Positions 1 through 64,000 of a DNA stretch of 64,000 bases are shown here, piece after piece. The position numbers were made by a program, and so were the translations under genes. Source of the DNA: an uncultured Desulfobulbaceae bacterium (GTDB lineage: Bacteria > Desulfobacterota > Desulfobulbia > Desulfobulbales > Desulfocapsaceae). Within the stretch, counting starts at the first letter, position 1, and each line of letters opens with the position of its first letter. The stretch spans positions 16,805 to 80,804 of the forward strand of contig CAISPV010000006.1 in NCBI GenBank assembly GCA_903887485.1. Reading direction: 5' to 3'. The notes beneath the pieces were generated by a model. It searched no databases. It was not told the origin of the DNA and saw nothing but the letters and a program-made list of their open reading frames with translations.

Positions 1-287
1 GAAGCATCTGGATATGCGGGTGATTTGAGATGTAGTAACTCAGGTCGGATCTGACAATCAGGACGGTTGACAGAGCTGCGGTTGATAACCGGTGGACACC
101 TTTTCAAGGTGTCGGTGGCAAAAGGTTACGTTTTTAACCTTTGAGGATATTGTCTCATTCTTGATGTCGGCTATAGCGTATCAGAAGAGGATGGAGTATC
201 TTTTTTCAATATTTTATGAACGGCAATTTTATAAAACGACTGGTGACCTGTAAACTTTAGTCCTGATTATTCTTCCAGAGATATCCC

Positions 288-3200
288 ATGAATGAATACG
301 ATGACCTTGTAAAGAAGTTGAAAGAAATATTCCAGATTGACCGTCCTGAATTGGATTTTGGCGTCTATCGTATCCTCAATTCCCGGGTGAGAGAGATCAA
401 TGATTATCTGGATAGGCAGCTCAAGGTCAAGGTAGTTGAAAGTCTGGCAACAACCGCTGCTGCCAATATGGTAGAAGTCCAAACGGAATTAAGAGATAAG
501 GAAGCGCAATACCGTGCCGATGGCCTTGATCCTGAAACCGTGCCCAAGGTGCTGGAACTGAGGCAGAAGCTGGTTGAATATGGCGCTGGCAGGTCTGAAC
601 ACGAAAAAGCTGTCTATTCCCACCTGCTCACCTTCTTTTCCCGGTATTATGAAAAGGGCGATTTTATCAGCAAGCGCCGTTACAAGGGCGACACCTATGC
701 CATTCCCTATGCCGGTGAAGAGGTGGTGCTGCACTGGGCAAACAAAGACCAGTATTATACCAAGAGCGGTGAAAACTTTTCCAACTATGCCTTTAAACTC
801 GATGACGGGCGGACGGTGCGTTTTCGCCTGATCACAGCGGACACGGCCAAGGATAACCGCAAAGACAACGACAAGGAACGCCGTTTTGTCCTGATCGAAC
901 CGACTACCCGCATCCTTGCCGATGATGACGGGGAAGAACACGAAGAACACCTGCTGCCGGTGGCAGAAGAGAACGGCGAGCTGGTACTGCGCTTTGAATA
1001 CAGGATCATGCCCAAGGGCAGCAAGCAGAGCACTTTGGTACTTGATGCGGTAGGCAAGGTGCTGGCCGATCCCAATGTTAAGGCCCGCTGGCTGGATTTG
1101 GCCATGCGAGAACCTACCGAGAAGAATCCGCAGCGTACCCTGCTGGAAAAATGCCTCACCAACTACACCACCCGGAACACGGCGGACTACTTCATCCATA
1201 AGGATCTTGGCGGTTTCTTGCGGCGGGAACTGGACTTCTATATCAAGAACGAAGTCATGCACCTTGATGATCTTCAGGATATCAAAATCTTTGCCGCCAT
1301 TGAAAAGAACCTACGCCTGATTCAGACCCTGCGGGCTATTGCCCTGGATCTGATTACCTTCCTGGCCCAACTGGAAGACTTTCAGAAAGCGCTGTGGTTG
1401 AAGAAGAAATTCGTGGTCTCAACACACTACTGCATCACCCTTGACCGGGTGCCGGAAAGCCTTTATGCCGCGATTGCCGCTAACCTACAGCAATGGAGTC
1501 AGTGGGAGAAGCTGGGGATGCTGGATGGCAGCAAGGCCAACCTGCTCAATCAGAATAAAGCAGGTATCGAATATCTGAAGGCCCACCCTTACCTGATGGC
1601 GGATACCGCCCTGTTTGATATTGCATTCAAACAGGCACTGCTGGCAGAGATAGATAATCTGGATGAAAGCCTTGACGGCCTGCTGATCCATGGCGATAAT
1701 TTTCAGTCGCTTAATCTTTTGCAGGAACGGTACCGGGGGCAGGTGAAGTGCGTTTATATTGATCCGCCGTATAACACTGGTGGAGATGGGTTTGCGTACA
1801 AAGATAATTATAAACATTCGAGCTGGCTTTCGAGCATTGCAGAAAAGCTCATCTTGACAAAGCCTTTGCAGGCCATTGACAGCAGTTTGTGCTCATCAAT
1901 TGATGATAACGAGATGGTCGCACTCTCTTTTCTGTTGTCGGCAATTTATGGCGAAGAAGGAAAAATAGCCGAGTTGATTTGGCAAAAGCGATACTCACCA
2001 GACATCCGAAGAGCCATCAGCGATGCTCATGAATACATTCTGATTTATGCAACTGACCCGTCTGCGTTTAAGCTTTCTCGTAATCTGCTGCCACTGGGGG
2101 ACAATCAGACAAAGCAGTTTTCTAACACTGATAATGATTCTCGCGGTGCATGGAAAGCTGCTGACTTCACGGCTCCGGGTTATCGAATCAACCAGATGTA
2201 TGAGATTGAGGCGCCTGATGGCCGGGTGCTGAATCCACCTCCTGGCCGCTGCTGGATGACCACGAAGGAAAATTATGAAAAATTGAAACAAGACAGACGA
2301 ATCATCTTTGGCAAGGATGGCAATGGTCGGCCAGCGGTGAAAAGATTCCTCAGTGAAATGGAAGGGATGGTTCCGTGGACATGGTGGGATCACGAATCAT
2401 CAGGCCATTCACAGGAAGGTCTTAAGGAAGGAAGTGAGCTTTTCTCAAGAGATGATACGTTCCCTACACAGAAACCGACTCGATTAATCCAGAAATTACT
2501 TCATATTACCAGCGACCGGTCATCTCTTGTTCTGGACTACTTCGGAGGCTCCGGCACCACCGGCCATGCTGTCATTTCTCTGAACCGTCAGGATAACGGC
2601 AAGCGCAAGTACATTCTCGTCGAGCAAGGCGAATACTTCGATACCGTCCTCAAACCCCGCATCCAGAAGGTTGTCTATTCCGCCGACTGGAAAGACGGCA
2701 AGGCCACTGCCCCCCGGACCGGCATCTCCCACGCCTTCAAAGTCCTCAAGATCGAAAGCTACGAAGACACCCTGAACAATCTGCAACTGCGCCGCACCAA
2801 AGGACAACAAAGCCTGCTCGACGCCTTGCCGCCATCGGCCCAGGAAGAGTATCTGCTGCGCTATCTGCTGAACATCGAAAGCCGTGGTTCGCTGTTGTCG
2901 GTGGAACAGTTTAATAAACCGTTTGACTGTAAACTTAAAGTGGCAGTGGATTCAGCCGGGGCCTATGCCGAGCGCACCATTGACCTGGTAGAGACCTTCA
3001 ACTATCTGATCGGTCTGCGGGTAAAGTGTATCAACATGCAGCGTGCCAAGGGGTATGTGCTGGTAGAGGGCTGTCTGCCAACGGGTGAGACAACGCTGGT
3101 GCTGTGGCGTGACGTGGAACAGGTGGATTATGAAAAGCTGAACACCTTATGTGCTGAACTGGGTGTTAATCCGGCGGACAGTCGGTTTGAGGTCGTCTAT

Positions 3201-3332
3201 GTCAATGGCGATCATAATATCCCTGATAAATTCACCAGCTCTGAGGCCGAGGGCGGTTTGACCAAGACCCTGAAGATCCGCCAGATCGAGCCGGAATTCC
3301 TGAGCCGCATGTTTGCAGGGGAGGGGATGTAA
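288..3332 (+). CDS. Type III-like site-specific DNA adenine methyltransferase (Mod), beta-class
   Basis: 1014 aa; motif IV VYIDPPYNTGGDGFAYKDNY precedes motif I LDYFGGSGTTGHAV; long N-terminal region. Confidence 0.92.
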   Translation: MNEYDDLVKKLKEIFQIDRPELDFGVYRILNSRVREINDYLDRQLKVKVVESLATTAAANMVEVQTELRDKEAQYRADGLDPETVPKVLELRQKLVEYGAGRSEHEKAVYSHLLTFFSRYYEKGDFISKRRYKGDTYAIPYAGEEVVLHWANKDQYYTKSGENFSNYAFKLDDGRTVRFRLITADTAKDNRKDNDKERRFVLIEPTTRILADDDGEEHEEHLLPVAEENGELVLRFEYRIMPKGSKQSTLVLDAVGKVLADPNVKARWLDLAMREPTEKNPQRTLLEKCLTNYTTRNTADYFIHKDLGGFLRRELDFYIKNEVMHLDDLQDIKIFAAIEKNLRLIQTLRAIALDLITFLAQLEDFQKALWLKKKFVVSTHYCITLDRVPESLYAAIAANLQQWSQWEKLGMLDGSKANLLNQNKAGIEYLKAHPYLMADTALFDIAFKQALLAEIDNLDESLDGLLIHGDNFQSLNLLQERYRGQVKCVYIDPPYNTGGDGFAYKDNYKHSSWLSSIAEKLILTKPLQAIDSSLCSSIDDNEMVALSFLLSAIYGEEGKIAELIWQKRYSPDIRRAISDAHEYILIYATDPSAFKLSRNLLPLGDNQTKQFSNTDNDSRGAWKAADFTAPGYRINQMYEIEAPDGRVLNPPPGRCWMTTKENYEKLKQDRRIIFGKDGNGRPAVKRFLSEMEGMVPWTWWDHESSGHSQEGLKEGSELFSRDDTFPTQKPTRLIQKLLHITSDRSSLVLDYFGGSGTTGHAVISLNRQDNGKRKYILVEQGEYFDTVLKPRIQKVVYSADWKDGKATAPRTGISHAFKVLKIESYEDTLNNLQLRRTKGQQSLLDALPPSAQEEYLLRYLLNIESRGSLLSVEQFNKPFDCKLKVAVDSAGAYAERTIDLVETFNYLIGLRVKCINMQRAKGYVLVEGCLPTGETTLVLWRDVEQVDYEKLNTLCAELGVNPADSRFEVVYVNGDHNIPDKFTSSEAEGGLTKTLKIRQIEPEFLSRMFAGEGM

Positions 3333-4369
3333 TGGGCGTAGATGCGTTGCTGGGACAATTACGTCAGTTGATTCAGGAGGCGCGTACCCAGGCTTTTCGG
3401 GCGGTGGATGTGGTGCAGGTGCGCACCAGTTGGGAGATTGGCCGTCATATTGTTGAATACGAACAGCAAGGTGAGGTGCGGGCAGTCTATGGCGCCCGCC
3501 TGCTGCCGCAATTGTCCGCCCAGTTGACGCAGGAATTTGGCCGAGGTTTTGATGCGTCAAATCTGCGCTATATGCGTTTGTTTTATCAATCCTTTCCAAA
3601 TTGTGACGCACTGCGTCACGAATTAAGCTGGACACATTACCGCCGCTTGTTGCGGATTGACAATGAGACCGCCAGACAGTGGTATATGAACGAGGCGGCG
3701 GCGCAAAACTGGAGTTCACGGGCGCTGGAGAGACAAATCAACACGCTGTATTATGAACGACTGCTGTTAAGCCAGGATAAATCGGAGGTGCAGAACGAAG
3801 CTAACGCCAATCTGGCCCAGTTGCGGCAATCCCCGCGTGAATTTGTGCGTGATCCGGTCATGCTCGAATTTTTGGGGCTTCCCGGTACGAATCGTTTGCT
3901 GGAGTCTGAACTTGAGCAGGGGTTGATGGACAAGTTGCAGGCTTTTCTGCTGGAGTTGGGAAAAGGCTTTGCTTTTGTTGCACGCCAGCAGCGCATCAGC
4001 ACCGAAAGCAAGGATTTTTATATTGATCTGGTCTTTTACAATTACCTGCTCAAATGCTTTGTGCTGTTCGATCTGAAAACCGGCGAGCTGGCTCATCAGG
4101 ATATTGGCCAGATGGATATGTATGTGCGTATGTACGATGATCTCAAACGGGGGGCAGATGATAATCCAACCGTAGGCATTATTTTGTGCTCGGACAAGGA
4201 TGCTTCCGTGGTGCGCTATTCCGTGCTCAACGATAATGAACAGTTGTTTGCCAGCCGTTACAGGCTGGTATTGCCGTCGGAAGAGGAGTTGCGTCGGGAG
4301 TTGGAGCGGGAGCGTGCTGCGCTGCTTGAACAGGTTGAGTCTGGAAGGGATGGGCTTGACGATGAGTAA
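3332..4369 (+). CDS. YhcG/DUF1016 family PDDEXK nuclease-like protein
   Basis: 345 aa; 'HYRRLLRIDNETARQWYMNEAAAQNWSSRALERQINTLYYERLL' and 'DFYIDLVFYNYLLKCFVLFDLKTGEL' are typical of YhcG/DUF1016; start overlaps the mod stop. Confidence 0.92.
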   Translation: MGVDALLGQLRQLIQEARTQAFRAVDVVQVRTSWEIGRHIVEYEQQGEVRAVYGARLLPQLSAQLTQEFGRGFDASNLRYMRLFYQSFPNCDALRHELSWTHYRRLLRIDNETARQWYMNEAAAQNWSSRALERQINTLYYERLLLSQDKSEVQNEANANLAQLRQSPREFVRDPVMLEFLGLPGTNRLLESELEQGLMDKLQAFLLELGKGFAFVARQQRISTESKDFYIDLVFYNYLLKCFVLFDLKTGELAHQDIGQMDMYVRMYDDLKRGADDNPTVGIILCSDKDASVVRYSVLNDNEQLFASRYRLVLPSEEELRRELERERAALLEQVESGRDGLDDE

Positions 4370-7300
4370 ACAGAGCTTTCACCAGGAGCTGGTGCTCAAT
4401 CAATGGATGATGGGATTTTTTCAGGACAATACCTTGCCGTTACTGAAAGGATGCCTGGGTGAAGACCGGCACGAGGGGGTCAGTGAGGACGGGCAGACCA
4501 GATTCTTTGATGTGTTGCGTGGCAAGGTAAACGGGATTGACCAGGGTCTTTCCCGTTACGACAAGAATATTGTCGAGCATTGGAATAGTATCACCGAGCG
4601 GCGCAACAAGATTGAGGGCACGGTGTTTCAGATGAAGTATTTCCAGTATCTCTCGCTGCTCTTTACCGAGATTTATCTGGACTACTATTTTAACCATCGG
4701 CAACAATTGCTGGACGGCCTGAATGGGGCCATGCAGACATATCATGCTAGCCCGGACGTGAAGGATCGTTTTCAGCCTTTTAATGTGGACGAGCTGAACA
4801 AGCTGGCATTCTGGAACGCCACCGGCAGCGGCAAGACGCTGTTGCTGCATGTCAATATCCGCCAGTATCTGCATTATTTCCAGAACGGGAACAAAAACAG
4901 TTACCCCAACAAGATTATTCTGCTCACCCCTAACGAGGGTCTGTCGAATCAACATTTAGCGGAATTGCAGCTTTCCGGTTTCGGCTTCTGCCGCCTGTTC
5001 AATAAAAGCAGTGGCAATAATATGTTGAAAGGCATGATTGAGATCATCGATATCAATAAGCTGGGTGACGAGATGGGCGACAAGACTGTCGCCGTAGAAT
5101 CGTTTGAAGGGGGCAACCTGGTGCTGGTCGATGAAGGGCATCGTGGCACGAGTTCGGCAGACGGGGCATGGATGAACCGCCGTGAAGCCCTGGTGCGGGG
5201 CGGCTTTACTTTTGAATACTCCGCCACCTTTGGGCAGGCAGTGGCCAAGGGCTTGACTGTGGTCAAGGCAAGAGAAGAAATCAAGAAAAAACAGTTTCCG
5301 TTGCTGTTAGGCAAGCTGTTCGGAAAATCCAAGGTCAAGGACTTAACGGCAGAAGAGAAGATTGTCTTTGAGGCTGCTAAGAAAACATTGACGCTGACCA
5401 ATGATGACGAGCGCAAGGCATGTACCATGGCGATGCGGGAAATCTACGCCAAAAGCATTCTCTTTGATTATTCCTACAAGTTTTTCTACGATGACGGCTA
5501 TGGTAAGGAATTTGTGATCCTTAACCTGAGGAGTCAGGATTATAATCAGGAAGAGACGGCCCGTTTGTACCTTACTGCCTGTTTGCTGAGTTTTTATCAG
5601 CAGCAATATCTGTGGGATATGAACCGTGACAAGCTGACCAAATTCAACATTGAAAAGCCGTTGTGGGTGTTTGTCGGCAATACCGTTTCCAGCGAGGATG
5701 CAGATGTTTTGAAGGTCTTGAAGTTCCTGGCAGGATTTCTGAAAGATGATGTTCAGACCCGCCAGTGGATCAAAGGTCTGCTGGATGATACGGCGTGCCT
5801 GTTGGATACCAACGGCCACAATATCTTTCGTGGCCGGTTCACACCTTTGATGGGGAAATTTAACAGTGCCGTCGAGGTGTATGCCGATATTCTGAAACGA
5901 CTGTTCAACACCGGAGCGCGGCAACGGTTGAAGGTGGTAAACCTGAAGGGCAGTAAGGGTGAACTGGCATTGCGTGTTGGTGAGGCGGAACCTTTCGGGC
6001 TGATCAATATAGGGGATGATGCCAAATTCTTCAAAGAGGCGGCGACGGATAATAATGCGAAGTTATTTGACACCGAGACGGACGATTTCAGCGGCTCGAT
6101 GTTTGATACACTGAACAGCAAAGACAGTACCTTGCATGTGTTGATCGGCTCCCGCAAATTTACCGAGGGTTGGAGCAGTTGGCGCGTGTCCACCATGGGG
6201 CTGCTGAATATGGGCAAGGGCGAAGGGTCGCAGATTATCCAGTTGTTCGGGCGCGGCGTGCGTCTGAAGGGCGAAGGCTATTCGCTCAAGCGCAGTACGC
6301 CCGGAGAACGGCCAAAGGGCGTGCACCTGGAGCGGTTGGAGACGCTGAATGTCTTTGGTGTGAATGCTGGCTATATGGGCACATTCAAGGATTATCTGCG
6401 GGACGAAGGGGTTACGCCGTCAGATGAAATAATTGAACTGGATTTTAAGACCCGCTGTAATGTGCCTAAGGGCAAGCTCAAGACGCTGACGCTGAAAGAT
6501 GGGTATAAAGATAATCAGGCCAAGGGGTTTAACCGCACTCATTTTCCATGGCTCTATGAAGTGCCGGGTGAGTTTGCAGGCAAGATCAATGGGGTGCATA
6601 TTGACCTGGATCTCTACCCTAAGCTTGGCGTGATTGCGACAGACATTCAGGATAATGCAGCAATGGGTGCTGACAATGGACAGCATAAGGATAAGATTGC
6701 ATTCAAGACCATGGCGTTGTTTGATTTTGACAGGATTTATCTGGCGGTTCAGGCATTCAAGCAACGGGAAGGTTGGAATAACTTGCGGTTGGAACGTTCA
6801 CGTTTGATTGATTTCTGTCTGCAGGGGAATGACTGGTACACGCTCTATATTCCGCAAGCTGATCTGGATATTGGCAGTATTGCTGACATCAGCAGACAGG
6901 AAGATATCCTGATCCGTTTGCTGCAAGACTACACAGATCGATTTTACAAGGCGTTGAAAACGGCGTATGAAGGCCAGTTTTATGATGTTGTGATTGTGAA
7001 AGAAGACGATTCAGCTTTGCTGAAGGGATATCATTTTGCAATCAAAGACACTGGAGATGGAGCAAGTTATAAGGAGAAAATTGAAAAGCTTCAGAAACTG
7101 GTGATGGAAAACAAGCTGGGGAAAGCCAATGATTGGGATGCTGGTCAGATGGTTGCCATTTGTTTTGACCCTCATTTATATCATCCATTATTTACAACGA
7201 AGGATAAGGCGCCGCTGAATAATGGTCTGCTGCCGCTGAAAATGCGTCCGCTGTCATTTGATGCCCCCAGTGAAGTACAATTTGTGCGCGATCTTGAAAA

Positions 7301-7745
7301 ATTCTATTTGTCCGGGCCTGGAAAAGAAATTATTGGCAACCGTAGCATTTACCTTTTGCGTAATGCCGCTACCAAATCCAAGGGGCTGGGCTTTGCCCTG
7401 GCAGGTAATTTCTATCCCGATTTCTTGTTGTGGTTGGTGGACGATATGACCGGCAAGCAATGGTTGAGCTTTATTGATCCCAAAGGATTGCGTCAGATGG
7501 ATTTGAGTGGCCCTAAGCTTGGCCTTTACAAAGAGATAAAGGTGATCGAGACAAATCTGGGTGACCCGCAGTTGACATTAAATGCCTTTATTGTGACACC
7601 GACACCGTTTAAGGATTTGATAAATGTTTCCGCTAAACAGGAAGACCTGGAAAATCATCATGTGCTGTTTATGCTTGATGGTGCGGACAGTTATTTGAAA
7701 AAAATGTTTGAACGGATTTTAGATGATTCTCAAGGATTACAGTGA
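4362..7745 (+). CDS. DEAD/DEAH-type helicase with C-terminal nuclease, Type III restriction Res-like subunit
   Basis: Walker A 'NATGSGKTLLLH', motif II 'LVDEGHRG', C-terminal 'YPDFLLWLV..FIDPKG' resembling PD-(D/E)xK; ATG at 4362 overlaps the upstream stop (ATGAGTAA), so the 4200 start in the ORF track is probably too early. Confidence 0.9.
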   Translation: MSKQSFHQELVLNQWMMGFFQDNTLPLLKGCLGEDRHEGVSEDGQTRFFDVLRGKVNGIDQGLSRYDKNIVEHWNSITERRNKIEGTVFQMKYFQYLSLLFTEIYLDYYFNHRQQLLDGLNGAMQTYHASPDVKDRFQPFNVDELNKLAFWNATGSGKTLLLHVNIRQYLHYFQNGNKNSYPNKIILLTPNEGLSNQHLAELQLSGFGFCRLFNKSSGNNMLKGMIEIIDINKLGDEMGDKTVAVESFEGGNLVLVDEGHRGTSSADGAWMNRREALVRGGFTFEYSATFGQAVAKGLTVVKAREEIKKKQFPLLLGKLFGKSKVKDLTAEEKIVFEAAKKTLTLTNDDERKACTMAMREIYAKSILFDYSYKFFYDDGYGKEFVILNLRSQDYNQEETARLYLTACLLSFYQQQYLWDMNRDKLTKFNIEKPLWVFVGNTVSSEDADVLKVLKFLAGFLKDDVQTRQWIKGLLDDTACLLDTNGHNIFRGRFTPLMGKFNSAVEVYADILKRLFNTGARQRLKVVNLKGSKGELALRVGEAEPFGLINIGDDAKFFKEAATDNNAKLFDTETDDFSGSMFDTLNSKDSTLHVLIGSRKFTEGWSSWRVSTMGLLNMGKGEGSQIIQLFGRGVRLKGEGYSLKRSTPGERPKGVHLERLETLNVFGVNAGYMGTFKDYLRDEGVTPSDEIIELDFKTRCNVPKGKLKTLTLKDGYKDNQAKGFNRTHFPWLYEVPGEFAGKINGVHIDLDLYPKLGVIATDIQDNAAMGADNGQHKDKIAFKTMALFDFDRIYLAVQAFKQREGWNNLRLERSRLIDFCLQGNDWYTLYIPQADLDIGSIADISRQEDILIRLLQDYTDRFYKALKTAYEGQFYDVVIVKEDDSALLKGYHFAIKDTGDGASYKEKIEKLQKLVMENKLGKANDWDAGQMVAICFDPHLYHPLFTTKDKAPLNNGLLPLKMRPLSFDAPSEVQFVRDLEKFYLSGPGKEIIGNRSIYLLRNAATKSKGLGFALAGNFYPDFLLWLVDDMTGKQWLSFIDPKGLRQMDLSGPKLGLYKEIKVIETNLGDPQLTLNAFIVTPTPFKDLINVSAKQEDLENHHVLFMLDGADSYLKKMFERILDDSQGLQ

Positions 7746-7894
7746 ACATAATCCCATTCTTCACATCGTGGCCGCTTCTCTCTTTTGAGGGAGGCGGTTT
7801 TTGTATTTCTTGGTTGGAGTTTTCAGGGTACATAAAAAGAGAGCTTTCTCTCCAAGTGTTACCCAAGTGTTACCCAGCATGAAAAACAAACAAA

Positions 7895-7925
7895 AAGGGG
7901 CTAAGCCATAACGGCCTAACCCCTT
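7895..7925 (-). terminator. Hairpin terminator downstream of tRNA-Arg
   Basis: AAGGGGTTAGGC..GCTTAGCCCCTTTTTG on the minus strand. Confidence 0.7.
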
Positions 7926-7933
7926 GATTTTAC

Positions 7934-8010
7934 TGGTGCACCAGGAGGGATTCGGACCCCCGACCTACGGATTCGTAGTCCGTTGCTCTATCCAGCTGAG
8001 CTACTGGTGC
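7934..8010 (-). tRNA. tRNA-Arg (anticodon ACG)
   Basis: Reverse complement GCACCAGTAGCTCAGCTGGATAGAGCAACGGACTACGAATCCGTAGGTCGGGGGTCCGAATCCCTCCTGGTGCACCA folds as a cloverleaf with encoded CCA. Confidence 0.96.
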
Positions 8011-8124
8011 GTACAATGCAGAAAAGATGTGTCTATATACCCTAATTCATTTGTTTCCTCAAGCCTGTTTCTTTCTGTCAATTATTTTTTATTCCCTCCC
8101 CTGTCTTACAAGGAGAAATGATCC

Positions 8125-9405
8125 ATGATGGCCATGATTGCAGTTGTCTTTGTGTTCTGCTATGCGATGATAGCTCTTGAGCACCCTATTAGAATCAACA
8201 AGTCGGCCATCGCGCTCATTGCGGCTGGTCTGATGTGGACCCTCTATTCCTTCGCCAGCCCGTTGGGTGTTCATGCAGTAGTTGAACAGCTCACGGAAAA
8301 ACTAGCGGAAACGGCGGCCATCGTCTTCTTTTTGATCAGCGCCATGACCATTGTTGAGGTGACCGATTCCCACGGCGGGTTCGAGGTCATCACCTCACGC
8401 ATCAAGGCCACCAAGTTATCGACTCTGCTCTGGATTATTGGCTTTATCACGTTCTATCTTTCTTCCATCCTTGACAACATGACCACCACCATCGTCATGG
8501 TCGCGCTGATGAAGCGTCTGCTCAAGGAGCATAATCAGCGTCTCTTCTTTGCCGGAATTATCGTCATCGCTGCCAATGCCGGTGGCGCCTGGACCCCGAT
8601 TGGCGATGTGACTACCACCATGCTCTGGATCGGAGGTCAAGTCACCACGACCAATATCATGAAGGCCACTTTCCTGGCCTCCACGGTCTCTATGGTGATT
8701 CCTCTGATTATGGCCTCTTTTATGCTGCAAGGAAAAGTTGTGGCTCCTGACAGGGCGGAACAGGGGGCTGTCAGCACTACCCGGTTCGAGAAAACCCTCA
8801 TGTTTTTTATGGGGATGGGGGCTCTGATCTTTGTGCCGATATTCAAGGCGGTGACCCATCTGCCGCCCTATCTTGGTATCCTGCTTGCCCTTGGTGTGCT
8901 CTGGCTGGTGGGTGATATTCTGCACCGCCACAAATCTACGGAGGAGCAGGAACACTTCACTTTAAGTAAAGCGCTCAAGCGTATCGATATGGCCTCGGTG
9001 GTGTTCTTCATTGGTATCCTGCTGGCAGTGGCCACCCTCTCCGCTAATGGAATGCTCCCCGCCCTGGCCCAGTGGCTCGATGTCAAGGTGGGCAATCAGT
9101 CGGTTATTGTTGTGATTATTGGTCTGGTTTCCGCTGTTGTCGATAATATTCCTCTGGTCGCCGCTTCTATGGGGATGTATCCCCTGGCCCAGTTTTCATC
9201 GGACTCTTTCCTTTGGGAGTTCATGGCCTATTGTGCCGGGACAGGTGGTTCGATCCTGATTATTGGCTCGGCTGCCGGTGTGGCAGCCATGGGACTGGAG
9301 AAAATTGAGTTCTTCTGGTATGCCCGCCGCATTGGGCCGCTGGCCCTGGCCGGGTATTTCAGCGGGATCGCAATGTATATATTTCAATACAGGTTGATGC
9401 ACTGA
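8125..9405 (+). CDS. nhaD: NhaD-type Na+/H+ antiporter
   Basis: 426 aa polytopic; 'LEHPIRINKSAIALIAAG', 'VEVTDSHGGFEVIT', 'LSSILDNMTTTIVM', 'NAGGAWTPIGDVTTTMLWI'. Confidence 0.9.
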   Translation: MMAMIAVVFVFCYAMIALEHPIRINKSAIALIAAGLMWTLYSFASPLGVHAVVEQLTEKLAETAAIVFFLISAMTIVEVTDSHGGFEVITSRIKATKLSTLLWIIGFITFYLSSILDNMTTTIVMVALMKRLLKEHNQRLFFAGIIVIAANAGGAWTPIGDVTTTMLWIGGQVTTTNIMKATFLASTVSMVIPLIMASFMLQGKVVAPDRAEQGAVSTTRFEKTLMFFMGMGALIFVPIFKAVTHLPPYLGILLALGVLWLVGDILHRHKSTEEQEHFTLSKALKRIDMASVVFFIGILLAVATLSANGMLPALAQWLDVKVGNQSVIVVIIGLVSAVVDNIPLVAASMGMYPLAQFSSDSFLWEFMAYCAGTGGSILIIGSAAGVAAMGLEKIEFFWYARRIGPLALAGYFSGIAMYIFQYRLMH

Positions 9406-9463
9406 GTCTGGATGCTTGAGTTTCAAGCAAGAGACTTCAGCTTTTTTTCTTTTGCTCCTGTGA

Positions 9464-9832
9464 TCAGACGGTGCTGGCTTCTTTTATCTTGCTGACCAGT
9501 TCGCCGATATCCACGGGCTTCATGAGATAATCAAACAGGCCGCGCCGCATGCCGATAATGCCGCTTTCCGTGGATCCATGTCCGGTCAGGATAATCACCT
9601 GGATGCGCGGGTCATGTTTTTTGATCAGGTCAAGGGTAGTGAGCCCGTCAATTCCCGGCATCATCAAGTCAAGCAGGACCACCTGAGGCCGCCAGTCAGA
9701 GGTGAGCACGGTCAGCGCCTCTTCGGCGCCGCTCACCGCCTTGGCTGCAAAACCCCGCAACTCCAGGCGTTCCGCCAAGGTGGAGCCGAATTCCGTTTCG
9801 TCGTCTACGATCAGGATTTTAATTGTGTCCAT
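9464..9832 (-). CDS. Single-domain response regulator
   Basis: MDTIKILIVDDETEF..VVLLDLMMPGIDG..VIILTGHGS..DYLMKPVD; canonical receiver residues. Confidence 0.93.
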   Translation of the reverse strand: MDTIKILIVDDETEFGSTLAERLELRGFAAKAVSGAEEALTVLTSDWRPQVVLLDLMMPGIDGLTTLDLIKKHDPRIQVIILTGHGSTESGIIGMRRGLFDYLMKPVDIGELVSKIKEASTV

Positions 9833-11606
9833 TGCCGTCGCTCCTTTCACTGTAAACCGGAAAAGTGATGATGAATGTGGTGCCGATACCAATCTCGCTG
9901 TTCACCTCGATCTTGCCGCCAAGCTTTTGGACAATACCATAGGTAATGGATAATCCCAAGCCGGTGCCTTTCTTCTCCTCATTTCCTTTGGTGGTAAAAA
10001 AAGGCTCGAAGATATTTTTCATGGTCTCTGTCGACATGCCCGGCCCGGTATCTGAAATGGCGATCATGACGGTTTTGTTGTCATCGCAACTTGAGGTGAT
10101 ATGGATCTCCCCCTCATTGTTGATGGCCTCCATGGCGTTGTTGGTTGTAACCATGGCATTGCTGATGGCGTCGATGGCATTGTTGATCACGTTGAGCAAT
10201 ACCTGTTGCAACTGGCCGTGATCGGCCCGGATGACCGGTAATTCCTTCTGAAGTTGCAAGAGGATATGGATGTTATGATAGGCGGCCTCTTTTTCAAGGA
10301 AGCTGATGACTTCCCTGATGATGTCGTTGAGATGGACCAGGGTCAGTGAGGTCTCCATGCGTCGGGCAAAGCCCAGTAAGCGGTGGGTGATGGTTCTGGC
10401 TCGCCCCACCGCATTTTGCAGGGAATCTAATTGATCAATAAACTTTTCCCGGTAGCGAAAATCACGATCCATTTCAAGCAGATCCTGCATCAATCCCGCT
10501 TTTTCCCCGATAATGGCCAGCGGGTTATTGATTTCATGGGCCACACCTGCCGCCAGACGGCCAATGGAGGCAAGCTTGTCGGTGTGCTCCGTTTCGCTGA
10601 GCATCGCCTCCCGCATCTCGTCGGCCTCCCTGAGCTTTCCGGCGATGAAGGCAGAGAGCCAGATAATGATGCAGCCCAACACCAGGGAACAACTGATCAG
10701 GGTAAGCATCAATCCTCTCTTGAAAGAATGCCAGTCCCCCCTTTTCGCATATCCTTGATGATCCAGGACAAGAAACCAGGGTGTGTGCGGGATGCGGCTG
10801 ACCGCTCGGTAAAAACTGCCGTTACTTCCTTCTCCAGAGATGAGGATGTCGTTCTGCTTTGGCTTGTTGCCCAGCTTGAAATCCTCAAGCACGGTGCCGT
10901 GATAACGGGAAGAGCTTTGCAGCTTGTTGCTGTCATTGACCAGGAAGATGTCCTCCAGGGCCCCGGTGTTGACCGAAGCAAGAAAGTGATCCAGGGTTTC
11001 ACTGTCAATACTTGCCCGGAGAACCCAGGAATCCTGCGAGGATGCCGACCCTTTTTTGCTGGCCGCGACAACAAAATGGGGAAAATTGCGGAATCCGGTA
11101 AAAACTTCACTGACGTATATCTTCCTGGTCAGGGCCTTATGAAACCAGATGCTGTCATTGTAATTCTTGCCGACCAGTTTGTAGGGGCCGGCATAGGTTA
11201 TCTGGATGCCGTCCGAGCCAATGACGCCGATATCAACCAAGCCCTGATGTTCCTCCTTGAGCCGTCTGAAGATCTGGTCAAGTTGTTGTTGGTCGGTTAA
11301 ATCCTCAAAGGTGTACGAGTCGAGCACGACCGTGATCGCCGCCTCCATCTTTTCAAGGTAGGCGTTGATGGTGGCCCTGGCGCTTTCCGCGCTCCAGCGG
11401 GCATTGGCGTAGGATTCGTTCTGCAGGAGCTGTCGGTATTGGACAAAATTGATTCCCGAGATGATGGCCATGGGGATCAGGGTGATGGCCAGCATGGCGA
11501 TGAGCATGCTGTTGCGCATGCAACGGTACCGCTCTCTGGTGGAAAGGTTTTTATTGTGGAGTCCACAAAATAGCGGGCATAAGGAGCCAAAAGAGTTGTC
11601 TTTCAT
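9819..11606 (-). CDS. Membrane sensor histidine kinase (Cache-like periplasmic domain, HisKA, HATPase)
   Basis: 'GRLAAGVAHEINNPLAIIGEKAGLM', 'NVINNAIDAI', 'DTGPGMS', 'GTGLGLSITYGIVQKLGG'. Confidence 0.94.
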   Translation of the reverse strand: MKDNSFGSLCPLFCGLHNKNLSTRERYRCMRNSMLIAMLAITLIPMAIISGINFVQYRQLLQNESYANARWSAESARATINAYLEKMEAAITVVLDSYTFEDLTDQQQLDQIFRRLKEEHQGLVDIGVIGSDGIQITYAGPYKLVGKNYNDSIWFHKALTRKIYVSEVFTGFRNFPHFVVAASKKGSASSQDSWVLRASIDSETLDHFLASVNTGALEDIFLVNDSNKLQSSSRYHGTVLEDFKLGNKPKQNDILISGEGSNGSFYRAVSRIPHTPWFLVLDHQGYAKRGDWHSFKRGLMLTLISCSLVLGCIIIWLSAFIAGKLREADEMREAMLSETEHTDKLASIGRLAAGVAHEINNPLAIIGEKAGLMQDLLEMDRDFRYREKFIDQLDSLQNAVGRARTITHRLLGFARRMETSLTLVHLNDIIREVISFLEKEAAYHNIHILLQLQKELPVIRADHGQLQQVLLNVINNAIDAISNAMVTTNNAMEAINNEGEIHITSSCDDNKTVMIAISDTGPGMSTETMKNIFEPFFTTKGNEEKKGTGLGLSITYGIVQKLGGKIEVNSEIGIGTTFIITFPVYSERSDGNGHN

Positions 11607-11956
11607 GGTGTGGTACTCCGATCGGGCCTTGTCCGGAGAATGGCCCCTGATTGTAGTTTTTTGACCATGGCCAAGGCAAGGGCTTCTTCGGCTGGCCCGA
11701 TTATCCGGTCGATCACTTCAATCTTTTTCCAGATCAGATATTGGAAATGGGCGTCCTCAATACCGCCGCAGATTACCAGGGCTACTTCTTCCTTGATTGC
11801 CAGGCTGCACAGCTCGTCGCTGGACGGTCCCGGCAGCAGGATGGTTCGAGGCGCGCCTGAGATCTTTCCCCTGGTGATTCTGGCGATCAGCACCTCGGTG
11901 GTCAGGTCAAAGCGGGGGGCGATATCATTGTTCTGCAGGGTGATAAGGATCTTCAT
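11603..11956 (-). CDS. NifX/NifB-C-like dinitrogenase iron-molybdenum cofactor-type domain protein
   Basis: 117 aa; 'MKILITLQNNDIAPRFDLTTEVLIARI..ALVICGGIEDAHFQYLIWKKIEVIDRIIGPAEEAL'. Confidence 0.75.
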   Translation of the reverse strand: MKILITLQNNDIAPRFDLTTEVLIARITRGKISGAPRTILLPGPSSDELCSLAIKEEVALVICGGIEDAHFQYLIWKKIEVIDRIIGPAEEALALAMVKKLQSGAILRTRPDRSTTP

Positions 11957-11963
11957 AGGAGGG

Positions 11964-13376
11964 TCAGGCCAGGCTGTATTCTTTCATCTTCCGCCACAGG
12001 GTGGTGCGTCCCCAGGCAAGCACTTTTGCCGCCTCACTTCGGTTGCCGCCGCTTTGCATAAGGGCGCCAAGGATGTTTTGTTTCTCGATGTCACTCCAGT
12101 TGGCGGCGTTGTCCGGGACTCCTTTATGGCTGTTGGCTGCTGGGTGCTGTGTGTTCGGGGCGGCGTCAGTTTGCCTGTCTATCGGGAGGGAAGGTTCGGT
12201 GCCGGGTCTTGAGAGAGGAGGACTTAACGGTTCATCCAGCACATAGGGCGGCAGGTGATCGAGCTCAATAACCTCACCTCTGCAGATATTGACGCCATAT
12301 TCGATGATGTTGCGTAATTCCCGGACATTGCCGGGGTAGCGGTATTTGGTTAATCGTTGCAGGGCCTGGGGGGAGATCTTTTGGATATTTTTATTAAAAT
12401 TTGCGGCAAACATCTGCAGAAAATGATCGATCAACAGTCGCACGTCTCCGTCTCGTTCCCTGAGCGGCGGCAGGTGTACCCGCAGGACGTTTAAACGAAA
12501 AAAAAGATCCTCTCGAAATCCTCCTTCTCCAACCAACTTTCTCAGATCACGATGGGTGCCGGTGATCAGCCGCACATCAACCTTGACCTTTTTCTGGCTG
12601 CCCAGCGGAAAAAACTCCCGATCATCAAGCACGGTAAGAAGTTTTACCTGGAGCGGCAAGGGGAGGTCGCCGATCTCAGTGAGAAAGATCGTGCCACCCT
12701 GGGCAAGTTGAAACATGCCGTGCTTGTCGGCATGGGCCCCGGTGAAGGCCCCCCGGACATGACCAAACAACTCTGATTCGAGCAGGCTCTCCGGCAGGGC
12801 GCCACAGTTCACCTTGATAAAAGGATATTTGCCTCGTTTGGAGGCGTGATGGATGGCCTCGGCCAGGATGTCCTTGCCGGTGCCGGTCTCGCCGGTGATC
12901 AATACGGAGGAATCGGTGTGGGCCAGGATTGGCAGGAGCTCAAAGACTTCCTGCATCTTGGGGCTATGTCCCAGGAGGCCCTTGGACGGGCCGATCTCTT
13001 TTTTCCCTGCACGGGTTTCCTGAATGGCGGTGATATCTTCCAGGGCGAGGACCATTGCTGCTTGCCCCGTTCTCGGAGACAAGATCGGGGTTGCGGTAAA
13101 GCGCACCGGGATTTTTTTGCGATTGAGGCCAAGGATGTCGCCCTCAGTGTTGCAGGCCATTCCTGTTTCTCCAGCCTGCCGGAGAAAGTGACTGTTTTGC
13201 TGGAAGTGAGTGCGAAGGATGAAATCATAATAGATGCCGCGAGCTTCTTCGCCGGAATAGCCGGTAAGGGCCTCGAGGAAGCGGTTCATTTCGATGATCT
13301 GGAAGTCCTGGTCGAGCAGGGCGATACCGTGTGGCACGCCATTCAGGATTTCCAGGAGCTCGGGGTATTGGTTCAT
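11964..13376 (-). CDS. PAS-containing sigma-54-dependent transcriptional activator with Fis-type C-terminal HTH
   Basis: 'GETGTGKDILAEAIHHAS', 'ELFGHVRGAFTGA', 'RYPGNVRELRNIIEYGV', C-terminal 'NRSEAAKVLAWGRTTLWRKMKEY'; ATG at 13376 (MNQYPELLEIL) preferred over 13487. Confidence 0.94.
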   Translation of the reverse strand: MNQYPELLEILNGVPHGIALLDQDFQIIEMNRFLEALTGYSGEEARGIYYDFILRTHFQQNSHFLRQAGETGMACNTEGDILGLNRKKIPVRFTATPILSPRTGQAAMVLALEDITAIQETRAGKKEIGPSKGLLGHSPKMQEVFELLPILAHTDSSVLITGETGTGKDILAEAIHHASKRGKYPFIKVNCGALPESLLESELFGHVRGAFTGAHADKHGMFQLAQGGTIFLTEIGDLPLPLQVKLLTVLDDREFFPLGSQKKVKVDVRLITGTHRDLRKLVGEGGFREDLFFRLNVLRVHLPPLRERDGDVRLLIDHFLQMFAANFNKNIQKISPQALQRLTKYRYPGNVRELRNIIEYGVNICRGEVIELDHLPPYVLDEPLSPPLSRPGTEPSLPIDRQTDAAPNTQHPAANSHKGVPDNAANWSDIEKQNILGALMQSGGNRSEAAKVLAWGRTTLWRKMKEYSLA

Positions 13377-13748
13377 GGCTTCACCTGTTCCGGTTGGAGC
13401 CGGGACGGTTGTATGGATCTTGGCGGCAATGTCTGGTCTGTGGTCTGTTTCGTGTTTCGTATTGTTTCTATCTGTTCCGTGTATCATGCTCTGTCTTGAG
13501 AAGTCAATTGTTTTTTTAGGTGGAGCTCTGAATGGGTAGATTCGTGGGGGTGGGATTGTTGCGGGGGTATATGAGTTTGCTGTCCCTGTCGCAAGTGTTG
13601 GGTAGTGGGTGGTGGAGATGGGGCGCTTTGTTTCTGGTTGTTTCAGCGGAGGTGCTGTGTGTTCTCTTTTGTTTCAAAATGTTTTGCTGTGTGATTCCGG
13701 CTCAGAGTTTTATTTTGGTAACATGCTGTATTTATATGAAATGTGTTT

Positions 13749-13764
13749 TTGGCACGATCCTTGT
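13749..13764 (+). promoter_or_regulatory. Sigma-54 (-24/-12) promoter
   Basis: TTGGCACGATCCTTGT closely matches TTGGCACG-N4-TTGC; 73 nt upstream of the ATG at 13837 and next to a divergent sigma-54 activator. Confidence 0.8.
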
Positions 13765-13836
13765 ATTAGAAACAACAAACAGCACAACAGATCTGCTGGG
13801 GTGCAACAGGTTATCAGGAAAACTGCGGAGGTTGCC

Positions 13837-14136
13837 ATGAAAAAATCACTTAACACTTTTCAGAAATGGATGACAGCGATCACCTTTGCCGAGGCCGGGG
13901 AGTGGGATATGGCCAAACAGATGTCCCCTGTCACTGTCCCGAGCAGAGAGATCAGTCAGCTTGAGCAAACCTTTATGGCTGCCGCCTTTGCCGAGGCAGG
14001 ACTTTACGAAGATGCTGTCAGGATGGCTGAGGGTCTTAGTTATCAGGCCCCGGCAACTGATGATTTTCTCCAGTCGCTTGGTCTGGGAGGGGTTCGCGTG
14101 ACGTATGGTGTGTTTGCTGTTGGTTCGGTGCGATAA
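13837..14136 (+). CDS. Small protein with two FAEAG-type helical motifs, unknown function
   Basis: 99 aa MKKSLNTFQKWMTAITFAEAGEWDMAKQM..FMAAAFAEAGLYEDAVRMAEG; GGAGG upstream; start placed downstream of the sigma-54 promoter. Confidence 0.8.
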   Translation: MKKSLNTFQKWMTAITFAEAGEWDMAKQMSPVTVPSREISQLEQTFMAAAFAEAGLYEDAVRMAEGLSYQAPATDDFLQSLGLGGVRVTYGVFAVGSVR

Positions 14137-14174
14137 GCGCAGCGTCCGGTAACTCTTCAAAAGGGACGGGAGAA

Positions 14175-14699
14175 ATGGCCATCACGGCAACGGCGCTCAT
14201 TGTCTCCGACGATACGGACTTTGCCCAAACAATGAAAGTCCTCCTTCAGCGCTGGGGCATGGTTGTGGAATTGGCAGCAGAAGCTGTGTATTTGCCCGCC
14301 GGCGGGGTGGATGTGGTTCTGCTTGATATCCGGAGGCAGGACAACAATGGGCTTGCTCTCCTGGCAACCATTCGTACCCGGATGGCTGACGCCGAGATCA
14401 TTCTCGTGAACAGGCCGGACAATATCCAGTTGTCCATGGCCGGGATGCAGGCTGGGGCAGATGATGAGATCATCTCTCCTTTTGATACTGCCACCCTGAA
14501 AAATAAAATCTCTTCCGCTCTTCAATGCCGGAAAAAACGGCGTGGGAAGAGGTCGTTGCTGAAAAGATTTGAAGATGCCATGACCGCTATCACGTTTGCC
14601 CAGGCCGGAGAATTTGATACTGCCGTTGACTTGTTGAATGAGTCGGAGGAGAAGTCTTCCTCCCGTAAAGATCGAAAACAAACAGAGGCAGCACCTTGA
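14175..14699 (+). CDS. Degenerate receiver-like domain protein with C-terminal FAQAGE motif
   Basis: 'ALIVSDDTDFAQTM..VVLLDIRRQDNNGLALL..EIISPFD'; C-terminal 'AMTAITFAQAGEFDTAVDLLNESE'. Confidence 0.82.
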   Translation: MAITATALIVSDDTDFAQTMKVLLQRWGMVVELAAEAVYLPAGGVDVVLLDIRRQDNNGLALLATIRTRMADAEIILVNRPDNIQLSMAGMQAGADDEIISPFDTATLKNKISSALQCRKKRRGKRSLLKRFEDAMTAITFAQAGEFDTAVDLLNESEEKSSSRKDRKQTEAAP

Positions 14700-14743
14700 G
14701 TTGACTGTCTTTAAACCGATGCTGAGGGATTAGGGGGGGAAAC

Positions 14744-15196
14744 ATGGATGATATCAAAATTCTGCTGGTAGATGATGAGGAAGACTTTATCAAGACATTG
14801 TCGGAGCGTCTCGATCTGCGGGACCTTGGCAGCGAAACGGCGCTCAGCGGCGAACAGGCATTGGGGTATGTTGGTGATAATGAGCCCGATGTCATGGTCC
14901 TTGATCTGAAGATGCCGGGCATTGACGGGATGGAGGTGCTCCGTCGGGTCAGAAAAACCTATCCCCATATCCAGGTTATCATCCAGACCGGGCACGGCAA
15001 CGATCTTGATGAAGCAGAGGCCAGGCGGCTTGGAGTCTTTGATTATCTCAAGAAGCCGATTGAGATCGAGGTCCTGGTAGAAAGGATCAAGGCCGCCTAT
15101 CAGGCAAAAAACAACTTGCTGGATAACTCGGCGGGTGCAGTCGCCTTTGCCGAGGCAGGCGAATACGAAACTGCCCAAAATTTATTGGGGAAATAA
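14744..15196 (+). CDS. Response regulator with C-terminal FAEAGE motif
   Basis: 'ILLVDDEEDFIKTL..VMVLDLKMPGIDGMEVL..VIIQTGHGN..DYLKKPIE'; C-terminal 'GAVAFAEAGEYETAQNLLGK'. Confidence 0.92.
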   Translation: MDDIKILLVDDEEDFIKTLSERLDLRDLGSETALSGEQALGYVGDNEPDVMVLDLKMPGIDGMEVLRRVRKTYPHIQVIIQTGHGNDLDEAEARRLGVFDYLKKPIEIEVLVERIKAAYQAKNNLLDNSAGAVAFAEAGEYETAQNLLGK

Positions 15197-15253
15197 GTTG
15201 GAGGGCGTGACGAAATAAGAATAATTTTTTTGACCAGTTTGCAACAGCACCTG

Positions 15254-15289
15254 ATGCCGTTTTGCCATCCTGATGACGGCATTTTTTTT
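15254..15289 (+). terminator. Rho-independent terminator
   Basis: ATGCCGT..ACGGCAT followed by a T run. Confidence 0.8.
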
Positions 15290-15330
15290 ATAACGGCTCT
15301 ATTAACTCTTTCCGGGAAGGCCAGACAGCA

Positions 15331-15630
15331 ATGCAGAAACAGGCAGTGGTCATGAACAGCCACTTTATTGTCAGTGGTGAACGGATGGAAATCCGCCCGC
15401 TGGTGGGTTCCGGTTTGGGTGAAGGCTATCCGCAGGAGGGCCGGTTTCCGACCCTGTTGGAGCTTGAACAGGAGTATGTGCAAAAGGTCCTGGCCCATGT
15501 TGCCGGCAACAAGTCACGGGCGGCCGAGGTGCTGGGTATAGACCGGGTTTCCCTGTGGCGAAAGCTGAAGAGGCTTGATGGTATTACGGCTGCCGGCCCC
15601 CGGTTCGGGAAATGTTCTGAACAATCATGA
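15331..15630 (+). CDS. Small Fis-type helix-turn-helix protein
   Basis: 99 aa; 'LLELEQEYVQKVLAHVAGNKSRAAEVLGIDRVSLWRKLKRL'. Confidence 0.85.
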   Translation: MQKQAVVMNSHFIVSGERMEIRPLVGSGLGEGYPQEGRFPTLLELEQEYVQKVLAHVAGNKSRAAEVLGIDRVSLWRKLKRLDGITAAGPRFGKCSEQS

Positions 15631-17315
15631 AGATGTATGTTGCCACCATTCCCGGCAGCGCCCTGAAGGTTCGTTCGCGTGAGTCCTATTATGCACGGCA
15701 GAAACGGATTTTTGTGGTGGTCGTTATCCTGGTGGCCATTGTTCCTCTGCTGTTCATCAGTTGGACGGTTTCCCGTTTTTATCAGGAATCATGGCTGGAC
15801 AAGACCACAGTGGAGCTGACCAGCCTCGCCAATAACCGTCGGGAGATCATCGATCTCTTCCTCAACAGTCAGGAAAATACCCTGGCCGGATATGCGGAAC
15901 TGTACGATTTTTCCTGGCTAAGCGACCCCTCCAATCTGGAGAAGCTGTTCAAGGCCATGAATCACCAGGGGGTTATTGTCGATCTGGGCCTTATTGCCAG
16001 GGATGGCAGTCACCAGAGTTATACCGGCCCCTTTGCCGAACACCTGAAGGACAAGAATTATGCGGAGACGCGCTGGTTTGCCGAAGTCATGCACAGTGGG
16101 CGGTACGTAAGTGATGTGTTCACCGGCTTTCGCGGGGTGCCGCATTTCATTGTGGCCGTGACCGATCCCACCCGTTCCTGGATCCTGCGGGCGACCATTA
16201 ATTCCGAGTTGTTTAATGCCCTGTTGGCCAGCACCGTGGTGGGGCCGGGTGGCGATGCCTTTATCATCAATCGTCAGGGTGAGATGCAAACCCCAAGCCG
16301 CCTGGGGCTGGCATCGTTGCCTGCCGGGGAGAAAGCGCTCCTGCTCTCCAATGACCGCCTGACCATTCATAATACCCCAGGGTTTCTCTATGCCACCACC
16401 GGGATGAAAAATAACGACTGGATTCTGGTGCTGAAGACCGATATCGAGACCTCGCTGGCGGATTTTTACCGGGCCAGACAGCGTGACCAGATGATCATTG
16501 GCGGCGCGGGCCTGCTCATCATTGCGGTTGCTATTTTGCTGGTGTTTTCGATGATGAACAAGGTTGAAGGTGCCGACCACCAGCGCGTGCTGTTGTATGA
16601 CCGAATCCGATACTCGGAAAAAATGGCCTTGATCGGCAGGATGGCGGCCAGTGTTGCCCATGAGATCAATAACCCCCTGCAGATCATTGGTGATCAGGCC
16701 GGCTGGCTTGATGAACTGTTGAGCGAGGAAGAACCGTCGCTCCTGAAAAATAGGGATGAATATCAACCCGCAATTCTCAAAATCAGGGCCCAGGTCAAAC
16801 GGGCCAGCACGATCACCCACAGGCTGCTGGGGTTTTCCCGCAGCACCGATGGCGTGAAGTCGGCAACTGATATCAATGTCCTGGTGGAGGAGACGGTTTC
16901 GTTTCTGGAAAAAGAGGCGCAGAATCATCGGATTACCATTCGGCGCCGCCTGAATTTCACTCTGCCGCTCATCACTACCGACGGCACCCAACTGCAGCAG
17001 GTCTTTCTCAATATTCTCAATAATGGTGTTGATGCCATTGGTGCTGACGGTGAAATTACCATCAGCACCAGTGCGGCCGGAAAGCAGATCATTATTGAAT
17101 TTGCCGACAATGGACCGGGACTTTCGGCAGATGCCTTGAACAAGGTCTTTGAACCGTTCTTTACCACCAAAAAAATGGGGTGTGGCACCGGAATTGGCCT
17201 GGCCATTTCCTATAATATCATGGAGCGCCTTGGTGGCGGCATTGAGGCACTAAACGGCTTGCAGGGTGGTTGCGTGTTTCGGGTCACCTTGCCGGCTCCA
17301 CTTGGCAACGCATAA
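15627..17315 (+). CDS. Membrane sensor histidine kinase (Cache-like, HisKA, HATPase)
   Basis: 'IGRMAASVAHEINNPLQIIGDQAGWLDELL', 'NILNNGVDAIG', 'GTGIGLAISYNIMERLGG'. Confidence 0.94.
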   Translation: MKMYVATIPGSALKVRSRESYYARQKRIFVVVVILVAIVPLLFISWTVSRFYQESWLDKTTVELTSLANNRREIIDLFLNSQENTLAGYAELYDFSWLSDPSNLEKLFKAMNHQGVIVDLGLIARDGSHQSYTGPFAEHLKDKNYAETRWFAEVMHSGRYVSDVFTGFRGVPHFIVAVTDPTRSWILRATINSELFNALLASTVVGPGGDAFIINRQGEMQTPSRLGLASLPAGEKALLLSNDRLTIHNTPGFLYATTGMKNNDWILVLKTDIETSLADFYRARQRDQMIIGGAGLLIIAVAILLVFSMMNKVEGADHQRVLLYDRIRYSEKMALIGRMAASVAHEINNPLQIIGDQAGWLDELLSEEEPSLLKNRDEYQPAILKIRAQVKRASTITHRLLGFSRSTDGVKSATDINVLVEETVSFLEKEAQNHRITIRRRLNFTLPLITTDGTQLQQVFLNILNNGVDAIGADGEITISTSAAGKQIIIEFADNGPGLSADALNKVFEPFFTTKKMGCGTGIGLAISYNIMERLGGGIEALNGLQGGCVFRVTLPAPLGNA

Positions 17316-17357
17316 AGTACCATTCACCCATAAGGGACAAGGTGCAGAGGAAATAAA

Positions 17358-17729
17358 ATGGCCGATTTTTCAGTGCTGGTGATCGATGATGAACAGGAGT
17401 TCGTCTCTACCCTGGTACGGCGTCTGCGTAAAAGGGGTTGGGAAAGTGAAGGGGTGTTGACCGGTGGCGAAGCCATACTCAAGATTGCGGCCGGTGACTT
17501 TGCGGTGGCGCTTCTGGATATGCGCCTTCCCGATATGGACGGCAGCCAGGTCCTGCGGGAAATAATGAAAATCAACCCGCAAACCCGGATTATTATCCTC
17601 ACTGGTCATGCCTCGGCCAGTGAGGGAGAGGAGGGGATTCGCAACGGGGCCTTTGATTATCTGATCAAGCCGGTGGAATTTGAAACACTCCTGGAGAAAC
17701 TTCAGGCGGCCAGAGAGCGAAGTCCATAA
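17358..17729 (+). CDS. Single-domain response regulator
   Basis: 'VLVIDDEQEFVSTL..VALLDMRLPDMDG..IIILTGHAS..DYLIKPVE'. Confidence 0.93.
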   Translation: MADFSVLVIDDEQEFVSTLVRRLRKRGWESEGVLTGGEAILKIAAGDFAVALLDMRLPDMDGSQVLREIMKINPQTRIIILTGHASASEGEEGIRNGAFDYLIKPVEFETLLEKLQAARERSP

Positions 17730-17840
17730 GGCTATGTGCAGCAGGCCGGGGAAAAATAATCCAGGAACATGACAAGGTGCCTTGCAACCAAGGGGGTGCG
17801 AGGGTTTTTATTATTCAACAAGGTGAAAGGAGTAAAAGGA

Positions 17841-19148
17841 ATGAAATTTTTTAAAGAATTAAACCAGTTCATGCTGATGGGCGCCAGGGCTCATGCCCAG
17901 TGGGAACTTGATTGCTCGAACACCATCCTCCATGATCGCAAACGGCTGGCGATTTTGTGCCTGCTTATTGTCCCCATCCTCGTCGGCGGCGTGGCCTTTG
18001 CCGATGAGGTCGTTGGTCAGTTGCCCGGGATGCTTGGCGGCAAGACGGCCTATGCCCCGGCCTTTTACACCCCGACCATCTTCTTCGCTTCCATCGGAGT
18101 GGGTATCGTTGCCGGCCTGATCACCGGCTGTATTGGCGCAGGTGGCGGTTTTATTATTGCTCCCGCCCTGATGAGCGCCGGGGTGAAAGGTATCCTCGCC
18201 GTCGGCACCGACCTGTTTCATATCTTTGCCAAGGCAATCATGGGCAGCGTACTTCATCGCAAGCTGGGCAATATCTCTGTCGGTCTGGCTATGGTTTTCC
18301 TGATCGGTTCCATCGGCGGCGCCACCCTGGGCGGCTGGGTCAACCGAACCTTGTATGAGATGAACCCGGTGCTGAGCGATGCCTTCATTACCACCATCTA
18401 TGTCCTGATGCTGGGTTTCCTCTGCTCTTACGCGTTGATGGATTTTTTTCGTTCCCGCAAACCCGCTCCGGCGCAGAAGAGTTCTGATGTTGCGGCCGGT
18501 ACTGCCGGAATGACCAATCTGGCGAGAAAGCTTCAGTCTGTCAACCTGCCCCCCATGATCACCTTTGATGAGGGGATTACCCCCGGCGGCCGGAAGATAT
18601 CCTGGCTGTTCCTGGTGATCAGCGGCTTTGTGGTTGGTATGGCAGCAGCCATCATGGGCGTGGGTGGCGGCTTCCTGACCTTCCCAATCTTCGTTTATAC
18701 CCTTGGCGTTTCCTCCGCTACCACTGTCGGTACCGACATTTTTCAGATCATTTTCACCGCCGGATACGCCGGGCTTGGCCAGTATGCCGTTTATGGTTTT
18801 ATTTTCTACACCCTGGCCATGGGCATGCTGCTCGGCTCGCTTGTCGGCATCCAGATCGGTTCCCTGATCACCAAGGTCGTCAGCGGCTCTACCATTTGCG
18901 GACTGTATGCCGTCGCCACCTCGGCCGGTTTTGTCAACCGTGCTTTTGCCCTGCCTTCTAAGCTTGCCAGTATGGATGTTATCTCCATGTCGGCTGCAAC
19001 CGGCAAAATGCTGGAAACGGTGGGCACCTACATTTTCTTTGTGGTGCTTGGTTCCTTTGCCGTCTGGGTCTTCTATATCTTTTTCACCAATATCAGCGTC
19101 CTCAAGGGAGAGGATCACCTTTACGTCGCCAAGGAGGTAAAAGTATGA
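17841..19148 (+). CDS. TauE/SafE family permease (sulfite exporter-like)
   Basis: 'GIVAGLITGCIGAGGGFIIAPALMSAGVKGILAVGTDLFHIFAKAIMG' and second half 'GMAAAIMGVGGGFLTFPIFVYTLGVSSATTVGTDIFQIIF'. Confidence 0.9.
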   Translation: MKFFKELNQFMLMGARAHAQWELDCSNTILHDRKRLAILCLLIVPILVGGVAFADEVVGQLPGMLGGKTAYAPAFYTPTIFFASIGVGIVAGLITGCIGAGGGFIIAPALMSAGVKGILAVGTDLFHIFAKAIMGSVLHRKLGNISVGLAMVFLIGSIGGATLGGWVNRTLYEMNPVLSDAFITTIYVLMLGFLCSYALMDFFRSRKPAPAQKSSDVAAGTAGMTNLARKLQSVNLPPMITFDEGITPGGRKISWLFLVISGFVVGMAAAIMGVGGGFLTFPIFVYTLGVSSATTVGTDIFQIIFTAGYAGLGQYAVYGFIFYTLAMGMLLGSLVGIQIGSLITKVVSGSTICGLYAVATSAGFVNRAFALPSKLASMDVISMSAATGKMLETVGTYIFFVVLGSFAVWVFYIFFTNISVLKGEDHLYVAKEVKV

Positions 19149-19843
19149 TTGCCAATAAAAAAGAGTTCAACGGTGGTCTGGCGCTCCATATTGCTTTTTG
19201 GGTCATTTTTGCCCTGCTGCTCTCACCGCTTTATCCTGGGCAGGGCAAGAAGGTAAATATGCTCGACTATATGGACAGTATGTACAATTCCATATCCAAA
19301 AAGTCGGCCTATTATGTTCCTGCTACCCAGAAAAAGATCGAGGTCTTCAAGGGAAACAACATCTCCCTGAACATTAAAGCTAATGCCAACCTTTCAATGG
19401 AAAGAATGACTTCTTTGATGCAGCATGCCGGCATGAAGGTCGAGGCCGGCGATAAAGAGATCAGGCTCAGCGGGGATCTTGGTGGGATGTTGAGTGCCAT
19501 TCTCGCTGATGCTGACTCCATGTTTGCCAATGACGGCAAGACTGTCAGCGCCAAATACGGGTTCGGCGAAAAACAGGTGATGTATGATTGGTATAATATC
19601 CTGAAGTCCATGGAGAAAAGCCTGGCCAAACAGGAGAAATTCGCCGAGTCAAAAGTGCTCTATCAGGTGCGGACTAAGACCGTTGAGCCATCCTATAATT
19701 ATTACGGGATTGAGGCGCAGAGTATTCAGGACAAGGCGGTATTGGTCATCTTGTCCCTGGTGGGATATGTGATCTATACCATGTGGTTTGGGTTTTCTAT
19801 CCTCTTTATGTTTGAAGGCTGGGGGCTCAAGCTTGAGCATTAA
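19145..19843 (+). CDS. Two-TM protein with a predicted extracytoplasmic domain, unknown function
   Basis: 232 aa; hydrophobic segments near both termini (ALHIAFWVIFALLLSPL; AVLVILSLVGYVIYTMWFGFSILFMF); ATG overlaps the TauE stop region. Confidence 0.8.
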   Translation: MIANKKEFNGGLALHIAFWVIFALLLSPLYPGQGKKVNMLDYMDSMYNSISKKSAYYVPATQKKIEVFKGNNISLNIKANANLSMERMTSLMQHAGMKVEAGDKEIRLSGDLGGMLSAILADADSMFANDGKTVSAKYGFGEKQVMYDWYNILKSMEKSLAKQEKFAESKVLYQVRTKTVEPSYNYYGIEAQSIQDKAVLVILSLVGYVIYTMWFGFSILFMFEGWGLKLEH

Positions 19844-19857
19844 GGGTATATTTATTG

Positions 19858-19904
19858 GCTGCTTGTTCCGGGTGCTATGCTGCCCGGAACAAGCAGCTTT
19901 TTTA
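19858..19904 (+). terminator. Strong rho-independent terminator
   Basis: Perfect 15-bp stem GCTGCTTGTTCCGGG/CCCGGAACAAGCAGC followed by a T run. Confidence 0.93.
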
Positions 19905-20009
19905 TCAGGTTGATTGTTCATTACCCTTGGTGATTTTTTTGATATATTGAAAAAAAACCTCGCCTTTCGTTGAGGATGTATTCAGCCTGACCTGGCAAAC
20001 CCGCCCAGC

Positions 20010-22604
20010 ATGCAAGACCATTCCATGACCTCTCTTTTTGATCGCCTCACCTCTCTGTTCCGGAGCAAACCCAGGCTGAAGCCGGCGGAGTTACAGGCCG
20101 CTTTTCGCAGTCATTACAAAGAATTTCGTTCTCTGCTTACCGCGAATAATAACGCCCTGGAATTAATGGCGGAGATGGAGCAAGTCCTGAGCGCCGGTCA
20201 TTCCTTTGGGATGGCTTTTATTCGGGGTAACTGTACCGCTCTCACTGTGAATATCTATAAGATGATTCAGCATCTGAACAGGCTGGCCGACGGCAGATAT
20301 GCAGAGCTGGACCAACCCTTCAGGGATGTTACCAGGCGGCTTGAGCAGGTTATTGCCAGCCGGCCTGTGATCACGGAGGGGGTGATGATCCTGTCCATGG
20401 CTGAGGTGGATAGCAGCATGGTGGATCAGGTGGGTGAAAAAATGGCCAATCTGGGTGAGGTCAGAAACCGGGTGGGCTTAAGAACCCCGGATGGTTTTGT
20501 GATGACTGCTGCCGCTGGACGGCATTTTACCCAGGCCAATGATCTGCAGGTTGAGATCAATCGCCGTTTAAAGGGCCTTGATCTTGATAATCTGGAGGAG
20601 CTTTACACCGTCAGCGCCGGTATTCAATCTCTGATTGCGAACGCGCCGCTGCCAAAAGAGCTGGAGCAGGAGATCCTGGCCCACCATCAGCAACTTGTTA
20701 TTGACAAGGATCCCGAGCTATTGGTCGCCCTTCGTTCAAGCGCCATTGGTGAGGATCGTAGCAATGTCTCTTTTGCCGGCCAGTACCGGACCCAGCTCAA
20801 TGTCAGCAGCGAATTTGTCGGCCAGGCCTATAAAGAGATCGTGGCCGGAAAGTATAAAAGTCAGGCCATTGTTTACCGGCAGCAGCGGGGCTTTCGGCAT
20901 CAGGACGTACACATGTGTGTCGGCTGTCTGCGCATGGTGGATGCGGCCATAAGCGGAGTTCTTTATTCCCGGGCCCCGGATGATCCGCGCAGCAGGTTTG
21001 TCATGATCCAGGCGGCGCCTGGCCTTGCCGGCAATGTGGTGGATGGCAGCGCTGCAACCGAACAGTTCAGGGTCAGCCGGACAGCGCCTTATGATATCCT
21101 GGGTAGGCAATCTGGGGCGGGGCAGGTAGGAGGCGGGGTTGGTTCATTGTTGACACTGACCGCAGTCCAGGCAGCGGAACTGGCCGAGGTTGGTGTGCGT
21201 CTGGAAGAACATTTCGGCACTCCGCAGGATATTGAGTGGTCAATTGATCAGGCGGGGCTTTTGTATATCTTGCAAAGTCGTCCCCTGGGGCGGCCTGCTG
21301 CTGAGGAATCGTCGTGGCCACGCCAACACGATTCGAAGGAAGATGATCTGCCGCCCCCACTTCTGGCCGGCGGGGTCTGCGCCAGCCGTGGTGTCGGTTG
21401 TGGCCCTGTCTTTACGGTCCGGTCCAGTCTCGATCTGTTGCGATTTCCCAAAGGAGCAGTCCTGGTTGTTGAGACCCCTTATCCAGACTGGGCCAGCTTG
21501 CTGGACCGGGCGTCGGCGGTGATCAGCGAAACCGGCCAGATGGCTGCTCACCTTGCCACCGTGGCCCGTGAATTTGGCATTCCGGCCATTTTCGGGATGA
21601 AGCAGGCCTTGGCGGCCCTAGACAATCACAGCCTGATTACGGTGGATGCCACTGCGGCTAAGGTGTATGAGGGGCGGGTTGAACCCCTGCTGGCCCTGGC
21701 TCCACCGAGACCGAATCTCATGGTTGGTAGTCCGGTTTATAAAATACTGGTGGCGGCCATGGAGTATATTACGCCACTCAATTTGACCGACCCCGCTTCG
21801 CCTTTTTTTAGGCCCGAGTCCTGCCTGACCCTGCATGATCTTACCCGTTATTGTCATGAAAAGGCGGTGGTCGAGATGTTCAAGTTTGGTGAACGCTATG
21901 GCTTTAATGATAAGGCAGCCAAACAACTGGTGGTGGACGCCCCTTCCCAGTGGTGGGTGATTGATCTCGACGATGGTTTTAGCCCGGATTTTGACCCGGC
22001 GAGCCGTTATGTCGATCTCGGCCATATTGTTTCCGTGCCGATGCTGGCCATCTGGCAGGGGATGACTGCCTTTCCCTGGGCTGGTCCGCCGCCTGTCAGT
22101 TTGCGCGGGTTTGGTTCCATTATCTTTCAGTCCACCAGAAACCCCGGTCTTGATCCGGGGGTGCGCTCGGCCATGGCCGCAAAAAACTACTTTCTCATCT
22201 CCAGAAATTTCTGCAACCTGAGTGTCCGGCTTGGCTATCATTTCGCCCTGGTGGAGGCAAATCTGGGGGAGTTTCTCACCGAAAATTATGTCAACTTCCA
22301 GTTCAAGGGGGGAGCGGCCGATGAAAATCGTCGTCTGCTGCGCATTGGGTTGATTGCTGATATCCTGAACGAATTTGGTTTCCGGGTGGAGCAGAAGGCA
22401 GACGCCATGACGGCCAGGATTGAAAAAAAACCTGGTTCTTTCTTGCTGGAACGTCTGAAAATCCTCGGCTATCTGATTATTCACACCCGTCAGATCGACA
22501 TGGTCATGGGGGATGAGGGGATGGTTGCCCAGTATCGACAGAAAATAATGACTGATTTACAAACTTTCTTAGAAAAACCGGAGACGGCGGAGATGGAGGA
22601 ATGA
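20010..22604 (+). CDS. PEP/pyruvate-binding and phosphohistidine domain protein (PpsA-like, atypical C-terminus)
   Basis: 864 aa; 'LLVALRSSAIGEDRSNVSFAGQYRT', 'DIEWSIDQAGLLYILQSRPL', 'ISETGQMAAHLATVAREFGIPAIFGM'. Confidence 0.85.
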   Translation: MQDHSMTSLFDRLTSLFRSKPRLKPAELQAAFRSHYKEFRSLLTANNNALELMAEMEQVLSAGHSFGMAFIRGNCTALTVNIYKMIQHLNRLADGRYAELDQPFRDVTRRLEQVIASRPVITEGVMILSMAEVDSSMVDQVGEKMANLGEVRNRVGLRTPDGFVMTAAAGRHFTQANDLQVEINRRLKGLDLDNLEELYTVSAGIQSLIANAPLPKELEQEILAHHQQLVIDKDPELLVALRSSAIGEDRSNVSFAGQYRTQLNVSSEFVGQAYKEIVAGKYKSQAIVYRQQRGFRHQDVHMCVGCLRMVDAAISGVLYSRAPDDPRSRFVMIQAAPGLAGNVVDGSAATEQFRVSRTAPYDILGRQSGAGQVGGGVGSLLTLTAVQAAELAEVGVRLEEHFGTPQDIEWSIDQAGLLYILQSRPLGRPAAEESSWPRQHDSKEDDLPPPLLAGGVCASRGVGCGPVFTVRSSLDLLRFPKGAVLVVETPYPDWASLLDRASAVISETGQMAAHLATVAREFGIPAIFGMKQALAALDNHSLITVDATAAKVYEGRVEPLLALAPPRPNLMVGSPVYKILVAAMEYITPLNLTDPASPFFRPESCLTLHDLTRYCHEKAVVEMFKFGERYGFNDKAAKQLVVDAPSQWWVIDLDDGFSPDFDPASRYVDLGHIVSVPMLAIWQGMTAFPWAGPPPVSLRGFGSIIFQSTRNPGLDPGVRSAMAAKNYFLISRNFCNLSVRLGYHFALVEANLGEFLTENYVNFQFKGGAADENRRLLRIGLIADILNEFGFRVEQKADAMTARIEKKPGSFLLERLKILGYLIIHTRQIDMVMGDEGMVAQYRQKIMTDLQTFLEKPETAEMEE

Positions 22605-22605
22605 G

Positions 22606-22992
22606 ATGAACATGGGATTAAATATTCTGCTCATTGATGATGAATTCGATTTCGTGGAAACGACCTGCAAGCGGTTGATCCGCCGGGGGTATTCCGCCAG
22701 AACGGCCCTCACCTGTGCTGCAGGGTTGACAATTATCGAGTCAGGTTGGCCCGATATTGTGGTGCTGGATGTCATGCTTCCCGACCGGGATGGTATGGAC
22801 TTTCTGCGGGAGATCAAGGGGAAATGGCCGTCCCTGCCTGTTATTCTGCTGACCGGCCATGCCTCGATGCAGGCGGGCCTGTACGGTCTGGACTGTGGTG
22901 CCAGTGATTATTGTTTGAAGCCCATTGACCTGGAAACCCTGGTAGAAAAGATGGCCATTGCCCATCGGGAGAGTTGTCAGCTGGGGGCCTGA
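22606..22992 (+). CDS. Single-domain response regulator
   Basis: 'ILLIDDEFDFVETTCKRL..VVLDVMLPDRDGMDFL..VILLTGHAS..DYCLKPID'. Confidence 0.93.
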   Translation: MNMGLNILLIDDEFDFVETTCKRLIRRGYSARTALTCAAGLTIIESGWPDIVVLDVMLPDRDGMDFLREIKGKWPSLPVILLTGHASMQAGLYGLDCGASDYCLKPIDLETLVEKMAIAHRESCQLGA

Positions 22993-23186
22993 AACAAACA
23001 AGTTCACCATTGAGGAAGTCTTTGAGGATACGCGTTGTTGCAAATGAGGTGGAGCCGGAGGTGTTTTGGTTGCGTCTTTACCCAACCATGCTTACCATCA
23101 AGATCAGTTCTGTTATGATTGTCCGGCGTTGATTGAAAGCGTCTTCTTTGCTGATGTGGTGATGTGTTCGCCTGTGGATCTCCTTC

Positions 23187-23819
23187 ATGAATGACTCAAT
23201 CCTGCAGTTTATTATCCTGGCCCCGCCTCTGTTTCTGGCCCTGACCGTCCATGAATTTGCCCATGGCTATGTGGCATTCCGGCTGGGAGACCCAACGGCA
23301 CAGAGAGAGGGGCGCCTGACCCTGAACCCGCTCAAGCATCTGGATCCATTGGGAACGATTGCTTTTTTCATCTTCCATCTTGGCTGGGCCAAACCGGTGC
23401 CGGTTAATCCGGCCTATTTTAAAGATCCGCAAAAGGATATGCTTTGGGTGGCCCTGGCCGGTCCGATTACCAATCTCGCACTGGCCGTAATCAGTGCCTT
23501 GATGGTTAAAGCAGTTGTGTTGCTGGCCCAGACCATCCCTTACTCTGCCATGGGAGAAGCAATTCTGGTTCCCCTGAGCAGCACCTTGATTGCCAGTGTC
23601 TGGATCAATCTGGTGCTTGGCATCTTTAACTTTCTGCCCATTCCCCCGCTCGATGGCAGCCGGATTCTTGCAGGAGTTTTACCCCCTGATCTTGCCCGTT
23701 CCTACGCGTCCATCGAACGGTATGGCTTTATCCTTCTCATCCTTCTGGCCGCCACTGGTGTCCTGTCTAAGCTGATTCTGCCTTTAATCAACTTTGCCAA
23801 CAGCCTGCTGCTTTCTTGA
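23187..23819 (+). CDS. Site-2 protease family (M50) membrane metalloprotease
   Basis: 'LTVHEFAHGYVAFRLGDPTA' (HExxH-type) and 'NFLPIPPLDGSRIL'. Confidence 0.92.
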   Translation: MNDSILQFIILAPPLFLALTVHEFAHGYVAFRLGDPTAQREGRLTLNPLKHLDPLGTIAFFIFHLGWAKPVPVNPAYFKDPQKDMLWVALAGPITNLALAVISALMVKAVVLLAQTIPYSAMGEAILVPLSSTLIASVWINLVLGIFNFLPIPPLDGSRILAGVLPPDLARSYASIERYGFILLILLAATGVLSKLILPLINFANSLLLS

Positions 23820-23846
23820 GAGCACTTTGGAAAAGAGCTCGCTTGG

Positions 23847-25661
23847 TTATCGTTTTGCCTTTTCCACTGCCTGTTTGACCGAGACAGGATAGGGGGTATA
23901 TTTTAGCAGGGATTGGGGTAGATGGTTGCGGGCATTTCTGGCAGCGTCAAGCGTTGGATATTCCCCGTAAAAGAGGATGAATGTTGCGGGAGATGTTGTT
24001 TTTTTGAGTACGATAAATTTTTCTAATCCTTGCCGGCCTTCTTCGTGGAGGATCTCTTTGAATTTTTCCCCGGCCTGATCCGTAGCAAGAACCATGATTT
24101 GCAGGGTGAATTGGTCATTTTTTTCTCCGGCCAGCCATTTGTTGCCTGCGGTTAGACTTTTTCGAGGAAGCTGTTGGCTGATATTGGTTTTCAGCTCTTT
24201 CTTTCCTTTTAATAACAGCTCGTTGTTTTTTGTTACAGGCTCGGGGGTTAAATGCGGGATGGTAATTTTTTTAGGGATTTTTTTATCAGATAATAGCTGA
24301 ATCTCTGAAGATTTTTTTTCAACCAGCGGCGCAATTTCTACAGAGACCGGCTTGGCGACTGGCTCTGCGGCTGCCACCGGAGCTGGTTGGGCGGGCTTGG
24401 CGACTGGCTCTACGGCTGCCACCGGAGCTGGTTGGGCGGGCTTGGCGGCTGGCTCTGCGGCTGCCACCGGAGCTGGTGGGACCGGCTTGGCGACTGGCTC
24501 TATCGCTGCGACCGGAGCTGGTGGGACCGGCTTGGCGGCTGGCTCTGCTGCTACTACCGGAGCTGGTGGGACCGGCTTGGCGACTGGCTCTATCGCTGCC
24601 ACCGGAGCTGGCGGGACAGGTTTTTGGGCTACCTCTTTTTTGTTTGGTGCGGTCTGTTGCGGTTGGGGATGCGCTGTAATCTGCGTCTTCTCGGGTCTGG
24701 AAGGCAATACCTGTTTTTTTCCTTCTCTACTGACAGATAAAAACAGAAGAATGGCCAGGAGAATAATTCCAACCCCAATAGCTACTTTTTTCTGCATGAA
24801 CGGAAATGGCAGATGATGCGCAGGAGGCTTCCCGGCAATAAGATCGTCTGAGTTCCTGACATGCTCGAGCAATACCATGAAAGAAGGGTCATCGGCAGTG
24901 TTGTCGGCAGTATAAGATGATGAACGCAGGGACTCTTCTGCCAGCCTATTGATTTTCCTGAAATTGCCATGGGATACGGCGAGGATTTTTGCGGCTACTT
25001 CCCGGCTGAAGATATCTTTTTTTTCAAAGCCTGGACGTTGCTGCATGTAAAAATTCAGATATTGAAACGTGTCCTCTTCTGTTAATGGTGGCAGTACGAG
25101 ATGGAGCTCTTGCGCGCTCTTGAACGTGCATAAGGCGAGTTGTTCAATATGTGTATGAAATTCCATTCTGCCAAACAGGATAATCTGGAGTAACACCCCA
25201 TCTTCGTTGACCAGATCAATCATCTTGCGAATACGTTCCAGCGTTGCCAAATACAGTTTTTCTGCCTCATCAAACAGGATCAGAAGACGCATTCCTCGTT
25301 CCCGCAGGGTTCGAGCGATTTCCATCAGGAGATGCCCGCTCCCCATCGCGTTGTCCTTTATTGAAGAGTCGAGATTAAGCTTCAGGGTTATGACCTGGAG
25401 CACATAATCAAAAGATTCAACGGAGTAGGGAAAAGAAATCACCAGGTATGGTGCAGAGATCTCTTTTTCCAGGATTTTGCAGAGCATGGTCTTCCCATGT
25501 CCCTCTTCGCCGATACAGGTGATCAGTCTGGCAGAGTCTGCCACCGCATTCCGCAATGCTTCAAGAGTAGATCTTCGACCGTTATCAGGAAAAAATAACC
25601 CATGTTCAAAAGGGGATTGGTGGGCGTGCTGTTGTTCCTCTTGCATCTGTCCTGTTTCCAT
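23847..25661 (-). CDS. ExeA/GspA-like AAA ATPase fused to a proline/alanine-rich linker and C-terminal SPOR-like domain (DamX-like architecture)
   Basis: Walker A 'GEEGHGKTMLCK', Walker B 'LLILFDEAEKL', one TM 'VAIGVGIILLAILLFL', repeat linker, C-terminal 'FTLQIMVLATDQAGEKFKEIL..FILFYGEYPTLDAARNARNHLP'. Confidence 0.85.
   Translation of the reverse strand: METGQMQEEQQHAHQSPFEHGLFFPDNGRRSTLEALRNAVADSARLITCIGEEGHGKTMLCKILEKEISAPYLVISFPYSVESFDYVLQVITLKLNLDSSIKDNAMGSGHLLMEIARTLRERGMRLLILFDEAEKLYLATLERIRKMIDLVNEDGVLLQIILFGRMEFHTHIEQLALCTFKSAQELHLVLPPLTEEDTFQYLNFYMQQRPGFEKKDIFSREVAAKILAVSHGNFRKINRLAEESLRSSSYTADNTADDPSFMVLLEHVRNSDDLIAGKPPAHHLPFPFMQKKVAIGVGIILLAILLFLSVSREGKKQVLPSRPEKTQITAHPQPQQTAPNKKEVAQKPVPPAPVAAIEPVAKPVPPAPVVAAEPAAKPVPPAPVAAIEPVAKPVPPAPVAAAEPAAKPAQPAPVAAVEPVAKPAQPAPVAAAEPVAKPVSVEIAPLVEKKSSEIQLLSDKKIPKKITIPHLTPEPVTKNNELLLKGKKELKTNISQQLPRKSLTAGNKWLAGEKNDQFTLQIMVLATDQAGEKFKEILHEEGRQGLEKFIVLKKTTSPATFILFYGEYPTLDAARNARNHLPQSLLKYTPYPVSVKQAVEKAKR
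24349..24620. repeat. 45-nt in-frame tandem repeat, about 6 copies
   Basis: Repeated GGCTTGGCGACTGGCTCTGCGGCTGCCACCGGAGCTGGTTGGGCG-type unit; on the minus strand encodes AKPVPPAPVAAIEPV / AKPVPPAPVVAAEPA. Confidence 0.95.
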
Positions 25662-25845
25662 TATGTGGTATCATTTCGTGCCCTACTCATCCACTGGATA
25701 AAAAGGGAAAATCGTTGTCATAAAATAATGTTGTTATCTGGATGGTAAAACGGCACTCGGATCTGGTTGCTCTTTACACCCCAGGGGGTGATTCTTTTTT
25801 GGTGTCCATCGTGGAGCGAGTGACACTGAAAAACCATCCATGGTC

Positions 25846-25891
25846 GTCGTAACGAAATAGTCAGAAAAAACAGAGGTTTTTGCGTAACGAC
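25846..25891. repeat. Inverted repeat, possible small palindromic element
   Basis: GTCGTAACG..CGTAACGAC, 9-bp arms with 1 mismatch. Confidence 0.55.
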
Positions 25892-25973
25892 TCTTAACAT
25901 GCCAAGGTAGATATACCATAACGAACATCCTGTGCATACTGATTTCCCCGCTACCTTCCCTGTTGTCAAAAGA

Positions 25974-26015
25974 AGCGTCAGGGCTGATGATAGCTGCTTT
26001 TTGTTACGACGCTTG
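25974..26015. repeat. Inverted repeat, possible small palindromic element
   Basis: AAGCGTC..GTTACGACGCTT, 7-bp arms. Confidence 0.5.
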
Positions 26016-26137
26016 GGGAATCTGGTATAATCTGGTGGTGATCAATGAGTATAAGCCTTGCGGGCACCTTGCCGGTTTTCTTCTTTATTTCTTAAAATGT
26101 AAACAGAACCGCATCTCTGTTCAAGAAAAAAAGTATC

Positions 26138-26860
26138 ATGCTGATTCCGTTCTCTATAAGTGTTGTTTTTTTGCTGGCTGGTTTTGTCCAGGGCATGACC
26201 GGATTTGGCTCGGCCCTTGTGGCTATGCCATTATTGAGTCTTTGTGTTGACGTCAAAAGCGCTGTCCCTCTCTGTACCCTGAACAGCGTGGTGATTACCA
26301 CCTTTCTGGCCTTGAGGCTTAAAAAACACCTGGATTGGCGGAAGATTCTTCCCTTGTGTCTTGCCGCTATTCCGGGGATATTCGTGGGGATTACCTTGCT
26401 GAAAAAGGTTGATTCGGCGAGTCTCAGTATCGGGCTTGGCGTTCTTCTTATCGCCTATTCCTGTTATAGTCTTCTGATAAAGACCAGGCCGAGGACGATG
26501 CATCCTGCCTGGTCATATATGGCTGGATTTTTGTCAGGGGCCATTGGCGCTGCCTTCAGTGCTGGCGGGCCACCTACAATCATTTATGCGACACAGAGTG
26601 ACTGGAATAAGGATGAGATTAAGGCCACCCTCAGTGGGTTTTTTCTCTTTAATTCGTATTTTAATGCCATAGCCCATGCTGTAAGCGGCATGACTACCGT
26701 GTCTGTTCTGTCTTCGTTTCTCTATGCTGCCCCTTGTGTCTTGCTGGGAACGGTGCTGGGGTCTCTTTGTTATGGACGTATGGAAAAGGCGGTTTATCTG
26801 AAGGTGATATTTACCTTTCTGATCCTGATGGGTACAATGATGATTGTCAGTGCATGGTAA
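26138..26860 (+). CDS. TauE/SafE family permease
   Basis: 240 aa; 'LLAGFVQGMTGFGSALVAMPLLSL', 'GAIGAAFSAGGPPTIIYAT'. Confidence 0.92.
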   Translation: MLIPFSISVVFLLAGFVQGMTGFGSALVAMPLLSLCVDVKSAVPLCTLNSVVITTFLALRLKKHLDWRKILPLCLAAIPGIFVGITLLKKVDSASLSIGLGVLLIAYSCYSLLIKTRPRTMHPAWSYMAGFLSGAIGAAFSAGGPPTIIYATQSDWNKDEIKATLSGFFLFNSYFNAIAHAVSGMTTVSVLSSFLYAAPCVLLGTVLGSLCYGRMEKAVYLKVIFTFLILMGTMMIVSAW

Positions 26861-26919
26861 GTTACATGATATGGCTCCTTGTTATTTCAGGTGGGTAATG
26901 GTAGATGGGGCCGTTGAAG

Positions 26920-27310
26920 AAATGGTGTTTTTGGCCAGCACTACGGCATTACTGTTGGGCTGGATATATGCCAAAGCGACTGGGGGTGGTGATGGATTGC
27001 GACCTGCAGGATCGGTCAGGGGAAATTCCGCGCCTGTATTATGCCAAGGGACAAGAGGGTTATGACATTGCACAGCGTGGCGCACGGTGCGATCCGCTAC
27101 TCAAACATATTATCTCATGGCTGTTTTACAAGATATGCAGTTATCTGGCGGAGATTGAATACGACGGAGAAAGTGGCACCTTTCGTGTTATGTTCGCAAG
27201 GTGGTGGTGAATTTTCTTTGTATGGGCGAGCAATTGCGTTTCTTTGGTGGACTGGTGCCGTGGATGGGTTTCCCCCTTTCAGCATAACTATGGAACATGC
27301 CAGGTATTGT
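26920..27310 (+). pseudogene. Frameshifted remnant of a GT2-family glycosyltransferase
   Basis: Conserved pieces split over frames: 'VVMDCDLQDRSGEIPRLYYAKGQEGYDIAQRGARCDPLLKHIISWLFYKICSYL', 'IEYDGESGTFRVM', '[27 protein letters not shown]', 'SITMEHA'. Confidence 0.85.
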
Positions 27311-27315
27311 CAAAA

Positions 27316-28026
27316 ATGACCCAATCAAGTGTGAAAAGAATCGCTATTCTCCAATCCAACTACATCCCCTGGAAAGGGTACTTCGACATGATTGCCGCCG
27401 TGGATGAGTTCATACTCTATGACGACATGCAGTATACGCGACGTGACTGGCGTAATCGCAACCAGATCAAGACGCCGCAGGGGGTGCAGTGGCTGACGGC
27501 TCCGGTGCAAGTGAAGGGGAAATATCATCAGAAGATTAAAGATACTGAGATTGACGGCTCAAACTGGGCAACAGCGCATTGGAAAGCATTGGTGCAGAAC
27601 TATCGCCGCGCGCCACATTTTGACGAAATCGCAATATGGCTCGAGCCGATGTACCTCGCTGAGCCTTATACGCAACTCACCCGGTTAAATCGCCGTTTCA
27701 TCGAAGCTGTCTGCAATTATCTGGGCATCAGGACGGTCATCAGTAATTCTTGGGATTATGCCCTGCTTGATGGCAAGACGGAACGCCTGGCCGATCTTTG
27801 TGAGCAGGCAGGAGGTACGGAATACATCTCAGGCCCTGCGGCCAAGGGTTACATCGAAGAGAGCGTATTTACTGAATATGGCATCAAACTGACCTGGTTT
27901 GACTACGCTGGATACCCCGAATATCCCCAACTCTGGGGTGAGTTCACCCATGGGGTCACCATTCTCGATTTGCTGTTCAACTGCGGCAAAGACGCGCCCC
28001 GCTATATGAGGTATGTCCGCTCATGA
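27316..28026 (+). CDS. WbqC family protein
   Basis: '[58 protein letters not shown]'. Confidence 0.93.
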
Positions 28027-28952
28027 GGCTTTCTATTGTTGCAACACTCTACCAATCTGCGCCCGACATTACCGAGTTTCATCAACGGGCCAGTGCTGCT
28101 GCCAAGCAACTTGTGGGTGAAGATTACGAAATCGTTCTGGTGAACGACGGATCGCCCGACAACAGTCTCGATCTTGCCGTGCAGCTCACCGAGAGTGACA
28201 GTCATGTTGTTGTTGTCGATCTCTCCCGTAACTTTGGCCATCATAAGGCCATGATGACCGGTCTTGCCCATACCAAAGGAGAGCGGGTCTTCCTGATCGA
28301 TAGCGATCTGGAAGAAGAACCGGAATGGTTGATTCCCTTTGCCGGTCAAATGACAGATGAAAGATGTGATGTAGTGTTTGGTGTGCAGGCACAACGGAAA
28401 GGCAGTGTTATTGAGCGCTGGAGCGGTCAATGGTTTTACCGCTTTTTCAGGGCGTTAACAGGTATTGCTCTTCCTGAAAGCCTTGTAACCGCACGTTTGA
28501 TGACCCGTCGTTACGTCGATGCCTTATTGCGCCATGAAGAGCGAGAAGTCTTCCTGGCTGGCCTCTTTCATATCACGGGGTTTGCTCAACATCCTCAAAC
28601 AGTAAAGAAGCATAGTACCAGTGCAACCACTTATACCTTCCACAAAAAAATGTCTTTGCTGGTTAATTCAGTAACTGCTTTTAGCAATGCCCCACTGATC
28701 GGCATCTTCTATATCGGGGTATTGATCTCTCTCATTGCGATTTTCTATATCGCTTACCTGGCCATTCACTGGATGTTCCTCGCCAAGCCATTAAGCGGCT
28801 GGACCTCAGTCATGGCGTCGATCTGGCTTCTTGGCGGGATGGTCATCTCTTTTATAGGCGTGGTTGGCATTTATCTCTCAAAAATATTCTCAGAGACCAA
28901 ACGACGCCCCTACACCATCGTAAGGCAGATTTATGCAAAACACCAAAACTGA
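28023..28952 (+). CDS. GT2 family glycosyltransferase (GtrB/DPM1-like, two C-terminal TMs)
   Basis: '[18 protein letters not shown]', '[36 protein letters not shown]'. Confidence 0.93.
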
Positions 28953-29568
28953 CCTGTTGATCGAGGTTGCCGAATACTACACATCTAAACTTGCCCAGCA
29001 TGGAGAAACACCTCGCGGTGTTGATTGGAATGGTGAACAAAGTCAAATGCTGCGCTTTGAACAACTAAGCAAAATTGTTGATACCTCAACTCAATTTTCA
29101 ATAAATGATCTGGGGTGTGGCTATGGTGCGCTCTACGACTTTCTTGCCCATAAATATGAGTCGTTTTCGTATTCGGGTTTGGATGTGGCCGAAGATATGA
29201 TTCGAGCTGCCGAGCAACGCAATCAAGATACAAGCAACGCTCGCTTTGTACTCACCAGCGAGCCTCAACAGGTTGCCGATTATGGCGTCGCCAGCGGTAT
29301 CTTTAATGTTCGTTTAGGCAGATCAGATGATGAATGGTGGTCTTATCTCGAAGCTACCCTTGACGTACTCGACCGTACCAGTCGTTTCGGCTTTGCCTTT
29401 AATTGCCTGACTTCCTATTCCGATGCGGATAAGATGCGCGATTACCTTTATTACGCAGATCCCTGTGCGTTGTTTGATCTCTGTAAACGTCGTTATTCGC
29501 CTAACGTGGCCCTGCTCCATGATTACGGGCTTTATGAATTCACGATTCTGGTAAGAAAACAGCCATGA
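28933..29568 (+). CDS. Class I SAM-dependent methyltransferase
   Basis: 'SINDLGCGYGALYDFLAHKY..YSGLDVAEDMIRAAEQR'. Confidence 0.88.
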   Translation: MQNTKTDLLIEVAEYYTSKLAQHGETPRGVDWNGEQSQMLRFEQLSKIVDTSTQFSINDLGCGYGALYDFLAHKYESFSYSGLDVAEDMIRAAEQRNQDTSNARFVLTSEPQQVADYGVASGIFNVRLGRSDDEWWSYLEATLDVLDRTSRFGFAFNCLTSYSDADKMRDYLYYADPCALFDLCKRRYSPNVALLHDYGLYEFTILVRKQP

Positions 29569-30230
29569 AAAAACCTTTAGTTATCTTCGGTTCTGGTGAT
29601 ATCGCCCAACTTGCCCATTTCTATTTCAGCACGGACTCGTCATACGAAGTTGTCGCCTTCACCGTTGACTCTGCCTATCTGAAGGACACAACTTTCTGCG
29701 GCCTTCCGGTCATTGCCTTTGAGGAAGTCTCCAGGCAATACGCGCCCGACTGCTGTGATTTCTTTATTGCTATCGGCTACTCCAAGCTCAATGCAGTGCG
29801 GAAGGAAAAATATCTGGCGGTCAAAGCAAGAGGGTACCGCTTAGCCAGTTTTATCAGTTCCCACGCCACCGTTTTGAATGATGGCTGTATTGGTGAAAAT
29901 TGTTTCATTCTTGAAGATAGCATTATCCAACCATTCGTGACCGTTGGTAACAACATCATGCTTTGGAGTGGAAGTCATATCGGCCACCACTCTACTATCA
30001 AGGATCATTGCTTCATTGCGCCCCATGTGGCCATTTCAGGAGGCGTGGAGATTGGCGAGCAATGCTTTGTCGGTGTGAATGCAACGTTACGTAATCATAT
30101 CAAGATCGGCGAAAAATGTCTGATTGGCGCTGGTGCCTTGCTGCTTGCCGATGCGGAGCCTGAAGGGGTTTACATCGGTACTGCAACAGTGCGTTCAAAA
30201 GTGCCAAGTTCGAAGTTGAGAAGGATATGA
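29565..30230 (+). CDS. NeuD-like sugar O-acyltransferase (left-handed beta helix)
   Basis: 'KPLVIFGSGDIAQLAHFYFS' and hexapeptide repeats 'GHHSTIKDHCFIAPHVAISGGVEIGEQCFVGVNATLRNHIKIGEKCLIGAGALL'. Confidence 0.9.
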   Translation: MKKPLVIFGSGDIAQLAHFYFSTDSSYEVVAFTVDSAYLKDTTFCGLPVIAFEEVSRQYAPDCCDFFIAIGYSKLNAVRKEKYLAVKARGYRLASFISSHATVLNDGCIGENCFILEDSIIQPFVTVGNNIMLWSGSHIGHHSTIKDHCFIAPHVAISGGVEIGEQCFVGVNATLRNHIKIGEKCLIGAGALLLADAEPEGVYIGTATVRSKVPSSKLRRI

Positions 30231-30619
30231 ACACTAATCCTGAGCACAAATACCACATAAAGTATGTCGAATCTTATGATGGAATAAACTGGCAAAGAGA
30301 TGGGCTTGTTGTCATTGTTTTTGCAAATGATCAAGAATTCGTAATCTCCCGCTCGTTGGTGATTCATGATAGGGATCGATGGAGGATGTGGTACTCCTTT
30401 CTTGGCCAATTTTGTCGTATTGGATATGCAGAATCAGAGAATGGTCGCCAGTGGAAACGACTTGATAGTCAAGGGGGTACCGACTTTCTAACAAATGGGG
30501 ATTCGAAAATGATCGAATCCCCATTTGTTTTTGACCATAAAGGTAAACGGTACATGCTGTATAATGATAACGGTTATGGCAAAACCGGCTTCAGCTTAGC
30601 AGTATTGGAGCAAGGATAA
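30227..30619 (+). CDS. Short beta-propeller glycosidase-like protein, probably truncated
   Basis: 130 aa; 'RWRMWYSF..IGYAESENGRQWKRLD..ESPFVFDHKGKRYMLYNDNGYGKTGFSLAVLEQ'. Confidence 0.65.
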   Translation: MNTNPEHKYHIKYVESYDGINWQRDGLVVIVFANDQEFVISRSLVIHDRDRWRMWYSFLGQFCRIGYAESENGRQWKRLDSQGGTDFLTNGDSKMIESPFVFDHKGKRYMLYNDNGYGKTGFSLAVLEQG

Positions 30620-30993
30620 TGTCACGTCTTTTCGATTATCTTTATATCCTCGCAACAATAGGTTTTACCGTTTACGGGCAACTGATTATTAAGTGGCGTA
30701 TCACAAAATTGGGTCCGCTTCCAATAGACTTCCATGAGAAACTTAAATTTTTGATCGCACTTCTTCTTGATCCAGCAATCTTTTCCGGCTTCGTTGCTGC
30801 ATTCATAGCTTCGCTTGCATGGATGGCTGCCATGACCAAGTTTGATCTGAGTCATGCTTACCCATTCATGAGTTTGAATTTTGTAGTGGTGTTGCTGTTA
30901 AGTGGGTGGATTTTGAGTGAACCCGTGACGCTTCAAAAAACATTAGGCATCGCATTGATTGTGCTTGGAACGGTGGTGGCCGTTCGTGGTTAA
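30619..30993 (+). CDS. EamA/SMR-like small 4-TM membrane protein
   Basis: 124 aa; 'MTKFDLSHAYPFMSLNFVVVLLLSGWILSEPVTLQKTLGIALIVLGTVVAVRG'. Confidence 0.85.
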   Translation: MSRLFDYLYILATIGFTVYGQLIIKWRITKLGPLPIDFHEKLKFLIALLLDPAIFSGFVAAFIASLAWMAAMTKFDLSHAYPFMSLNFVVVLLLSGWILSEPVTLQKTLGIALIVLGTVVAVRG

Positions 30994-31216
30994 TTCCGGG
31001 TCAGTGTGTCGGTTACTGCTATCACATTCCTGTCTGATACGGGCTTCGTTTATTGCGGCGGTATCGTTCTTGTTTTTTTTTGTTTGCTCAATATGGGAGA
31101 CGAATGACGACGTTTTTGAATTGGCATTGACCGTTTTGGCGTTTCTCTGCCCGTGGGCGGCTCAAGATTACTGGTCGTTCGTAAGCCGATGATGATACAG
31201 AAGGACACATAGGACA

Positions 31217-32350
31217 ATGAATGTAAACAGTATCCCATTCAACAAACCCTACATGACGGGGCGTGAACTCTTGTATATTGCACAGGCGCATACGAACGGG
31301 CACCTTGCCGGCGACGGCATGTTTACAAAAAAATGTCATGCCTGGCTGGAGGCGCGCACCGGTACATACAAGGCATTGCTCACTCATTCATGCACGGCGG
31401 CACTTGAGATGGCAGCAATCCTCGCGGACATTCAACCGGGCGACGAGGTGATCATGCCGTCCTATACCTTTGTCTCAACAGCCAATGCTTTTGTGCTGCG
31501 CGGTGGTGTGCCGGTCTTTGTGGATATTCGCCTGGATACATTCAATATTGATGAGACGAAGATCGAGGCGGCCATTACGTCGCGCACCAAGGCGATCATC
31601 CCTGTGCATTATGCGGGGGTGGCCTGTGAGATGGACATCATCATGAATATTGCGCAGCGTCATAACCTGTTGGTCATTGAAGACGCCGCACAGGGGATTA
31701 TGTCCACGTACAAGGGCAAGCCGCTCGGCTCCATAGGCCACCTGGGTGCGTACTCTTTTCATGAGACGAAGAACATTATTTCTGGTGAGGGGGGGGCTCT
31801 TCTGATCAATGATGAACGCTTTGCAGAGCGTGCCGAAATCATTCGCGCAAAGGGTACCAATCGTGGCCAGTTTTTTCGTGGTCAGGTCGATAAGTATACT
31901 TGGGTAGATATCGGATCCTCGTATTTACCAGGAGAGGTGATCGCTGCCTTTCTGTGGGCGCAGATGGAAGAGGCCCAGAGCATTACGCAGAAGCGCATGG
32001 GCCTTTGGCAGCAATACCATGAAACTTTGGCGCCACTTGAAGAGGCTGGCAAGTTGCGACAACCCATCATTCCTGAATACTGTCAGCACAATGCACATAT
32101 GTATTACATTATGTTGCTTAACCTTAAAACTCGTACGCAAGTTATTGCGCAGATGAAAGGTGCTGGCATAAATACTGTATTTCACTATGTGCCGCTCCAC
32201 GATGCGCCATATGGAAAAAGACACGGACGTGCTCATGGCGATCTTCCGGTCACCCATATGGCTTCGGATTGTTTATTACGATTGCCATTGTGGCTGGGCG
32301 TCGAATCGCATCAACAGAAAATAGTGGATAAATTGTCAACCTGTTTTTAA
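31217..32350 (+). CDS. rffA: dTDP-4-amino-4,6-dideoxygalactose transaminase (DegT/DnrJ/EryC1 family)
   Basis: 'SCTAALEMAAILADIQPGDEVIMPSYTFVSTANAFVLRGGVPVFVDI', 'EDAAQGIMSTYKGKPLGSIGHLGAYSFHETKNIISGEGGALL'. Confidence 0.92.
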   Translation: MNVNSIPFNKPYMTGRELLYIAQAHTNGHLAGDGMFTKKCHAWLEARTGTYKALLTHSCTAALEMAAILADIQPGDEVIMPSYTFVSTANAFVLRGGVPVFVDIRLDTFNIDETKIEAAITSRTKAIIPVHYAGVACEMDIIMNIAQRHNLLVIEDAAQGIMSTYKGKPLGSIGHLGAYSFHETKNIISGEGGALLINDERFAERAEIIRAKGTNRGQFFRGQVDKYTWVDIGSSYLPGEVIAAFLWAQMEEAQSITQKRMGLWQQYHETLAPLEEAGKLRQPIIPEYCQHNAHMYYIMLLNLKTRTQVIAQMKGAGINTVFHYVPLHDAPYGKRHGRAHGDLPVTHMASDCLLRLPLWLGVESHQQKIVDKLSTCF

Positions 32351-32377
32351 AAAATACTCTAAGAATCAACGTGAATC

Positions 32378-33913
32378 ATGCAAAACAAGTTTATCTTTCT
32401 CGATAAACGGTTTGATGTTGAGCCGTCATATATTCGACTCTTTATAATAATTTTTATTACTGCTGTGCTTGCAAAAGGGTCTGTTGTTTTTCGTGGCCAT
32501 GCAATTGATGACTATGGCTTCATGACCGGTGTAAGCGCCAAAGGTTTTGAAGTGATTCTCAGCCAAGGTCGGTACATCTCGGCGGCAATCATATGGCTCG
32601 TTGATTCAATAGGTGTCAATATTATTGATATGTATTTTTCACTTGGGCTAGTGACATTATTTTTACTGACAGCTTTTGTAGTATCTATCTTGCGGTTTGT
32701 TGGATTAGATAAGTCACCAGCAGCAGGTATAGTAGGGGCCATAATTATAGCCCATCCGTATTTAACTGAAACGCTTACTTTTCGAATGGCGCTGCCCTCC
32801 TATTGCGTTGCTCTTATCTTTTCCATCATGGCATTGGAAATGGTAATTAAGAGTCCTGCAACTTGGGGCAATCGGGCATTGGCGCTATTGGCAACTCTTG
32901 CCATGCTCTTTACCTATCAAGTTTTTATAAATTATTTTGCGATTGCAATTATTTTTGCCTTTATCTACGGGCAAGTTTTGCATGTTCAGTCATTAGCTGC
33001 CAATAATGTTTATCGAGAGCGAGCAATAACATTAACAATTATCAGCACTATTTCCATTATTGCTTTTATGTCACTTATTTGGCTAACCAAAGCTCTGGGC
33101 CTAACCAAAGGGACAGGCAGAGCTGACCTTATAACCTTTGGCGAGATACCTCATCGGATAGAGCAGATCTCGTCTTCCTTGATGAGTATTTATTGGTCGG
33201 CTGAACATGTTTTTTCAGGATGGTTGAAAATACTGGTTGCACTAATGCTTGCAATATCATTGATAATAATTTTTTGGTATTTGCTAACTGGAAAGGACAA
33301 AAGAAATTCTATTAGTAATGTATCTCTTATTTTTTTTGCGTTTTTACTGCTTATCCCTGTTTCGATAGGAGTTATCCTGCCCTTTCAGAATTGGTGGCCG
33401 GTCCCTCGGGTCATTGCTCATGTCTCAATAATTATTGGATTGATTTTTCTCATGGCTGATTCGTGCATGTATGAGTCCGCTAACCGTTTTTTCAAGTCTG
33501 CTATTTTTATTTCCAGGACTATTGTTCTTATTGGATTTATCTTTTTAAGTAATCAAATCCTGGCTGATCAACAGAGGATTAACCAGTGGGATAAAATGAT
33601 GGCGAATCGGATAATTTCTCGTCTTGAAATGTATCCCAATTTTAGTGATGTCCATTTGGTGTATATCAACGGTGGTTCATGGGGCTTCCCCGCTAAGTTG
33701 AGAACAGTGCAGGGTGATATGAATGCATCTGCATTTCTTCCGGATTACTCAAAAGTTCCGTTGTTGTCAGAAGTGTCTGGGTACTGGCTTCAAAGAGCAG
33801 TAGGGGCCGAGGCAATTGTCGGAGAGGCTTATTGTAAGGATAGAGAGCCTTGGCCACACGCTGAATCGATAACTGTCGAGAATGATGTGGCTATCATTTG
33901 TTTAAAGAAATAG
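32378..33913 (+). CDS. Polytopic glucosyltransferase-domain (GtrII-like) membrane protein
   Basis: 511 aa, many TMs; 'GHAIDDYGFMTG..ILSQGRYISAAIIWLVD'; next to a GtrB-like gene cluster. Confidence 0.75.
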   Translation: MQNKFIFLDKRFDVEPSYIRLFIIIFITAVLAKGSVVFRGHAIDDYGFMTGVSAKGFEVILSQGRYISAAIIWLVDSIGVNIIDMYFSLGLVTLFLLTAFVVSILRFVGLDKSPAAGIVGAIIIAHPYLTETLTFRMALPSYCVALIFSIMALEMVIKSPATWGNRALALLATLAMLFTYQVFINYFAIAIIFAFIYGQVLHVQSLAANNVYRERAITLTIISTISIIAFMSLIWLTKALGLTKGTGRADLITFGEIPHRIEQISSSLMSIYWSAEHVFSGWLKILVALMLAISLIIIFWYLLTGKDKRNSISNVSLIFFAFLLLIPVSIGVILPFQNWWPVPRVIAHVSIIIGLIFLMADSCMYESANRFFKSAIFISRTIVLIGFIFLSNQILADQQRINQWDKMMANRIISRLEMYPNFSDVHLVYINGGSWGFPAKLRTVQGDMNASAFLPDYSKVPLLSEVSGYWLQRAVGAEAIVGEAYCKDREPWPHAESITVENDVAIICLKK

Positions 33914-34212
33914 GTTTTTTGGCTTTTCAAAAATTGACCACTATAGAGGATATCCGATGTCATAGAGACAAAAAGTATTCTCCTCGTTGTTTTGGATGGG
34001 TGATACATGATAATTTGTGGTTCCAGCCTTGAGCTAGAGCTCCGTCTGAGGAATTAAGCCCTTTCCTTTTTTCATGCTATTTGCAGTGATGCAACAGCGG
34101 GAACTAATTTGGTAAATGTCCTTGCCGATAACTGAATGGAGTTTACTCACCCAAAACAGCAAAGAGTCCATGATGCTTATTTGCATAAGCAGAAGAGATA
34201 TGAGGAAGAATT

Positions 34213-35853
34213 ATGAATGGAGCTGAACTTCTGGTGCGGTGCCTTGAAAATGAAGGAGTTGACACTATATTTGGTATTCCCGGCGAGGAGAATCTGATCT
34301 TTCTTGAGGCCCTGCGAACATCTACAATTCGTTTGATTCTGACCCGCCATGAGCAGGCGGCGGGATTTATGGCGGCCACTTATGGCAGGCTTACCGGCAG
34401 GCCCGGGGTCTGTCTTTCGACCCTTGGGCCGGGAGCGACGAATTTCGTCACGGCCGTTTCTTACGCATTGCTTGGCGGTATGCCCGTTCTCTTTATCACT
34501 GGTCAGAAGCCAATAAAAAAAAGTAAGCAGGGCCGTTTTCAGATCCTTGATGTGGTGCGAATGATGGGGCCTTTGACCAAATTCACCAAGCAGGTTGTCA
34601 CTGCCGGCAGCATCCCGCCACTGGTTCGCGACATGTTTAGAATCGCTACCGCCGAGAAGCCCGGTCCGGTCCATCTGGAGCTGCCGGAGGATATTGCCGC
34701 GGAAGAAACAGAGAACCAGCCTTTTGCTCTGACTCGTCTGTATCCACCCCATGCCAATCCTGCTTCCCTTGGCATAGCGGCTGATCTCATCAATCAGGCG
34801 CATTATCCCCTGTTTCTGTTTGGGGCTGAGGCCAAACGACCGGACGTATGCCAGGTTGCGCGCGAGCTTATTGACAAAACAGGTATCTACTTTTTTACCA
34901 CCCAGATGGGCAAGGGGATTATTGATGAGCACTCTCCCTATTCTCTGGGCACGGCCGCCCTTTCCGATCATGATTACCTGCATTGCGCTATTGAGCGTGC
35001 CGATGTAATTATCAATGTCGGTCATGATGTTGTTGAAAAACCGCCGTTTTTTATGAATCAAAGAGGGATGCAGGTCATTCATGTCAACTATTCACCTGCT
35101 GATATTGATGAAGTTTATTTCCCTCAGCATGAAGTTGTTGGTGATATCGGCACCAGTCTTACCCAGTTATTGCAACTCGTTCATAATCCATCTGGCTCAG
35201 ACTATGATTATTTTCAGCGCCTCCATGAAGAAATCAATACCCATGTCTATTGCGCGCAGGGCCATGATCGATTTCCTGCTACCCCGCAACGGATCGTCAG
35301 CGATATTCGCACTACGGTCGCTGCCAGCAGTATTGTCTCTCTCGATAATGGCATGTACAAGATCTGGTTTGCCCGCAATTTCAAGGCGACCCAACCAGAT
35401 TCACTGCTGCTCGATAATGCCCTGGCTTCAATGGGCGCCGGCCTTCCCGTAGCCATTGCCGCCAAACTCTTGTATCCGGAGAGGCAGGTTGTGGCTGTCT
35501 GTGGAGATGGCGGCTTTATGATGAATTCTCAGGAGATGGAAACTGCTATTCGTCTCAACCTGCATCTGGTCGTCATCATCCTGCGCGACAATGGCTACGG
35601 GATGATTAAATGGAAGCAGGGCGGGATGGGCCTTCCTGACTTTGGCCTTGACTTTTTGAACCCTGATTTTATACATTATGCACAGAGTTATGGGGCCAAC
35701 GGGTATCGTGTTTCTTGTGCCGGAGAACTTGCCCAGTTGCTGTCAGGATGCCTGAAACGGCCAGGTCTTCATTTGATCGAGGTCCCTGTTGATTACTCGC
35801 AGAATGAAAAAGTCTTTTTTCAGGAGCTTCGTGACAAGACCTGTCTCCTGTGA
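34213..35853 (+). CDS. ThDP-dependent acetolactate synthase-like enzyme
   Basis: 'GAELLVRCLENEGVDTIFGIPGEENL', 'RHEQAAGFMAATYGRLTGRPGVCLSTLGPGATN', 'GDGGFMMNSQEMETAIRLNL'. Confidence 0.92.
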   Translation: MNGAELLVRCLENEGVDTIFGIPGEENLIFLEALRTSTIRLILTRHEQAAGFMAATYGRLTGRPGVCLSTLGPGATNFVTAVSYALLGGMPVLFITGQKPIKKSKQGRFQILDVVRMMGPLTKFTKQVVTAGSIPPLVRDMFRIATAEKPGPVHLELPEDIAAEETENQPFALTRLYPPHANPASLGIAADLINQAHYPLFLFGAEAKRPDVCQVARELIDKTGIYFFTTQMGKGIIDEHSPYSLGTAALSDHDYLHCAIERADVIINVGHDVVEKPPFFMNQRGMQVIHVNYSPADIDEVYFPQHEVVGDIGTSLTQLLQLVHNPSGSDYDYFQRLHEEINTHVYCAQGHDRFPATPQRIVSDIRTTVAASSIVSLDNGMYKIWFARNFKATQPDSLLLDNALASMGAGLPVAIAAKLLYPERQVVAVCGDGGFMMNSQEMETAIRLNLHLVVIILRDNGYGMIKWKQGGMGLPDFGLDFLNPDFIHYAQSYGANGYRVSCAGELAQLLSGCLKRPGLHLIEVPVDYSQNEKVFFQELRDKTCLL

Positions 35854-35964
35854 TAAGTTTTTTGTGTTACGGTTTCTTTTCCCGTTTTTTCCATGCAGGT
35901 GATAGCGTTATTTTGTTGTGATGGCTTACTCGGATGTCCCTAATTTTTATCGTTCTGTAATCAC

Positions 35965-37968
35965 TTGCCTACTCCAGCCTCCATCAGTCAGCCGATAAAA
36001 AAATATCGGGCTATTGCCAGTGTGATCTGGGCCTTCACCGTCCTTTTTTCTTTTCTCTGGAATCAAGCTGATACTGTCCGCGAAAAAAATGCCATTGCCC
36101 TGGAAACAGCCAGGGGGTTTTTAACCCATATTGTTGCTGTACGCGCCTGGAATGCAGAACATGGCGGAGTCTTTGTTTTCACCGATGAAAAAAACCCTCT
36201 CAACCCATATCTGCCGGAAGATCAGCAAGGTATCGTGACCAATGATGGTCGCCTGCTGACCAGAATCAATCCAGCTTATATGACTCGGCAAATTGCTGAT
36301 ATTGCCGATCAGCAGAGCAAGGTGCGCTTTCATCTGACCAGCCTTAACCCCATTCGTCCTGAAAATAAGGCCCTGCCTTGGGAGGAGCCATGGCTCAAGG
36401 ATTTTGAGAAAGGGATTAAGGAGCAGAGCGTCTTTGTCAGCAGTCCGGAAGGGGAAATATTCCGTTATATGGCACCATTACGGGTCACTGGGGCGTGCCT
36501 TTCCTGTCATGATAGTTATAGCTCTGGTGAGATTCGGGGTGGGATCTCCATTTCCATGCCCCTGCATTTTCATAGATCTCCTTGGCCTCTTTTGCTTACT
36601 CATGTTGCGGCGGTGATCATGGGGTTATTGGTTATCCATTTTTTTGCCAGTCGGCTGGAGGCCCGCAGTCAACAATTGCTGGTTACAAATCAGCGTCTTC
36701 TTCAGGAGATTGAAGAGCATAAACAGAGTGAACAGGAGCTGGTCAAGATCAAGGAAGAGCTTGAACTCAGGGTTGCCAGTCGCACAGTCGAATTGAGGAG
36801 AACAAATACCCTCCTTGATGCCAAGATCAAGGAACAGCAGCAGGTTGAAAAAGCCCTGGTCGAAATTAATGATGAATTTATTCAGATCTTTAACAGTGCG
36901 CCCGATGGCATGCATATCATTGACAGGAACTTTACCGTCATTCGTGCCAACCGGGCATTCATGGCCCTTGTTGGTCATAGTAGCAGTGAGGCGATCACTG
37001 GGCGTAAATGCTTTGAGGTCTTTACCGGGCGGCTTTGTCATACTCCGGCATGTCCTCTGACCAGGATCCTTGCAGGCGCTGAAAGGGTGGAGGTGGAGGC
37101 GAGAAAAACACGGGTGGACGGCAGCAGTTTCCCCTGTATTGTAACCGCTACCCCCTTTCGTACGTCCAGCGGTAAATTGATTGGGATTATAGAGGTGTCA
37201 AGGGATATCACCAGTTGGAAGGATGCGGAAAAGGACCTGTCGCAGGCGGCCCAGAAGCTTCTTTCTCGCAACCAGGAGCTCCAGGACTTTTCGCATGTGA
37301 TCTCGCATGATCTGCAGGAGCCGTTGATGTTGATCCAGGCGTTCAGTCAGCGTTTACAAAGTAATTTTATAACGACACTTACTGAAAAAGGAAGGGTCTA
37401 TCTTGAACGGATTATCAGTTCGGCAGATCGCATGCAGATGTTGATTAATGGCCTGCTCTCCTATTCCAGGATCGAGAAAGACTTTCAACCTGTTACCCAG
37501 GTGCATCTGAACAGCATTATTCAGGAGGTTCTTGACGATCTGGCCATCAAGATTGAAGAGAGTGATGCCATTATTTTAATTGATGATCTGGGGGTTATCA
37601 TGGCAGACCCTTTGCATATGCGCCAACTTTTTCAGAATATCATTGGCAACAGTTTGAAATATCGTCATCCTGATCGCGCCCCTGAGATACGAGTTGAGCG
37701 CATCCAGGTACCAGAAGAATATGACGCCAAGGCTTATCTCTCCATTTCCATAAAGGATAATGGTATAGGGTTTAAGCCGGAATATCAGGAAAAGATCTTT
37801 GCTGTCTTCCAGCGCTTGCATACTCAGCAGACAATTAAGGGGACGGGAATCGGTCTGTCCATCTGCAAGAAGATTGTTGAACGGCACCATGGCACGATAA
37901 GCGCCGCAGGTGTTTATGGGCAGGGTGCTGAATTTATTATCACTCTTCCCCTGAGTCAGGTCGTATGA
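35965..37968 (+). CDS. Sensor histidine kinase with a DUF3365/Tll0287-like CxxCH domain plus PAS and HisKA/HATPase
   Basis: 'VTGACLSCHDSYSSGEIRGGISISMPL', PAS 'NSAPDGMHIIDRNFTVIRANRAFM', 'FSHVISHDLQEPLMLIQAFSQRL', 'GTGIGLSICKKIVERHHG'; apparent TTG start. Confidence 0.88.
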   Translation: MPTPASISQPIKKYRAIASVIWAFTVLFSFLWNQADTVREKNAIALETARGFLTHIVAVRAWNAEHGGVFVFTDEKNPLNPYLPEDQQGIVTNDGRLLTRINPAYMTRQIADIADQQSKVRFHLTSLNPIRPENKALPWEEPWLKDFEKGIKEQSVFVSSPEGEIFRYMAPLRVTGACLSCHDSYSSGEIRGGISISMPLHFHRSPWPLLLTHVAAVIMGLLVIHFFASRLEARSQQLLVTNQRLLQEIEEHKQSEQELVKIKEELELRVASRTVELRRTNTLLDAKIKEQQQVEKALVEINDEFIQIFNSAPDGMHIIDRNFTVIRANRAFMALVGHSSSEAITGRKCFEVFTGRLCHTPACPLTRILAGAERVEVEARKTRVDGSSFPCIVTATPFRTSSGKLIGIIEVSRDITSWKDAEKDLSQAAQKLLSRNQELQDFSHVISHDLQEPLMLIQAFSQRLQSNFITTLTEKGRVYLERIISSADRMQMLINGLLSYSRIEKDFQPVTQVHLNSIIQEVLDDLAIKIEESDAIILIDDLGVIMADPLHMRQLFQNIIGNSLKYRHPDRAPEIRVERIQVPEEYDAKAYLSISIKDNGIGFKPEYQEKIFAVFQRLHTQQTIKGTGIGLSICKKIVERHHGTISAAGVYGQGAEFIITLPLSQVV

Positions 37969-37972
37969 CGGG

Positions 37973-38662
37973 ATGCCTCTTTTCAAACTGAGCGATGAAA
38001 TCATTTTTCCTCCGCCAGAGACGGCCGATGAAAACGGGCTTTTGGCCTTTGGTGGTGATCTGCAGCCAGCCAGGATTGTGGCGGCCTACCGATCAGGCAT
38101 TTTCCCTTGGTTCTCTCCTGGAGATCCGATTCTTTGGTGGTTTCTTGATCCCAGGTTGGTTCTTTTTTTGAACGATTTCAGGATCAGCCGCAGGCTGGCC
38201 CGGGATATCAGAGGGAAACAGTTTACGGTCACGTTTGACCGGGCCTTTGCCAGGGTTATGGCCTCCTGTGCTCAGGTTCGCCTTGAAAAGGGAGAGGGTA
38301 CCTGGATTAGTAACGAGATGTACGAGGCCTATTGCCGGTTGCATGATCTGGGATATGCCCATTCGGTTGAATGCTGGCAGGGTGAGACCCTGGCAGGTGG
38401 CTTGTACGGCATTGCCCTTGATCGGATTTTTTTTGGTGAATCGATGTTTACCCGTGTCAGCAATGGTTCCAAGGTTGCCCTTGTTGCTTTGGTTGACAGG
38501 TTGAAAGCGGCAGATTATCAGCTTATAGATTGCCAGATGACTACCCGGCATCTTGTAAGCTTTGGGGCGCGAGAAATTTCCGGAACAGAATTTCTCGATC
38601 AGCTCCATTCTTTTATTCAAACAACTGTTCCCGATGGAAAATGGTGCAATGATATCTTCTGA
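37973..38662 (+). CDS. aat: Leucyl/phenylalanyl-tRNA--protein transferase
   Basis: 'FPPPETADENGLLAFGGDLQPARIVAAYRSGIFPWFSPGDPILWW', 'FFGESMFTRVSNGSKVAL'. Confidence 0.96.
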   Translation: MPLFKLSDEIIFPPPETADENGLLAFGGDLQPARIVAAYRSGIFPWFSPGDPILWWFLDPRLVLFLNDFRISRRLARDIRGKQFTVTFDRAFARVMASCAQVRLEKGEGTWISNEMYEAYCRLHDLGYAHSVECWQGETLAGGLYGIALDRIFFGESMFTRVSNGSKVALVALVDRLKAADYQLIDCQMTTRHLVSFGAREISGTEFLDQLHSFIQTTVPDGKWCNDIF

Positions 38663-39233
38663 CAACAAAAAGGTTTGTGACGGCTGTGGTAAACAGGCTC
38701 TTCTGCAGGACATGCAGGGGAATGAATTCTGTGATTCGTGCGGGCAGCTCGCCCGGATTATGCAAACAGACCCGCAATTATTGCGGAAGATCTGCACCTT
38801 GATCCGTTCTGATCTGCATGAATCTGATAGCAGTGAGCAGGTGTGTCCAGCCACAGTGTCTCTGGAGCTGCCCGAAGTCCTTGATGCTGTCCGCTACCGC
38901 ACCCGAGATCGGGAGCTCAATACCTGGTATGTGTCTGTGAGCGAGCTTCAGGGCAATCCCGTCGAGATCTTTGCCTCAACTGCCTTTGATCGAGATCATC
39001 ATCTTCAGTCTCGTATCTCCAATCTGACCACCATCACCCGTCTGGTTTCTCTGGTGTTGCGGCATGTCTTTCTTGGTGAAGTGTTGAGCCTTGAAAAGAC
39101 GATCAAGCAGTTACATCGGAGTTCCCGGCAAAAAAATGACCTTCCCGATATGCTGACCCGGGTGTTGAGCCGTTATGTCAGGCATCCCGAAAAGATGTTT
39201 GATGGTCTGGAGGAGAGTGATCTGGATTCGTAG
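38649..39233 (+). CDS. Zinc-ribbon-containing protein, unknown function
   Basis: MISSDNKKVCDGCGKQALLQDMQGNEFCDSCGQL; overlaps the aat 3' end. Confidence 0.7.
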   Translation: MISSDNKKVCDGCGKQALLQDMQGNEFCDSCGQLARIMQTDPQLLRKICTLIRSDLHESDSSEQVCPATVSLELPEVLDAVRYRTRDRELNTWYVSVSELQGNPVEIFASTAFDRDHHLQSRISNLTTITRLVSLVLRHVFLGEVLSLEKTIKQLHRSSRQKNDLPDMLTRVLSRYVRHPEKMFDGLEESDLDS

Positions 39234-39259
39234 AGGGGTTATAGGTAAAACCTGCATTT

Positions 39260-40537
39260 CTAAAATCTTTTTTCAAAATAGGGGGCAAGGACTTCCGGGA
39301 TCTTTATTGAACCATCCTCCTGCTGATAGTTTTCCAGGATGGCCAGAAGGGTGCGACCTACGGCCAGTCCTGAGCCATTGAGTGTGTGGACCAATCGGCT
39401 CTTTTTCTGGCCATTGGGGCGGTAGCGGATGCCGCCGCGCCTGGCCTGGAAATCAAGAAAATTGGAACAGGAGGAGATCTCTCTGTAGGTCTCCTGGCCT
39501 GGCAGCCAGACCTCGATGTCGTAGGTCTGGGTGGCGGAAAAACCAAGGTCGCCGCTGCAGAGTTTGACCACCCGGTAGTGCAGGCCAAGGAGTTGCAGCA
39601 CTTCTTCGGCGTCAGCCAGCAGTGATTCAAGTTCCTGGGCGGAATCTTCCGGGGTGGTAAATTTAACCAGTTCAACCTTGTCAAACTGGTGCTGCCTGAT
39701 TAGCCCTCGGGTGTCGCGGCCATGAGAGCCGGCCTCGGAACGGAAGCAGGGGGTATAGGCGGTAAATTTAACAGGTAGATTCTTTTCTTCCAGGGTTTCA
39801 TCGCGGAAGATATTGGTGACAGGGACTTCAGCTGTCGGAATCAGGTAGAGGTCCCATCCCTTGATTCGAAAAAGATCTTCCTCGAATTTTGGCAGTTGGC
39901 CGGTAGCGGTCATGGACGCTGAGTTCACCAAGAATGGCGGGAGAATCTCTTCATAGCCGTGTCTCTGGGTGTGCAGGTCGAGCATGAAGTTGATCAGGGC
40001 GCGCTCAAGGCGTGAGGCGAGTCCGGTGAGCAAGGCGAATCGTGCCCCGGTTATCTTGGCTGCTCGTTCAAAATCGAGGATTTTCAGGTCCTCGCCAACT
40101 TCCCAGTGTGGCTTGGGCGGGAAGGAGAATGTTGGTTTTGTCCCCCATTGTTTGATCTCCACATTGTCACTGTCATTCTGGCCAACGGGCACGGAGTCGC
40201 TGCATAGATTAGGGATGGCCATGACAATTTCCTGAAGACGGTCCTGGATCACAGCCAACCGGTCGTCAAGTTCTTTGATTCGGTCGGAGGTCTTTCGCAT
40301 CTCCAGTACCATGGGCTCGGCCTGGGCGTTGTCTTCGGGGCTGCCCTTTTTGAGCGTGGCAATATCCTTTGAGACTGTATTTCGTTTATTTTTCAGGGCT
40401 TCAACCTCGGCGAGCAGGGTGAGTCTTTCCTGGTCAACTGCCGCGAAATCAATCAGTTTGTCCAGGCTCAGTCCCCGTTTTGCGGTCTTCTCCTTGACAA
40501 GCTCCAGGTTCTCTCGGATAAATCGTAATTCAAGCAT
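39260..40537 (-). CDS. serS: Seryl-tRNA synthetase
   Basis: '[22 protein letters not shown]', '[29 protein letters not shown]', '[15 protein letters not shown]'. Confidence 0.98.
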
Positions 40538-40580
40538 AATAGATTGAATGGGTATTCGTAATTTTTAGAGGAAATCTGCC

Positions 40581-40622
40581 AAAAAAAAAGGCAAGTTGCA
40601 GGATGAATCCTATAACTTGCCT
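40581..40622 (-). terminator. Rho-independent terminator downstream of tRNA-Ala
   Basis: Minus strand: GGCAAGTT..AACTTGCC followed by T9. Confidence 0.85.
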
Positions 40623-40634
40623 AAAATGTCGTAA

Positions 40635-40710
<76 letters not shown>

Positions 40711-40910
40711 AAATAAAATCTACATATTTTCAAAAACAGAAAGTCAAATAACAGGTTTTTTGGAGAATGTCAACCATTTTTCTTTTGTTGAGGGGGCATT
40801 GCTGAAGAAATTCTATCATTCTAATTCATTTGTTGCGGCTCATTAAGCTGTTTTTGTGTTGTTTTTGCCATGCAGATGAAGGCGCTGTTTTTTTGTAACG
40901 GCCTTGTTGA

Positions 40911-42095
<1,185 letters not shown>

Positions 42096-42208
42096 AAGGA
42101 ATTTGGACATCATATTGCAAGGCCTTGGCTGTTTGATAGGGACAAGTTGTCTACTATGAAAAATTGTGCCATCAATTACCGGTGAGCGTCATTGAAGAAT
42201 AGAAAGTC

Positions 42209-43096
42209 TTGAAGAAAGCATCCAGCGTTAAAAAGGCTCAGTCTCGTTTAGGAACGGCGAGGTCACTCTTTCTTGGTGGGGTATTGCTGGTTCTTGCCCT
42301 TTTCTTGCTTGGTTCCACCGTGGGTGGACAGTTTGGGGTAGTGCAGCAGATGATCATGCAAGCTCTGGGGCCAGTGCAGAGTGGAACTTCCAGAATGATC
42401 GGCTCATTTCAGGTGTTTGCTGGTGATTATCTGGCCTTGTGGACTATCAGGGATGATAATAAGCACCTGCGGTTAGTGATTGCTGATTATCAGCAACAAC
42501 TGGATCAGTATCGTGAGGCCTATGCGCGAAATCGCTATCTGGAAAATGAACTTAAATTCAAAAAGGAAGAGAATTTTCCCTCTCTTACCGCCCGGGTAGT
42601 TGGCAAAGATCCATCTTTCTGGTTTCAGACCTTGATTGTGGACAGGGGGAAAGGTGATGGGGTGATTGCCGGGATGGTTGCTCGCACTTCATTGGGTGTG
42701 GTCGGACAGGTGATCCAAGTTTCTGATAATTACGCCAAGATTCTTCTCACGAATGCCCCGAGTAGCGCTATTGATGCCATGATCCAGAAAAATCGGGTGC
42801 GTGGTATTTTAAAGGGGGCAGCTGATAAGGGGTATGTCCTCTATTATGTCCTCAAAAATGCCGATGTTGTTGTCGGTGATCGTGTTGTCACTGCGGGTAT
42901 TGGTGGCGTTTTTCAGTCAGGAATTCCGCTTGGCACCGTGTCCGCAGTGCGTTCAAAGCGCAGGGGGATGTTTCAGGAGATTGAGGTCGCTCCTATTGTT
43001 GATTTTGGGCAATTGGAGATGGTCTTTATTGACCTTTCCGAAAAACAGAAAATAGCTGAAGAAATGGGACATGCTGTTGATCCTGTTGGCGAGTAG
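42209..43096 (+). CDS. mreC: Rod shape-determining protein MreC
   Basis: 'LTARVVGKDPSFWFQTLIVDRGKGDGVIAGMVA', 'TAGIGGVFQSGIPLGTV'; TTG start; position after mreB. Confidence 0.95.
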   Translation: MKKASSVKKAQSRLGTARSLFLGGVLLVLALFLLGSTVGGQFGVVQQMIMQALGPVQSGTSRMIGSFQVFAGDYLALWTIRDDNKHLRLVIADYQQQLDQYREAYARNRYLENELKFKKEENFPSLTARVVGKDPSFWFQTLIVDRGKGDGVIAGMVARTSLGVVGQVIQVSDNYAKILLTNAPSSAIDAMIQKNRVRGILKGAADKGYVLYYVLKNADVVVGDRVVTAGIGGVFQSGIPLGTVSAVRSKRRGMFQEIEVAPIVDFGQLEMVFIDLSEKQKIAEEMGHAVDPVGE

Positions 43097-43101
43097 ATAT
43101 T

Positions 43102-43638
43102 ATGCTGATGCTCAGTTTTTTTCTGGTTGGAATATTTCTTATCATAAGTCAGACTTCAATTTTTTTCCTTTTTCCCTCCTGGCTGGGGAGTCCGGATCTG
43201 ATCTTTATCTTGATAGCTTTTATTGCCTATCGTTTTGACTGGTTGCGTGGGTTGTGTCTCGTTCTTGTCTTTAGCTGGATCATGGATGTTCTTTCAGGAC
43301 TTTATCTGGGGACGTATCCTCTGCTCTATCTTTTTCTTTTTGTTTCCCTCAAGATTTTCAAAGAAAAGAGTCCGGTTAAAGAGGTTGCCTATCAAGTTCC
43401 CTTGGTGGGGGTCGCTTTTTTGGTCGAGTATTCTGGCATGTATTCTGTTTATTCGTTGGCCTTGCCGGGTATCTTGCCTGAGTGGTCATGGGCCAAGATT
43501 CTGCAAGAGACGTTAATCCTGATTGTGGCCACCATTCCCTGCTTCCTTCTTTATAATAGCTTGTTTGAACATATGTCCAAACGTCGTTTCGTCGCCCCTC
43601 GCATTCTGCGAAAGCGTTCAGGGAATTACTTTCGTTGA
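43102..43638 (+). CDS. mreD: Rod shape-determining protein MreD
   Basis: 178 aa polytopic protein between mreC and mrdA; 'SWIMDVLSGLYLGTYPLLYL'. Confidence 0.85.
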   Translation: MLMLSFFLVGIFLIISQTSIFFLFPSWLGSPDLIFILIAFIAYRFDWLRGLCLVLVFSWIMDVLSGLYLGTYPLLYLFLFVSLKIFKEKSPVKEVAYQVPLVGVAFLVEYSGMYSVYSLALPGILPEWSWAKILQETLILIVATIPCFLLYNSLFEHMSKRRFVAPRILRKRSGNYFR

Positions 43639-43665
43639 CAGAGGTTCCTGCTGCGGATTTTAAAA

Positions 43666-45567
43666 ATGATTAAATGGAATTTTCTGAAAGAACTTGGGGA
43701 TATCTCTGAGCACGATCAGGCTGCTCTGGATGGACTGCGTAAGCGGGTCTTGGGCACAGGGGCGGTGGTGGTATTTTTTGTCGCGATCATTCTTCTTCGT
43801 CTCTGGTTTTTGCAGATTCATAAAGGTGAGGAGTATAAAAGCAGGGCTGAGAATAATCGAGTACGTATTCGTGAGGTGGCCCCTCCCCGTGGGGATATCC
43901 TTGACCGCAATGGGAAAGAGCTGGTGACTAATCGGCCTTCATTTAATGTGGTGCTGGTGCGTGAGGATTCTAATGACATTGATGGCCTTTTGAAACGATT
44001 GTCGGTAGTGCTCAAAGAAGATGTCTCGGTTCTCTGGGAACGGATCAGGGATGCGGAGAGTAAGCAAAGGCATATTCCGGTTCGATTAAAGGAAAATCTG
44101 AGTTGGGACACCTTGGCCTATCTGGAAACGCATAATAAGGATTTTCCAGGGATTCGTATTGAGGTTTTTCCTGGCCGATTTTATCATTATGGGGATATGG
44201 CTGCTCATGTTATTGGCTACCTGGGTGAAATCAGTAAAAATGAGCTGGAAGAGACAAATACTGATTTTTATCGGGGGGGAGACCTGGTTGGCAAGATGGG
44301 TCTTGAAAAACTCAGGGAAAAAGAATTGCGCGGCGAAAAGGGAAATAGTTCTTCGGAGGTGAATGCCCGCGGCTTTGAGCAGCAGCTGTTGACCCACGTG
44401 GAACCTGTGCCTGGCAATGAGGTGCGTCTGACCCTTGATATAGATTTGCAGAAGGTCGCGGAAGAGTCCATGGACGTCGATGAAAAATCCGGGGCGGTGG
44501 TGGCCATGGAGGTGAAAACCGGAAGAATTCTGGTGCTGGCCTCGACCCCGCGTTTACATTTGGCTGACTTTGATGGTGGAATCTCAAGTAAAAACTGGAG
44601 CGCACTTCTGGATAACCCCAAGCATCCCTTGATCAATAAGGCCTTGCAGGCCATGTATCCACCGGGATCAACGTACAAGATGGTTACCGCGCTGGCAGGA
44701 TTGGCCAAGGGGGTGATCACCAAGGACACAACATTCTTCTGTCCTGGCCATATTGATTTTGGTAATCGGCAGTATAACTGCTGGAAACATGGCGGGCATG
44801 GGACGGTAAATTTGAAGCGGGCTATCAGTGAGTCCTGTGATGTTTACTTTTATCAGGTAGGGATGCGGTTAGGGGTTGATGCCCTGGCGGAATATGCCAA
44901 TAAGCTTGGACTTGGGCTTAAGACCCAGGTGGAGCTTGAAAATGAAAAGAGTGGACTTATCCCGACAAAAGAATGGAAAAAAAAGAAGTACGGGGTGAAG
45001 TGGCAGGATGGTGAGACCTTGTCGTTGGCTATTGGTCAGGGGTTTAATTTGATAACCCCGCTCCAGCTCTGTCAGATGACGGTTATCCTGGCAAACGGTG
45101 GGAAGCGGTATGTGCCGCAACTCATTGAGAGTGTTACGGATGCGGATGGAAATGTTCTGGAGTCATTTACGCCAAAGCTGGCAGGCGAGCTCCAGGAGAA
45201 TGAAAAAAAATATCTGACACTGATCCGGGAAGGGATGGTTGAGGTTATCCAAGGGGCCAGAGGGACAGCCCGTGTGGCTCGTATTGAAGGCATCAATATG
45301 GGGGGCAAGACCGGTTCGGCGCAGGTGGTGCGCCTGGAACAGTACAAACATCTCCAGGAAGAGAATATTCCTTATAAATACAGGGATCATGCCTTGTTTA
45401 TCTGTTTTGCCCCGGCCGACGACCCTGAAATTGCAGTGACTGTTGTCGTTGAACACGGTTTGCATGGTGGATCGAGCGCAGCGCCTGTGGCCAAGGCTGT
45501 TATGCAGAAATATTTTGCCAACAGGATCGCCGTTGATCAAATCAGGAAAGCTGTCACTCCTCAATAA
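43666..45567 (+). CDS. mrdA: Penicillin-binding protein 2
   Basis: 'VAPPRGDILDRNGKELVTNRPSFNV', 'YPPGSTYKMVTALAGL', 'GGKTGSAQVV'. Confidence 0.97.
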   Translation: MIKWNFLKELGDISEHDQAALDGLRKRVLGTGAVVVFFVAIILLRLWFLQIHKGEEYKSRAENNRVRIREVAPPRGDILDRNGKELVTNRPSFNVVLVREDSNDIDGLLKRLSVVLKEDVSVLWERIRDAESKQRHIPVRLKENLSWDTLAYLETHNKDFPGIRIEVFPGRFYHYGDMAAHVIGYLGEISKNELEETNTDFYRGGDLVGKMGLEKLREKELRGEKGNSSSEVNARGFEQQLLTHVEPVPGNEVRLTLDIDLQKVAEESMDVDEKSGAVVAMEVKTGRILVLASTPRLHLADFDGGISSKNWSALLDNPKHPLINKALQAMYPPGSTYKMVTALAGLAKGVITKDTTFFCPGHIDFGNRQYNCWKHGGHGTVNLKRAISESCDVYFYQVGMRLGVDALAEYANKLGLGLKTQVELENEKSGLIPTKEWKKKKYGVKWQDGETLSLAIGQGFNLITPLQLCQMTVILANGGKRYVPQLIESVTDADGNVLESFTPKLAGELQENEKKYLTLIREGMVEVIQGARGTARVARIEGINMGGKTGSAQVVRLEQYKHLQEENIPYKYRDHALFICFAPADDPEIAVTVVVEHGLHGGSSAAPVAKAVMQKYFANRIAVDQIRKAVTPQ

Positions 45568-45626
45568 AGACTGTCGTCTTGTTTATTGTTGATCTGCCTC
45601 AAAATTCTTTTATGGAAGGGTAAAAA

Positions 45627-46757
45627 ATGTTTTGCGTGGATAGACGTTTTTTCGTGAACTTTGACTGGGTGCTTTTGTCTTTGTTGTTCATGGTTTGTGG
45701 CATGGCGTTTCTCAATCTGTACAGCGCCACCTATCCACCACTAGGGGGAATGCCGCCTTACCTGAAACAATGTTATCTTTTATTGATGGGTGTTGCCTGT
45801 ATTATCTTTTTGATCAGCTTTGATTATAAAGAACTTCAATTATGGAATTATCCCATTTATATTGTGACTATAGTGCTGCTCGCGCTTGTTATCTTTGTTG
45901 GTAATAGTGCTGGTGGGGCCCAGCGTTGGATTAACCTTGGTTTTTTTCAGTTACAACCTTCCGAACCTGCCAAGTTGATGATGGTAATCACGCTGGCCAG
46001 TTATTATTCCCGAAAGGAGGTGGCGAACGGTTATTCTATTAAGGATCTGATTACTCCCATCATCCTTATGGCCGTCCCTTTCATCTTGATCCTGGTCCAG
46101 CCAGATCTGGGGACGGCTTTGATGTTTGTTATTATTTTTATTTCTATGACGGTTTTTGCCAAGCTTCGCTGGTCGAGTTATATCATCCTGGGGCTGTCAG
46201 GGATCGCCTTGGCGGTGGTTGGCTGGTTCTTTGTCTTGAAGCCTTACCAGAAGCAAAGGGTGGAAACCTTATTGCACCCAGTGAAAGATTCCATGGGGGA
46301 AGGGTATCAGATCTTGCAATCAAAGATTGCTGTGGGGAGTGGCGGTCTCTTTGGCCGGGGATATATGGAAGGAACCCAGGGGCATCTTCATTTCTTGCCG
46401 GAGAGGCATACGGATTTTGCATTTTCTGTCTGGTGTGAAGAATGGGGCTTTGCTGGAAGCTTCTTTTTTTTAGCTGTTTATTTTTTTATGCTCTTTTGGG
46501 GGCTGCATGTGGCCATGTCAGCAAGAGATCGCTTTGGCCTGTTTCTTGCCTTTGGCGTGGTGGCACTTATTTTTTGGCAGGCCGTTATTAATCTGTTGAT
46601 GATACTTGGATTTCTTCCTGTCGTTGGAATCCCTTTGCCATTGTTCAGTTATGGTGGCTCTTCCCTGTTGACCACCTTGTTGGGGATGGGGATATTGATG
46701 AATGTTCGGATGCGCCGTTTTCAGACAGAATCGACCCTTGAAAGTTGTGAGTTGTGA
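45627..46757 (+). CDS. rodA: Rod shape-determining SEDS protein RodA
   Basis: 'GGAQRWINLGFFQLQPSEPAKLMMVI', 'FLPERHTDFAFSVWCEEWGF', 'GIPLPLFSYGGSSLLTTLLGMGIL'. Confidence 0.97.
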   Translation: MFCVDRRFFVNFDWVLLSLLFMVCGMAFLNLYSATYPPLGGMPPYLKQCYLLLMGVACIIFLISFDYKELQLWNYPIYIVTIVLLALVIFVGNSAGGAQRWINLGFFQLQPSEPAKLMMVITLASYYSRKEVANGYSIKDLITPIILMAVPFILILVQPDLGTALMFVIIFISMTVFAKLRWSSYIILGLSGIALAVVGWFFVLKPYQKQRVETLLHPVKDSMGEGYQILQSKIAVGSGGLFGRGYMEGTQGHLHFLPERHTDFAFSVWCEEWGFAGSFFFLAVYFFMLFWGLHVAMSARDRFGLFLAFGVVALIFWQAVINLLMILGFLPVVGIPLPLFSYGGSSLLTTLLGMGILMNVRMRRFQTESTLESCEL

Positions 46758-47017
46758 GGGGGTTGGGTTTAGATGCAAGGGAGGTGGCCTGAAAATATTT
46801 CTGTTTTTTATGGTAAAAGAATTGCGCGAGACTTGATTATCAGCTTGAGAGGAATATAATGAAAGTGAAGGCAAGTTTCGCTCCAGAAGTTGAGGAGCAA
46901 ACATGGCCAGGGAATGTGCCGTGGGGCGCATGTTGATAATAACGATTTTTATTAATCGTTATTAAGGCATAAAGGGTTTCTTGAAATTTTCCAGGGAGCC
47001 CTAAACGGAGGAACTAT

Positions 47018-47551
47018 ATGGAACTGAAGGTTGAAACCAGGAACGTAGAGTTGCGAAAAGGTTGGCAGGAGAGGATAGAGGAAGAAAAAGAAAAATTGGT
47101 TCGTCACTATGCGAATTTTGTCCTCCATCTTCGTGTTTCAATTGAGGCGACGAAACACCACAAAGAAGGGGGGTTCGAGCTGAAAGTGGTAGCCTCAGTG
47201 CCAAACGATACCGTTGTCGTCTCCAGAAAGGGCGAAAATATGGGCACTCTTCTGGTGGAGGCATTTGATGTCCTGTCGCTGCAGTTAAAAGAAATCCTGC
47301 GAAAAAAACGGAAAGATCAGAAGGGCCTGGACGGTGGTATGGAGGTTGATAGCTTTGGGGTCGTGCGTAAGGTATCCCCTTTTGAGTCGTATGGATTCAT
47401 TGTTACCCCGGATGAGCGGGAAATTTATTTTCATGAAAATGCCTTAAAAGACATAGCCTTGGATCAGTTGCAAGAAGGAGATGAAGTTACATACGGTGAA
47501 ACTATTGGCGATAAAGGGCCACAGGCCTCTTGGGTGCGAGTTGCCAGATAG
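47018..47551 (+). CDS. HPF/RaiA-like domain fused to a C-terminal cold-shock domain
   Basis: N-terminus 'KVETRNVELRKGWQERIEEEKEKL..GENMGTLLVEAFDVLSLQLKEILRK'; C-terminus 'GVVRKVSPFESYGFIVTPDEREIYFHENAL..GDEVTY'. Confidence 0.85.
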   Translation: MELKVETRNVELRKGWQERIEEEKEKLVRHYANFVLHLRVSIEATKHHKEGGFELKVVASVPNDTVVVSRKGENMGTLLVEAFDVLSLQLKEILRKKRKDQKGLDGGMEVDSFGVVRKVSPFESYGFIVTPDEREIYFHENALKDIALDQLQEGDEVTYGETIGDKGPQASWVRVAR

Positions 47552-47578
47552 TCTGAAAGAGAGAAGAAAATAAACCAG

Positions 47579-47617
47579 GGGCCCGGCATGGAATAGTTCT
47601 GTGCCGGGCCCTTTTTT
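47579..47617 (+). terminator. Rho-independent terminator
   Basis: GGGCCCGGCA..TGCCGGGCCC followed by TTTTTT. Confidence 0.92.
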
Positions 47618-47737
47618 ATTGTTGGGGGAATCCTTTTTTTATTCTTCTTGTGAGAAAGGGGCGGCAGTGGTAGAAGGCCTTTTTATGGATTTTTCAGGTT
47701 TTATTTTTCAGAATGATTTTTACGGGGGTGTTTTCTC

Positions 47738-48838
47738 ATGTCTTTGCAGCAACCGGAAATCGAGGCGGAATATTTCAGTCTGTCTGAGCGGGAGATTTTT
47801 GTAAGAATTGCCGAGAGGAAAAAAGAGTTGGCTGGCCGGCTGCTCATTCTCAGCCATCATTATCAGCAGGAAAACATGTTCCAGTTCGCTGATCTTACCG
47901 GTGATTCATTGAAACTTGCCCGTGAGGCCGTAGCGATCCATGGTCCTGAATTTATCATCTTCTGTGGAGTCCATTTTATGGCCGAGGCTGCCGATATCCT
48001 CGCCCAACCCCATCAGAAGGTGTTGCTGCCCCATCTTCATGCTGGTTGCCCCATGGCTGATATGGCCACGGTCGGTGCGGTCAGCATGGCTTACCGGGAT
48101 CTGATGCAGGCGGGAATTGTTCAGGAGGAAGTGGCCCTGGTGCCGGTGACCTATGTAAATTCATCGGCAGCAATCAAGGCCTTTGTGGGAGAGCGGGGAG
48201 GATCTGTGTGTACTTCTTCCAATGCTGAGCGTGTTCTGGCTTGGGCCCTGGCTAAAGGGGGAAAGGTCTTTTTCTTTCCTGACGAACATCTGGGGCGGAA
48301 CTCGGCGCTGGCCCTTGGCATACCAGCGGATCAGATTTGCCTCTGGCGTCGGGGAGAGCTCCTTGGTGGCAACAGCGTGGAGGAGTTGCGGCGGGCCAGG
48401 ATCCTGCTCTGGGATGGGTATTGTGAGGTTCACATGCGGTTTTTACCTGATCATGTGCGCCGGTGGCGCCTGCTTATGCCGGATATCCAGATTATGGTTC
48501 ATCCAGAGTGTGCACATGATGTTGTTGGGATGGCTGATCAATATGGGTCAACAGAGGCTATTATCGCGGCAGTCAACAAGTCACCATCCGGCAGCAAGTG
48601 GGCCATTGGCACCGAGATAAACCTAGTTACGCGTCTGCAACGACAGCATCCAGATAAAGAGATCCACCTTCTGGCCGCGTCACCTTGCCAGTGTTCAACG
48701 ATGGATTGCAATCAACCGGTGAATCTGCTTTGGCTTTTGGATAATCTGACAGCAGGGAGAGTAATGAATCAGATAAAAGTGGCGCCGGATGTGGCCGCCC
48801 AGGCCCGTAAATCCCTTGAACAGATGCTTTCTATTTGA
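47738..48838 (+). CDS. nadA: Quinolinate synthase NadA
   Basis: 'LLILSHHYQQENMFQFADLTGDSLKLAREA', 'FCGVHFMAEAADIL', 'YCEVHMRF', 'HPECAHDVVGMADQYGSTEAII'. Confidence 0.95.
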   Translation: MSLQQPEIEAEYFSLSEREIFVRIAERKKELAGRLLILSHHYQQENMFQFADLTGDSLKLAREAVAIHGPEFIIFCGVHFMAEAADILAQPHQKVLLPHLHAGCPMADMATVGAVSMAYRDLMQAGIVQEEVALVPVTYVNSSAAIKAFVGERGGSVCTSSNAERVLAWALAKGGKVFFFPDEHLGRNSALALGIPADQICLWRRGELLGGNSVEELRRARILLWDGYCEVHMRFLPDHVRRWRLLMPDIQIMVHPECAHDVVGMADQYGSTEAIIAAVNKSPSGSKWAIGTEINLVTRLQRQHPDKEIHLLAASPCQCSTMDCNQPVNLLWLLDNLTAGRVMNQIKVAPDVAAQARKSLEQMLSI

Positions 48839-48876
48839 GCAGTTAACCTTTTTCCAGGCCTCCACAGGAGCATCTT

Positions 48877-51552
48877 GTGACAAGTGAAGTCTATCTTATT
48901 GATGGCAGCGCCTATATTTATCGGGCCTACCATGCCATTACCCCACTGACCACGAGTCAGGGCTTACCCACCCATGCCGTATTTGGCTTTATGAATATCC
49001 TGCGCCGTATCTTGCGGGAGAAGAATCCTGTTTATCTGGCGGTTGCCTATGACAGCCGCGGGCCGGTGTTTCGGCATGAGATGTATGGCGCCTATAAGGC
49101 CAACAGGGTTGCCATGCCCGAAGATCTGCAGGTCCAGATTCCCTATATTAAAGAACTGGTGCGGGCCTTTAATATCTGTTCTTTTGAGATCCCCGGGGTT
49201 GAGGCCGATGACATCATTGCCTCTGCGGTCAGGCAATTGAGCAGACAAGGGCACAAGGTGATTGTGGTTTCCGGTGATAAGGATCTGTTGCAACTGGTAG
49301 GTGAGCAGGTAACGGTGTGGGAGCCCATGAAGGACAGGGTTATGGACTGCCAGGCAGTGCGTGATAAGTATAATGTGGGGCCCGATCAGCTTCTGGACTG
49401 TTTTGCCCTGATTGGTGACAGCTCTGACAATATTCCAGGGGTTCCCGGTATCGGGCCAAAGACAGCGGAGACTCTGATCAATCAGTATGGGACCCTCGAG
49501 GGGATTTATGCCCATCTGGAGGGGATGAAAAAGTCAAAGATGCAGGAACGGCTTGCCCAGAACCGGGAGACAGTCTTTCTGTCCAGAGAGTTGATTCGCC
49601 TCAAAGAAGATCTTCTACTTCCTGAGACCCTGGATGCCTATAAACTGCCTTCTCCTGATAATGATCAACTGCAGAGCCTGTATAAAAAACTGGAATTTAC
49701 CAGCTTGATTGAGGAGAAAAAACAGGGGTGGCCTATTGCCACCGATGGGTTCTCTTTGGTCCAGAGTGAAGAACAGTTGCAGAAACTGGAGCAGGTTTTG
49801 GCAAAGGCATCGCTATTGGTGCTTGATACCGAGACGACCTCGATCTGCGCGCGGACGGCAAAACTTGTTGGTATTTCCATCTGTGTCGATCTAAAAGAAG
49901 CCTGGTATGTCCCGCTGAACCATCAGGATAAAGAGGGGATAAGGCTTTCAGGTCAGCTTGATTCTGCCCTGGTGATGAGGAGGCTCCGGCCCTTTTTTGA
50001 GGATCAGAAGCTGCCGAAGCTTGGGCATAATATCAAGTATGATTATTCGGTGATTCGCCAGAATTGGGGGATACGTCTTGGTGGTCAGCTCATTGATACC
50101 ATGATCGCGGCCTATCTGGTTGAACCTACCAGGCGTTCATATAAGCTGGACGATCTGTGTCTGGATATTGGGCTTGCGCTCACCTCGTTTGCCACCGTAG
50201 TTCAGGGAAATACCCGGGAAGATGCCTTTGCCTCGGTGGGAATGGAGGCGGCCAGGGATTATAGTTGTGAAGATGTCTACGGAGCGCTTCGTCTCTGGCA
50301 GGAGTTTGAATCTGGTCTGCAAAAGCTGGAACTCACAGCGCTCTTTTTTGAGGTGGAGGTTCCGCTGATCCCGATCCTGGCCGAAATGGAGCTTGCCGGG
50401 ATCTGTGTTTCCATCCAGGTTCTCGATGAATTGTCGGTTGAATTCAAGGGAAAGCTGCTGCTGCTGGAGCAGGATATCTATCGACTGGCCGGGAGGGCGT
50501 TTAATATCCAGTCCCCCAAACAACTATGCGAGATCTTGTTTGATGAACTCCATCTTCCCTATGGTCGAAAGACCAAGACCGGCTATTCAACCGATATGAA
50601 GGTTTTGGAGAAATTGGCACTGAGTCATGACCTGCCGGCCAGGATCACGAGTTATCGGAATCTGGCCAAGTTGCAGTCAACCTATGTCGAGAAACTGCGG
50701 GAGCTGATCGATCCGGTGTCTGGCCGGGTTCATACTTCCTTTAATCAGACGGTAACCGCCACGGGTAGACTTTCTTCCAGTAATCCCAACCTGCAGAATA
50801 TCCCTATTCGTTCAGAAGAGGGGAACCGTATTCGCCAGGCCTTTGTACCGGCGGATGGGCTTGTTTTTCTGTCGGCCGATTATTCACAGATTGATCTGCG
50901 GGTTCTTGCCCATTACTCGCAGGATGTCGTCTTACTTCAGGCCTTTCGGAGTGGTGGCGATATCCATGCCCGGACTGCGGCCCAGCTTTTTTCCATCTCG
51001 CCATTCTTGCTTACGCCAGAGATGCGGCGGGTGGCCAAAACCATCAACTTTGGTATTGTTTATGGGATGAGTAGTTTCGGACTTGCCGCTCAGCTTAATA
51101 TCAGCAGAAAAGAGGCCCAGTCCTTTATTGATCGTTATTTCCAGTTGTACGGCGGGGTGAAGCAATTTATGGAGGCCATTGTAGAAAAGACGCGGGTTGA
51201 TGGTTTTGTGACCACCTTGCTGCATCGGCGCCGGATCTTGCCTGAAATTAACGCCAAAAATAAAACGGATCGGGAGTTTGCGGAACGAACTGCCATTAAT
51301 ACCCCTATTCAGGGGACGGCAGCCGATATTGTGAAGCTGGCCATGATAAAAGTGACTGAAGTCTTGTTAAAAGAAGGGCTTGGTGCCCGTCTTCTTCTCC
51401 AGGTTCATGATGAACTGGTTTTTGAATTACCCGAAGTGGAACTGGAAGAAACAAAAAAGATTGTCAGGCAGGCAATGGAAGAGGCATTAACCTTGGATGT
51501 TCCTCTTGTGGTAAATTTTGAGACAGGAAAAAGCCTGGCCAAGGGCAAGTGA
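48877..51552 (+). CDS. polA: DNA polymerase I
   Basis: 'YLIDGSAYIYRAYHAI', 'FALIGDSSDNIPGVPGIGPKTA', 'SADYSQIDLRVLAHYSQD', 'VHDELVFELPE'. Confidence 0.98.
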   Translation: MTSEVYLIDGSAYIYRAYHAITPLTTSQGLPTHAVFGFMNILRRILREKNPVYLAVAYDSRGPVFRHEMYGAYKANRVAMPEDLQVQIPYIKELVRAFNICSFEIPGVEADDIIASAVRQLSRQGHKVIVVSGDKDLLQLVGEQVTVWEPMKDRVMDCQAVRDKYNVGPDQLLDCFALIGDSSDNIPGVPGIGPKTAETLINQYGTLEGIYAHLEGMKKSKMQERLAQNRETVFLSRELIRLKEDLLLPETLDAYKLPSPDNDQLQSLYKKLEFTSLIEEKKQGWPIATDGFSLVQSEEQLQKLEQVLAKASLLVLDTETTSICARTAKLVGISICVDLKEAWYVPLNHQDKEGIRLSGQLDSALVMRRLRPFFEDQKLPKLGHNIKYDYSVIRQNWGIRLGGQLIDTMIAAYLVEPTRRSYKLDDLCLDIGLALTSFATVVQGNTREDAFASVGMEAARDYSCEDVYGALRLWQEFESGLQKLELTALFFEVEVPLIPILAEMELAGICVSIQVLDELSVEFKGKLLLLEQDIYRLAGRAFNIQSPKQLCEILFDELHLPYGRKTKTGYSTDMKVLEKLALSHDLPARITSYRNLAKLQSTYVEKLRELIDPVSGRVHTSFNQTVTATGRLSSSNPNLQNIPIRSEEGNRIRQAFVPADGLVFLSADYSQIDLRVLAHYSQDVVLLQAFRSGGDIHARTAAQLFSISPFLLTPEMRRVAKTINFGIVYGMSSFGLAAQLNISRKEAQSFIDRYFQLYGGVKQFMEAIVEKTRVDGFVTTLLHRRRILPEINAKNKTDREFAERTAINTPIQGTAADIVKLAMIKVTEVLLKEGLGARLLLQVHDELVFELPEVELEETKKIVRQAMEEALTLDVPLVVNFETGKSLAKGK

Positions 51553-51624
51553 GTTGTGCTGTGAATGCAGGTGTTAGTGCTTTGTCAGTAAGATATTGAT
51601 AAAGCAGTCTCGTTCGTTGTATGT

Positions 51625-51786
51625 TTAATCTCCATCTACTGGTGGTGTCTCGTTCTCGATTTGCACGGTTTCATCGGCTTGGTCGTTGACATTATTTTTT
51701 TTGCGTTCTTCTTTCTCAGTTTGTTTCTTTAATCTATTTAATTCCTTAGCTCTTTTTTCGCCTTGGTAATTTGTCCGTTTAGCCAC
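51625..51786 (-). CDS. Small basic/acidic protein of 53 aa, unknown function (below ORF-track cutoff)
   Basis: GTG start with GGAG upstream; VAKRTNYQGEKRAKELNRLKKQTEKEERKKNNVNDQADETVQIENETPPVDGD-stop. Confidence 0.7.
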   Translation of the reverse strand: MAKRTNYQGEKRAKELNRLKKQTEKEERKKNNVNDQADETVQIENETPPVDGD

Positions 51787-51834
51787 ATTGGTCTCCTGTA
51801 AAATATCCTGTGAAGTTTTTCAGGATGTATTGAT

Positions 51835-51872
51835 AACAAGAAAGCCCCGCACATGTGCGAGGCTTTCTTGTT
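51835..51872 (-). terminator. Terminator-like hairpin downstream of cspA
   Basis: AACAAGAAAGCC(T/C)CGCAC..GTGCG(A/G)GGCTTTCTTGTT near-perfect inverted repeat. Confidence 0.8.
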
Positions 51873-51887
51873 ACTGTCTAATGGTTT

Positions 51888-52088
51888 TTACAGCTTGGTA
51901 ACGTTTTCAGCTGCTGGGCCTTTGGCACCATCAACGACGTCAAACTTTACGCGTGCGCCCTCATCAAGGGATTTGAAGCCGGCTCCCTGAATTGCAGAGT
52001 GGTGAACAAAAACATCTTTTCCGCCATCCTGCTCAATAAAGCCAAAACCTTTAGAATCATTAAACCATTTTACTGTACCTTCTGCCAT
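51888..52088 (-). CDS. cspA: CspA-family cold-shock protein
   Basis: '[34 protein letters not shown]'. Confidence 0.97.
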
Positions 52089-52209
52089 TTTTACTACTCC
52101 TTTGTACTTGCTTCCATCTGGAAACTTTTTTTTAATAACGCCAACCTATTGATAAACAGGTTGGCGGCTTGCCTCAAGTAATTCTTGGGTCATTCTTATT
52201 TTGAAATTC

Positions 52210-53469
52210 TTATCGTTTTGAAAATGTGGAGACACCAAAATCAACTGCTTTGGCCCGCTTATGCTTAGGGGCACTCGTGGTTGATGTTGTTTTTTTCTTA
52301 TTCCATGTCCTTGCGGCCACGTCTTTTGCTGCGGCATTTTTGTCCTGAGCGTCGAAATTAAAGCCGGACACAGTTTCACGGAGGATTTTTTTGCCAAGAG
52401 TCTGCTCAATCAGCTTAATCATCTTGTCATCATCAGCGGTCATGAAGGTGAACGCCTCTCCAGTACAGGCCGCACGGCCGGTACGACCAGTGCGATGGGT
52501 ATAGGCCTCAGCAGTATCGGGAACATCGTAATTGATGACATGCGAGATCCCGGAAACATCAATGCCTCGTGCGGCAATATCTGTCGCTACCAGGATATTG
52601 AATGTGCCGCTCTTGAAACCATCCAGGGCTTGTTGTCGTTTGCTCTGTGATAAATTGCCCTGCAGGGAAGTTGCGCGGTAACCGGAATTCTCCAGTTGCT
52701 GGGCTACATTCTTGGCCTTATATTTTGTTTTGGTAAAGACCAGGGTCGTTGTCATCCCTTTTTGTTCGAGGAGATTTTTCAGCAATTCAGTCTTGCGATT
52801 TTGGGCAACCGGAATCAATGCATGGCTGATGGATGCTGACGCCTGGGTATGATTGATCTGTACCGTGGCAGGATTATTGAGGATATCCTCGGCGAGGTGG
52901 CGGATCTCTTTGGGCATTGTTGCCGAAAAGACAAGTGACTGGCGCTTTTTGGGGATATGTTTCAATATCCGGCGAATGTCTGGTAAAAATCCTTTGTCAA
53001 ACATATGATCGGCCTCGTCGAGAATGAGTATCTCAACATTGGCGAGGTTGATTGCCCGGTCGTTGACATGATCAAGCAGACGTCCTGGGCAGGCAACAAT
53101 GATTTCTACTCCTGCACGAATCTTTTTGGCCTGTGTCAGCTTGCTGACGCCACCATAAATGACGGCGCTGCGTAAATTGGTGAGATGGGCCATTTTTTCA
53201 ATGTAACTGTGAATCTGTTCAGCAAGCTCCCGGGTGGGGGCTACGATCAGGGCCCTGACACTTTTTCTGGGGCCATCCAGAAGACGTTGCAGAGTCGGAA
53301 GCACAAAAGCGGCCGTTTTACCGGTTCCGGTTTGGGCCAGGCCAAGAAGGTCGCGACCTTCGAGAACAGGTGGTATCGCCTGCAGTTGAATGGGTGTAGG
53401 TACGGTGTAGCCACTTTTCTGAATGGCGGTGGCGAGGTGCGGGTGAAAATTAAAAACTGTAAAACTCAT
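52210..53469 (-). CDS. rhlE: DEAD-box RNA helicase, RhlE-like
   Basis: 'AQTGTGKTAAFVLP', 'PTRELAEQI', 'LDEADHMFD', 'SATMP', 'ATDIAARGIDV', 'HRTGRTGRA'. Confidence 0.93.
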   Translation of the reverse strand: MSFTVFNFHPHLATAIQKSGYTVPTPIQLQAIPPVLEGRDLLGLAQTGTGKTAAFVLPTLQRLLDGPRKSVRALIVAPTRELAEQIHSYIEKMAHLTNLRSAVIYGGVSKLTQAKKIRAGVEIIVACPGRLLDHVNDRAINLANVEILILDEADHMFDKGFLPDIRRILKHIPKKRQSLVFSATMPKEIRHLAEDILNNPATVQINHTQASASISHALIPVAQNRKTELLKNLLEQKGMTTTLVFTKTKYKAKNVAQQLENSGYRATSLQGNLSQSKRQQALDGFKSGTFNILVATDIAARGIDVSGISHVINYDVPDTAEAYTHRTGRTGRAACTGEAFTFMTADDDKMIKLIEQTLGKKILRETVSGFNFDAQDKNAAAKDVAARTWNKKKTTSTTSAPKHKRAKAVDFGVSTFSKR

Positions 53470-54104
53470 TAAAACTCCTTGTAATTAGGTACTTCTTGTG
53501 TTGCTTGTCTTGTCCAGGTTTTAAAACACCTGGATACAGATGAAGCATGAATTGTTCTTTAATTATACCCGAAAGGTACGCTCTGGTTTTGGGGAAGAAA
53601 ATGTATGTGAGAGTACTGATGAATTAATCCTGATTGGGCTGTATTGTTGGTCATCAATGGGGTTGTGTGATTGATCGAATAGTACTCAGCAAACAATTGT
53701 AATGTGTCTGCATCTTTGTTTCTGCTTCTATTCTGTCTTTGTGTTGTTACATATGAGGAGGCGATAATCGTACTCTTTGCCGTTTAGGGGTTCATGCCAC
53801 AGAAAGATTTCAACGAAAAGGGAAAACTCTTCTTTCTGGTAAGTGATCAGCAAAAACTTTAACGACATTGAACGATGCAGGAAACACAGCGGCGAGGTGA
53901 CGAGAAAAGAATATGCTTAAACTTATTCTATAATTTTATATACAATACCCTATTGTTTTCTTTAATGCTACAAAATAATGCGATTTCTTGCAGAAGCAAG
54001 TAAACTGTTTGCGTCTATCGTTTTTTGTTTTGATGCACAGTTAGGCGTTCAAGTTTTTTTACGAGGTATAAGAATTAATAAAATATGGTTAGAAGTACTA
54101 AGGT

Positions 54105-54839
54105 GTGAAGGGAATGGTAAGAAGAGACATGAATCATGGCCTTTATAGTCGAAGGCTGCAGCAATTTATGCAAGAGGTGACGGTCTATCCGGTAAGTTGT
54201 GAGAAACTGGCCGATGGAAGAACGGACCGGGAGTGGTTGGATGGGGTTTTGTCGGGTGGCGCCAGGATTGTGCAGCTCAGGGATAAAGAGAGTACAGACC
54301 GTGAACTTCTGGCCAAGGCTCGTTATTTTCGAGAAAAAACACGAGAGGCTGGAGCACTCTTTCTCTTGAATGATAGATTGGATATTGCCCTTCTTGCTGA
54401 TGCCGATGGAATGCATGTGGGACAGGATGATCTGCCGCCAGAGGAGATCAGGAAGATGGCTCCTGATTTTTTGATTGGCCTGTCCTGCAACACTCTGGAG
54501 CAGGCTGAAAAATTGCGAGAAGACGTTGCAACAGGGACGTGCCCTGTTTCTTATTTTAATGTGGGGCCCTTATATTCTACGCTAACGAAACAGGGGTTGC
54601 GCGAGTTCATCGGCCCGCAGGCCGTGGGCCAATTTACCAAAGTATGTCCTTTGCCTTTTACGGTGATGGGTGGAATCAATGCAAATCATATCAAAGAGTT
54701 GTGTGCTGTGGGCGTCAGGCGGATAGCGGTGGTGACTGCCATCAGCAAAGCTCCTGATATTGCTGCTGAGACAGCATATTGGATCAAAGAAATTCGCGCA
54801 TCTTTGGGCGACGTGAGGGGTGGTGATGCGACTTTCTAA
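54105..54839 (+). CDS. thiE: Thiamine phosphate synthase
   Basis: 'GARIVQLRDKESTDRELLAKA', 'LLNDRLDIALLADADGMHVGQDDLPPEEIRKM', 'VMGGINANHIKELCAVGVRRIAVVTAI'. Confidence 0.92.
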   Translation: MKGMVRRDMNHGLYSRRLQQFMQEVTVYPVSCEKLADGRTDREWLDGVLSGGARIVQLRDKESTDRELLAKARYFREKTREAGALFLLNDRLDIALLADADGMHVGQDDLPPEEIRKMAPDFLIGLSCNTLEQAEKLREDVATGTCPVSYFNVGPLYSTLTKQGLREFIGPQAVGQFTKVCPLPFTVMGGINANHIKELCAVGVRRIAVVTAISKAPDIAAETAYWIKEIRASLGDVRGGDATF

Positions 54840-55497
54840 AAAAATAGAAGGGATTGTTAGGGAGATTGAGCTGTTCATCCAGTATGGGGTGCAGGAGAGT
54901 GAACAGCAGGGCGCCATTACGTTGCTGCAACGATATCAAAATGATGCCCTGGCCTTGCAATTGATGAGGAGCTTTTATACCTCTCTTCCCGAGATCCATG
55001 AAGAAGCCATTGGTAGGATCGTTTTTATCAGCAAAAAAAATGATATTTTTTTGCTGGGGCTCAGTACGGCAAGGCATGCTTATCTGTATCTGGCCACTGA
55101 TCAGAAGGCGCTGTTGTTTGGTCAATATGGGCAGGAGGTCTCTGATCCGGAAATATTTACTCTTTTTGGCTACCTTGATGCTCAGGATTTTTTTGAGAAA
55201 TATCCCACATTCATCGACTGTGAAGAGTATGAACCTGTGAGTGCGTCAGGTTCAAGGTTCTGTCCAGTCTGCTTGGCGGCAGTGGGGGAATATCATCTTC
55301 TGGGCTGTCCGGTCGAGATATGTCCCTGGTGTGATGGCCAGCTCAGTCGCTGTGGCTGCCGCTTTGAGCAGCTGGGGGTCGATGCGCTTGAGGATGAAGA
55401 AGAGCTGGAAGAACTGGAGAGGATCCTGGAAGAGAAAGGGCGTATCCCTTATGCCAAGGAGCAACGTCCATCCTATCCATCAGCTATGGATGAATAG
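54826..55497 (+). CDS. Cys-rich C-terminal domain protein, unknown function
   Basis: ~223 aa; 'CPVCLAAVGEYHLLGCPVEICPWCDGQLSRCGCRFEQLGVD'; overlaps the thiE 3' end. Confidence 0.7.
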   Translation: MRLSKKIEGIVREIELFIQYGVQESEQQGAITLLQRYQNDALALQLMRSFYTSLPEIHEEAIGRIVFISKKNDIFLLGLSTARHAYLYLATDQKALLFGQYGQEVSDPEIFTLFGYLDAQDFFEKYPTFIDCEEYEPVSASGSRFCPVCLAAVGEYHLLGCPVEICPWCDGQLSRCGCRFEQLGVDALEDEEELEELERILEEKGRIPYAKEQRPSYPSAMDE

Positions 55498-55529
55498 GAT
55501 GGTGTGATTTTTTAGCGGTGAACGAGGAA

Positions 55530-56465
55530 CTATTTTTTTCCATTGATACTTTTCAGATATTGAAAGATGTCAGAGTTGGTCGAGAGGACAAGAGAAGTCT
55601 TGTTGCCGATTATCTCCTGATAGCTTTCCAGGGTTTTGGTAAAGGCATAAAATTCTGGATTTTGGGTATAGGCCTCACCGAATATTCTGGTTGCCTCAGC
55701 ATCAGCCTTGCCTTTTATGCCGATGGAATCACGTCCAGCTGTGGAGGTAATCACTTTTAACTCCCGGTCAACTGTGCCGAGAATCTCGGCCTTTTTGCCT
55801 TCGCCGGTGGAGCGTTTCTCTGCGGCAATCCGTTTTCTCTCCGAGATCATGCGATCGTACACCTTGACCCGCACGGACTCAATGTAATTCACCCGCTTGA
55901 ACATGACATCAATCAGCTCAATGCCATATTGCGGGGTAGCCTTGGCTGCTGTCTCAATAATATAATTAGTGATGACGTCGCGGCCACGTTTGGGTGCGTC
56001 ACCTGAACTTTTACTGGTGTCGGTCATAGTCTCCTCGGACCAGTCAGAACTGCGAATGATTTCAATAAGATCATTCTTGTTGACCATGTCCCGGACAGTG
56101 CCGTCAATGATATCGTCGAGCATCGACTGAGCCCGGTTTTCGGTCTTGACTGCCTGCATATATTTCAGGGCATCCACAATCCGCCAGCGGGCGGTGACAT
56201 CAAGATAGACGTAGGTTTTGTCCCTGGTCGGGATCTGATTGGGGTCGCCATCCCAGATCTGGATCTTTTTGTCAAAGAGGTTGACGTGCTGGATAAAGGG
56301 GACTTTCAGGTACAGGCCTGCTGTGGTCTTTGGGGTGCCGACCGGAGCGCCGAACTGGGTAATTACCGCCTGCGTACCTTCTTCCAGAATAAAGAAACCA
56401 TCAAAGATGACCACAATGCCCAAGAGGATGAGACCGGTCAGGAAAAATTGAGCGATTTGTTTCAT
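55530..56465 (-). CDS. hflC: HflC protease modulator (SPFH family)
   Basis: 'FILEEGTQAVITQFGAPVG..GLYLKVPFIQHV', 'YDRMISERKRIAAEKRSTGEGKKAEI'. Confidence 0.95.
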   Translation of the reverse strand: MKQIAQFFLTGLILLGIVVIFDGFFILEEGTQAVITQFGAPVGTPKTTAGLYLKVPFIQHVNLFDKKIQIWDGDPNQIPTRDKTYVYLDVTARWRIVDALKYMQAVKTENRAQSMLDDIIDGTVRDMVNKNDLIEIIRSSDWSEETMTDTSKSSGDAPKRGRDVITNYIIETAAKATPQYGIELIDVMFKRVNYIESVRVKVYDRMISERKRIAAEKRSTGEGKKAEILGTVDRELKVITSTAGRDSIGIKGKADAEATRIFGEAYTQNPEFYAFTKTLESYQEIIGNKTSLVLSTNSDIFQYLKSINGKK

Positions 56466-56484
56466 TTCAGTTTCCTTGTGGTGT

Positions 56485-57603
56485 CTATTTGGATTTCATG
56501 GAGTTCAAAGGGCCTTGAGTGGCGGAGAGGTTGAGCAGGGGCAGGGGGGATTTCTGGTCTTCATCGATAACATAGACAGATGCCACCTCAGGCATGATTG
56601 TCTGCATGGTCTCCAGATACATCCGTCTGCGGGTGACCTCCGGGGCGTTTTTATATTCCTTGAGAATAGCCAGAAAACGTCCTGTCTCGCCTTGGGCCTC
56701 ATTGATTCTGGCCGCGGCATAACCATGGGCCTCTTCAATGCTTTTTTTGGCATCGCCACGGGCCTTGGGGATGACCTTGTTGTAGGTCTCTTCCGCCTCA
56801 TTGACCATGCGTTTCATGTCCTGGTCTGCCTCGTTGACCTCGTTGAATGCCGGTTTGACAGGTTCAGGAGGGTTGACATCCTGAAATTGGACGGTGCCGA
56901 TGGACACTCCTGCCTCCAGCTCATCCAGTTGTTTCTGGAGCTCTTTTTTTGTATCTGCCGCCAGAAGGTCGCGGTGGCCGAGGACATAATCAAAGTCCAT
57001 ATTGCCGACCACCCTTCTGGTGATACTCTCTGATATGTCGCGGACCGCTTGACGGACATCTTTGACCTTAAAAAGAAACTTTAAGGGGTCGTTGACCCGG
57101 TACTGGACGATCCAGGCGACATTGATCACATTGGTGTCAGCCGTGAGCATCAGTGATTCCATGTCAAAACCGCTTCGATCAAAGGTGCTTTGCTGGCCTG
57201 GGGAGCGGCTGCGAAAACCAAATTCTTCTTTTCGAATCTCTTCCACATCTACCTTGTACAAGGTGTCGATCAGGGGGAACTTGAAGTGCAGTCCTGATTG
57301 AGTGGTTTGGGAGTATTGTCCTAGACGGAGCACAACCCCTACCTCACCTGGAGATATCTTGTAGAAAGAGGCATAAACCGCTTGCAGGATCAGGATGGCA
57401 AGGATGAAGGTCAGGAGCTTGCTGATCCCAGCCAAGGGGTTCCCTGGCTGGGAGGGAGTGCCTTGCCCGGAACCGCCTATGTTTGGTTTTTTTGACTCCG
57501 AAAAGGTATCTTGCAACTTTTTGATGAAGAGGGCTATCCATTCTTCAGGGGTTTGGGGTTTTTTCTTTTGGCCCCATGGAGGCTGTTGGTCCTGACTGGA
57601 CAT
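56485..57603 (-). CDS. hflK: HflK protease modulator (SPFH family)
   Basis: 'SFYKISPGEVGVVLRLGQYSQTTQSGLHFKFPLIDTLYKVD'; ATG at 57603 (MSSQDQQPPWGQ) preferred. Confidence 0.94.
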   Translation of the reverse strand: MSSQDQQPPWGQKKKPQTPEEWIALFIKKLQDTFSESKKPNIGGSGQGTPSQPGNPLAGISKLLTFILAILILQAVYASFYKISPGEVGVVLRLGQYSQTTQSGLHFKFPLIDTLYKVDVEEIRKEEFGFRSRSPGQQSTFDRSGFDMESLMLTADTNVINVAWIVQYRVNDPLKFLFKVKDVRQAVRDISESITRRVVGNMDFDYVLGHRDLLAADTKKELQKQLDELEAGVSIGTVQFQDVNPPEPVKPAFNEVNEADQDMKRMVNEAEETYNKVIPKARGDAKKSIEEAHGYAAARINEAQGETGRFLAILKEYKNAPEVTRRRMYLETMQTIMPEVASVYVIDEDQKSPLPLLNLSATQGPLNSMKSK

Positions 57604-57762
57604 AGAGTTGTTCTCCTGTGTTCGCTGTGGAGTGAAAGGGCGGTGTATATTCTTTGAACCTTGAAAAATGATTGTATAGACTAAGCGTTCTGCAAAGGAT
57701 TGCAAGTCAAAATGACATGTCTCTGGGCGAGGTAAAGGGGCAATCCTTCCCTGACCGGCGGA

Positions 57763-58665
57763 TTAGGGGCGGAGTGCCAGCAGCCAACTGCCAATAAGCA
57801 GGGTCAGAAAGAGGAGAAAGAGGACACTTTGGAGTACAAGAGAATGGCGCAGGCTGTGGAGCGGTTCGCGCCCCAGGGCTTGTCCAAAAATCAGTCCACA
57901 GAGCAGTCCGAAAAGGTGGGCGCCCAGGTCTGTCCGTTCACCGGAACTGCCTAAAATGGCCAGAAGCGCTGATCCTGCCATCAGTGGCATGAGAAAGTGA
58001 GAACCGGTGATTCTTTTTCGGCTTAGGTGGGTGAGGGTGGCCAGCATGCCAATGACTGCAAATACTGCCGTGGAAAAACCGACAAACTGATGATCTGGGC
58101 CATGAATAAGGATATTGATCAGGTTGCCGCAGGCGGCGGTGAAAAGTATGGAGAAAAGTCCAAGTCCAGTGCCGGTAATCCGGCAGAAAAAATGAACGAG
58201 CCACCCGCCGATGAGGCAGTTACTCAGCAGGTGGATTGTATCGGCATGCAGGGTAAGGGCAGTCAACAGGCGCCACCATTCTCCCTCGTGGAGAATGCGT
58301 TCCCCGTCTCCTGCCCCTTGTGTAAACCAGACGGAGTGTGTTGCCCAGGGACCGGTTACGGAAAAAAAGAGGATCAGGCTGCCCATCAGGAGAAGAGTTG
58401 GTGGTTGCAGCAGTGGAGTAAAGTCATGGTCTGGTGCTGGAGGGAGTGGCGGCCAGTCTTGATTTTCGGCAAAATAGCTCTCGAGTTCATGGATTGCCCG
58501 CAGTTCCTTGTCGGCTGGCACTAAAAGCTGCCAGTTGTTGTGGTCAGAGAGAATGTGGTGCGGGATCTGGACAGCAGACAGTACCAGGTCCCAAGTGTCG
58601 GCTGTCTCCTCCAGGTCGGTAATGAGCAGGAGGTGATCTGGGATTGGTTGAGGTTGGGGTGGCAT
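57763..58665 (-). CDS. Rhomboid-family intramembrane protease
   Basis: 'GEWWRLLTALTLHADTIHLLSNCLIGGWLV' and 'FVGFSTAVFAVIGM' with the Ser in FSTAV; polytopic. Confidence 0.85.
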   Translation of the reverse strand: MPPQPQPIPDHLLLITDLEETADTWDLVLSAVQIPHHILSDHNNWQLLVPADKELRAIHELESYFAENQDWPPLPPAPDHDFTPLLQPPTLLLMGSLILFFSVTGPWATHSVWFTQGAGDGERILHEGEWWRLLTALTLHADTIHLLSNCLIGGWLVHFFCRITGTGLGLFSILFTAACGNLINILIHGPDHQFVGFSTAVFAVIGMLATLTHLSRKRITGSHFLMPLMAGSALLAILGSSGERTDLGAHLFGLLCGLIFGQALGREPLHSLRHSLVLQSVLFLLFLTLLIGSWLLALRP

Positions 58666-58673
58666 ATCTTTTT

Positions 58674-58726
58674 AGGAGCCGTTACCAGATAACCATAATA
58701 TCTCTGACCATTTCGTTACGGCTCCT
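58674..58726. repeat. Inverted repeat, possible small palindromic element
   Basis: AGGAGCCGTTAC..GTTACGGCTCCT, 12-bp arms with 1 mismatch. Confidence 0.65.
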
Positions 58727-59206
58727 TATGCTGGTTGCGGCATTTCAATGTTATCGTTATTTTTGAGCGACGGCCCAGATAGAATAATATACCTATGTCC
58801 AATTTTCAGTTAATAATTACCGTTCTGCTCCCGATTGCGCATGAACACTATACTTTTAGCCTGAACAGGATTGGCTGGTGTGGAAAATGTCAAACCTGCA
58901 CAGGCTGGAAGTTAGATCGATAATTACTGAGAATTGAGCAGAGCCATTTAGAATAATAGAAACAATAGGCAAAGGATGGTTTGGGTCTTATTCTTCTGGC
59001 CACCACTTTAGCCATTAAATACTCTTTTGGCAAAGAGATGGATTGCTTTTGTGGCTGTTTTGTCAGGGATGGCAGAGGGAAACAGGGATTGGCTGGGAAA
59101 TGGAGTTCATCAGGATTGCGGGAAATAGCGTTTCGTGCTATACGGCAAAGGCTGGCCGGATATATGTTTGCAGGCAGAACGAGAGAGACAAGAGTGGCAG
59201 TCCAAT

Positions 59207-59241
59207 AAAAAAAGGGTTCCAACCTTGAGAGATTGGAACCC
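59207..59241 (-). terminator. Rho-independent terminator downstream of tRNA-Leu
   Basis: Minus strand GGGTTCCAA..TTGGAACCC followed by T7. Confidence 0.88.
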
Positions 59242-59252
59242 TTTAATCAATT

Positions 59253-59338
59253 TGGTACCGTAGAGAAGACTCGAACTTCCACGAGGAAACCCCCACTAGG
59301 ACCTGAACCTAGCGCGTCTACCATTCCGCCACTACGGC
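59253..59338 (-). tRNA. tRNA-Leu (anticodon CAG)
   Basis: Reverse complement GCCGTAGTGGCGGAATGGTAGACGCGCTAGGTTCAGGTCCTAGTGGGGGTTTCCTCGTGGAAGTTCGAGTCTTCTCTACGGTACCA; long variable arm. Confidence 0.96.
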
Positions 59339-59426
59339 ACAACGAGGAACAATATGCTTGTCTGGACGTTTTTTGTCAAGACTTTCTTGGTGATGAGTTT
59401 AAAAAAAGAGAACGATGTAGGGTATA

Positions 59427-60398
59427 ATGGAAATTTTCAGAGAACTTGAGGCGATTGAGAACACGTTTCCCCATGCCTGTGTCACTATCGGCAACTTTGA
59501 TGGGGTGCATCTTGGACATCAGATGTTGTTTGCGGAGGTGGTGCAAAGGGCCTACCGCCACCATGGCACCAGTGTTGCCATCACCTTTGATCCCCATCCT
59601 CTGCAGGTACTTCGGCCAGAGGGGATCAAGCTTATTTCCACCTGCGCCCAGAAAATAGAGCTGATTGGTCATGCCGGGATTGATGTCCTGGTGATTGTGC
59701 CTTTTACCTTGCAGTTTGCTGCCACTTCGGCCGTTCATTTTGTTGATGAGATCCTCAAGAGACGTATAGGGGTCAAAGAATTGGTGGTCGGTTATGATTA
59801 TGCCTTTGGCAAGGGCAGGACTGGCGATATTCCTTTTTTGCAAAAACAGGGGCAGGAAAAAGGGTTTCCCGTGACTGTTGTTGATGCCCATTATGAAAAT
59901 GGGATGGTGGTTAGTTCAACGAAGGTGCGGGAATTGATAGCAGAAGGGCGGATGGCGGATGCGAGAAGGCTGCTTGGCCGTTTCTATCAGATCCGTGGTG
60001 AGGTCCAGATTGGGAAACAGCGCGGTGGCAAGGAAATAGGTTTTCCTACGGCCAATCTGCATCTGGATGTGGAAGACCTGATTCCCAAGATCGGTGTTTA
60101 TGTGAGTCAGGTGATCTGTGACGGCAAATGTTATGGGGGGGTCTTGAATATTGGCTATAATCCCACTTTTGGTGAAGAGAAGCTGGTTGCTGAAGCCCAT
60201 ATATTTGATTTTAATCAAGATATTTATGGAAAACCCATAAAGGTGAATCTGTTACAGTTCTTGCGCGGAGAACAAAAGTTTGCAGGCGTTCAGGAACTTG
60301 CCGCCCAGATCGGCCGTGATGTGGTCCTGGCAAAGCAAGTGCTGGCGGCGCAGCAGAACGAATTAACCCTTTCCTGTGAAGAAAAGTTTAATAGTTGA
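59427..60398 (+). CDS. ribF: Bifunctional riboflavin kinase/FAD synthetase
   Basis: 'VTIGNFDGVHLGHQMLF', 'VVGYDYAFGKGRTGD', 'VSSTKVRELIAEGRM', 'GFPTANL'. Confidence 0.97.
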   Translation: MEIFRELEAIENTFPHACVTIGNFDGVHLGHQMLFAEVVQRAYRHHGTSVAITFDPHPLQVLRPEGIKLISTCAQKIELIGHAGIDVLVIVPFTLQFAATSAVHFVDEILKRRIGVKELVVGYDYAFGKGRTGDIPFLQKQGQEKGFPVTVVDAHYENGMVVSSTKVRELIAEGRMADARRLLGRFYQIRGEVQIGKQRGGKEIGFPTANLHLDVEDLIPKIGVYVSQVICDGKCYGGVLNIGYNPTFGEEKLVAEAHIFDFNQDIYGKPIKVNLLQFLRGEQKFAGVQELAAQIGRDVVLAKQVLAAQQNELTLSCEEKFNS

Positions 60399-60591
60399 TT
60401 CCGGCCAGATGGGGGTATATCGAGATACCTTCGGGAATCGTTGCATGGATTTTCTTCTTGCAAGTGCGTTGAAGGTGTCTATAGTGTATGCGATTTAGTG
60501 ACTTGGGGAAAATCTGCGTTTTTTGCAAATTATTTTCATAAGGTCTTCCCTGGTGAATGAAGGTAAAGATAAATTAGCGATGGTGGTTGTT

Positions 60592-61221
60592 ATGTCAGAA
60601 CAGTTGCAGGAAAATTTACCAAAAATTATTGAAGAGTTTGAAAAGAAATGTCAGCAGAGTCCTAATAATGTGATGGCACATCATCATCTGGGTCTGGTTT
60701 ATTTGAAAGCCGGCCGTGTGGATGACGCCATAAAAATGCTTGAACGGGCTATTGCCATTGATCCCATGAGTGGTGAGAGCATGATCAACCTGGGGGCCAT
60801 TTATTTCGGTAAGGGGGATCTGGCGAAGGCCCAGGAACTGAATGAAGAGGCGATCAGGGTTATGCCTGAAACCGCTCAGGCCCATGCCAATATGGGGTTG
60901 ATCTGGCAGCAGCGCAACGAGCTTGATAAGGCGATAGCGGCTTACGACAAGGCCATTCAGTATGATCCCAAGCTGGCTACGGTATGGATGAATCTGACCT
61001 CGGTATTGACCATGAAGGGTGAAGACGCACGGGCTCTCAAGGCGGCGCGCAAGGGCGTGGAAATTGATCCTGATTCTCCTTTGGCCCAGAATAATCTGGC
61101 GGTGGCTCTTTTCTTCAGTAGAGATTTCAAGTCGTCCAAGGAGCATATGGAGAAGGCCAGAGAGCTTGGCTATTCCGTGGATCCTAATTTTGTAAATCGC
61201 CTTAATCAAGAGTTGGCATAA
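60592..61221 (+). CDS. TPR-repeat protein
   Basis: Repeats such as 'AHHHLGLVYLKAGRVDDAIKMLERAIAIDP' and 'AHANMGLIWQQRNELDKAIAAYDKAIQYDP'. Confidence 0.9.
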   Translation: MSEQLQENLPKIIEEFEKKCQQSPNNVMAHHHLGLVYLKAGRVDDAIKMLERAIAIDPMSGESMINLGAIYFGKGDLAKAQELNEEAIRVMPETAQAHANMGLIWQQRNELDKAIAAYDKAIQYDPKLATVWMNLTSVLTMKGEDARALKAARKGVEIDPDSPLAQNNLAVALFFSRDFKSSKEHMEKARELGYSVDPNFVNRLNQELA

Positions 61222-61256
61222 AGCAAGAAATACGATCTGTAATCAATTGATATCTT

Positions 61257-62393
61257 ATGAGTAAGCAACGAATAACAACACCACCGTGGTGTCCCTTTTG
61301 TGGCCAGAAGGTTGGGCGGGCAACGGATGGCATAGAACGGAAGATGCATGAGTTCAAGGTGGGGCGTTGTGAATGTGGAGCGGTTTATAGCTGTGATCCC
61401 ACTGGCCATAATATCGGGTCGGCTATTGTCGAGACCTTGGTCCTGGCCTGTGACAATAACTGGGATCTGGCCTGGGATCTGTTGCCTGAAGATGACTATC
61501 TGACTGGCCGGGTGGAAGATTATGATGAATTAACCCACCAGGTTATCAATACCAAGAATATTGATGGTCGTCCTGTGCGAGGGGTCCTCTACTTTGTGCG
61601 TCTGCACACGGCAATCACTGAGATTTCCAAGCGGGTTAAAGAGAAAAAATCTGCCCAGGCCAGTCAATTCAATGCCGAATCAGAGCAGATTCCCCTTGTT
61701 ATGGAGCCTGTTCGGGATCCAAAACGGAAAAAAGTCAAGGCTACCAAGCAGGATGTAACTCGATATACTGATTTGGGTGATATCGATGCCCTGGTCGCCC
61801 TTTGTTTTGATGACAAAAAGACCCTGCGTCTGTTGCAACGGTTGTTGTATGAGCCGGACGAGGGGAAACGATGGCGGATCGCTAGGATTATCGGTCAGGT
61901 TGCATCCCGGGTTGCCAGCAGGGAACCAGGCCAGGTGGCTGAGATGCTGCACCGGCTTTTTGAGGCCTGTTCCGATTCCGCTGCCACCCCTTGGGGTATG
62001 GTGGAGACTTTGGGAGAGGTCATCTCCGGGCGGCCTGATATCTTTGGTGCCTTTACCCGGCATCTCTTGAACTATATGGGGGATAGCTCCACGCAGAGCC
62101 AGGTTGTCTGGGCACTCAGCAAGATTGCTCGGGTGCGGCCGGATCTGATCCGTGCAACCCCTTTCTACAATCTGTTTCATTTTATGGATCATCCCGATCC
62201 CGCCATGCGCGGTCAGGTTGCCCGTCTGTTGGGCCGTATTAATGCAACAGAGGTCGCAACCCAGCTTATGGCGCTCACTCAAGATATGGCTGAGTTGTCG
62301 ATCTGGGAAGATGCAAAATGTACTCAATATACCGTCTCAGCCCTGGCCCAGGAGGCTGTGGCCAGGATTCAAGGAGGAGAAGTCCAGAAATGA
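61257..62393 (+). CDS. N-terminal zinc-ribbon plus HEAT-like repeat protein (DVU0298-like)
   Basis: 'PPWCPFCGQKVG..KVGRCECGAVYSCDPTGHNIGSAIVETLVLACDNNWDLAWDLLPEDDYLTGRVEDYDE'; C-terminal HEAT-like helices. Confidence 0.75.
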   Translation: MSKQRITTPPWCPFCGQKVGRATDGIERKMHEFKVGRCECGAVYSCDPTGHNIGSAIVETLVLACDNNWDLAWDLLPEDDYLTGRVEDYDELTHQVINTKNIDGRPVRGVLYFVRLHTAITEISKRVKEKKSAQASQFNAESEQIPLVMEPVRDPKRKKVKATKQDVTRYTDLGDIDALVALCFDDKKTLRLLQRLLYEPDEGKRWRIARIIGQVASRVASREPGQVAEMLHRLFEACSDSAATPWGMVETLGEVISGRPDIFGAFTRHLLNYMGDSSTQSQVVWALSKIARVRPDLIRATPFYNLFHFMDHPDPAMRGQVARLLGRINATEVATQLMALTQDMAELSIWEDAKCTQYTVSALAQEAVARIQGGEVQK

Positions 62394-62986
62394 CCAAGAC
62401 CACCCTGCAACCCCTACAGAATATCGCCCCGGTAAATCAGAAGAAGAAATCCTCTGATCCTGCCCAGGCGCAATATGAGGAAGGAAAGGATTTCTTAGAG
62501 AAGAAGGAGCTGGCCCAGGCCGCCCTTGCCTTTCATAATGCCCTTTTGGCCTATGAAGAAAAAAATGACCAGAACGGAATTGCCAATGCCGCTAACCAGC
62601 TTGGCCATGTTTGCCTTGAGCGTCAAGACTATGAAATGGCATTGAAACATTATCAGCGGGCCTGGGATATCTGTGAAAAGCAGGATGATCCGATGAGTCT
62701 GATTGCCCTGTCGCAAAAGCTTGTCTCGGTGCGCCAGGGGCTGAAACAGTATCCAGAGGCCGTTAGGCTTTGTCTTGATATGCTGGAGTCGTATAATCTG
62801 AACAATAATCCGCAAGGGGCTGTTGAGACCTTGGAACGAATGGTTGGTGTGTATATTGAAGCGGGCGATACAGCCAGGGCTGCCGATGGGTATCGGACGA
62901 TTGCCTCCATCCACTCCAAGTATAAGCACAAAAATATCGCAGAGCGTTTTATGGAAAAAGCGCAGGCGCTGGAAGAGGCTGTCTGA
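62390..62986 (+). CDS. TPR-repeat protein
   Basis: 'NAANQLGHVCLERQDYEMALKHYQRAWDICEK', ATGA overlap with the upstream gene. Confidence 0.85.
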   Translation: MTKTTLQPLQNIAPVNQKKKSSDPAQAQYEEGKDFLEKKELAQAALAFHNALLAYEEKNDQNGIANAANQLGHVCLERQDYEMALKHYQRAWDICEKQDDPMSLIALSQKLVSVRQGLKQYPEAVRLCLDMLESYNLNNNPQGAVETLERMVGVYIEAGDTARAADGYRTIASIHSKYKHKNIAERFMEKAQALEEAV

Positions 62987-63006
62987 GACAGGCCAAAGGA
63001 CGGGTC

Positions 63007-63666
63007 ATGTTTACAGGCATTGTCGCAGGTACGGGCATATTGCGGGGGAGACGAGGCGCTGGCGGTGGTCTGGCCTTTGACCTTGAGGCGGGATTTGATC
63101 TGGCTGACCCGGAAGAAGGGGAGTCCATTGCCATTAATGGTATCTGTCTGACGGCGTATGCCATAGCATCCCGACGTTTCACTGTGGATGTATCGCCTGA
63201 AACCCTGACGCGTTCTACCCTGGGAGAGCTTAGCGTTGGCGCTTCGGTCAACATGGAACGGGCCTTGCGGCTGTCTGACAGGTTGGGAGGACACATCGTT
63301 TCCGGTCATGTTGATTGCGTGGCCACAGTGCGGGAACGACGACCTGCAGGTGCCTTTACCCTTTTCACCTTTTCCTTGTCCGAGCAATGGAGCCGGTATG
63401 TTATTGAAAAGGGATCGGTTACGATTGATGGGGTCAGTCTGACCGTGAACAGTTGCAGTGCCGGGAGATTTGAGGTCTCGATTATTCCGCATACCCTGCA
63501 GGTGACTACCCTTGGTCGGTTAAAGATTGGTGACCGGGTGAATATCGAGGTCGATATTATCGGGAAATATGTGGAAAAGCTTCTTGCCGGTCAACCCTCT
63601 GAGTCTTCCGGACAGGAACAGGGGAAGATTAATTCTGCCTTTCTGGCAGAGCATGGCTTTTTTTGA
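63007..63666 (+). CDS. ribE: Riboflavin synthase (alpha chain)
   Basis: 'MFTGIVAGTG', 'SIAINGICLTA', 'GGHIVSGHVDCVA', 'SVTIDGVSLTVN'. Confidence 0.97.
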   Translation: MFTGIVAGTGILRGRRGAGGGLAFDLEAGFDLADPEEGESIAINGICLTAYAIASRRFTVDVSPETLTRSTLGELSVGASVNMERALRLSDRLGGHIVSGHVDCVATVRERRPAGAFTLFTFSLSEQWSRYVIEKGSVTIDGVSLTVNSCSAGRFEVSIIPHTLQVTTLGRLKIGDRVNIEVDIIGKYVEKLLAGQPSESSGQEQGKINSAFLAEHGFF

Positions 63667-63732
63667 TTCTCTCTACTTCTTTATGGGTGAAGGGGTAAAA
63701 TACAGGTTCTTTAAAATACAAGGTATGTGATC

Positions 63733-64000
63733 ATGGCAGTCAGTTCAATTGAGGAAGTAATAAAAGATATCAAGGCCGGGAAGATGGTTATTCTGGTTGA
63801 TGATGAAGATCGGGAAAATGAGGGCGATCTCTGTATGGCTGCTGAGGCGGTCACCCCTGAGGCCATTAATTTCATGGCCAGGCATGGCCGGGGATTGATC
63901 TGTCTGACCCTGAGCCCGGATCTCGTGGATAAATTGCAATTGCCGATGATGGTGAATGATAACCAGTCTCCTTACGGTACCGGTTTTACTATCAGTATCG
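63733..64000 (+). CDS. ribB: 3,4-dihydroxy-2-butanone 4-phosphate synthase (ribB/ribBA), truncated by window edge
   Basis: '[45 protein letters not shown]'. Confidence 0.94.

Follow-up and report, generated by a model that had tools for sequence, protein, structure and literature searches.

In the window, i.e. the whole 64-kb stretch of DNA that was analysed, three co-directional genes designated P1, P2 and P3 follow each other with gaps of 38 bases (P1-P2) and 44 bases (P2-P3). The coordinates of these genes, of their motif copies and of their neighbours are collected in Table 1. P3 displays the signature of a canonical receiver, D10, D11, D54, T82 and K104-P105 being invariant among 26 homologues. 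In the P2 receiver, no conserved Lys precedes the Pro and the Thr/Ser position is occupied by Asn, so that the canonical signature is lost at both positions. The alignment of P2 homologues revealed the replacement of the Lys by Ser, Ala or Val and, mostly, of the Thr by Asn or Ser; the Asp residue is retained in most homologues and lost in some. No match for P1 was obtained in Pfam and NCBIfam searches, and its homologues gave sub-threshold TPR and EIIA-Lac matches against the same collections, without any ready family.

Table 1. Genes and sequence features of the P1-P2-P3 locus and its surroundings in the window.
Feature	Position	Strand	Evidence or remark
NifX-like protein, sensor kinase and receiver; conserved cassette companions	9464..11956	-	domain matches; relatives
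Divergent sigma-54 activator, PAS-AAA-HTH_8	11964..13487	-	domain matches; kept beside P1 in relatives
Sigma-54 (-24/-12) promoter TGGCACGATCCTTGTA	13750..13765	+	71 bases before P1 start codon
P1, 99 aa, two motif copies and conserved C-terminus	13837..14136	+	2 (sometimes 1 or 3) copies in homologues
Motif copy 1 of P1, FQKWMTAITFAEAGEWDMAKQM	13858..13923	+	profile E = 5e-19
Motif copy 2 of P1, LEQTFMAAAFAEAGLYEDAVRMAEG	13960..14034	+	profile E = 7e-15
P1 C-terminal element LGLxGIRxTYGV	14077..14112	+	alignment of 40 homologues
P2, 174 aa, pseudo-receiver with motif tail	14175..14699	+	Response_reg E = 2e-13; homologue alignment
P2 motif tail, FEDAMTAITFAQAGEFDTAVDLL	14568..14636	+	profile E = 9e-17
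P3, 150 aa, canonical receiver, motif as last ~20 residues	14744..15196	+	Response_reg E = 2e-26; homologue alignment
P3 motif tail	15119..15187	+	profile E = 3e-14
Fis-type HTH protein, sensor kinase and receiver, downstream of P3, same direction	15331..17729	+	domain matches; relatives
TauE/SafE (TSUP) type permease	17769..19148	+	sequence similarity to the permeases found at other motif loci
232-aa protein, PEP-synthase-like protein and receiver after the permease	19145..22992	+	domain matches; relatives

Sigma-54 promoter of the P1-P3 operon

The TGGCACGATCCTTGTA sequence is the only exact TGGCACGNNNNTTGYW match in the window (0.04 expected) and places a -24/-12 element upstream of the first gene, as in a sigma-54-regulated operon. 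In the relatives, the same site was found at a similar distance before P1. A sigma-54 site precedes the first motif gene in 76 of 96 clusters, against 28 of 635 control genes (the non-motif genes of the same loci) and 2 of 96 mononucleotide shuffles, and all three motif loci of the genome possess one. The divergent PAS-AAA-HTH_8 protein is likely the activator of the P1-P3 operon.

The motif shared by P1, P2 and P3

The sequence-only reading of this DNA had reported that three consecutive genes share a short helical motif, and all four copies were recovered at their places: two in P1 (TAITFAEAGEWDMAKQM and AAAFAEAGLYEDAVRMAEG, the second with L instead of E after AG, unlike the others), one at the C-terminal side of P2 (TAITFAQAGEFDTAVDLLN) and one at the C-terminal end of P3 (GAVAFAEAGEYETAQNLLGK). 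The consensus of the ~25-residue motif is FxxxMMA[IVA][TA]FAEAGExETARxxL, which extends the pattern first described by ~9 residues on its N-terminal side (FxxxMMA). A profile search of the 3.19-Mb genome gave 8 matches with E <= 3e-14, the profile being built from these same eight copies. They are confined to three loci, with four copies at the window locus, two on contig C77 and two on contig C30, and the next match, a single repeat protein on contig C91, had an E-value of 0.004. These eight strong matches in three loci, followed by such a gap, indicate that the motif is not due to chance, and its presence in relatives provides an independent confirmation. Among the 94 receiver matches of the genome (93 over the curated cut-off), P2 and P3 are the only ones with the motif.

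Repeat proteins were observed at L196 (943-1446, contig C91 of the same genome) and L049 (9598-9837, minus strand), where 2-4 tandem repeats VEDTMACSAFAEAGEPCPI contain the motif core with two Cys replacing the second helix.

Relation to TPR and PPR repeats

The motif had also been compared with half of a TPR or helical hairpin, and a TPR-type residue pattern was indeed found. Taking as TPR definition a 34-residue repeat with a small residue at position 8, an aromatic one at 11, Ala at 20 and a bulky one at 24, and mapping the motif onto the TPR consensus by hand, the core residues were present in 109 distinct copies as follows: A at 8 in 90%, F at 11 in 98%, A at 20 in 89%, and L, M or I at 24 in the majority. 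A helix-turn-helix organization, G15 and often an aromatic residue or His at 17 complete the likeness to TPR and PPR hairpins. The motif differs from them by polar residues at the W4 position, by no preference for A27 and by an end located before P32; it also has fixed polar residues (E, E, T, R) and serves as a terminal tag in 1-3 copies per protein, mostly 1, rather than as a solenoid or, as a rule, a tandem array of at least three repeats.

The motif remains below every curated cut-off. The best TPR_4 match among the P1 homologues had an E-value of 0.0026, P1 itself gave none, and a microprotein reached a TPR score of 13.9 bits for a cut-off of 27. No model covering the motif was found in Pfam and NCBIfam; a literature search for the string FAEAGE returned no paper, and further searches of the literature supplied no more than background. 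The AF2 model of P1 shows two helix-turn-helix units with a break at the AGE turn (mean pLDDT 76, pTM 0.37). In Foldseek, the best matches of this model were mostly designed TPR and PPR proteins, none of them significant (E ~0.5), and the P1 profile matched a synthetic PPR protein at 1e-7. These matches in sequence and fold are weak and point to TPR/PPR hairpins.

Weak matches to TPR_4 and TPR_6 in, respectively, 9 and 5 of 40 P1 homologues are compatible with a chance or generic TPR match devoid of function. However, a single weak match and no significant one was detected elsewhere in the genome, the hundreds of copies are restricted to a few operon types, and both the sigma-54 promoter and the cassette are conserved. 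The profile searches revealed a strong enrichment in this type of neighbourhood instead of an evenly spread TPR-type match; this enrichment ruled out the generic reading, which we consider extremely improbable.

Distribution and carriers of the motif

With a profile of 50 diverse copies and E-values calculated per genome, the motif was detected in 50 of the 194 genomes of the class and 32 of the 247 genomes of the phylum, some of these genomes being incomplete. Hundreds of proteins in sulfate-cycling bacteria contain it. When GTDB genomes were scanned with the P1 family, at least 66 loci were listed, mostly in Desulfobulbaceae, Desulfobacterales and other Desulfobacterota, with several in Nitrospirota. 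In 90 loci, obtained by two routes and lying partly on the same contigs, the carriers are 93 receivers, 57 multi-motif small proteins, 32 USP-like proteins, 31 microproteins, 6 two-TM proteins and a few others. P1 followed by two receivers, in Desulfobacterota and Nitrospirota, is the commonest chain (P1>RR>RR, 36), then P1 followed by one (P1>RR, 12). On receivers, the motif is always C-terminal (relative position 0.75-0.94, with ORF starts assigned mechanically in the relatives); it is N-terminal to central on USP-like proteins (median relative position 0.29), on the two-TM protein and on the ~55-aa microproteins.

Three types of loci were distinguished. In type A, to which the window belongs, a sigma-54 activator, a NifX-like protein, a kinase and a receiver adjoin P1-P2-P3, followed in many loci by a kinase, a receiver, a TauE-type permease, a 232-aa protein and a PEP-synthase-like protein. 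In type B, a kinase and a sigma-54 response regulator lie by a motif microprotein, a motif-USP, a two-TM protein with or without motif, TauE and a tandem USP; a permease homologue of this type (L010, 8125-9459) gave a Pfam TauE match. Contig C77 belongs to type B, its motif copies being carried by a USP-like protein and by a small two-TM protein immediately upstream of a TauE/SafE permease. In type C, represented by contig C30, a Lon protease with an inserted receiver is divergent from the motif genes, which encode two free proteins of 55-56 aa. The promoter type and the motif are common to the three types. The common denominator of the motif is therefore the operon type, sigma-54-driven and mostly linked to a TauE/SafE permease, and not the receiver domain, since the motif is equally found on USP-like proteins, two-TM proteins and free microproteins.

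Several variants were observed. In many type A loci (L105, 7809-8480, and equivalents), the gene immediately preceding P1 encodes a stand-alone kinase-like protein of ~220 aa without sensor, which is absent in the window. At L115 (12649-15315), a relative of the PEP-synthase-like protein of the window (20010-22604) bears one motif copy of its own, and in the USP proteins L053 (6477-6986) and L070 (6425-6961) the motif interrupts the USP domain midway instead of lying at one end.

Receiver-Lon proteases near the motif genes

The Lon protease of contig C30 (L011, 6294-8309, minus strand) has its receiver inserted before the AAA domain, and the order Response_reg (122-230), AAA (249-384) and Lon_C (469-670) was confirmed. 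The motif could be conceived as a degradation tag or adaptor for receiver-Lon, which would remove the tagged proteins when phosphorylated. Receiver-Lon adjoins motif genes in ~20 loci, usually divergently and often 20-550 bp away, and all 14 class genomes with a close full-length receiver-Lon (at least 55% identity) carry the motif. Full-length relatives, often beside motif genes or TauE/USP operons, occur in ~80 of the 194 class genomes and form two clades. However, the more distant clade is mostly found in motif-free genomes, and ~32 of the 50 motif-positive genomes lack a full-length receiver-Lon. As most motif-positive genomes are devoid of this protease, receiver-Lon was rejected as the general partner of the motif after the genome survey, and a tagging role is improbable.

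Conservation and predicted contacts

In P2, the motif is more conserved than the domain that carries it (mean pairwise identity of 64% for the tail versus 38% for the receiver). The corresponding values in P3 are 72% for the receiver, 35% for the linker and 60% for the tail; in P1, they are 63% and 54% for the motifs and 45% for the C-terminal element versus 15-23% for the linkers. Copies at the same position are 43-52% identical across loci, against 28-39% between positions within one locus, as expected if the modules have fixed, distinct partners. Position-specific signatures were found (for instance FAQAGEF for P2 and AGEW for the first copy of P1), and the polar residues E2, E5 and T8 are conserved in all contexts.

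Helical extensions from receiver alpha-5 occur in many receivers. In the P3 model, helix alpha-5 of the receiver likewise continues straight into the motif, which, along with motif-free orthologues (L186, L187), would agree with a purely structural extension that folds back on its own carrier or dimerises it, the copies never meeting. Against this, the same motif is present on unrelated folds (receiver, USP, two-TM and free 55-aa proteins), motif copies co-occur in the same operon, and the P3 linker is poorly conserved between two conserved parts. Moreover, the P3 model predicts the receiver confidently but not the tail (pLDDT < 50 from residue 131 on, except residue 136), and no confident contact between the tail and its own receiver; the tail may therefore be free for another protein. 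We regard a solely structural role as unlikely.

Fused and separate USP-like and two-TM genes

A motif-independent survey of the 194 genomes was carried out with the two-TM domain as query, fusion being scored by an open-frame length of at least 275 aa (translation of the fused ORFs may also begin at an internal site). In 21 genomes, all of them motif-free, the two-TM domain forms one protein with a USP-like domain; in 53 genomes it is encoded by a separate gene, and 34 of these have the motif. The Fisher P-value of this association (1e-7) overstates independence because the lineages of the fused and split genomes partly differ. In seven fused loci that were read, the USP-like part was confirmed and no motif gene was present nearby. 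Among the 19 genomes with a separate two-TM gene and no motif, 14 loci were read; most have no adjoining co-directional USP partner, and L186 and L187 possess a motif-free USP-like partner. This comparison of sequences suggests that the motif does the job of a covalent fusion elsewhere, although shared ancestry weakens the statistics.

Proposed docking mechanism

Mutual docking of TPR/PPR-like hairpins as detachable modules, with P1 as an adaptor for P2 and P3, is the favoured reading, about as likely as not to be right. A two-component system and the sigma-54 activator would turn on the operon, whose first genes would yield P1, with two or three hairpins, and receivers with one hairpin each. 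P1 would act as a small adaptor whose hairpins stack on the hairpin tails of P2 and P3, and would keep the phosphorylatable (P3) and the non-phosphorylatable (P2) receivers together near the kinases, the TauE/SafE permease being probably close to this assembly and its putative site of action. In other loci, the motif would link a microprotein, a USP-like protein and a two-TM protein beside the permease.

In favour of mutual docking are P1>RR>RR as the commonest chain, the position-specific signatures, a P2 tail more conserved than its receiver, the two-hairpin model of P1 with its TPR/PPR fold matches, the apparently free P3 tail and the fused/split survey. On the other side are the P1 pTM of only 0.37 and the fold-search E-value of ~0.5, both from a single-chain prediction, the 19 motif-free genomes with a separate two-TM gene, and the motif-free USP-like partners of L186 and L187. 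The sequence-only reading had proposed a shared docking element linking the free-standing protein and the two receivers to one partner; docking is the role that fits best, helped by the fused/split comparison, and the motif is not specific to receivers.

All the copies might instead dock on one common external partner, for example a sensor kinase, the sensor-less kinase-like protein or the sigma-54 activator. Kinases and sigma-54 activators lie beside the motif genes of types A and B, the kinase-like gene precedes P1 in many other lineages, and E2, E5 and T8 are conserved everywhere, as a common ligand site would be. This gene is nevertheless absent from the lineage of the window, loci devoid of the motif (L166, L172, L174) still have the type B activator and kinase, and the position-specific signatures suggest different partners for each copy; a single partner is thus rather unlikely. 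Among the alternatives to mutual docking, a single outside partner comes first in probability, ahead of a purely structural extension and then of a Lon tag.

Returning to mutual docking, it is probably through the motif that proteins encoded by certain stress-signalling and sulfur-transporter operons dock on each other. More tentatively, a one-hairpin clip may wire receivers, pseudo-receivers, USP-like and membrane proteins of sulfate-cycling bacteria into sigma-54-induced complexes located at TauE/SafE permeases; position-specific versions would pick the partners and, where the clip is absent, the domains would be fused. Sulfate reducers possess many TSUP permease operons. If the tag is shared, it would reveal which single-domain receivers, USPs and membrane proteins of these operons act together, and would offer a simple handle on wiring that is beyond the reach of kinase-receiver pairing.

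Comparison with known systems

P3 resembles the single-domain response regulators of the CheY/Spo0F type by its full receiver signature without DNA-binding output, and differs from them by its C-terminal motif tail and by its usual pairing with a motif-tailed pseudo-receiver and a small hairpin protein. In Desulfovibrio-like genomes, a kinase-receiver-PEP-synthase-like group is kept without the motif. Nine TSUP/PSE operons under sigma-54 control, with unknown substrates, are reported in the consulted part of an account of D. vulgaris (PMC4641369); they share with the window a sigma-54 promoter, a TauE-type permease and two-component control, and no description of motif proteins was found in that part. 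The Desulfovibrio 'nitrate cluster' DVU0245-DVU0251, for which no motif protein is reported (PMC4001038), resembles positions 15627-22992 of the window by its gene content, i.e. a TauE-type permease, a kinase, a receiver and a PEP/pyruvate-binding protein. This cluster has an effect on nitrate resistance: mutants in its genes DVU0246, 0247, 0250 and 0251 grow in 100 mM nitrate (PMC4001038).
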